Source: Aquificota bacterium (lineage in GTDB: Bacteria; Aquificota; Aquificia; Aquificales; Hydrogenothermaceae). Taken from it: DNA of 32,290 nt. Shown here in pieces: positions 1 to 32,290 of this stretch. The stretch lies in assembly GCA_013153235.1 (NCBI GenBank), contig JAADEU010000112.1, forward strand, positions 1 to 32,290, written 5' to 3'. Numbering within the stretch: position 1 is the first letter of the stretch; every line of letters begins with the position of its first letter. Under the pieces are notes generated by a model that was given only the letters and a program-made list of their open reading frames with translations, ran no database searches and had not been told where the DNA came from. Position numbers and translations under genes: made by a program.

Positions 1-1122
1 TGTCTGGGCAGTTTCCCCTTTTATTTTTTTAAGCTGACCTTTGAATTCTTTCTGGAGGGTTTTCAGGTCTTTATTGTTTTTGACCGCTTCCTTTACTTTG
101 TTGAAGAGTTCTTCCTGTAACCTGGCTGCTTTTTCCGCCTTCAGCTTTGAAACTATTTGTGATCTGACCTTTTCTAAAGGCAGTGGTTCGGATACCTCCC
201 TGATAAATTTTATCAGGTAGTAATGCCCTTCATCTGAAACAAGGGCTATCTTTTTCTCTTTTCCAAGGAGTGGAATCTCCTGGAGAACCTTTTCAGGGAG
301 CTGTGGTTTTTTGTCGTACACAGGCTCTTCAAAAAGTTTTTTAACCCCTTTTTCTTCACTGACAGGTTTATTTTCCTTCAGTGCTTTGTAAATCTGTTTG
401 ACTTTCTGTTCTGCATTTTCCTGTCCAAGCGTCTCTATATCTATCTGGTACACGACAATCAGTTTTCCTTTTTTTCCGGCGAATTCAGAGGTGTGTTTTT
501 TATAGTATTCTTCAATTTCCTTATCCGAAGGTTTGTATTCCGGTGGTACGATTACCAGAATCTCCCCTGTTATCCTTGAGAGCTGTTTGTTTACAAATGT
601 GTCTATCTCTTCCTGGGACAGATAAAATCCAGCCCTCTGAATGGTCAGCAGATGTCGTATGGAAAGCTCCTTCCTCAGTATCTCCTCAAAGAAAGAGGGA
701 GTTAATCCTATGTTGGACAGGAATGCCAGGTATTTTTCCTTTGAAAACTGACCATTTTCTTTGAAGGCCTCTATATCAAGAAGGTAATGCTTGACTTCCT
801 CTTTTGTTGCGACCAATCCTTCTTTTTCTGCTTCCTGATAGAGGAGCTCCTGCTGTATTACGTTCCTTACCGCATCTCTGTAAATTTTCTTTTTCAGTGG
901 TGCTGTATCAATACCCTGACTTTCCATCTGGTTTGTTATGAGGTTAACCTGATAGTAAAATTCAGCCATAGGAATGTCCCTGCCGTTGACCTGGGCAATC
1001 CCCTGGATGTTTCCTGACATTTTATAAACAATCAGTGCAACAAAGGCTGTTCCTACAAAGGCAAATGTGGTGATAAAAAGTATCACCTTCATCCATTTTG
1101 ATTTTCCGATGTTAATAAACAT
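1..1122 (-). CDS. SurA/PpiD-like membrane-anchored periplasmic chaperone (3' partial)
   Basis: This is an open reading frame of 374 codons that reaches the left edge without a stop, so it is missing from the ORF track. I translated it from the ATG at 1122. The N-terminus starts MFINIGKSKW and is followed by one hydrophobic segment (about residues 11-32), a signal anchor typical of PpiD. The next part resembles the SurA_N_3 fold: a GIAQVNGRDIPMAEF stretch, then long amphipathic helices. Residues about 200-370 look like a divergent parvulin-type (PpiC) region, then a Lys/Glu-rich helical tail. The family assists folding of outer-membrane and periplasmic proteins at the inner membrane. Whether this copy has isomerase activity cannot be judged, because the parvulin region is poorly conserved. 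It lies 38 bases after the ABC ATPase stop and is probably the last visible gene of the envelope operon. The C-terminus lies outside the window. Confidence 0.75.
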   Translation of the reverse strand, partial: MFINIGKSKWMKVILFITTFAFVGTAFVALIVYKMSGNIQGIAQVNGRDIPMAEFYYQVNLITNQMESQGIDTAPLKKKIYRDAVRNVIQQELLYQEAEKEGLVATKEEVKHYLLDIEAFKENGQFSKEKYLAFLSNIGLTPSFFEEILRKELSIRHLLTIQRAGFYLSQEEIDTFVNKQLSRITGEILVIVPPEYKPSDKEIEEYYKKHTSEFAGKKGKLIVVYQIDIETLGQENAEQKVKQIYKALKENKPVSEEKGVKKLFEEPVYDKKPQLPEKVLQEIPLLGKEKKIALVSDEGHYYLIKFIREVSEPLPLEKVRSQIVSKLKAEKAARLQEELFNKVKEAVKNNKDLKTLQKEFKGQLKKIKGETAQT

Positions 1123-1160
1123 TCAGCTCCCCTTCCTGTAATTTCAGATTAATTATTTTA

Positions 1161-1841
1161 CTACAACTCCTCTACTATCAGTCCGTCCTGAATCTTTATT
1201 ATTCTGTTTGCATATGACGCAACATTTGGGTCGTGGGTTATCAGGATGATTGTCCTTCCCTCCCTGTTGAGCCTGAGAAATATCTCCATTATCTCTTTTG
1301 CAGTTTTGGAGTCCAGGGCACCTGTTGGTTCGTCTGCAAGTATAAGCTGGGGATTATTTATCAAAGCCCTTCCTATTGCCACCCTCTGTTGCTGTCCTCC
1401 GGAAAGCTGGGAAGGTTTGTTGTTTTTTCTGTCGGCAAGACCGAGCATCTCAAGGAGTTTTTCCGCTTCCTTTTCTTTTTCTGAGAAATTTTCCCTGCTG
1501 TAAACCGCCGGTACAAGCACATTTTCTATTGCGGTGAGATAGGGAATCAGGAAAAACTGCTGGAATACAAATCCGATGTACTGGTTTCTAATCTGTGCAA
1601 GCTGGTCGTCTGACATGCTGGACACATCCTGTCCAAGGAGGTAGTATTTGCCGGATGTAGGGGTGTCAAGACATCCGATAATGTTCATAAGGGTTGTTTT
1701 TCCGGAACCTGAGGCCCCCATAATAGAGATAAACTCACCTTCGTAAACTGTCAGGGTAATACCTTTTAGTGCCTCTGTTTTTATACCGGCTGTTTCGTAA
1801 ACCTTTTTTATATTCTCCAGTTTGATTATTTCTCTTTTCAT
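1161..1841 (-). CDS. MacB/LolD-type ABC transporter ATP-binding protein
   Basis: This is a 226-residue stand-alone nucleotide-binding domain. Walker A (GASGSGKTT, about residues 42-50), the signature LSGGQQQR, Walker B (LILADEPTGALDS) and the switch His (ITHDP) are all present, so it should be catalytically competent. The length and the EPTGALDS wording match the MacB/LolD/FtsE class, which powers mechanotransmission through FtsX-like permeases. The ATG overlaps the stop of the upstream adaptor gene as ATGA, implying translational coupling in the order TolC, MacA, ATPase. In true MacB proteins this domain is fused to the permease. Here it is separate, and the next gene (1-1122) is not a permease. 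The partner must therefore be encoded further left or elsewhere. The transported substrate is unknown. Confidence 0.9.
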   Translation of the reverse strand: MKREIIKLENIKKVYETAGIKTEALKGITLTVYEGEFISIMGASGSGKTTLMNIIGCLDTPTSGKYYLLGQDVSSMSDDQLAQIRNQYIGFVFQQFFLIPYLTAIENVLVPAVYSRENFSEKEKEAEKLLEMLGLADRKNNKPSQLSGGQQQRVAIGRALINNPQLILADEPTGALDSKTAKEIMEIFLRLNREGRTIILITHDPNVASYANRIIKIQDGLIVEEL

Positions 1842-3070
1842 TTAAATACCTTTGTTTTCACAGGTGCTATAAACCTGACAGCTATAACCTCCCCTTCTTT
1901 GAGGCCCTCAATGACTTCTGTGTAGTTTTCATCAATCCATCCTGTTTTTATAAATCTCTTGACAGGTTTTCCATTTTTTATCACATAAACAAACTGCTTT
2001 CCCGCCTCAAATCTTACAGCAGAGTTTGGAATAATCAGTGCGTTTTTCTTAATTCCTGCAATAATTCTGGTGTACACTGTCATCTCAGGTCTGAGATATC
2101 TGGCATACTCCTTTTTTACAGGGACTATCGCAAGGTAGTACACGATGTTCTGTTTTACCACAGGTTCAGGATAGATTTTTGTAATTTTCCCTGTAAATAT
2201 TTTGTCTGGATAGGCATCAACACTGTACTGGACAGGCTGACCGGGTTTTATTTTCCCAATGTCTGTTTCATCCACGAATATCTGAATCTCAAGTTTATCC
2301 GGTTTGAGGATTGTTACCAGTTCTGCAGCCTGCAGTCCTGCAACGAGGGTTTCGCCTTCCCTTGCCACCACATTTGCAACTATACCGTCTATCGGAGAGT
2401 AAATTTCGGTGTATGACAGTCTGATTTTTTCCTTCTCAAGTTCCTTTTCCCAGATTTTGATATCGTCCTGTGCAAGCTGTTTTTCAGTCTGGTATTCCAG
2501 CTTTAGCCTCTTGAGGGTTTCCTCAAGGGCTTTGACCTTTGCCTCTTTGGTTTTCAGTTCCCTCTGGGCCATCTCGAAATTCTCTTTGGTTGTAAATTCC
2601 TCTGCCAGAAGCTGTTTTTCCCTGTTGAATTTCCACAGTGCGTATTCGTATTCAGCCCGGGCTGACTGGAGGTTTTTCTCTGCCTCTTTTATCTTTGCAG
2701 GATAAACCTTTTCTATCTGCTGAAGTTTGTTATGGGATTTTTCCAGCTGGTACCTGATTTTTTCAATACTTTTTCTTATCTCCCTCTGGTCAATTATTGC
2801 TATCAGCTGTCCCTTTTTTACGTAATCCCCGATGTCTATGTACATCTTTTCCACGAGTCCTGTGGCCCTTGAGCCTATTTTCAGGTAAGCGTTGACCCGG
2901 GTTTTTACAATGGCAGTTGCATTTATTATGTTTCTGATTTCCCCCCTTTTGACCTTGGCGGTTTTGAGTACCTTTACCTGCTGCTTATCCGGTTTATTTT
3001 TTAACTGGTAGATGTAAAAACCTCCTCCCAGTAGGAGAAGAACTGCAATAAATATAAGGGCTTTCTTCAT
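1838..3070 (-). CDS. MacA/HlyD-family periplasmic adaptor subunit
   Basis: This 410-residue membrane-fusion protein links an inner-membrane ABC transporter to a TolC channel. It has an N-terminal membrane anchor (about residues 3-21). A half lipoyl segment (VEKMYIDIGDYVKKGQLIA) is followed by a long Lys/Glu-rich coiled-coil hairpin of about 130 residues. The second half of the lipoyl domain (YSPIDGIVANVVAREGE) comes next, then a beta-barrel region (VDETDIGKIKPGQPV) and a membrane-proximal domain. That order is standard for MacA. There is no lipobox, so anchoring is by the N-terminal helix. Its start overlaps the end of the TolC gene by 4 bases, and its stop overlaps the ATPase start by 4 bases. 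The substrate cannot be deduced; macrolide export and peptide or lipid export are both possible for the family. Confidence 0.9.
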   Translation of the reverse strand: MKKALIFIAVLLLLGGGFYIYQLKNKPDKQQVKVLKTAKVKRGEIRNIINATAIVKTRVNAYLKIGSRATGLVEKMYIDIGDYVKKGQLIAIIDQREIRKSIEKIRYQLEKSHNKLQQIEKVYPAKIKEAEKNLQSARAEYEYALWKFNREKQLLAEEFTTKENFEMAQRELKTKEAKVKALEETLKRLKLEYQTEKQLAQDDIKIWEKELEKEKIRLSYTEIYSPIDGIVANVVAREGETLVAGLQAAELVTILKPDKLEIQIFVDETDIGKIKPGQPVQYSVDAYPDKIFTGKITKIYPEPVVKQNIVYYLAIVPVKKEYARYLRPEMTVYTRIIAGIKKNALIIPNSAVRFEAGKQFVYVIKNGKPVKRFIKTGWIDENYTEVIEGLKEGEVIAVRFIAPVKTKVFK

Positions 3071-4332
3071 CTGCTGTTACCTTCCTCAGAGAGGTTTTTT
3101 ATTCCCATTTCCCTCTCCATCATGGCTCTGGTTACAGCTATGTTGAGAAGGGACTGGATGTATGTTTCTTTGGCTGAGGCCAGCGCACTTTCTGCCGTAA
3201 CCAGAGATATAATGTCTCCTTTTCCGGCCCTGTATTCCCCAAGGGCCTGTCTGTAGTTTTCCTCAGCCTCTTTTAGCAGTGTCTTTGCAACATCGAGGTT
3301 TCTGTATGCGGATTTCAGGTCCAGATAGTAGCTGTAGAGATTCAGCCGAATCTGTCTTTTCAGCTCCTGTATCCTGTACCTGTAGTATCTTTCATTTTCC
3401 TTTGAGGATAGATAATTGTAATACCTCTGCAGTCCACTGAATATGGTCCAGCTCAGGCCTATTCTTGTGACGTTGTAGCTATCTGAATCTCCGTACAGTG
3501 AGTTGTAATCCCTGTTTTCTGAGAAACTCAGGAAAACAGAAGGGGTAAAGCTAAGCATCGACTGGAGGGTTTGCATCCTGGCGGCCTTTAACTGGTAATT
3601 ATACTGCCTGAATACAGGCCTTTTGAAGGCAATTTCCTCTATGGTCTTAAAGGGTGGTATATGGTCCTTTTCGAATCTTTTCAGGTAGTCCGGTTCAGGG
3701 GAGCTGTCTGTGTCCAGAGGCAGTCCCATAAGGCTGTTAAGCTCTGCAATTGATTTTTTGTAGTTATTCTCCGCAGCCTCAAGCTGGTACCGGACATTTT
3801 CATACCTTACCTTTGCCTGTAGATAATCTGCTTTTGTAACAAGCCCCAGCCTGAGTTTCTTTTTTGCCATCTGGTAGTTTTTTTCTGCTGCCTTTAGCTG
3901 TGTTCTTCTCACATTAACAATTTCCCTGTTGGCAGCAGCCAGATAGTATGTTTTCTTTACCTGATAGATGATGTCCAGAACCGTTTCCTGAAAATCCTCT
4001 TTTCTGGAGGAAAACAGGTATTTTTTTATCCTGGTGAGCATTATGCTCTGTCCAGAGTCGTATATGTTCCATGTGATACCGATAGAATAGCTCCTTGAGA
4101 AATAATCGTCCGGCTCGTATCCAGAATATCTGGAGTATGTGTAGTTGAAGCTCACAGAAGGGAGTAGATTGCCATAACTGGAGTAGTAATCGTACCTCTG
4201 GGTCAGGAGAAAGGCCCTTTCCTGTTTTATGTATGGGTGGTTTTTGAGGGCAAGCTCCATAGCTTTATCCAGGGTAAGCCCGTAAGATATACCTGTAAAA
4301 ATAAGCAAAAAAATAAAAAACCTGTGCATCAC
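3067..4332 (-). CDS. TolC-family outer-membrane efflux channel
   Basis: The protein has about 420 residues, the usual length for the TolC/OEP family. It has a cleavable signal peptide (FFIFLLIFTGISYG), then LTLDKAMELALKNHPYIKQ, the typical first helix of OEP proteins. The pattern of long helices alternating with short strands occurs twice, including the duplicated ALGEYRAGKGDIISLVTAES type motif near the C-terminus. It should trimerise into the outer-membrane and periplasmic exit duct of the tripartite pump encoded with it. The track start is a GTG that overlaps the last base of the upstream stop. The adjacent ATG at 4329 is equally possible and gives a protein one residue shorter. Neither has a strong Shine-Dalgarno, which fits coupling to the preceding gene. 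Confidence 0.9.
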   Translation of the reverse strand: MMHRFFIFLLIFTGISYGLTLDKAMELALKNHPYIKQERAFLLTQRYDYYSSYGNLLPSVSFNYTYSRYSGYEPDDYFSRSYSIGITWNIYDSGQSIMLTRIKKYLFSSRKEDFQETVLDIIYQVKKTYYLAAANREIVNVRRTQLKAAEKNYQMAKKKLRLGLVTKADYLQAKVRYENVRYQLEAAENNYKKSIAELNSLMGLPLDTDSSPEPDYLKRFEKDHIPPFKTIEEIAFKRPVFRQYNYQLKAARMQTLQSMLSFTPSVFLSFSENRDYNSLYGDSDSYNVTRIGLSWTIFSGLQRYYNYLSSKENERYYRYRIQELKRQIRLNLYSYYLDLKSAYRNLDVAKTLLKEAEENYRQALGEYRAGKGDIISLVTAESALASAKETYIQSLLNIAVTRAMMEREMGIKNLSEEGNSR

Positions 4333-4820
4333 TATATTACGCTCTGCTCAGCAAGATTTTTTAGTTTCTCAAACTGCTCCTTTGTGAGGGCGTTCTGTAT
4401 GGTTCTGACCTCTTTAATGTTATAGACTGTCAGCTCTGCTTTTTCTTTGGCTATTTCCACAATGAGGTCCCTGATTTTCTTTGCATCCCCGCCGTTGAGA
4501 ACCAGGTCGTTTAACTGGTCTTCCTTTTCCCTGATACTTCTTGCAAGCTCAACCATCTTGCTGTAGTACTTTGAATAAAATCTGTTTATTGCCTTTAGCT
4601 GTTCATCTGTAAGACCGAGCTGATTCTTGTATTTTTTCAGTACAGGTACAAAATTGAACCTTTTTGTCAGGAAGTAGCTGTCCATCCAGCTATCATCATT
4701 GAGCTGGTCAATGGTCAGTGTGATTTCCTCCTGTTCCTGATTTTGCTGTTGCTGCTCCGTCTGGGAAAAGGCAACGGACATAGAAAGAACAAGAGACAGG
4801 AAAATCAGCAGTTTCTTCAC
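4332..4820 (-). CDS. LTxxQ-motif (Spy/CpxP-like) periplasmic protein
   Basis: This is a small secreted helical protein. Two LTxxQ motifs are visible, LTDEQLKAI in the middle and LTKEQFEKL near the C-terminus. They are separated by a charged helical region, as in Spy/CpxP/ZraP-type periplasmic chaperones and metal sensors. The track starts at a TTG (4838), but I prefer the in-frame GTG at 4820. It follows GAGG at a spacing of 9 and gives a classic signal peptide, (M)KKLLIFLSLVLSMSVAFS, in a 162-residue protein. It is the first gene of the operon with the TolC, MacA and ATPase genes and the PpiD-like chaperone, so a role in envelope stress or extrusion is a reasonable inference. The family assignment rests only on the motif pair and overall shape. 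Confidence 0.65.
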   Translation of the reverse strand: MKKLLIFLSLVLSMSVAFSQTEQQQQNQEQEEITLTIDQLNDDSWMDSYFLTKRFNFVPVLKKYKNQLGLTDEQLKAINRFYSKYYSKMVELARSIREKEDQLNDLVLNGGDAKKIRDLIVEIAKEKAELTVYNIKEVRTIQNALTKEQFEKLKNLAEQSVI

Positions 4821-4854
4821 CTTTATTAACCTCGTCAATCAGTTTGTTTTAAAA

Positions 4855-4860
4855 ATTATA
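4855..4860 (-). promoter_or_regulatory. Candidate -10 box for the envelope operon
   Basis: A perfect TATAAT occurs on the minus strand, about 35 bases upstream of the GTG start of the LTxxQ gene. The -35 region at 16-18 bp spacing is weak. It faces away from a second TATAAT at 4898-4903, so the 100-base gap reads as a divergent promoter region. Confidence 0.4.
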
Positions 4861-4873
4861 CTCCAATCACAAA

Positions 4874-4903
4874 TTAGGATTAAAGTTGATAATAGCTTAT
4901 AAT
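4874..4903 (+). promoter_or_regulatory. Candidate promoter for ileS-HU
   Basis: A perfect -10 TATAAT lies at 4898-4903, with a poor -35 (TTAGGA, 4874-4879) 18 bp upstream. The predicted transcript start, near 4910, would leave a leader of about 28 bases. That is too short for a T-box, so I see no tRNA-dependent control of ileS here. Confidence 0.4.
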
Positions 4904-4937
4904 ATTATTTTCTTAAAAATGCTGGAGGTTGAATGTC

Positions 4938-7781
4938 TTGGAATGGAAGGACACCCTGAATCTGCCTAAGACTGCTTTTCCGATGAAGGGTAATCTGCCC
5001 AATAGGGAGCCGGAGATACTGAAAAAATGGCATGAGATTAATCTGTACTCAAGGTTAAGGGAAGAGAGGAAGGGCAGGGATAAATACATCCTCCACGATG
5101 GACCTCCTTATGCAAATGGACATATACACCTCGGGCATGCCTTAAATAAAATACTGAAGGATATACTCGTTAAATACGCCTCAATGACAGGAAAGGATGC
5201 CCCTTTTGTTCCAGGCTGGGACTGTCATGGACTTCCGATAGAGCAGCAGGTGGAAAAACAGCTGAAAAGCCAGAAGATAAAGAAGGAAGAGATACCAAAG
5301 GCCCAGTTCAGAAAAATGTGCAGGGAGTATGCATCCAAATTTGTTGAGATTCAAAAAGAAGAGTTTATCAGACTGGGAATAATTGGAAACTGGGAAAAAC
5401 CATACCTCACAATGAGACCTTCATATCAGGCACAGGAAATCAGGGAACTGGGAAAGATATTTAACTCAGGTATAGCCTACAGGGGAAAGAAACCTGTTTA
5501 CTGGTGTATTTACGACAGAACCGCTGAGGCTGAGGCAGAGGTTGAGTACGCAGAGAAAAAAGACCCTTCAATTTATGTGGCCTTTGAGCTTGTAGAACCT
5601 CCAGAAGGGATAAAGGAAAAAACCTATGCTGTGATATGGACAACCACCCCCTGGACACTCCCTGCAAACCTGGGGATTATGGTGGGTCCTGATTATGATT
5701 ATGTCTTTTATAAATCAGGTGATAGGGTTTACATCATTGCCCAGGAACTACTTGAAAGTTTCAGGGAGAAGACAGGTATAGAAGGACAGGTGGTAAAAAC
5801 AGTTAAAGGCAGAGAACTTGAATTCCTTGAGTACAGACATCCGTTTATTGACAGGATTTCAAAGATTTATCTGTCTGAATTTGTGGAGCTTGGAACAGGT
5901 ACAGGGCTTGTACATATGGCACCTGGTCACGGACAGGAGGACTACATCATAGGCCAGAGATACGGTGTGGAACCGTTTGCACCTGTTGATGACAGTGGTA
6001 GATTCACAGATGAAGCCCCTGAATTTATACAGGGACTCAGGGTTTTTGATGCTAACCAGCCTATTATAGAAAAACTCCAGGAAACCGGGGCACTGCTTTA
6101 CCACGAAACGATAAAACACTCGTACCCCCACTGCTGGAGGTGTAAGAATCCTGTTATCTTCAGGGCCACACCCCAGTGGTTTATTTCCATGGATGCAATA
6201 CTTGAAAATGGGAACACCCTCAGAGGGGAAGCAATCAGAGAGATAGAGAGGGTTAAATGGATACCGGAATGGGGTGAGAATAGAATAAAATCTATGGTGG
6301 AAAACAGGCCTGACTGGTGTATATCAAGGCAGAGGAGCTGGGGTGTTCCGATAGCCGTCTTTTACTGCAAAAAATGCGGCGAGACCATAAGTGATATGGA
6401 AGTCTTTGAACATGTGGCCTCCCTTGTTGAGAATGACCCTTACGGTGCCGATATATGGTTTGAAAAAAGCCCAAAAGAGCTTTTACCTGAAGGTTTCAGA
6501 TGTCCTAAATGTGGTTCTGATGAGTTTGATAAGGAAGAAGACATACTTGATGTCTGGTTTGACTCAGGTGTTTCCCATGCTGCGGTACTGAAGGGTAACT
6601 TCTGGGAGGAACTCAGATGGCCGGCGGATATGTACCTTGAGGGCTCAGACCAGCACAGGGGATGGTTCCAGTCTTCCCTTCTGGAAGGTGTTGCTTCTTA
6701 TGGCAGGGCACCTTACGACAGTGTACTGACCCACGGTTTTATACTGGATGAAAAAGGTAGAAAGATGTCCAAATCCCTGGGTAATGTGATAGCCCCGGAA
6801 AAAGTAATAAAACAGTACGGTGCCGATATACTCAGGTTGTGGGTGGTGTCAGAAGATTACACCGAAGATATTAAAATCGGTATGAACCTCCTTAAAGGTA
6901 TTGCCGACGATTATAGAAAAATCAGAAATACGTTCAGATACTTCCTTGGAAACCTGTACGATTTTAATCCGGAAACAGACTCCGTTCCTTACGACCAGAT
7001 GCTGGAGATTGACAGATGGATGCTTTCAAGACTCCAGAGGGTCATAGACCTGTCCCACGCTTCTTACTCTAACCACAGATTCCACAGGATATACCACGAA
7101 ATAAAAAGGTTTATGATTGTTGACCTGTCTGCGATATATCTGGACATACTGAAGGACAGACTGTACGTTTACGCACCTGATAGTGTGGAAAGAAGGTCTG
7201 CACAGACTGTGCTGTACAATCTCCTGACATCCCTGGCAAAGATGCTTGCCCCTATTCTTTCGTTCACCATGGAGGAGATATGGGGATATGTCAGGGAGAT
7301 AAACACAAATGTAAGGGAAAGCATACATCTTGAGGAGATGCCTGTTCTCAATCAGGACGTGGTAAATCCGGAACTTGAAAAGATATACCAACAACTGCTA
7401 AGAATAAGGGACGATGTTTTGAAGGCTCTTGAAGAAGCAAGGAAAGAGGACATTATCAGACATCCATACGAGGCAAGGGTTATACTCAATCTTCCTGACG
7501 AGTACAGAAAACTTGTTGAAGAGAGGATAGACTGGATTAAATTTTTCTTTACCGTTTCGCAGGTGGAGCTCTCTGATAAACCAGAGGGCAGAGTGGTTAT
7601 TGAAGGGGAAAATGTGAAGGGTTCTGTGGTTGCTGTGGACAGAGCCAGAGGTGAAAAGTGTCCAAGATGCTGGATTTATGATGAATCTGTAGGTAGAGAT
7701 GGCCAGAGGGTCTGCGATAGATGTGCCAGTCAGCTTGAAAAGATGAAAATAGATATCAATCAGATAGAGGAGGTTCAATGA
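4938..7781 (+). CDS. ileS: Isoleucyl-tRNA synthetase
   Basis: This class I aminoacyl-tRNA synthetase charges tRNA-Ile in the cytoplasm. The HIGH signature appears as GHIHLGH about 55-60 residues from the start. The CP1 editing domain follows, with [13 protein letters not shown] and [17 protein letters not shown] is intact ([10 protein letters not shown], near residue 610). A C-terminal zinc finger with paired CxxC motifs (CPRCW and CDRC) marks the bacterial type. The track start at 4929 is a TTG directly abutting GGAGG, which cannot work as a spacing. The TTG at 4938 sits 9 bases after GGAGG and gives (M)[17 protein letters not shown], matching the usual IleS N-terminus, for 947 residues. The stop overlaps the HU start as ATGA. 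All catalytic motifs are present. Confidence 0.95.
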
Positions 7782-8068
7782 AAAAATCAGACCTTATTGA
7801 TGTGATTGCAGAGGAATTTCCTGAACTGGACAGGAAAACCGTGGCGAAAATTGTTAACGGTACCTTTGAGGCCATGATTGAAGGTCTGGCGGAAGGTAAG
7901 AGGATAGAAATCAGGGGTCTCGGTACATTCAGGGTAAAGTCAAGACCGGGAAAAGTTGCAAGGAATCCCCGTACAGGAGAAAAGATTCAGGTTCCACCTA
8001 AAAAGGTAGTTCATTTCAAAATCGGAAAGGTTTTGAAGGCCAGATTAAATGCAAGGGCGGAGGTTTAA
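7778..8068 (+). CDS. HU/IHF-family DNA-binding protein
   Basis: At 96 residues it has the length of HU/IHF proteins. The characteristic segment [21 protein letters not shown] carries the flexible DNA-embracing arm with its conserved RNPRTGE tip. [17 protein letters not shown] follows as the C-terminal helix. Members dimerise and bend DNA in the nucleoid. It starts inside the ileS stop (ATGA), so it is probably translated by coupling to ileS, an unusual partner for a nucleoid protein. Its TAA stop overlaps the convergent mnmG stop within the palindrome TTAA. I cannot decide from motifs whether it acts as HU or IHF. Confidence 0.93.
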
Positions 8069-9933
8069 TCCTCCCCCACCTTTGACCTTTTCATTTTTTC
8101 AAGGTAAATCATTATTGCCGTGATGGCTGCCGGAGTAATGCCTTCGAGTCTTGCAGCATGACCGAGGGTCATAGGCTTTGCTGCAGATAGTTTCTGGACG
8201 ACCTCTTTTGTCAGTCCTGCAATTTTAGAGTAATCTATATCCTCAGGCAGTTTTATATTTTCAAGATGTCTCATCTTTTCGTTGAGTTTCCTTTCCCTCT
8301 CAAAGTACCCTGAGTATTTGACATTTATATCTATCTCTTCCCTTACATACTGGCTTTCAGGCAGTTCCACGCCTGATTCCTCCAGCTTTTTAAAGTCCAC
8401 ATCAGGCCTCTTCAGATATTCAAAGACGGTTACGGTTTTTTCTCCCACTTTTATTTTTTCCTCCCTGTACCTTTCCAGCCACCTGTTTATTTCCTTTTCC
8501 ATCTCATCTGCAAGTCTGTACTCCTCTTCCGTCAGCATTCCTATGGAATAGGCCTTTCTGTACAGTCTTAAAATCGGGTTATCCTGCCTCAGGTGTAGTC
8601 TGTACTCTGCCCTTGATGTAAACAGTCTGTATGGCTCAATAACCCCCCGTGTTGTCAGGTCATCAATCATAACCCCGATGTATCCCTCGTCCCTCCTTAT
8701 ATAGACAGGTTCCTTTCCTCTGGCCCTCAGGGCAGCATTTATTCCGGCCAGTATACCCTGTCCTGCAGCCTCCTCGTATCCTGTGGTACCGTTGAAGTTA
8801 CCTGCGTGGTAAAGCCCTTTTATTCTTTTTGTTTCAAGTGTAGGGTACAGCTCTGTTGGAGGGACTATGTCGTACTCTATTGCATATGCAGGCTTGAGCA
8901 ACACCACATTCTCAAGACCGGGGATAGACCTGTACATCTCCCACTGGACTTCTTCAGGAAGGGATGTTGAGAGGCCGTTTGGGTATATGCTTATACCATC
9001 CCGGGTCTCAGGCTCAAGCCAGACGGTATGTCTCTCTTTGTTCTCAAACTTGACAATTTTATCTTCTATGGAAGGGCAGTACCGCGGTCCTACACCTGTT
9101 ATAGCTCCGCCGTAAAGTGCCGTTCTATGGAGGTTTTCCCTTATAATCCTGTGGGTTTCAGGGGTGGTGTATGTAATATAACAGGGAATCTGTTGTTTCT
9201 GTCCCTCTCTGAACCAGTACGTACCGGCAGGTTCTGTCCAGAATGAAAACTTCGGTGGTGGCTCATCCCCTGGAGCTTCCTCCAGTCCGGAAAAATCTAT
9301 CGTCCTCTTATCAAGTCTTGCCGGGGTACCGGTTTTGAACCTCTGGAGGGGGAAACCTGCCCTTCTGTAGAACTGGGGTAGCTTATTTGCCGGTTTTTCC
9401 TCCATCCTGCCTGCAGGTATCTGCCTGTCCCCTATGTGTATTACCCCTTCAAGAAACGTTCCTGCCGTCACAACCACAGATTTGGCCTTTATCCTGATTC
9501 TGCCGTCAACCTCTACACCTTCTACCTCATTGCTGTTTTTCTTCAGGAAAATGTCTGTGGCTTCTCCTTCTATAACAGTCAGGTTCTCTGTATTTGAAAC
9601 CCTGTTTACCATGTATTTTCTATACTCTTCTTTGTCGGCCTGTGCCCGTGGGGACCTGACTGCAGGCCCTTTTCTGGTGTTCAGTGTTTTGTACTGGAGC
9701 CCTGTTGCGTCTATGGCCCTTCCCATCTCACCACCAAGGGCATCAACCTCCCTTACCACTATACCTTTGGCAATTCCACCGATTGCCGGATTACAGGGCA
9801 TAAGTCCGATTTTTTCCCTGTCCATTGTTATCAGAGCAGTTTTTGCCCCCAGTTTTGCAGCTGCCAGTGCTGCCTCAATACCGGCATGACCACCACCTAT
9901 CACAACAACATCAAACTCTGTATCGTAAATCAT
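8065..9933 (-). CDS. mnmG: tRNA uridine-5-carboxymethylaminomethyl modification enzyme MnmG
   Basis: This is the FAD-binding subunit of the MnmE-MnmG complex, which modifies wobble uridine-34 in several tRNAs. The N-terminal Rossmann motif [18 protein letters not shown] binds FAD. MnmG signatures follow: [41 protein letters not shown] and GYEEAAGQG. At 622 residues it is the normal full-length form. The start is an ATG with GAGGG 6 bases upstream. A good promoter precedes it (9966-9995). There is no MnmE gene in this window. The 3' end meets HU convergently with a 4-base overlap of stops and no room for a terminator between them. Confidence 0.96.
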
Positions 9934-9965
9934 TTACAGCCCTCATCTTTTATTGTGGAAGGAAA

Positions 9966-9995
9966 ATAATATATGAAATCTTATGCCTGTGACAA
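9966..9995 (-). promoter_or_regulatory. Candidate sigma-70-type promoter for mnmG
   Basis: Reading the minus strand, TTGTCA (9995-9990) and TATTAT (9971-9966) are separated by 18 bp. Each matches five of six consensus bases. It lies about 35 bases upstream of the mnmG ATG. Confidence 0.5.
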
Positions 9996-10088
9996 CATCC
10001 ATAACAGAAATATATCCTGTATGTTTGCAATACATTTTCCGAATTATTAACTTTATACTCAGATTATAAAAAATGGAGGGTAGCTGTC

Positions 10089-11354
10089 ATGAAAAGAGTG
10101 GTGGCTCTTATGGGCATCTTTTTATTAATCTGGGAGGCTTCCTACAGCATTCCTGTGTTTGCACGGCAGTATAAGGTAAGCTGTAATACTTGCCATGCCG
10201 CTTATCCAAGGTTAAACAGTTACGGTGAGAAATTTGTTGAAGATAACCTGAGAATGCCAAACTGGAAGGATACAACGGTAAAAACCGGGGACAGTATGCT
10301 GTATCTGCCGGCTGAGGTTCCATTTGCAATAAGGGCGATGGCATACGCCCAGCTCAGACAGGGGAAATACATAGACCCGGTAACCGGTGAAAGCAAGAAG
10401 GCCGACACAGACTTTCAGGCACCGTATATGATAAAACTCCTATCCAGTGCTCCTATCTCAGAGCATATCTCCTATTACTTTTATGCAATACTTGCAGAAA
10501 AAGGGGAAAACGGCAAGATTATCGTAGAGGACGCATATTTCAGATACGGTAATCTGGCAGATACAGGTGTGGATTTTATGCTGGGGCAGTTCCAGATATC
10601 CGACCTGATGTTCCCACGGGAACTGAGGCTGACATTCCAGGATTATATGATTTACAGGATGGCCGGAATCACCTACGATAGGGGAGTCCTCTTTTCAAAG
10701 GGTTTTGGTAATCTGTCCGTTGATGTTGGGGTTGTAAACGGTAATGGAATCAAGGATAACTATTCCATAAACTCTCCCGGATACCAGAGACCTGACCATA
10801 TGTTTGACAACGATAGGAGGAAAACCGTTTTTGGAAGGGTTGGTATTGACCTTGATTTTGCATCACCGGGGGTCTTTGGACTGTACGGAAGGCACAAAAC
10901 AAGACAGCTTGCAGATGCAGGAACGATTGAAGGTAGTAGATACGCAGATAAAAAAATTATTGGATTTGATGTTTCAGGGGATGTTAACGGAAGAATTTAC
11001 TGGTTTGGCCAGTATCTGTACAATGACTGGGGAAAATTCATAGATGACACACCAGGTAAGACTTACAGGTGGTGGGGAATGTTTGCCGGTGTAGATTACA
11101 TCTATTCGGACAGGGTGGTTCTGTCAGCCCTTTATAACTACGCAGATGCCGGAGACTTTGATAATACTTCCACTGTGTTTGAGGGGATTAATATCAACAC
11201 CCTCACCGTAGCATACACCTACTATTTTGCAAGAAATGTAAAGGGCATTGTGGAGGCTACCTACGACTTTTTACCCAAGGATAATGATGCTGACTTTGTA
11301 GGTCACGAAACGAAAGAGGGTTACATACTTATCGGTTTTGATGCTGCATTTTAA
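10089..11354 (+). CDS. Secreted monohaem c-type cytochrome with outer-membrane barrel-like domain
   Basis: The signal peptide (about residues 1-25) is followed at once by a c-haem attachment motif, CNTCH (residues 32-36), in the context PVFARQYKVSCNTCHAAYP. The remaining roughly 370 residues alternate aromatic-rich strands with turns (for example YWFGQYLYNDW and YFARNVKGIVEATYDF). The chain ends in Phe, as many outer-membrane barrels do. I infer a porin-like barrel with a single haem near its periplasmic N-terminus. It resembles uncharacterised proteins I recall from other chemolithotrophic and metal-reducing bacteria, but no function is assigned here. It has an SD (ggaggg) upstream and a possible -10 TATACT at 10054-10059 without a clear -35. 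Its last 26 bases overlap the convergent DUF501 gene. It stands alone, with no cytochrome maturation or oxidase genes nearby. Confidence 0.7.
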   Translation: MKRVVALMGIFLLIWEASYSIPVFARQYKVSCNTCHAAYPRLNSYGEKFVEDNLRMPNWKDTTVKTGDSMLYLPAEVPFAIRAMAYAQLRQGKYIDPVTGESKKADTDFQAPYMIKLLSSAPISEHISYYFYAILAEKGENGKIIVEDAYFRYGNLADTGVDFMLGQFQISDLMFPRELRLTFQDYMIYRMAGITYDRGVLFSKGFGNLSVDVGVVNGNGIKDNYSINSPGYQRPDHMFDNDRRKTVFGRVGIDLDFASPGVFGLYGRHKTRQLADAGTIEGSRYADKKIIGFDVSGDVNGRIYWFGQYLYNDWGKFIDDTPGKTYRWWGMFAGVDYIYSDRVVLSALYNYADAGDFDNTSTVFEGININTLTVAYTYYFARNVKGIVEATYDFLPKDNDADFVGHETKEGYILIGFDAAF

Positions 11355-11802
11355 TCTGGTTTAAAACAAATTCTCCCAGGGGATTCCTGAAACGGGGGTC
11401 CCCGATGTGATACGCCGTCCAGAGGTGGAGACATTTTACCTTGAATGGTTTCTTGTCAAACGCCTGAATTCCACCTATGCCTGTGGTCATCAGTTTTTCA
11501 ACCACATACTGTGGCAGGTGCAGCTCTGAGATAATGGACTTTCTGACCTCTATCTCTTTTCTGTGGAGCTGAATAAACTGTTTAAACAGACTTTCGTCCT
11601 GGGTAACCATATCTTCCCATTTCTGTATCCAGCCCTTTTCTTCAAGACGGGATATCTCCTTTTTCAGCCAGCCATCGGTAATCCAGAATCTTGTGGGCTG
11701 GGGTACAGGTATACCCTTTTTACTGTCTATCTGTACCGGATGGTTCTCAATCACCATTTTTGAGAAGTTCTTTTCTAAATCGAACAACCCTGTTTTTCCC
11801 AT
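11329..11802 (-). CDS. DUF501-family protein of unknown function
   Basis: The 157 residues match what I remember of DUF501 proteins. There is a central PTRFWITDGWLKKEISRLEEKG block, then a helical region. A C-terminal KVKCLHLWTAYHIGDPRFRNPLG block corresponds to the family's VKCLH...NPLG motif. No catalytic role is established for the family that I can cite. The Cys and His residues in CLHLWTAYH are the most conspicuous potential functional residues. I keep the ATG at 11802 because the family pattern extends upstream of Met16 (FSKMVIENHP resembles related N-termini). The start at 11757 is an alternative. The gene overlaps the diguanylate cyclase by 56 bases at its 5' end and the cytochrome gene by 26 bases at its 3' end. 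The first overlap suggests co-expression with the cyclase. Confidence 0.75.
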   Translation of the reverse strand: MGKTGLFDLEKNFSKMVIENHPVQIDSKKGIPVPQPTRFWITDGWLKKEISRLEEKGWIQKWEDMVTQDESLFKQFIQLHRKEIEVRKSIISELHLPQYVVEKLMTTGIGGIQAFDKKPFKVKCLHLWTAYHIGDPRFRNPLGEFVLNQIKMQHQNR

Positions 11803-13597
11803 CTTTCTTTGCCCTGTAAAGGGCTATATCTGCAAATTTTATAACCTGGTAAATATCCTCAGAGTCCTCAGGGAACTCCGCTGTTCCTATACTGACTGTA
11901 GGTGTAATTTCCTGCCCACCGGCAGTAATATATGTATTTTCTATTATTTTTCTAATCTTTTCTGCAACATCCCTGGAGGTATTTTTCTGTATGTCCACAA
12001 GAATTACCATAAATTCCTCTCCACCGTACCTGACAACATAGTCAGACTCCCTGACACTTCTTTTCAGAAGTTCACCGATTCTTGAAAGGACTTCATCCCC
12101 TGCATCATGACCGTAGGAGTCATTAATCTGTTTAAAGTTATCTATATCAATCATCAGTATTCCAAGGGTGGAATTTCTTCTCAGGACCTGTTTTGTCAGT
12201 TTTGGGAGAATCTCTTCAAGGAATCTTCTGTTGTACAGGCCGGTGAGCTGGTCTATATATGACTGTTCTTTGAGTCTCTCCATAAATGTTTTAGCCTCAA
12301 GAACCGGGGCAACCTCCTTGATATAACTCTCTATGTACGGAAGTTTCGCCTTTATTTTCTCTTTTTCCTCTTCCGTGTAAACAAGCTGGAGGATTATCCC
12401 AACCTTACCTGCAACATAGATAGGGATACAGATATAGTAATGCTCTGTTTTACCCCCTTCATCATTACACTCAATAAAGTTTGGACACAGGCAGGAGAAG
12501 TCTTCAGAAATAACTTCAGAACCGGTTCTTTTAACCCGGCATTCATCAGAATCATTGAAAACCGGGTCCTTACACCACTTTGCAGACTCGTCTATATCTA
12601 TAAGCCTGTTGTTTTTGTAATCAACCTCGTATATGGAATATTTGGTGATTTCCATTTTTCTCATCAGTTCTCTGAGTCTTGTATAGATATCCTCCTTTGA
12701 GGAGTCCTTCTCAACAATCCTTTTAAATCTGTATATATCAACAAGGTTCTCAATAATTTCAGTTGTGTCATTCAGTATATTGCCTGTTTTTTTCAGATTT
12801 CCGCTAATCAGGAAGGAGGCTTTTTCTTCTATATCGTTAAGTGTTCTTGAAAGGTTTTTCATTGTCTCATTATAAACAGATGCAAGCTCCTGGGCTTCAT
12901 CCTCAGTGTTAATCTCAACAGAGGATGAGAAATTCCCTTCCCTTGCCTGTAAAAGACCTGTTTTCAGCTTACTGAAAAATTCCGTGTAGGGCTTGAAGAA
13001 TCTGTAAATGATAAATCCTGTAAAGATAAAGGTAAGAAGGGATATAAATGTAATCTGAATAAGATTGGAAAAGGCCAGATTTCTGGTTGTGGTCAGGTCT
13101 GTTCTGATGTAAACGGCACCAAGTATGTCCCCTGCCTTTACATCGTGGCATTTCAGACAGTCAATCTTGCCTATTGGGATGGCCCTGTATGGCTGGATGT
13201 AAACATATTCAACCTTTTCAAAAGTTTCGTCCAGTCTTGTGTAGGGTATTCCGGTTTCAAGAACCTTCCTTTCCTCCGGGGTCTTGGGTTTCTCGTCTTC
13301 AAATCCAGGTCCGTACTGTTTTATAACATTTTCACCCCGTATAACCCTTATCTCTTTGATGTTTCCATTTCTGCTCTGGATATTTTCAAGGAATATGTGT
13401 CTTTCGTTTATCTTCCCGAACTCCATTAGCATGGTGAGGGTGTTCTGAATCAGCTGGGCAATAACCCTTGACTGGGATTCTGCATTATTTATATTTATCA
13501 CCCTGAATGTGGTATATTCTAATATCTGGGTTACGATAAAGAGAATAAACAGGATGGATAAAACTCTGAATACGAGACGGGTTTTGATGGATTTCAT
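11747..13597 (-). CDS. Membrane diguanylate cyclase with periplasmic c-haem motif
   Basis: This 616-residue sensor makes cyclic di-GMP from two GTP. Transmembrane helix 1 spans about residues 8-27 and helix 2 about residues 179-198. Between them lies a periplasmic domain with a c-type haem motif CLKCH (147-151), followed by AGDILGAVYIRTDL, so a redox or gas-sensing haem is likely. A HAMP-like stretch (about 200-260) leads to a GAF-sized cytoplasmic region. That region is rich in Cys: residues 342, 353, 369, 371, 377 and 390, including CLCPNF. The C-terminal GGDEF domain has the active motif GGEEF (525-529) and an upstream RESD (516-519), an intact inhibitory I-site. The start has GGAG 7 bases upstream. 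No phosphodiesterase or PilZ gene is adjacent. The cyclase call is very secure; ligand and signal are inferred. Confidence 0.9.
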   Translation of the reverse strand: MKSIKTRLVFRVLSILFILFIVTQILEYTTFRVININNAESQSRVIAQLIQNTLTMLMEFGKINERHIFLENIQSRNGNIKEIRVIRGENVIKQYGPGFEDEKPKTPEERKVLETGIPYTRLDETFEKVEYVYIQPYRAIPIGKIDCLKCHDVKAGDILGAVYIRTDLTTTRNLAFSNLIQITFISLLTFIFTGFIIYRFFKPYTEFFSKLKTGLLQAREGNFSSSVEINTEDEAQELASVYNETMKNLSRTLNDIEEKASFLISGNLKKTGNILNDTTEIIENLVDIYRFKRIVEKDSSKEDIYTRLRELMRKMEITKYSIYEVDYKNNRLIDIDESAKWCKDPVFNDSDECRVKRTGSEVISEDFSCLCPNFIECNDEGGKTEHYYICIPIYVAGKVGIILQLVYTEEEKEKIKAKLPYIESYIKEVAPVLEAKTFMERLKEQSYIDQLTGLYNRRFLEEILPKLTKQVLRRNSTLGILMIDIDNFKQINDSYGHDAGDEVLSRIGELLKRSVRESDYVVRYGGEEFMVILVDIQKNTSRDVAEKIRKIIENTYITAGGQEITPTVSIGTAEFPEDSEDIYQVIKFADIALYRAKKDGKNRVVRFRKELLKNGD

Positions 13598-13654
13598 CTG
13601 AAAACTCCAGCCTTATTAAAAATTAATTATATTATTAAACATACGGTCCTGTAA

Positions 13655-14200
13655 ATGGAAAAAAGAATATTTATAGGAAGTTTCGTCAAAATAGACGGAT
13701 TTGATAAGAAGTATACCCTGATTAAGAAAGAGTTTGGTGGTCTAATAAAGGGTAGATGGATTCCTGAGGAGAACTTCCATATCACATACCGGTTTATCGG
13801 CAATGTAAATCCCCGGCAACTGGAGGACATAAAAACAGTTCTGAAACCATCCCTGGGTATAGAATACGAGGCGAATCTGATTTTTAGGGGTGTTGGGGCA
13901 TTTCCAAATCTCCTTAAACCCAGGGTTTTCTTCCTGAAGGTAGATGATACCCGGGGTGTACTTGACCGTCTAAACGGCTTTGTAAACGAAAAACTCGCCC
14001 TGCTGGGATACCCACCGGAAAAAAGACCCTTCAAACCCCACATTACCCTGAAAAGGGTAAAGGGCTATTCTGCAGAAAAGTTCCAGGCAAAGGTAAGGGA
14101 GTTTTCAGATTATGAATTTGGTAAGCAGGCAATAATAAAACTCAGTATAATCGAAAGTATCCTGTCCCCTGGAGGGGCAAAATATAAAATAGTGGAATAA
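13655..14200 (+). CDS. thpR: RNA 2',3'-cyclic phosphodiesterase (2H family, LigT/ThpR)
   Basis: At 181 residues it has the usual size of 2H phosphoesterases. The two catalytic HxT motifs are both intact: FHITYRFIG (His42) and KPHITLKRVK (His129). The N-terminal (M)EKRIFIGSFVK and central RVFFLKVDD strands fit the bilobal fold. The family hydrolyses 2',3'-cyclic phosphate RNA ends and can ligate tRNA halves in vitro; the physiological role is uncertain. No convincing Shine-Dalgarno precedes the ATG. Only 57 AT-rich bases separate it from the divergent diguanylate cyclase, so both promoters must share that gap. A separate promoter and riboswitch follow it, so it is probably not in one unit with thiC. 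Confidence 0.88.
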   Translation: MEKRIFIGSFVKIDGFDKKYTLIKKEFGGLIKGRWIPEENFHITYRFIGNVNPRQLEDIKTVLKPSLGIEYEANLIFRGVGAFPNLLKPRVFFLKVDDTRGVLDRLNGFVNEKLALLGYPPEKRPFKPHITLKRVKGYSAEKFQAKVREFSDYEFGKQAIIKLSIIESILSPGGAKYKIVE

Positions 14201-14221
14201 ACTTCCAATAAGGTATATATT
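14193..14221 (+). promoter_or_regulatory. Weak candidate promoter for the thiC leader
   Basis: TATATT at 14216-14221 sits 17 bp after a weak TGGAAT (14193-14198), which overlaps the end of thpR. It would start transcription near 14228, just before the riboswitch. The -35 matches the consensus poorly. Confidence 0.3.
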
Positions 14222-14243
14222 AATTTAAGCAGAATAAGAGTAA

Positions 14244-14325
14244 TCCGCGGGGGTAGTCCTGATTATAGGACTTGAGAGCAGACCCTTTGAACCTGAACTG
14301 GTTAACACCAGCGGAGGGAAGCGGA
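14244..14325 (+). ncRNA. TPP riboswitch (THI element) in the thiC leader
   Basis: The core of the thi-box is unmistakable: TTGAGAGCAGACCCTTTGA, then ACCTGAACTGGTTAACACC and AGCGGAGGGAAG. P1 closes as TCCGC (14244-14248) with GCGGA (14321-14325). P2 can form from GGGGGT with GACCC. P3 is a perfect AGTCCT/AGGACT hairpin (14255-14272). CTGG/CCAG closes the pyrophosphate-side helix. The element binds thiamine pyrophosphate and normally represses thiamine-synthesis genes. It precedes thiC, the expected target. Beyond the aptamer, ACTATCCCC (14357-14365) can form nine pairs with GGGGGTAGT (14249-14257), which would break P2. CCTCTT (14392-14397) can pair with the thiC SD. Which of these is the real switch is not known. 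Confidence 0.95.
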
Positions 14326-14377
14326 GAGTATCGTCTCTCACCACCTTCAGGAAAGTACTATCCCCATGTTTTTATGA

Positions 14378-15814
<1,437 letters not shown>

Positions 15815-15821
15815 AGCTAAA

Positions 15822-15843
15822 AGGCGGGTAAATCCCGCCTCCC
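15822..15843 (+). terminator. Hairpin after thiC, probable weak or leaky terminator
   Basis: AGGCGGG (15822-15828), loop TAAAT, and CCCGCCT (15834-15840) form a perfect 7-bp stem. The tail CCCTTTAAAA has only three T, so termination may be incomplete. The histidine-kinase ATG is only 9 bases further on. Confidence 0.6.
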
Positions 15844-15849
15844 TTTAAA

Positions 15850-16833
15850 ATGGACAGATACGAAAAGATTATAGAAAGCATAGACGACCCGATAGTTGTT
15901 GTTTCATTTACCGGAGATATTCTCTATATGAATCAGGCAGGGTACATCCTGAAGTCCCAGCTGGGTCAGAGGGATTTTCAAAATCTGATAACCCATCCAC
16001 TGAATCTGGAATTCATAAAAAAAGGAATGTCTGTAAAGGGTATTTTCAAAGAGGTCAAAAATAACAGATTTTTAATAGATGCATTTCCTTTTGAAAAATC
16101 AGGGATAACCCTTCTAATCAGGGATATCACCCGTTTCATAGAACTGGAGGAGATGGCCAAAAAAGAGGGTCTGATTGTTACAATTTCAAAACTTCTGTCT
16201 GCAATATTCCACGACATGAAGGGACCTGTTGGTGGTATAAAAGGTGCTGCACAGCTTCTTAAAGAGGATATACAGGATAAGGAGCTTGTGGATGACATAC
16301 TGTATGAAACAAAAAGACTTGAGAATCTGATAAATGAAATAACAATGGTGGCCAAGCCTATACAGCTTTCCAGAAAGGTGATAAATATCCATATGGTAAT
16401 AGATGAAGCCATAAAAACCCTGGAAAAGCAGTTCCCTGAGGTAGATGTTGAGAGGTACTACGACCCCAGTCTGCCTGATTTGTACATCGACCCTGAGTAC
16501 ATGCACAGGGTACTTGTCAACATTATAAGAAACGGCATGGAAGCTATAAAAGGCAGGGGTAAAATCAGAATTTCCACGGGTATTTCATGGGATACCGTGT
16601 ACTCCCCGAAAGGAAATAAAATATTTATCAGAATAAAGGACAGTGGAGAAGGTGTTCCTGAGGATATGATAGATAAGCTGTTTATACCGTTTGTGTCCAC
16701 CAAAAAGAAAGGTATGGGAATAGGTCTTTCCTCCTCCTACAAGATAGTTAAGGAGCATGGAGGTATACTCAGGTATATAGGGGATGCCACATTTGAGATA
16801 CTTTTACCTATTCCTGAAAGGGGCGATAAATGA
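15850..16833 (+). CDS. Soluble PAS-domain sensor histidine kinase, NtrB-like
   Basis: The 327-residue protein has no membrane segment, so it should sense a cytoplasmic signal. An N-terminal PAS domain (IIESIDDPIVVVSF to about residue 95) is followed by a HisKA dimerisation helix with the phospho-acceptor His121 in FHDMKGPVGGIKGAAQLL. The HATPase domain has an N-box (IIRNGMEAIKGRG), a G1 box (DSGEGVP) and a G2 box (KGMGIGLSSSYKIVKEHGG). This pattern is that of NtrB/AtoS-type kinases paired with sigma-54 regulators. Its stop overlaps the response-regulator start (ATGA), making the pair clear. There is no Shine-Dalgarno before the ATG, which follows the thiC hairpin by 9 bases. The PAS domain starts at residue 5, so a later start is unlikely. 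The signal is unknown. Confidence 0.9.
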   Translation: MDRYEKIIESIDDPIVVVSFTGDILYMNQAGYILKSQLGQRDFQNLITHPLNLEFIKKGMSVKGIFKEVKNNRFLIDAFPFEKSGITLLIRDITRFIELEEMAKKEGLIVTISKLLSAIFHDMKGPVGGIKGAAQLLKEDIQDKELVDDILYETKRLENLINEITMVAKPIQLSRKVINIHMVIDEAIKTLEKQFPEVDVERYYDPSLPDLYIDPEYMHRVLVNIIRNGMEAIKGRGKIRISTGISWDTVYSPKGNKIFIRIKDSGEGVPEDMIDKLFIPFVSTKKKGMGIGLSSSYKIVKEHGGILRYIGDATFEILLPIPERGDK

Positions 16834-18212
16834 AGGCTGTTGTTTTTGATGACGAAAGAACAATCAGAAAAGTAATGGAGAAAATCCTAAAAAAGGAAGG
16901 TCTTGAAGTTAAGACCTTCGAATCTGGGATAAATGCCGTTGAGATAATCAGGGAAGAAGCACCGGATATAGTTTTCCTTGACATCTCCCTGCAGGATGCA
17001 AACGGAATGGACATACTCAGGTCTATTGTGGCTCTGGAAAACAGACCCTATGTGGTTATGATTTCAGGACATGATGAGTACAACTACCTTATTGAAGCAA
17101 TGAAGCTGGGAGCTTTTGATTACATCCCGAAACCATTTGATATTGATAAGATAAGGAAGGTTGTTAATGAAATCAGGGAGATTCTCTCTGCCAGGACCGT
17201 TACCGAAACAGGGGATGTTGATATAGTAGGAAAAAGCCCTGCCATGAAGGAGGTTTTTAAGATAGTTGGCAGGGCAAGTGCCAGTAACCAGCCTGTACTG
17301 ATTACAGGCGAAAGTGGAACCGGCAAAGAGGTAATAGCGAAGCTTATACACAGATACAGCAACAGAGCGGATAAACCCTTTATAGCCATAAACTGTGCAG
17401 CAATTCCCTCCGGACTTATTGAATCTGAACTCTTCGGTTATGAAAAAGGTGCCTTTACCGGTGCAGACAGAAGCCGTCAGGGTAAATTCCAGGCGGCAGA
17501 TGGAGGGACTATATTTTTAGACGAAATAAGTGAACTTCCACTTGAGGCACAGGGAAAACTGCTGAGGGTTCTGCAGGAAATGGAGATAACCCCAGTAGGT
17601 TCCACAAAAAGCATAAAAGTAGATGTCAGGGTTATAGCAGCCACAAACAAAAACCTCGTCAGATTAATAGCCGAGGATAAATTCAGGGAGGACCTGTTTT
17701 ACAGACTGTCTGTGATTGAGATAAACCTGCCACCTTTAAGGGAAAGAAAGGAAGATATTCCTGAACTTGTTGAGCTGTTTACAAGACAGGCCCTTAAAAC
17801 CCACGGCCTGAAAAAAGGCGGTTTTACAGAAGAGGCAGTAGAACTGTTAAAAAGGTACGACTTTCCAGGAAACATCAGGGAGCTTAAAAACCTCGTCCAT
17901 AAACTTATTGCCATTTACAGGGAGAGACCGATTACTCCGGACCTTATTTCCCTCCAGATAGAACCTGAGAAACAGGCTGTTCTTGACTGGAAGGATGGTC
18001 TGAGAAAAGAGGTCTCGAAGCTGTATTCCAGAGGAAAAAAGAATATCTATACCAGACTTATCGAAGAGGCAGAAAGGGTTGTAATAGAGGAGGTTTTAAA
18101 ATACACTAAAGGTAATATATCAGAAGCATCAAAATACCTTGGAATCCACAGAAATACCGTCCATAAAAAGGTTGAAGAACTAAATATAGATAAGGGTAAG
18201 GGGAAAGAATGA
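16830..18212 (+). CDS. Sigma-54-dependent response regulator, NtrC family
   Basis: The 460 residues have the full NtrC layout. The receiver domain has phospho-acceptor Asp51 (IVFLDISL) and the DD pair at 7-8. The AAA+ domain has Walker A GESGTGKE (160-167), the sigma-54 contact loop GAFTGA (207-212) and Walker B GTIFLDEI (226-233). A C-terminal Fis-type helix-turn-helix is seen in GNISEASKYLGIHRNTVHKKVEEL. It should activate sigma-54 promoters after phosphorylation by the kinase encoded just upstream. It overlaps that kinase by 4 bases and the TPR lipoprotein gene by 4 bases. I found no convincing -24/-12 promoter in the window, so its targets may lie elsewhere. A gap with little recognisable sequence (about 390-430) separates the AAA+ and DNA-binding parts. 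Confidence 0.95.
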   Translation: MKAVVFDDERTIRKVMEKILKKEGLEVKTFESGINAVEIIREEAPDIVFLDISLQDANGMDILRSIVALENRPYVVMISGHDEYNYLIEAMKLGAFDYIPKPFDIDKIRKVVNEIREILSARTVTETGDVDIVGKSPAMKEVFKIVGRASASNQPVLITGESGTGKEVIAKLIHRYSNRADKPFIAINCAAIPSGLIESELFGYEKGAFTGADRSRQGKFQAADGGTIFLDEISELPLEAQGKLLRVLQEMEITPVGSTKSIKVDVRVIAATNKNLVRLIAEDKFREDLFYRLSVIEINLPPLRERKEDIPELVELFTRQALKTHGLKKGGFTEEAVELLKRYDFPGNIRELKNLVHKLIAIYRERPITPDLISLQIEPEKQAVLDWKDGLRKEVSKLYSRGKKNIYTRLIEEAERVVIEEVLKYTKGNISEASKYLGIHRNTVHKKVEELNIDKGKGKE

Positions 18213-19459
18213 GGAGATTTTTGTTATTCTTCACGGCGGTAGCTGTTCTGATTCTTGGTTCCTGTGCTCCAAGACAGCAAATGCCTGAAAAGGAGCAGGT
18301 TCAGAACGCAATGTACTACTACAAAATAGGGCTGTCTTATCTAAATTCCGGGAATAATTCCCAGGCCCTGTACTACCTGAACAAAGCCTACAGCATAGAC
18401 CCGAACAATCCGGAAATACTGAATGCCCTTGGTATAGCCTACAGTAATGTTGGGGAATACAAAAAGGCGAAGGAATTTCTCCTCAAGGCAATAGAAAAAA
18501 ACCCGGACAGGGCTGAGACCTATACAAATCTGGGAACGATACTTGCAAAAGAGAAGCAGTACGAAAAAGCTCTGTGGTACTTCCAGAGGGCCGTTGAGAA
18601 TCCATCCTATATGAAAAAAGACCTGGTTTTTTACAATATGGCACTTATTTACAAGCAGATGGGCAACCTCAAGCTCTATGAGGAAAATCTGAAAAAGGCC
18701 CTGTCATACAACAGTTTTCTCCTGCCGGCCTATGTGGCTCTGGGGGATTTTTACATGCAGCAGAAAAAATACCAGGATGCACTTGCCGTCTACCTTTCTG
18801 CCAAGGACAAAGGACTTGTCAGTCCCTATATCTACCTTGGACTTGGAAAGGTTTATTATCACCTTGGAGAGTATGAAAAGGCGAAGGAGTACCTCATTAA
18901 AGCGAAAAAACTTGCACGGAATAACGACTTTCTACTCCTTGAGATAGAAAGATTTATTAGAAAAACAGACCAGAAAATCATCCAGAAAACAGAAGAAAAG
19001 CTTGAGCAGCAGCTTTCAATAGCAAAGCAGGAAGAAACAGCCATAAAAAAACCACCTGTAATTGCTGAGGAAAAACCTGTGGAAGAAAAGCCAGCCATTG
19101 GAGAAGAAAAAACAGCTAAAATAGAAAAGCAGGAAGAGGAAAAGGTTGAAAAAACCGGGGAAGAACTGATTGCAAAAAAGGAAGTTGCTCCCCAGACTCC
19201 AAAGAAGGTAGTAAAGCCAAAAATAAGGTTCTACGTTCTGGTTGGCAGGTTCACAGATGAAGAAAAGGCATTCCAGCTTGTGGAAACCCTGAGGCAAAAA
19301 GGGTTTACCCCGGAACTCAAAAAAGAATACATTGATGAAAAACCTGTTTATTCTGTTATAATAGGATACTTCAGGGAGTATAGAGAAGCTTCAAGATTTT
19401 ACAGAAAAAAACTCAGACCCCTGGGAATAAGGGGTATTGTTAAATTTACCAGGAAGTAA
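18209..19459 (+). CDS. TPR-repeat lipoprotein with C-terminal SPOR domain
   Basis: A lipoprotein signal with lipobox LGSC (Cys19) indicates export and lipid attachment. Tandem TPR repeats cover about residues 30-250, for example YLNSGNNSQALYYLNKAYSI and YSNVGEYKKAKEFLLKAIEK. A charged Lys/Glu/Pro-rich linker of roughly 80 residues spans the periplasm. The C-terminal domain (IRFYVLVGRFTDEEKAFQLV onward) has the SPOR pattern, which binds denuded peptidoglycan glycan strands at division sites. The 416-residue protein therefore looks like a scaffold anchored at one end in a membrane and at the other in the cell wall. Its ATG overlaps the regulator stop by 4 bases, and the glycosyltransferase begins 8 bases later. 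A role in division or in assembling surface polymers is inference. Confidence 0.85.
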   Translation: MRRFLLFFTAVAVLILGSCAPRQQMPEKEQVQNAMYYYKIGLSYLNSGNNSQALYYLNKAYSIDPNNPEILNALGIAYSNVGEYKKAKEFLLKAIEKNPDRAETYTNLGTILAKEKQYEKALWYFQRAVENPSYMKKDLVFYNMALIYKQMGNLKLYEENLKKALSYNSFLLPAYVALGDFYMQQKKYQDALAVYLSAKDKGLVSPYIYLGLGKVYYHLGEYEKAKEYLIKAKKLARNNDFLLLEIERFIRKTDQKIIQKTEEKLEQQLSIAKQEETAIKKPPVIAEEKPVEEKPAIGEEKTAKIEKQEEEKVEKTGEELIAKKEVAPQTPKKVVKPKIRFYVLVGRFTDEEKAFQLVETLRQKGFTPELKKEYIDEKPVYSVIIGYFREYREASRFYRKKLRPLGIRGIVKFTRK

Positions 19460-19467
19460 GGGGTAAA

Positions 19468-20466
19468 ATGGATAGAGTTGAATTATCGGTTGTGATACCT
19501 ATTTACAACGAGGAAGAGAACCTTCCTATTCTTTACGAAAAACTGAAGAAGGTTCTGGACAGTCTTGGAAAAAGCTACGAAATTATCTTCGTAAATGACG
19601 GTTCCACAGACAGGTCCTGGGAAATTATAAAGGAACTTTCTGAAAAAGACCCCCATGTTGTAGGTGTAAACTTTAGAAAGAATTTCGGGCAGACCGCTGC
19701 CATGTCTGCAGGCTTTGAAACCGCAAGGGGAGATATTATAATCACAATGGATGGAGACCTCCAGAACGACCCTGAAGACATACCAAAGCTCCTTGAGGTT
19801 CTGCAGGAAGGGTATGACATAGTATCTGGATGGCGGAAAGACAGGAAAGATGCATTTATAAGCAGAACACTCCCGTCAAGAATAGCTAACTGGCTAATCT
19901 CTAAAGTTACAGGTGTCCATCTCCATGACTACGGATGCTCACTGAAGGCATACAGGGCAGAGGTGGCAAAAAATCTTGACTTTTACGGTGAGATGCACAG
20001 ATTCCTCCCTGCCCTCTCAAAGGCTATAGGGGCAAAGGTTACAGAAATACCGGTAAAACATCATCCCAGAATATACGGAAAGTCCAAATACGGAATTTCA
20101 AGAACATTTAAGGTTCTGCTGGACCTGATTCTTGTAAAATTTCTCCTTGATTACAGGACAAAGCCCCTGAGGATACTCGGTGGCTGGGGTGCGGTTCTTT
20201 TACTCCTTGGAACGGCTGTACTGCTGTATCTGGTTGGACTCAAGCTGTTTACAGGTGCTGACATAGGAAACAGACCTCTACTTATTTTTGGAACACTGTT
20301 CTTCCTGTCAGGTATACAGCTTATCTCTACAGGTATTGTTGCGGAGCTCATAACAAGAACCTACTACGAATCCCAGGGAAAAAGACCGTACATAATCAAG
20401 GAAATCATCAGGGATAAACAGCTCAGGGTTGTAAACAGGGGACTTGTTGAAGAAAAAATATCTTAA
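19468..20466 (+). CDS. Family 2 glycosyltransferase, polyprenyl-phosphate sugar synthase type
   Basis: The 332-residue protein opens with the GT2 start VVIPIYNEEENLP. It has the nucleotide-sugar site VNDGSTDRS and the DxD-like metal site MDGDLQNDPEDIPKLLEVL, then the acceptor-side CSLKAYR and the HHPRIYGKSKYG block. Two C-terminal transmembrane helices follow (about residues 236-257 and 268-290). This is the DPM1/GtrB/ArnC architecture, in which a sugar is moved from a nucleotide to a lipid-phosphate carrier on the cytoplasmic face. The sugar cannot be deduced. The next gene encodes a multi-span protein that overlaps its 3' end, a typical pairing with a lipid-linked sugar handler. An SD (AGGGG) lies 5 bases before the ATG. 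Confidence 0.9.
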   Translation: MDRVELSVVIPIYNEEENLPILYEKLKKVLDSLGKSYEIIFVNDGSTDRSWEIIKELSEKDPHVVGVNFRKNFGQTAAMSAGFETARGDIIITMDGDLQNDPEDIPKLLEVLQEGYDIVSGWRKDRKDAFISRTLPSRIANWLISKVTGVHLHDYGCSLKAYRAEVAKNLDFYGEMHRFLPALSKAIGAKVTEIPVKHHPRIYGKSKYGISRTFKVLLDLILVKFLLDYRTKPLRILGGWGAVLLLLGTAVLLYLVGLKLFTGADIGNRPLLIFGTLFFLSGIQLISTGIVAELITRTYYESQGKRPYIIKEIIRDKQLRVVNRGLVEEKIS

Positions 20467-21331
20467 ATACTTTGAACTTGCTGTATCCATTGCCGTTACC
20501 GCAGGGTTTATTTACCTGTTTTATGCGGTAATAGGATTTGATAAATTTGTCTCTTTTTTCACACAGATACAGCCTGTAAACATTGTTATCGCCTTTATTT
20601 TGTACACCCTTTCGTATGTTACCCGGGCATTCAGATGGAAACTTACCCTCTCCATTGACCAGTTTGGAAAGCTGTTCAGAATAACGGCCTTTAACACCGT
20701 ATTTAACATATTTCTCCCCTTCAGAACAGGGGAGCTGTCTTTTTTTTATATGTTAAAAAAGGAAAACATCCCTGTCTCAGAAAGTGCAATCAGCTTTATC
20801 TCTGTAAGGATTTTCGATGCCGTTTCTCTGTTTGCTGTGTTTGGTATGGCCTATTTTATTTTCAAAGGCAGTCTGATTGCCGGTATTGCAGTTATTCTGG
20901 CCGCTCCGTTAATCCCTGTAATTCTAAAGGCAGTTACAGGATTTATAAAACACCAGAAACTATCCCAGTTCAGGAATACAAAACTAACCCTGAGAAATAT
21001 AGGGATTTTATACTTTCTTTCTGTACTGACCTTTATTCTGAAATTTACCGCTTTTTACCTCGTTCTTCCATCAGGGCTGGACCTTACCTTCTCCCAGGCC
21101 TTCTTTGCTGCAGCGGCAGGAGATATAACCACTATTTTACCTATACACGGTATTGCCGGAATAGGAACTTATGAAGGCGGGTATGCAGGAGCCCTTATTT
21201 TGATTGGTGTTGATAAGGAGAAGGCTTTACTGGCCTCTGTATTTGCACACATATTTATGCTTGCAGGGGCTGCGATTATTGCAGGGTTTTCTTACCTATT
21301 TATAGGAAAAGACCCCAGAAAGGGGTCCTGA
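20447..21331 (+). CDS. Lysylphosphatidylglycerol synthase TM region/UPF0104-like membrane protein
   Basis: The 294-residue protein is strongly hydrophobic, with about seven or eight predicted membrane spans. YVTRAFRWKLTL early on and FLPFRTGELSFFYMLKK in the first third are hallmarks of the UPF0104/AglD-type integral membrane family. A GIAGIGTYEGGYAGALILIG block near the C-terminus is also typical. Members are often encoded beside GT2 enzymes and are proposed, not proven here, to move lipid-linked precursors. The track start is TTG at 20444, only one base after AGGGGA. The adjacent TTG at 20447 has a more workable spacing. It overlaps the glycosyltransferase by about 20 bases. Its last codons carry a hairpin that may terminate the convergent gene. 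Confidence 0.8.
   Translation: MKKKYLKYFELAVSIAVTAGFIYLFYAVIGFDKFVSFFTQIQPVNIVIAFILYTLSYVTRAFRWKLTLSIDQFGKLFRITAFNTVFNIFLPFRTGELSFFYMLKKENIPVSESAISFISVRIFDAVSLFAVFGMAYFIFKGSLIAGIAVILAAPLIPVILKAVTGFIKHQKLSQFRNTKLTLRNIGILYFLSVLTFILKFTAFYLVLPSGLDLTFSQAFFAAAAGDITTILPIHGIAGIGTYEGGYAGALILIGVDKEKALLASVFAHIFMLAGAAIIAGFSYLFIGKDPRKGS
21305..21327 (-). terminator. Rho-independent terminator for the minus-strand receiver protein gene
   Basis: Read on the minus strand, GACCCC-TTTCT-GGGGTC is followed by TTTTCC. The hairpin lies inside the 3' end of the UPF0104 gene. On the plus strand no T-run follows, so it works in one direction only. Confidence 0.6.
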
Positions 21332-21333
21332 GC

Positions 21334-22359
21334 CTATTTCTGACCAAATACCTGGTCCAGTTTTTCCTTTACAAGCTCGGTGGTTATCCTTGTAACATCT
21401 TCCCTTATGCTTTCCCTTACCTTTTCTTTCAGGTCAGCCTCTATTGATTCGAACAGTTTTTCTTTTATGGAATTTTTTATTTCCTCAACAGAGTCCTTCA
21501 GCTCCTTTTCAAGTCTATCAAAGAAATCTTTCTGGAGGTCTTCTTTTATCTTCAGGATGTCCACATCATTCTTAATCTCGTCTATCAGTTTTTCAACGGC
21601 AATCTCAAGGACCGTTCTTCTGACCTCTTCTGGAGATATCTCTATGGTGATTTTCAGTCCTCCTCCCTGCAGGGCTTCAGCCTGTGGAGGCTGTGGTTCC
21701 GGTGTGGAAGCCTGGGCTGGTGGTGGAGGAGGCGGTGGTTCAGGGGCTGGAGATGGTTCTGCTGCCGGAGCAGGTTCTGGCTCCGGTTCAGGTGTTATAC
21801 TCTCCATTTCTTTGAGCAGTTCATTAACATCATCAAGGGAACCAACATCTGAGGAGAGGTCTATCTCATCACCACCTGAAGGTTCAGAGGTTTCTCCCAG
21901 TAGTGCTTCCATATCTGCAGGTGGTTGATAACTTTCCTCAAAAGACTCTATCGACTGGGGAGTGTCCTCTACCACCGGTGCAGGTTCAGGTGCAGACTGG
22001 GAGGTGGCTGCCGGCGCAGAACTTTTAATCTCCTCAACCAGTTTATCTATTTCCGTTTCCTTATCATAAAAATCAAGATTTTCAAATCTTGACAGTGTTG
22101 ATTCATCTATAGGATTTTCTCTGGATATCAGAACCTTTATGGATTTTCCCTGGACCTTGTCCCTTGAGAGGAAGAACTCAAGTGCATTAAGTGCAAGCTC
22201 ACCACCAGAGGCGTCATAGATGATAACTTCAGGGTCAAAGAAATTTATTTCCCTTAATAAACTCAGGCTGTCGGTATAACCTTTGACCTCGTAATCGGCA
22301 AGCTTCTTGGAGATTTCTGTAACAAGTTCCTGGTCAAAGCTGATGACGGCTATGTTCAT
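21334..22359 (-). CDS. Receiver-domain protein with acidic proline-rich linker and helical C-terminus
   Basis: The 341 residues fall into three parts. Residues 1-115 look like a receiver domain: Asp9, candidate phospho-acceptor Asp49 (EVIIYDASGG) and Lys102 (FYDKETEIDKL). Residues about 116-225 form a Pro/Glu/Asp/Ala-rich, low-complexity linker with a run of seven prolines. Residues about 226-341 are predicted helical and charged (for example DLKEKVRESIREDVTRI). There is no DNA-binding or enzymatic output domain. The layout recalls linker-and-oligomerisation hubs such as PopZ, but I see no sequence identity that proves it. AGGAGGGG lies just before the ATG. It is divergent from parA across a 154-base region full of repeats, so a link to partitioning is suggested by position only. 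Confidence 0.7.
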   Translation of the reverse strand: MNIAVISFDQELVTEISKKLADYEVKGYTDSLSLLREINFFDPEVIIYDASGGELALNALEFFLSRDKVQGKSIKVLISRENPIDESTLSRFENLDFYDKETEIDKLVEEIKSSAPAATSQSAPEPAPVVEDTPQSIESFEESYQPPADMEALLGETSEPSGGDEIDLSSDVGSLDDVNELLKEMESITPEPEPEPAPAAEPSPAPEPPPPPPPAQASTPEPQPPQAEALQGGGLKITIEISPEEVRRTVLEIAVEKLIDEIKNDVDILKIKEDLQKDFFDRLEKELKDSVEEIKNSIKEKLFESIEADLKEKVRESIREDVTRITTELVKEKLDQVFGQK

Positions 22360-22427
22360 ATTCCCCTCCTGAAATTTAAAGATTTGATAATAATTATAAT
22401 TTTTTTTTCACCCTTTGGCATTCTTTG

Positions 22428-22492
22428 TTTAAGACAGCAGGCTGTCTTAGATTTAAGACAAAAAATTTACTGCCGAAAAGTTTTTTAAGACA
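22428..22492. repeat. TTTAAGACA repeat cluster with a 20-bp palindrome upstream of parA
   Basis: TTTAAGACA occurs at 22428-22436, 22452-22460 and 22484-22492, with an inverted copy TGTCTTA at 22443-22449. The first copy and the inverted copy make a perfect palindrome, TAAGACAGC-AG-GCTGTCTTA (22430-22449). Copy starts are 24 and 32 bases apart. The last copy ends 21 bases before the parA ATG. A possible promoter (TTGTTT 22425-22430, 16 bp, TTAGAT 22447-22452) overlaps the palindrome. This looks like an operator or partition site, probably for the ParA/ParB pair or the divergent receiver protein. Confidence 0.65.
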
Positions 22493-22513
22493 ACCATTTT
22501 AAGGAGAGCCGGA

Positions 22514-23365
22514 ATGGGAAAAATCATAGGTCTTGTTAACCAGAAAGGTGGAGCAGGTAAAAGCAGTCTGACAAATGCCCTGTCCCATGAGTTTGCAAGG
22601 AGGGGGTACAGGGTTCTTGTGGTTGATTACGACCCACAGGGAACCCAGACCATGCTTTTTGGTTTCAACAGACTGTCAGAGTTTGTGGATACCGAACACG
22701 ATATCACCGGAATATTCGAGGGGAAGGATGTAAAACCTGTGAATATCGGTGAAAATCTGGACCTGATTCCCTCAAATCAGGGTCTGAGGGAAGAGGCAGA
22801 GAGCGGGAGAATGGGTAAGGAGCTTGTGCTTGCCAACTTCCTGAAAGGTGGTTTTGGAAAAAAAGGGATGGCTGAGGATTACGATGTTGTGTTTATAGAT
22901 TCTCCTGCAGATTCTGGAGCACTGACTGTGGGAACAATAGCAGCAAGTGATTACATCCTCATACCTACAAGGCTGACATTTGTTGATTCTACAGGGCTGG
23001 TAGGAACCCTCCAGACGGTTATCCAGGCTGTAATGACATTCAGACTCGACCTTTCCATACTGGGATTCATCCCTGTGGCCTACAAACCAAGGCTGAAAGA
23101 GCATAATGATGTTCTTGCTTCCCTTAAGCAGACCATACCACAGATACTGGAGAGACATGACTTTATAAAGGTCGCATCAAAGGAGCTTTTCCTTGAGCCT
23201 GTAAAAGACAGGATAGCCTGGGCTGAAGCGGCTGGAAAAAGGATTTCAATAAGGGAGTACATAGAGAAAGAGAAAAAAGCCCAGAGGGATATCATACTGA
23301 CAATCGAGAATATAACAGACGAGATTATCAGAAGAACAATGCTCCCGGAAGGAGCGGTAGTCTAA
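22514..23365 (+). CDS. parA: ParA/Soj-type partition ATPase
   Basis: The 283-residue protein starts with the deviant Walker A KGGAGKSS (residues 11-18), which includes the signature Lys of the MinD/ParA group. Walker A' (VVDYDPQGTQT) and Walker B (DVVFIDSPAD) follow. There is no N-terminal helix-turn-helix, so it is the short chromosomal or type Ib form, which does not itself repress its operon. Members bind DNA non-specifically when ATP-bound and move ParB-parS complexes. AAGGAG lies 7 bases before the ATG. The parB gene follows 16 bases after the stop. Walker A falls at the very N-terminus, but the C-terminal third is long and Lys/Glu-rich. Palindromic repeats upstream may be the regulatory site. 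Confidence 0.9.
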   Translation: MGKIIGLVNQKGGAGKSSLTNALSHEFARRGYRVLVVDYDPQGTQTMLFGFNRLSEFVDTEHDITGIFEGKDVKPVNIGENLDLIPSNQGLREEAESGRMGKELVLANFLKGGFGKKGMAEDYDVVFIDSPADSGALTVGTIAASDYILIPTRLTFVDSTGLVGTLQTVIQAVMTFRLDLSILGFIPVAYKPRLKEHNDVLASLKQTIPQILERHDFIKVASKELFLEPVKDRIAWAEAAGKRISIREYIEKEKKAQRDIILTIENITDEIIRRTMLPEGAVV

Positions 23366-23381
23366 ACCAGGGAGGTAAAAG

Positions 23382-24332
23382 ATGGATACAGGAATTTTTG
23401 ATGATGTAATATCATCACCAAAGGTAAAGAAAGTAAAAAAGGCAATACAGACCATACAGGAAGTAAAACCTGAAGAGATTGAGATATCAAAGATAAAAAA
23501 CCCCAGGTTCCACGACAGAAGCTATGTAAACCCTGAAAGGGTTGCGGCGCTGGCAGAAAACATACAGGCATACGGTCTTGCCCAGCCTATTGTTGTGAGG
23601 AGACTTCCTGACGGAAGTTATGAGAGAATCATAGGTTACATAAGAATCAAGGCTTTTGAGTATCTGAAAAGGGACAGAATTCCTGCGGTTATACTGGATG
23701 TTGATGAGGAGACCGCCCTTGCACTGATGATTTCCGAAAATGCCCAGAGGGAAGACCTGAACGATTACGATAAGCTTATGTCCCACCTTGAGTATCTGTC
23801 CTTTATCCTTGATATGGAGAAGGAGGATGTGATTAGACTGGCCAGGAAGATTTTCAACTATATATCAGGGAATATAAAGGAGCTTTCACCTGAAGAAAGG
23901 AAAAAGGGACAGCTAATAGAAAAGACCCTCCAGAAGCTATCAGGTACAAACCTGAGAACCTTTATAGAAAGGCTGAAAATACTGAATGTGGCTCCGGAGA
24001 TTAAAGAAGCCATAAGAAAACATGGATGGTCCTATAGCCTGGCCATTGAGGTAAATAAGCTCCGTGGTATGCCTGAAAAAATGAAGGCTCTGATTAAAGA
24101 AATTATAGAGAACGACCTGTCCAAAAAGGAAGTCCAGCATAGGGTCCGTCAGATACTTGGGGAAGAGGCTGACAAAAGGATAAAAAATCCATTCAAGGAG
24201 ACATTCAGGGACCTGAATAAAAGGGTATCCCAGGTTTACAGAAAACTGCCTGAAGCTGAAAAGAGAAAGGTTGAAAGAATGCTCGAGAAAAAACTGCAGG
24301 AAATCTACAGACTACTTGAAAAGTACGAGTAG
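23382..24332 (+). CDS. parB: ParB-like partition protein with divergent CTP-binding motif
   Basis: The 316 residues contain a ParB/sulfiredoxin N-terminal domain: IEISKIKNPRFHDRSYVNPE, then ALAENIQAYGLAQPIVVRR. The second conserved box, ENAQREDLND (residues 119 onward), is canonical. The first box, normally GERRxRA, reads GYIRIKA (85-91), so two residues that contact CTP in characterised ParB proteins are missing. The middle domain (about 130-245) is helical and should hold the DNA-binding helix-turn-helix. The Lys/Arg-rich C-terminus is coiled-coil-like and may dimerise. It follows parA directly and ends in a terminator hairpin. It could be a chromosomal ParB that has diverged or a plasmid-derived one. 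No canonical parS (TGTTTCACGTGAAACA) was seen in the window. Confidence 0.85.
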   Translation: MDTGIFDDVISSPKVKKVKKAIQTIQEVKPEEIEISKIKNPRFHDRSYVNPERVAALAENIQAYGLAQPIVVRRLPDGSYERIIGYIRIKAFEYLKRDRIPAVILDVDEETALALMISENAQREDLNDYDKLMSHLEYLSFILDMEKEDVIRLARKIFNYISGNIKELSPEERKKGQLIEKTLQKLSGTNLRTFIERLKILNVAPEIKEAIRKHGWSYSLAIEVNKLRGMPEKMKALIKEIIENDLSKKEVQHRVRQILGEEADKRIKNPFKETFRDLNKRVSQVYRKLPEAEKRKVERMLEKKLQEIYRLLEKYE

Positions 24333-24355
24333 GGGAGGTATCTACTCCCCTTTTT
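24331..24355 (+). terminator. Rho-independent terminator after parB
   Basis: AGGGGAG (24331-24337), loop GTATCTA and CTCCCCT (24345-24351) are followed by TTTT. The first stem base lies in the parB TAG. The right arm overlaps the last codons of the convergent nrdR gene, whose own stop (24342-24344) is in the loop. Confidence 0.75.
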
Positions 24356-24806
24356 CCTTTTCCTCTATCTCCCTCAGGGCCTTTTCAAAATCCTTAACAT
24401 CCTGAAACTCATTATACACAGACTTGAACCTCAGATAGGCCACCTTATCAATCTTTTTAAGCCTTTCCTGTACCAGGTCTCCTATCTCTGTACTTTCAAC
24501 AACCAGTTTTCCTTCCTCAAGAAGGTACTTCTCTATTTCATCTGCAATTTCTGCCATCTGCTTTTCGGATACAGGCCTGTTTTTTGAGGCAAGTCTTATA
24601 CCCCTGATGATTTTCTCTTTATTAAACGGTTCAGTCGTTCCGTTTTTCTTTTTGACTACAATTTTTTCCTCTTCGTATCTTTCGTATGTGGTAAACCTGA
24701 AACCACAGTCCAGACATTCCCTTCTTCTTCTTATAACAGTACCGTCCTTTGACTGTCTGGTATCAACAACCTTATCGTTAAGCGAGCCACAGTTAGGGCA
24801 TTTCAT
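24342..24806 (-). CDS. nrdR: Transcriptional repressor NrdR
   Basis: The 154-residue protein has the NrdR layout. An N-terminal zinc ribbon carries two CxxC pairs (CPNCGS, and CLDCGF about 25 residues later). An ATP-cone domain follows (VVKKNGTTEPFNKEKIIRGI) and then a C-terminal helical region (VAYLRFKSVYNEFQDVKDF). It represses ribonucleotide reductase genes according to the ATP/dATP ratio. Its ATG overlaps the stop of the SnoaL-like gene by 4 bases. No ribonucleotide reductase gene is in this window, so its targets lie elsewhere. Its 3' end falls in the parB terminator hairpin. All diagnostic motifs are present. Confidence 0.96.
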   Translation of the reverse strand: MKCPNCGSLNDKVVDTRQSKDGTVIRRRRECLDCGFRFTTYERYEEEKIVVKKKNGTTEPFNKEKIIRGIRLASKNRPVSEKQMAEIADEIEKYLLEEGKLVVESTEIGDLVQERLKKIDKVAYLRFKSVYNEFQDVKDFEKALREIEEKEKGE

Positions 24807-25201
24807 TTATTTTCCTCTTCTTTTATTTCCTTATAGCTCAGACCGTAATATATGAAATGACCCTGTATTTTGTATTCTTTATTCAGATAGAATTTAGAAA
24901 TAACATCTGCCTTGGCGTCTTCTGATGTGTAAATGTAGTACTCCAGAATAGCATCATGCCCTTTTATCCACAGGCCCAGAGGTTTGATTTTTATCTGGGG
25001 AAAGACCTTCAGAACTATCTCAAAGTATTTCCTGATGTTCTCCTTCCCGACAAGCGTAAGAGTTTCAGGGTAAATCTCCTTTATTTTAGGGTCGTAGAGC
25101 TCCGCCGAATCGGCGTAATTTTCCATTATTTTATCAATATCGTGCTGGTTCCAACCTTCTATCCAGTTATCAACGGTTTCCTGTACAGGTGATTTGCCCA
25201 T
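24803..25201 (-). CDS. SnoaL-like/NTF2-fold protein of unknown function
   Basis: This small 132-residue protein has the SnoaL/NTF2 sequence pattern. NWIEGWNQHDIDKIMENYADSAELYDP opens the cone fold, FEIVLKVFPQIKIKP lies in the middle, and strands with DAILEYYIYTSED follow. Family members include polyketide cyclases, isomerases and many uncharacterised ligand-binding proteins; the active-site residues vary too much to predict a reaction here. There is no signal peptide, so it should be cytoplasmic. It is sandwiched between hemL and nrdR with 1-base and 4-base overlaps. The tight packing shows co-expression, but no functional link is evident. I do not recognise a closer family. Confidence 0.7.
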   Translation of the reverse strand: MGKSPVQETVDNWIEGWNQHDIDKIMENYADSAELYDPKIKEIYPETLTLVGKENIRKYFEIVLKVFPQIKIKPLGLWIKGHDAILEYYIYTSEDAKADVISKFYLNKEYKIQGHFIYYGLSYKEIKEEENK

Positions 25202-26487
25202 TATACAAGCTCCTTGAATGTATCTTCTATTGCATTCAGGGTTCTGTTTATATCCTCATCACTGTGTGCTGTACTGAGGAACGATGCCTCAAACTGGGAA
25301 GGTGCAAGGTACACACCCTTCTCAAGCATTAATTTATAGAATCTGTTAAACAGTTCAAGGTCTGAAGATTTTGCGTCGGCAAAGTTCTTCACCTCTTTAT
25401 CTGTGAAGAACATGGTAATCATTGAACCGACCCTGTTAACAGTTGCCTTAATTCCGTATTTGTCTATCAGTTGGTTCATTCCATCCTCAAGTACCTGTCC
25501 TTTTCTGTCCAGTTCAGGATAAGGGTTCTTCTCCATCAGTATCTGGAGCTGTTTCAATCCGGCAGCCATTGCAAGGGGGTTTCCGGAAAGGGTTCCGGCC
25601 TGGTAAACAGGTCCTTCAGGTGCAACATGTAGCATAATTTCCCTTTTTCCACCGTATGCCCCAACAGGAAGACCTGCACCGATAACCTTACCCATGGTTG
25701 TCAGGTCAGGGTCTATTCCGTAAAGCTCCTGTGCTCCTCCGAGGGCGAGCCTGAATCCGGTCATAACCTCATCCCATATCAGAAGGGCTCCGTATTCTCT
25801 GGTTATCTCCCTTAACCTCTGGTGGTACTCCTTAGAAGGTGCAACAACCCCCATGTTTCCGGCTACAGGTTCCAGAATAACACATGCTATATCATCACCG
25901 TGCTTTCTGAAAGCCTCTTCCACTGCGTCTATATCGTTGTAAGGTAAAACAATTGTCAGCTGGGCAAGTTCCTCCGGGATACCAGGTGTTCCGGGTATAC
26001 CGAGGGTGGCAACACCTGAACCGGCGGAGACCAGCAGTGAATCGCCGTGTCCGTGGTAGCATCCGTCAAACTTTATGATTTTTTTCTTACCAGTGTATCC
26101 CCTGGCAAGCCTTATGGCAGACATGGTGGCTTCTGTTCCTGAGTTTACAAATCTTACCATCTCAACGGAGGGAACAGCCTCAATAACAGCCTTCGCCATC
26201 TCAATCTCAAGTTCTGTTGGTGCTCCAAAGCTTGTGCCGTAATTTGATACCTGCTTTATTGCATTGATAATCTGGTCGTGGGCATGTCCCAGTATAAGTG
26301 GTCCCCACGAAAGAACATAGTCGATGAACTCATTTCCATCAACATCCCATACCCTGCTTCCTTTTCCCTTTGCTATAAAAAGAGGTTCCATACCCAGTGC
26401 TTTAAAAGCCCTTACCGGTGAGTTTACCCCACCTACGAGGTATTTCTGTGCTTCTTTAAACAGCTGACTGGACCTTTCTGTTTTCAT
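25201..26487 (-). CDS. hemL: Glutamate-1-semialdehyde 2,1-aminomutase
   Basis: This PLP enzyme converts glutamate-1-semialdehyde to 5-aminolevulinate in the C5 haem pathway. The signature [10 protein letters not shown] lies near the N-terminus. [18 protein letters not shown] binds PLP phosphate. [15 protein letters not shown] holds the Asp that contacts the pyridine nitrogen. [18 protein letters not shown] carries the Schiff-base Lys. The ORF track begins at a TTG at 26505. I prefer the ATG at 26487, with GAGG 5 bases upstream, which gives 428 residues, the family norm. A -10 of extended type (TGG-TATAAT on the minus strand, 26526-26518) lies upstream. The gene leads a three-gene unit with the SnoaL-like gene and nrdR. 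Confidence 0.96.
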
Positions 26488-26517
26488 AACAGCCTCACAA
26501 TTCAATTTTTTTGAATA

Positions 26518-26526
26518 ATTATACCA
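26518..26526 (-). promoter_or_regulatory. Extended -10 promoter for hemL
   Basis: The minus strand reads TGG-TATAAT, an extended -10 without a clear -35. Transcription would begin near 26511. An inverted repeat, ATTCAA-TTTTT-TTGAAT (26500-26516), covers that start point and could be an operator or a small leader hairpin. Confidence 0.5.
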
Positions 26527-26553
26527 GAGATATACCTAGAATACCTGTTAATC

Positions 26554-26582
26554 TTGAATGGGGAGAGAGATTTGATTATATT
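26554..26582 (+). promoter_or_regulatory. Promoter for the Roadblock gene
   Basis: TTGAAT (26554-26559) and TATATT (26577-26582) lie 17 bp apart. The expected start near 26589 leaves a leader of about 30 bases and lies inside the over-long track ORF. That supports the downstream start at 26619. Confidence 0.5.
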
Positions 26583-26618
26583 AATAACAGGATATTAACG
26601 GAAAGGGGGAGAGACACC

Positions 26619-26963
26619 ATGCCGCTCTCAGAACACACAGCCACAGAGATTCTCAAAGAGTCAAATGCCTACGCCATGTTTATACATGATTTACACGGTA
26701 ATATAGAGGCATCCTTTTTTGATGCCTCAAGGCTTGGAAAAAACAGCTCTGCAGGACTTGGGGTTATTCTTTCTATTGCAGAAGAGCTTGTGAAGAGGCT
26801 TGACCTTGGACGGCATCAGTACACAGTTCTGTGCTGTTCGGAGGGACACCTTTTTATAACTTCGATAGGTGGGAAACTCCTGTCTGTTTTTTCTTCCAAT
26901 AGTATTGAACCGGAAAGAATTATGGACAGGTTGATTTCTGCAGTTGAGAGGAATATTCAGTAG
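26619..26963 (+). CDS. Roadblock/LC7-domain protein
   Basis: The track ORF begins at a TTG at 26511, but the ATG at 26619 follows a purine-rich GGGGGAG and gives a 114-residue protein. Its pattern fits a single Roadblock/LC7 domain of about 95 residues. NAYAMFIHDLHGNIEASFF forms the first strand pair. A long central helix (SAGLGVILSIAEELVKRL) is followed by YTVLCCSEGHLFITSIGG and LLSVFSS. Bacterial Roadblock proteins such as MglB control small Ras-like GTPases. No MglA-type GTPase gene is in this window, so the partner is unknown. The short convergent overlap with the acyltransferase (7 bases) and the lack of a signal peptide are consistent with a small cytoplasmic regulator. The fold call is moderately secure. 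Confidence 0.65.
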   Translation: MPLSEHTATEILKESNAYAMFIHDLHGNIEASFFDASRLGKNSSAGLGVILSIAEELVKRLDLGRHQYTVLCCSEGHLFITSIGGKLLSVFSSNSIEPERIMDRLISAVERNIQ

Positions 26964-27835
26964 ATATTTTCCGGCTGACCTTCAGGACGGGTTTTCCACC
27001 TTTTGTGGACCCAGAAGTACTGGTCTGGATGTTTTCTGACGGCTTCTTCTGTCATTTTTGTGTATTTCTGGACCAGATTTCTGATTTTTTCTTCCTGGGT
27101 CTGGCCTTCAACCGGTGGTATCTCCTGAATGACAGCCCTGTAGGTTTTTGTTTCATAATGGTAATACTGGTATCCAAACAGCACGGGTACACCGTATTTT
27201 ACGGCGAGCTTTGCAGGGAAGGACACAGTTGAGGCCTCAAGTCCGAAAAAGTCCACAAAGACTCCCCTGTGTCTCAGGGCATTCTGGTCTGCCAGAAAGA
27301 CTATCGTTTTTCCGGCCCTGAGGGCTTTTATAAAGTCCTTTAATGGCTGGTCGTGGAATATTATTTTCATACCGGCCTGCTGTCTTATTGAGGTGATAAG
27401 ACTGTTCATCTTTTTGTTTTTCATTCTGTAGGCCAGTGAAACAATCTCCCCTGTTTCCCTGGAAAGGCCTGCTCCTCCAAGTTCCCAGTTCCCTATGTGG
27501 GCTGTAACAAGAATCTTGCCCCCTTCACTGTGGAGAAGTTCCCTGCCCCTTTCTATTGAAAATATCCTGTCTATCTCCCCAGACCGGACGTACTGTGGAA
27601 TCCTTGGAAATTCAGTAAGTGTTCTTCCTATGTTCTGGAGGGAAAGCTTTCCTGTTTCTAATTTCCATTCCTGACTCTTTTCAGGAAAAGCTATGTTCAG
27701 ATTTTTCAGTATTACCTTTTTTCTGTAACCGGCATGCCAGAAGAGGGAGCCTATACTTTCCCCCAGAGAGATGGAAACATCCCTTGGTAGGCTCTTTACA
27801 ATGGAAAAGAAAAGTTTTGCAAGAGCGTAGTCCAT
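26957..27835 (-). CDS. LpxL/HtrB-family lauroyl/acyl-ACP lipid A acyltransferase
   Basis: The 292 residues follow the lysophospholipid acyltransferase superfamily. The catalytic HxxxxE motif is HIGNWE, in KILVTAHIGNWELGG. DQNALRHRGVFVDFFG is the second family block. FWVHKRWKTRPEG at the end is the standard LpxL C-terminus. One hydrophobic N-terminal segment suggests inner-membrane association. The enzyme adds a secondary acyl chain to the lipid A precursor, implying that the organism makes lipopolysaccharide. It is the last gene of the minus-strand run that begins with elbB, and its start overlaps the Nudix gene stop by one base. The chain specificity cannot be read from sequence. Confidence 0.9.
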   Translation of the reverse strand: MDYALAKLFFSIVKSLPRDVSISLGESIGSLFWHAGYRKKVILKNLNIAFPEKSQEWKLETGKLSLQNIGRTLTEFPRIPQYVRSGEIDRIFSIERGRELLHSEGGKILVTAHIGNWELGGAGLSRETGEIVSLAYRMKNKKMNSLITSIRQQAGMKIIFHDQPLKDFIKALRAGKTIVFLADQNALRHRGVFVDFFGLEASTVSFPAKLAVKYGVPVLFGYQYYHYETKTYRAVIQEIPPVEGQTQEEKIRNLVQKYTKMTEEAVRKHPDQYFWVHKRWKTRPEGQPENIY

Positions 27836-28263
27836 TAAAGCTCACCTATTTTTTTGAGAGCTTCTACTGCCCTTTCAAAAATCTTCTTGTCTGTAGGGTA
27901 GGTAAGAATTGATTCAACTTCCTCGATAGGGAAGAATTTTGCCTCGTCTATCTCTTCCTTCTGGGGTGTTATATCTCCCCCTTTGTACCTCATCAGGTAG
28001 TAATAAACAAATTTGTGGATTCTGTACAGTTCCATGCTGTACCAGTAATCAACCTCCCCAAGGTAATCGACGATTTCTGCGTCGACACCTGTTTCTTCCT
28101 TGACCTCCCTCAGAGCTGCCTTATCCCTTGGCTCTCCCCTCTCAATATTCCCCTTGGGGAATGACCATCTGTTTTTTACCCTGATTAGAAGTACTTCCAG
28201 TTTCCCGTCTTCATTTCTTCTAAAAACAACTCCGCCTGCCGAAAATTCCCATTTTGTCTCCAT
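27835..28263 (-). CDS. Nudix hydrolase, Ap4A-pyrophosphatase type
   Basis: The Nudix box is intact: GNIERGEPRDKAALREVKEETGV fits GX5EX7REUXEEXGU, with the metal-binding REVKEE glutamates. The protein has 142 residues, typical of MutT-size enzymes. The opening (M)ETKWEFSAGGVVFRR is usual for bis(5'-nucleosyl)-tetraphosphatases and similar housekeeping Nudix enzymes. FPKGNIERGE (a PKG before the box) also leans to the Ap4A group. The substrate is not settled by sequence alone. It sits between the DASS transporter gene (9 bases) and the acyltransferase gene (1-base overlap). Confidence 0.9.
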   Translation of the reverse strand: METKWEFSAGGVVFRRNEDGKLEVLLIRVKNRWSFPKGNIERGEPRDKAALREVKEETGVDAEIVDYLGEVDYWYSMELYRIHKFVYYYLMRYKGGDITPQKEEIDEAKFFPIEEVESILTYPTDKKIFERAVEALKKIGEL

Positions 28264-28272
28264 TCACCCACC

Positions 28273-29721
28273 TCACTTCATATAGATTAGTATGAAAATA
28301 GTTATTATAACCGAGCCAATAATATTCATAAAGAAACCAACCCTGACCATTCTGCTGATAGGAACATGCCTGCTTCCGTAGATAATTGCATTGGGAGGGG
28401 TGGCTATAGGGAGCATAAATGCAAAGCTGGCAGCTATTATGATTCCAAACACAGGATAAAAAAGGTCTATGTTCAGCTCTTTGAGAATTCCAATCAATAT
28501 AGGTGCAAATGTGATAACTGTTGCTGTGTTGGAGCTTATTTCTGTTAGGAAAATCATTGCAACAATGAGTACAAAGATAAACAGTACAATCATCTCAGGG
28601 GATATTATCCCGGCCACTTTTTTGCCTATATACCCTGCAAGACCTGTTTTGATGATAAGTTTTCCCAGGGCTATACCTCCTCCAAACAGGAGAATTGTGT
28701 CCCAGTCAAGTTCCTTCAGGTCCTTCCCTGTCAGTGTTCCCTCGCCTTTCTTTGCAGGAAGTAAAAACAGCAAAATGGCAGCAATCAGGGCAACAATAGC
28801 CTCGGGAATGTGGTTTTTCAGGGCTTTGTACAGGGCCTGATTCCCCAGAATATTTGCAAGACCTGGAAGTATCCACAGGAATGCTGCCAGACCGAAAACA
28901 AACATGGTATTCCTTTCCCCGGGCGATACACGGGGAAGTGATTTCTTTTCCTGTCTTATAAGCTGTTTTATCTTTTCCTTTTCAAATGAAAAGTTCCTGA
29001 TGTGGAACCTGATGTACAGGAGCAGGGCTACGTAGGAGGTAAAGGTTATCGGTGCAGCAAGGAGAAACCATTTCAGGAAATCAACATCATAACCTTCTTC
29101 CTTTAAAAAGCCAGCTCCAATAAGGTTTGTTGGTGTTCCTATAAGTGTTGTTGCCCCGCCTATAGAGGCGGAATAGGCAACGGCAAGGAGGGCAAATACG
29201 GCAAATCTGCCTGTATCACTGATTTTTTTATTTCTGAACATCTGGATTATTCCAAGGACCAGTGGAAGGAGCATGGCTGTTGTTGCAGTGTTACTGACCC
29301 ACATGGAAAGGAGGAATGCGATAATGGAAAATCCTGCAATCAGTCTGATAGGACTCTGGAGGAAAAAATCCAGGGACAGCAGGTTCAGTGCAAATCTCCT
29401 GTCCAGACCGTGTTTTGTCATTGCCTGTGCAATCAGGAAACTTCCTAAAAAAAGGAGGATGACAGGATGTCCCAGACTCAAAAATGCTTCTTTAACGCTA
29501 ACCACACCCAGAACTACAGCGATGGTAACACCAAGAAGGGCTGTCATGGACAGTGGTATTACCTCTGTAAGCCAGAACACAAGGCAGAAGCCCATTATGG
29601 CAAATACTATATGGGCTTCCCTTGAGAGGTCCATCGGGGTGATATAGATTACCGCCGCAAGTAAAGGAGCCAGAACAAGACCTATCTCCCTTCTGTAGTG
29701 CTCAAGCCGTGATAAACTCAT
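28273..29721 (-). CDS. DASS/SLC13-family anion transporter
   Basis: The 482-residue polytopic protein has about 11-12 hydrophobic segments. It carries both halves of the DASS signature: SNTATTAMLLP in the first half and SSNTATVITFAP in the second. TTLIGTPTNLIGAG and ATPPNAIIYGS supply the paired (S/T)NT-P helical hairpins that bind anion and sodium. The family imports di- and tricarboxylates, sulfate or phosphate, usually with sodium. Substrate specificity cannot be assigned by eye. Dicarboxylate uptake would be notable in an autotroph. The ATG overlaps the hom stop as ATGA. The protein is complete. Confidence 0.88.
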   Translation of the reverse strand: MSLSRLEHYRREIGLVLAPLLAAVIYITPMDLSREAHIVFAIMGFCLVFWLTEVIPLSMTALLGVTIAVVLGVVSVKEAFLSLGHPVILLFLGSFLIAQAMTKHGLDRRFALNLLSLDFFLQSPIRLIAGFSIIAFLLSMWVSNTATTAMLLPLVLGIIQMFRNKKISDTGRFAVFALLAVAYSASIGGATTLIGTPTNLIGAGFLKEEGYDVDFLKWFLLAAPITFTSYVALLLYIRFHIRNFSFEKEKIKQLIRQEKKSLPRVSPGERNTMFVFGLAAFLWILPGLANILGNQALYKALKNHIPEAIVALIAAILLFLLPAKKGEGTLTGKDLKELDWDTILLFGGGIALGKLIIKTGLAGYIGKKVAGIISPEMIVLFIFVLIVAMIFLTEISSNTATVITFAPILIGILKELNIDLFYPVFGIIIAASFAFMLPIATPPNAIIYGSRHVPISRMVRVGFFMNIIGSVIITIFILIYMK

Positions 29722-31049
29722 TGTTCCTCATCTTCAACTCTTATGAGAACAGTCTTCCTGACGGTAATCTTTTCTTCTTCTATTTCCTTTATTGCCTTCT
29801 GTATATTATTTTCTGATGCTGTGTGGGTAAGTATAACAAGTGGAACCACCTTTTCGTCGGTAATCCCTGCAAAAGAAACAACCTTCTCTTTCTGTATTAC
29901 CGCAGCTATGCTAATGTTATATCTGGCAAATACGGCGGCTACCTTGGCCAGTATACCTGTAACATCAGGAACGGTAAATCTCAGATAGTACCTTGTGTAA
30001 AAATCACTGACCCTGGTAAGGGAAAGCTGTCTGTGTTGCCAGTTCATTGATGTGATTTCAATCTCCCTGCCAACGCCCAGGGCTATGCTCTTTGCTATAT
30101 CAACTATATCGCTGACGACTGCACTGGCCGTTGGGAGACTTCCTGCCCCTTTTCCGTAGAACATTGTTTCCCCCACAGAATCGCCCTCAACCATAACAGC
30201 ATTGAACACCCCATCTACCTTTGAAAGGGGATGGTCTGATGGGAGGAATGTTGGATGAACCCTCACCTCCACTTCACCGTTGTGTCCTTTGGCAATAGCC
30301 AGAAGTTTCAGGGTATAACCCAGTTCTCTTCCAAGGTCTATATCAATACTGTCTATATTTTCAATACCTTCAACATACACCCCGGAAAAATCAATAAAAC
30401 CGCCAAAGGAGAGGGATGAGAGTATCGCAATCTTGTGGGCAGCATCTGTACCATTTATATCAAGGGTAGGGTCTGCCTCGGCATAGCCAAGCTCCTGTGC
30501 TTCCCTGAGAACATCCTGAAAAGACCTGCCCTCTTTGAGCATCTGGGTAAGGATATAGTTTGTTGTACCGTTTAAAATGCCGTAAATTTTCTGGATATCG
30601 TTTGCAACAAGACCTTCCCTCAGGGCTCTGATAATGGGAATTCCTCCAGCAACAGCAGCCTCAAAGCCTACCCTTATGCCCTTTTCTTCTGCCAGGGAAA
30701 ATACCTCCTTCCCCTTCTCAGCAAGGAGGGCTTTATTGGCTGTAACAAAATGTTTGCCTTTTTCTGCCGTTTTTTTAAATAATTCCAGTGGGAAATCTAT
30801 TCCCCCTGTCAGTTCAACGATGATATCTATCTCCCTGTCATCAAGCAGTTCCTCAAGTGAGCTGGCTTTTTTATCCTCAGGGAGGGGATAGGAAAACTGT
30901 TTATCCCAGTTTCTGGTGTAAACCTTTTTCAGATTTATCTGTACACCGCTTTTTTTTGTAAGGAGTTCTTTCTTTTCCTCCAGTATCTGTGCAACACCAT
31001 TTCCAACAACACCGTATCCTACTATCCCAACATTAACAGTCTTCAACAA
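29718..31049 (-). CDS. hom: Homoserine dehydrogenase with C-terminal ACT domain
   Basis: This enzyme reduces aspartate semialdehyde to homoserine, on the path to threonine and methionine. The N-terminal Rossmann NAD(P) site is GIVGYGVVGNGVA. The catalytic core has TANKALLAEKG, a GGIPIIRALREGL block, and GILNGTTNYILTQM followed by GYAEADPTLDINGTDAAHK. A C-terminal ACT domain (about residues 360-435, FTVPDVTGILAKVAAVFARY) should allow threonine feedback. The 443-residue length is that of the monofunctional ACT form without an aspartokinase fusion. It lies 8 bases after the dcd-like gene and overlaps the transporter gene by 4 bases. The motif set is complete. Confidence 0.96.
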   Translation of the reverse strand: MLKTVNVGIVGYGVVGNGVAQILEEKKELLTKKSGVQINLKKVYTRNWDKQFSYPLPEDKKASSLEELLDDREIDIIVELTGGIDFPLELFKKTAEKGKHFVTANKALLAEKGKEVFSLAEEKGIRVGFEAAVAGGIPIIRALREGLVANDIQKIYGILNGTTNYILTQMLKEGRSFQDVLREAQELGYAEADPTLDINGTDAAHKIAILSSLSFGGFIDFSGVYVEGIENIDSIDIDLGRELGYTLKLLAIAKGHNGEVEVRVHPTFLPSDHPLSKVDGVFNAVMVEGDSVGETMFYGKGAGSLPTASAVVSDIVDIAKSIALGVGREIEITSMNWQHRQLSLTRVSDFYTRYYLRFTVPDVTGILAKVAAVFARYNISIAAVIQKEKVVSFAGITDEKVVPLVILTHTASENNIQKAIKEIEEEKITVRKTVLIRVEDEEQ

Positions 31050-31057
31050 CTGCCTCC

Positions 31058-31531
31058 TTACTCTGTTTTTGTCAGAAAAATCTGTGCAACAGGCATCTGG
31101 GCAAACAGCCTTACAGGATAATCATTTGTGTTGTAAAGACAGAAGGTGATGTTTCCTTCAAATCCATGCTCCAGCCATCCGGCATTCACCAACTGTAATC
31201 CCATCCTCGCAAGACGAAACTTAGGCTGGAGAAAAGGGGCAATATTCTCAGGAAGTCTTATATACTCCATGGATTCAACAAGGAAAAACCTTGACGGTTC
31301 GATAACTATACCCCTGTCAGATATGTAGTCCTTTTCCAGAATATTAAGGTAGGGGTTCTTAGGGTCAAGAATCTGAAGCTCAGGCTCAAGCTCCCTGGGA
31401 TACCTGTAGAATCTGTCTGATGTCCTGAGGTCTATAGAGGAGGGCTGCAGCTGCAGCTCCTCATCAAAAGGGTCTATCTCAATTGAACCGATTTTCAACA
31501 GCTCTTTAATCTGTTTTTGGTTTAAAAGCAT
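31058..31531 (-). CDS. dCTP deaminase/dUTPase-fold protein lacking the canonical catalytic Glu
   Basis: The 157 residues align by eye with Dcd. PSSIDLRTSDRF matches the N-terminal motif, LARMGLQLV matches the SSLARLGL region, and GFEGNITFCLYNTNDYPVRLFAQMPVAQIFL matches GFxGxxTLExxN...RIGQLxF. At the catalytic Glu of ITLE the sequence has Cys (Cys132 in track numbering). The preceding SS pair is replaced by FR; the Arg in LAR remains. The protein is also shorter than most Dcd enzymes and lacks a C-terminal lid. It may be inactive, bind nucleotides as a regulator, or catalyse something else. The ATG at 31531 (GGAG 5 bases upstream) is better than the track's GTG at 31534. It lies 9 bases after elbB and 8 before hom. 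Confidence 0.75.
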   Translation of the reverse strand: MLLNQKQIKELLKIGSIEIDPFDEELQLQPSSIDLRTSDRFYRYPRELEPELQILDPKNPYLNILEKDYISDRGIVIEPSRFFLVESMEYIRLPENIAPFLQPKFRLARMGLQLVNAGWLEHGFEGNITFCLYNTNDYPVRLFAQMPVAQIFLTKTE

Positions 31532-31540
31532 CACATCTCC

Positions 31541-32197
31541 TTACTGTCTTGCAAGCCTGAGGACTTCTTTAACCAGCTTTTCTATACCCTCAGCCACGTC
31601 CTTTATTGTTTTTCCTTCCATATAGGCAGGTGTTGAAACAATTTTGTGTTCCTCATCAACAAGTGCCTCAGAAACAGGGCATACAAGGTGCTGCTGACCC
31701 ATAGCCTCAATTGCCTTTGCAACCTGCTCATCACTTCCGATGGTCAGTTTTGCCTTTGCTTCCCTGAGTGCTGCTGCGACGATTACAGGTGATATACACA
31801 CAGCTCCGATAGGCTTTCCCTTCTGGAACATCTCAACCAGAAGTCTTTTCACCTCAGGGATAACATCTGCATCGGCACCTTTCTCAAGGAAGTTTGAGAA
31901 GTTTTTGGCAACGCCGTATCCACCTGGCATAATAAGAGCATCTATATCATCGGCTGAGACCTCGTTGATATCCTTGATATCTCCCCTTGCTATTCTGGCA
32001 GCTTCCACAAGAACATTCCTTGTTTCATTCATCTTTTCACCGTTAAGGTGGTTAATCACCTCTTTCTGTGGAATGTTAGGTGCCATACAGACTATCTCAA
32101 CCCCTTCCCTGTCCAGGAAGTAAAGGGTAAGTGTAGCCTCATGTATTTCAGCACCATCGAACACACCACATCCTGCAAGTAAAACACCTACTTTCAT
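31541..32197 (-). CDS. elbB: ElbB-type glyoxalase-like DJ-1/PfpI-family protein
   Basis: The 218 residues match ElbB (YhbL), a class I glutamine-amidotransferase-like protein of the DJ-1 superfamily. (M)KVGVLLAGCGVFDGAEIHEA is the family start. LIMPGGYGVAKNFSNFLEKG follows. The nucleophilic-elbow Cys is in GAVCISPVIVAAAL. The E. coli member is implicated in isoprenoid synthesis and has weak glyoxalase activity; its real role is unresolved. The gene heads the minus-strand run with the dcd-like gene and hom. An SD-like GGGGGTGG precedes the ATG. It is divergent from the partial gene at the right edge, sharing 77 bases of AT-rich spacer. Confidence 0.92.
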   Translation of the reverse strand: MKVGVLLAGCGVFDGAEIHEATLTLYFLDREGVEIVCMAPNIPQKEVINHLNGEKMNETRNVLVEAARIARGDIKDINEVSADDIDALIMPGGYGVAKNFSNFLEKGADADVIPEVKRLLVEMFQKGKPIGAVCISPVIVAAALREAKAKLTIGSDEQVAKAIEAMGQQHLVCPVSEALVDEEHKIVSTPAYMEGKTIKDVAEGIEKLVKEVLRLARQ

Positions 32198-32274
32198 GGT
32201 TCCACCCCCTTTTGTGAAATTTGGTTCAATTTATTGTAAACTAATTTATTGAAAGATTTAATAGGAGGCAAGGA

Positions 32275-32290
32275 ATGTATCAGCTTGAGG
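32275..32290 (+). CDS. Start of a plus-strand gene cut by the right edge
   Basis: ATG at 32275 follows a strong AGGAGG (32263-32268) at 6 bases. Only MYQLE can be read before the window ends, so the product is unknown. The start is in a divergent gap with elbB, which supports a new transcription unit. Confidence 0.55.

Follow-up and report, generated by a model that had tools for sequence, protein, structure and literature searches.

The window (the whole stretch of DNA analysed, 32,290 nucleotides) encodes a short paralogue of dCTP deaminase (Dcd), which we named DcdS. The closest named relatives of its genome are Persephonella MAGs (L033-L035; Persephonella belongs to the Hydrogenothermaceae, Aquificota); the genome is 71.5% complete, and statements of absence for it are weak. 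The dcdS gene is preceded by a ribosome-binding site (AAGGAGATGTGATG) and lies between elbB and hom on the same strand, with tight junctions at which Shine-Dalgarno sequences overlap the stop of the preceding gene, in agreement with the first-pass annotation, which had placed the three genes in one operon. The features discussed below are:

31541..32197, minus strand: elbB (DJ-1/PfpI family), the upstream operon neighbour of dcdS
31058..31534, minus strand: dcdS, a probable Dcd-fold pseudoenzyme of 157 amino acids; ATG at 31531, stop at 31058-31060, GTG at 31534 as an alternative start
31334..31369, minus strand: residues L55-E66 (LDPKNPYLNILE), the most conserved segment of DcdS, where conservation exceeds that in the canonical Dcds encoded alongside it
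31205..31222, minus strand: K104-F-R-L-A-R109, replacing the RSSLGR phosphate-binding motif; K104 and R106 are invariant across the paralogue clade
31169..31171, minus strand: Glu121, replacing the motif-3 Asp (in the clade, Glu in 13, Gly in 4 and Asp in 2)
31139..31141, minus strand: codon of Cys131, which occupies the catalytic Glu site (Glu127 in the canonical Dcd that this genome encodes)
29718..31049, minus strand: hom (homoserine dehydrogenase with an ACT domain), downstream, 8 bp past the dcdS stop

The gene order common to most genomes was elbB-dcdS-hom-anion symporter-Nudix-acyltransferase-hemL-(unnamed)-nrdR; in genus g4 dcdS preceded hom with no elbB, and in genus g5 it followed elbB with no hom. 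Because elbB and hom directly adjoined each other without dcdS in genomes G001-G004 and G020 (L104, which is the G020 locus, and also L106, L111, L112 and L115), and because the pattern of dcdS gain and loss required four changes when mapped on a hom tree, we conclude that dcdS is dispensable and was repeatedly lost, repeated gain being less likely. The sequence TAAGGAG occurs at both dcdS junctions in the window, a short direct repeat that could permit clean deletion of the gene. Inside the cluster, an ORF of 150 amino acids without an NCBIfam match lies on the opposite strand (26511-26963, plus strand), and its site is taken by unrelated or variable small ORFs in other genomes. Seven genes downstream of dcdS and on the same strand is the gene for the ribonucleotide-reductase repressor NrdR (24342-24806, minus strand; TIGR00244, 160.5 bits), whose presence in the cluster is possibly a dNTP-related link and possibly chance. 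A search with PADLOC gave no match that would link the locus to a defence system.

The 157-aa protein matched the Pfam DCD family (PF22769, 8e-35) and scored 112.1 bits against the NCBIfam dCTP_deam model TIGR02274, above the curated cut-off of 92.8. An AlphaFold2 model (mean pLDDT 85.1) gave as its best match in the PDB the M. tuberculosis Dcd-Dut 2qlp (TM 0.87, E 1e-14) and also matched the Dcd structures of Bacillus halodurans, E. coli and M. jannaschii, with TM values to the query of 0.81-0.89 when the M. tuberculosis enzyme is included. The predicted jelly-roll subunit is thus similar to those of solved Dcd and dUTPase structures, and the model and the sequence together indicate that DcdS keeps this subunit fold; by extension, it would form a trimer.

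Although the fold appears to be kept, the active site is not. The Dcd and dUTPase families have established roles for the general-base Glu, the phosphate-binding motif, the motif-3 Asp, which aligns with the catalytic Asp of dUTPases, and the lid at the C terminus. The motif region of DcdS reads QPKFRLARMGLQLVNAGWLEHGFEGNITFCLYN, and DcdS aligns without gaps through this motif with both B. halodurans Dcd (4xjc) and its own genome's canonical enzyme; therefore Cys131 coincides exactly with the catalytic Glu, as had been noticed from the window alone. The possibility that the alignment is shifted and a different Glu fills the site was rejected on the same ground, with E121 at the motif-3 Asp position and E125 corresponding to a canonical Glu. 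The change of the two Ser residues of RSSLxR, which had likewise been noticed, was also seen (F105-R106), and the loss proved wider than first described, extending to the motif-3 Asp and the tail: DcdS ends at the last strand, whereas the canonical enzyme (L002, 180 aa) continues into the tail GKYQGQRGTTASRIYMDKD.

To place these changes in the phylum, we compared 47 canonical Aquificota Dcds with the 19 intact DcdS orthologues, which come from six genera. All 47 canonical proteins had the R, S, S, E, D and E residues and the C-terminal tail intact. In all 19 DcdS proteins R100 was replaced by K, S101 by F, L or Y, S102 by R, E111 by V, I or L and E127 by C, T or I, so that the RSSLxR position read K-[FLY]-R-[LIM]-x-[RKQ], and D117 was replaced by E or G in 17 and kept in the other two. 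The tail that closes over the nucleotide (GKYxxQ.G; Y160/K163/Y164/Q167/G169) was present in 47 of 47 canonical proteins and in none of the 19 DcdS proteins, and among the latter no new invariant Asp or His replacing the catalytic set was found in the pocket. Because the Glu is absent from all 19 intact orthologues in the six genera, its loss is not a sequencing accident, and an error of sequencing or assembly was rejected as its source.

Loss of the Glu alone is no proof of inactivity, because the archaeal protein P45 (9ln0), which has Met at that position (TLMLYN), and a Pyrococcus furiosus protein annotated as a dCTP deaminase are dUTPases, the latter efficient and with no deaminase activity (PMC5122711). 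DcdS resembles the P45-type proteins (9ln0 and Thermococcus pacificus 8y1w) in being a short, misannotated, Glu-less Dcd fold, and it could on this precedent still be a dUTPase. However, P45 retains RSSLAR, the Asp (WVDPGW), an alignment to the canonical tail and dUTPase activity, whereas DcdS has KFRLAR, Glu at the Asp position (Asp in 2 of 19 copies) and no tail; moreover, the motif-3 Asp is itself required in human dUTPase, where its change to Asn leaves no measurable activity (PMC4827122). We consider a remaining dUTPase activity highly improbable. We favour the explanation that DcdS is a pseudoenzyme retained for a non-catalytic binding or regulatory role, which we judge to be probable.

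This explanation does not leave the cell without the reaction, since catalysis in DcdS genomes is covered by a canonical Dcd. A second, canonical gene, which the first-pass annotation had suggested looking for, was found in the same genome (L002, on contig C118 of G000) with all catalytic and nucleotide-binding features, and the idea that DcdS is the only deaminase of the genome was rejected accordingly. A canonical Dcd was found in every good-quality genome holding DcdS, both genes are present in complete genomes (G019 and G028, for example), and the DcdS query found a match in 22 of the 23 good-quality Hydrogenothermaceae genomes. Searches with PF00692 matched only Dcd or DcdS in these genomes and gave no stand-alone dUTPase, so that the supply of dUMP depends entirely on Dcd. 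The family's canonical enzyme is closest in sequence to the bifunctional B. halodurans protein, and is by this resemblance likely bifunctional (Dcd-Dut).

A family-level search identified DcdS in 20 genomes of the Hydrogenothermaceae (Persephonella and relatives), distributed by genus as g1 13 of 14, g2 1 of 6, g3 2 of 3, g4 2 of 3, g5 1 of 1 and g7 1 of 1, with none in genera g6, g8, g9 and g10. In a profile search of 136 Aquificota genomes, DcdS proteins scored 231-290 bits and canonical Dcds at most 151 bits, and no DcdS was found outside the Hydrogenothermaceae; nor were further copies found among 391 relatives in 261 genera at E <= 1e-40. The one copy that is not intact (G029; L015/L071) has an in-frame TGA; its neighbours and the genome's canonical dcd are fragmented as well, and the damage may reflect assembly errors rather than real decay.

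The DcdS paralogues were monophyletic with support of 100/100. When viral, Bacillus and Mycobacterium Dcds were added to the tree, DcdS joined the canonical Dcds of its own family (98/82) on a long stem (1.27 changes per site), and DcdS is most likely a duplicate of the Hydrogenothermaceae's own Dcd that arose within that lineage. The duplication could also predate the divergence of the Aquificota families, because a constrained tree grouping all canonical Aquificota Dcds together was not rejected (AU p 0.28). Recent acquisition from a virus was rejected: viral Dcd matches (L082-L088, phage records) did not exceed 37% identity, the ones compared at residue level (L082-L085 and L088) had the RSS and the Glu intact and grouped outside the Aquificota proteins, and a scan of viral contigs for the segment DPKNPYLN gave one chance match only, in an unrelated ORF (L185). 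Elsewhere in the phylum, genome G084 has two full-length canonical Dcds (contigs C40 and C47; L180 and L181), a separate duplication in which both copies kept Glu, RSS and tail.

Where dS was usable (0.2-1.3), dN/dS between dcdS pairs was mostly 0.03-0.14; dS was saturated between distant pairs, and values were taken only from closer ones, the 0.19 for the distant pair G000/G017 (dS 1.30) being unreliable through saturation. Purifying selection on the fold, which the first-pass annotation had expected, was thus found together with changed catalytic positions, the combination expected of a dUTPase-superfamily pseudoenzyme. DcdS could instead be a decaying relic without function, as its evolutionary rate is 2-5 times that of Dcd (amino-acid identity between G000 and G016 was 51% for dcdS versus 88% for canonical dcd), it is repeatedly absent and one copy is damaged. 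However, the gene is intact in 19 genomes of six genera, dN/dS is well below 1, 21 columns are invariant across the clade (including K104 and R106, which replace the R and an S of RSS), and the one damaged copy lies among fragmented neighbours. A functionless relic therefore seems a very doubtful account of the gene.

Constraint within the protein has moved off the active site to the segment at residues 55-66. Across 15 genomes with both genes, mean pairwise identity was 0.57 for dcdS and 0.80 for dcd, and near the active site it was 0.53-0.64 for dcdS versus 0.91-1.00 for dcd. Residues 55-66 formed the sole stretch clearly more conserved in dcdS than in dcd, with a difference in identity (dcdS minus dcd, window of 12) of +0.24 against a mean of -0.23; the permutation p-value of 0.0002 is a guide only, as it takes columns as independent in sequences that are related. 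The same residues have the lowest confidence of the AlphaFold model (pLDDT 59-69). The sequence after the catalytic motif, described at first as well conserved, turned out to be the reverse: few parts of DcdS are less conserved than residues 134-157 (mean pairwise identity 0.34-0.57, against 0.70-0.99 in the canonical Dcds of these genomes).

These patterns bear on two further explanations, both raised when the window was first read, the first of them simply as a new activity. One is a new enzyme activity that uses Cys131 in the old pocket. Cys occupies the Glu position in 17 of the 19 intact orthologues, with the invariant K104 and R106 close in sequence, but Thr (G016) and Ile (G005) take its place in two intact orthologues of the same operon context, and the pocket has no other new invariant Asp or His. 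What is strict in the clade is the loss of the Glu (19 of 19) and not the Cys itself, and we regard a Cys-based activity as quite unlikely. The other is a nucleotide sensor, which would bind dCTP, dUTP or dTTP but not turn them over and would pass a signal to a partner or to the operon. A sensor would accord with the retained fold, with the invariant K104, R106 and N116-x-G118 in the pocket region and with the gene for NrdR, a dNTP-responsive repressor, in the same conserved cluster. Against it, DcdS has lost the RSS, the entire lid and, in most copies, the motif-3 Asp; relaxation relative to canonical Dcd is strongest in the active-site block, positions invariant in the canonical enzyme included; and nrdR is several genes away and unlinked in some genomes. 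The expectation of probable ligand binding, taken as binding of a nucleotide, was thus not supported, and we consider a sensor unlikely.

The loss of all known catalytic features, the conservation across the clade, the purifying selection and the shift of constraint are observed; from them we infer a binding role, and with it a partner, for DcdS as a retained pseudoenzyme. A plausible course is that Dcd duplicated, most likely within the Hydrogenothermaceae, and that one copy moved into the elbB-hom operon and came to lack the catalytic Glu, the RSS that binds the triphosphate, the lid at the C terminus and, in most cases, the motif-3 Asp. The product would have kept its subunit fold and may serve as a non-catalytic binding or regulatory protein, with a putative partner contact probably formed by the segment around residues 55-66 and perhaps aided by the invariant K104 and R106. 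The first candidate partner, given the common origin and subunit geometry, would be the canonical Dcd-Dut.

A specific form of this explanation is that DcdS subunits assemble with those of the canonical Dcd-Dut into mixed trimers and thereby reduce or adjust the activity of that enzyme. Adjacent subunits jointly form the active sites in the dUTPase superfamily, so that a dead subunit lacking the tail would poison such sites or make them less sensitive. Mixed trimers are made conceivable by the same fold and origin, with 35-46% identity between DcdS and its own canonical enzyme, by the presence of the latter in each good-quality DcdS genome, by the dependence of dUMP supply on Dcd in a family with no separate dUTPase, and by the communication between subunits of DCD trimers, whose dTTP regulation is cooperative (PMC4827122). 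However, the dcd and dcdS genes are unlinked, and their co-occurrence is uninformative, as canonical Dcd is nearly universal. We hold mixed trimers to be a possibility that is tentative at best. With similar reserve, one may suppose more broadly that in these thermophiles without a separate dUTPase a duplicated Dcd-Dut became a dedicated regulatory subunit whose surface moved from the nucleotide pocket to residues 55-66, and which would control dUMP/dTTP supply through mixed trimers or else a process linked to the operon.

Among known systems, the Dcd enzymes 4xjc (B. halodurans), 2qlp/2qxx (M. tuberculosis) and 1ogh (M. jannaschii) are the best structural matches to DcdS and align with it over the full length, and the canonical Dcd of the family is of the same type by sequence; they differ from DcdS in just the features that it has lost. 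Binding of the Stl repressor by staphylococcal phage dUTPases is a precedent for regulation by protein contact through a trimeric dUTPase fold, but these proteins, unlike what is proposed for DcdS, remain enzymes (PMC5593958). An inactive dUTPase-related protein such as that of bovine immunodeficiency virus is, as proposed for DcdS, a superfamily pseudoenzyme whose gene matters without activity, although it is viral and derived from dUTPase, whereas DcdS is encoded in a bacterial operon and derived from Dcd (PMC4261571). Pseudoenzymes of the dUTPase superfamily are therefore already known, and DcdS adds a variant whose novelty we judged on the open literature and family databases. In the open literature (subscription papers lie outside this scope) we found no paper pairing dCTP deaminase with pseudoenzymes or Aquificota, and a search there for Persephonella with dCTP returned only a review of HD domains.

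Because DcdS scores above the cut-off of TIGR02274, it will be misannotated: this equivalog model names it an enzyme, and metabolic reconstructions then count a dead copy. If the pseudoenzyme explanation is true, DcdS would be a clear case on a bacterial chromosome of an enzyme of the dUTPase superfamily turned pseudoenzyme, with the ancestral enzyme available for comparison within one cell, and it could reveal how the trimeric fold is reused in regulation.
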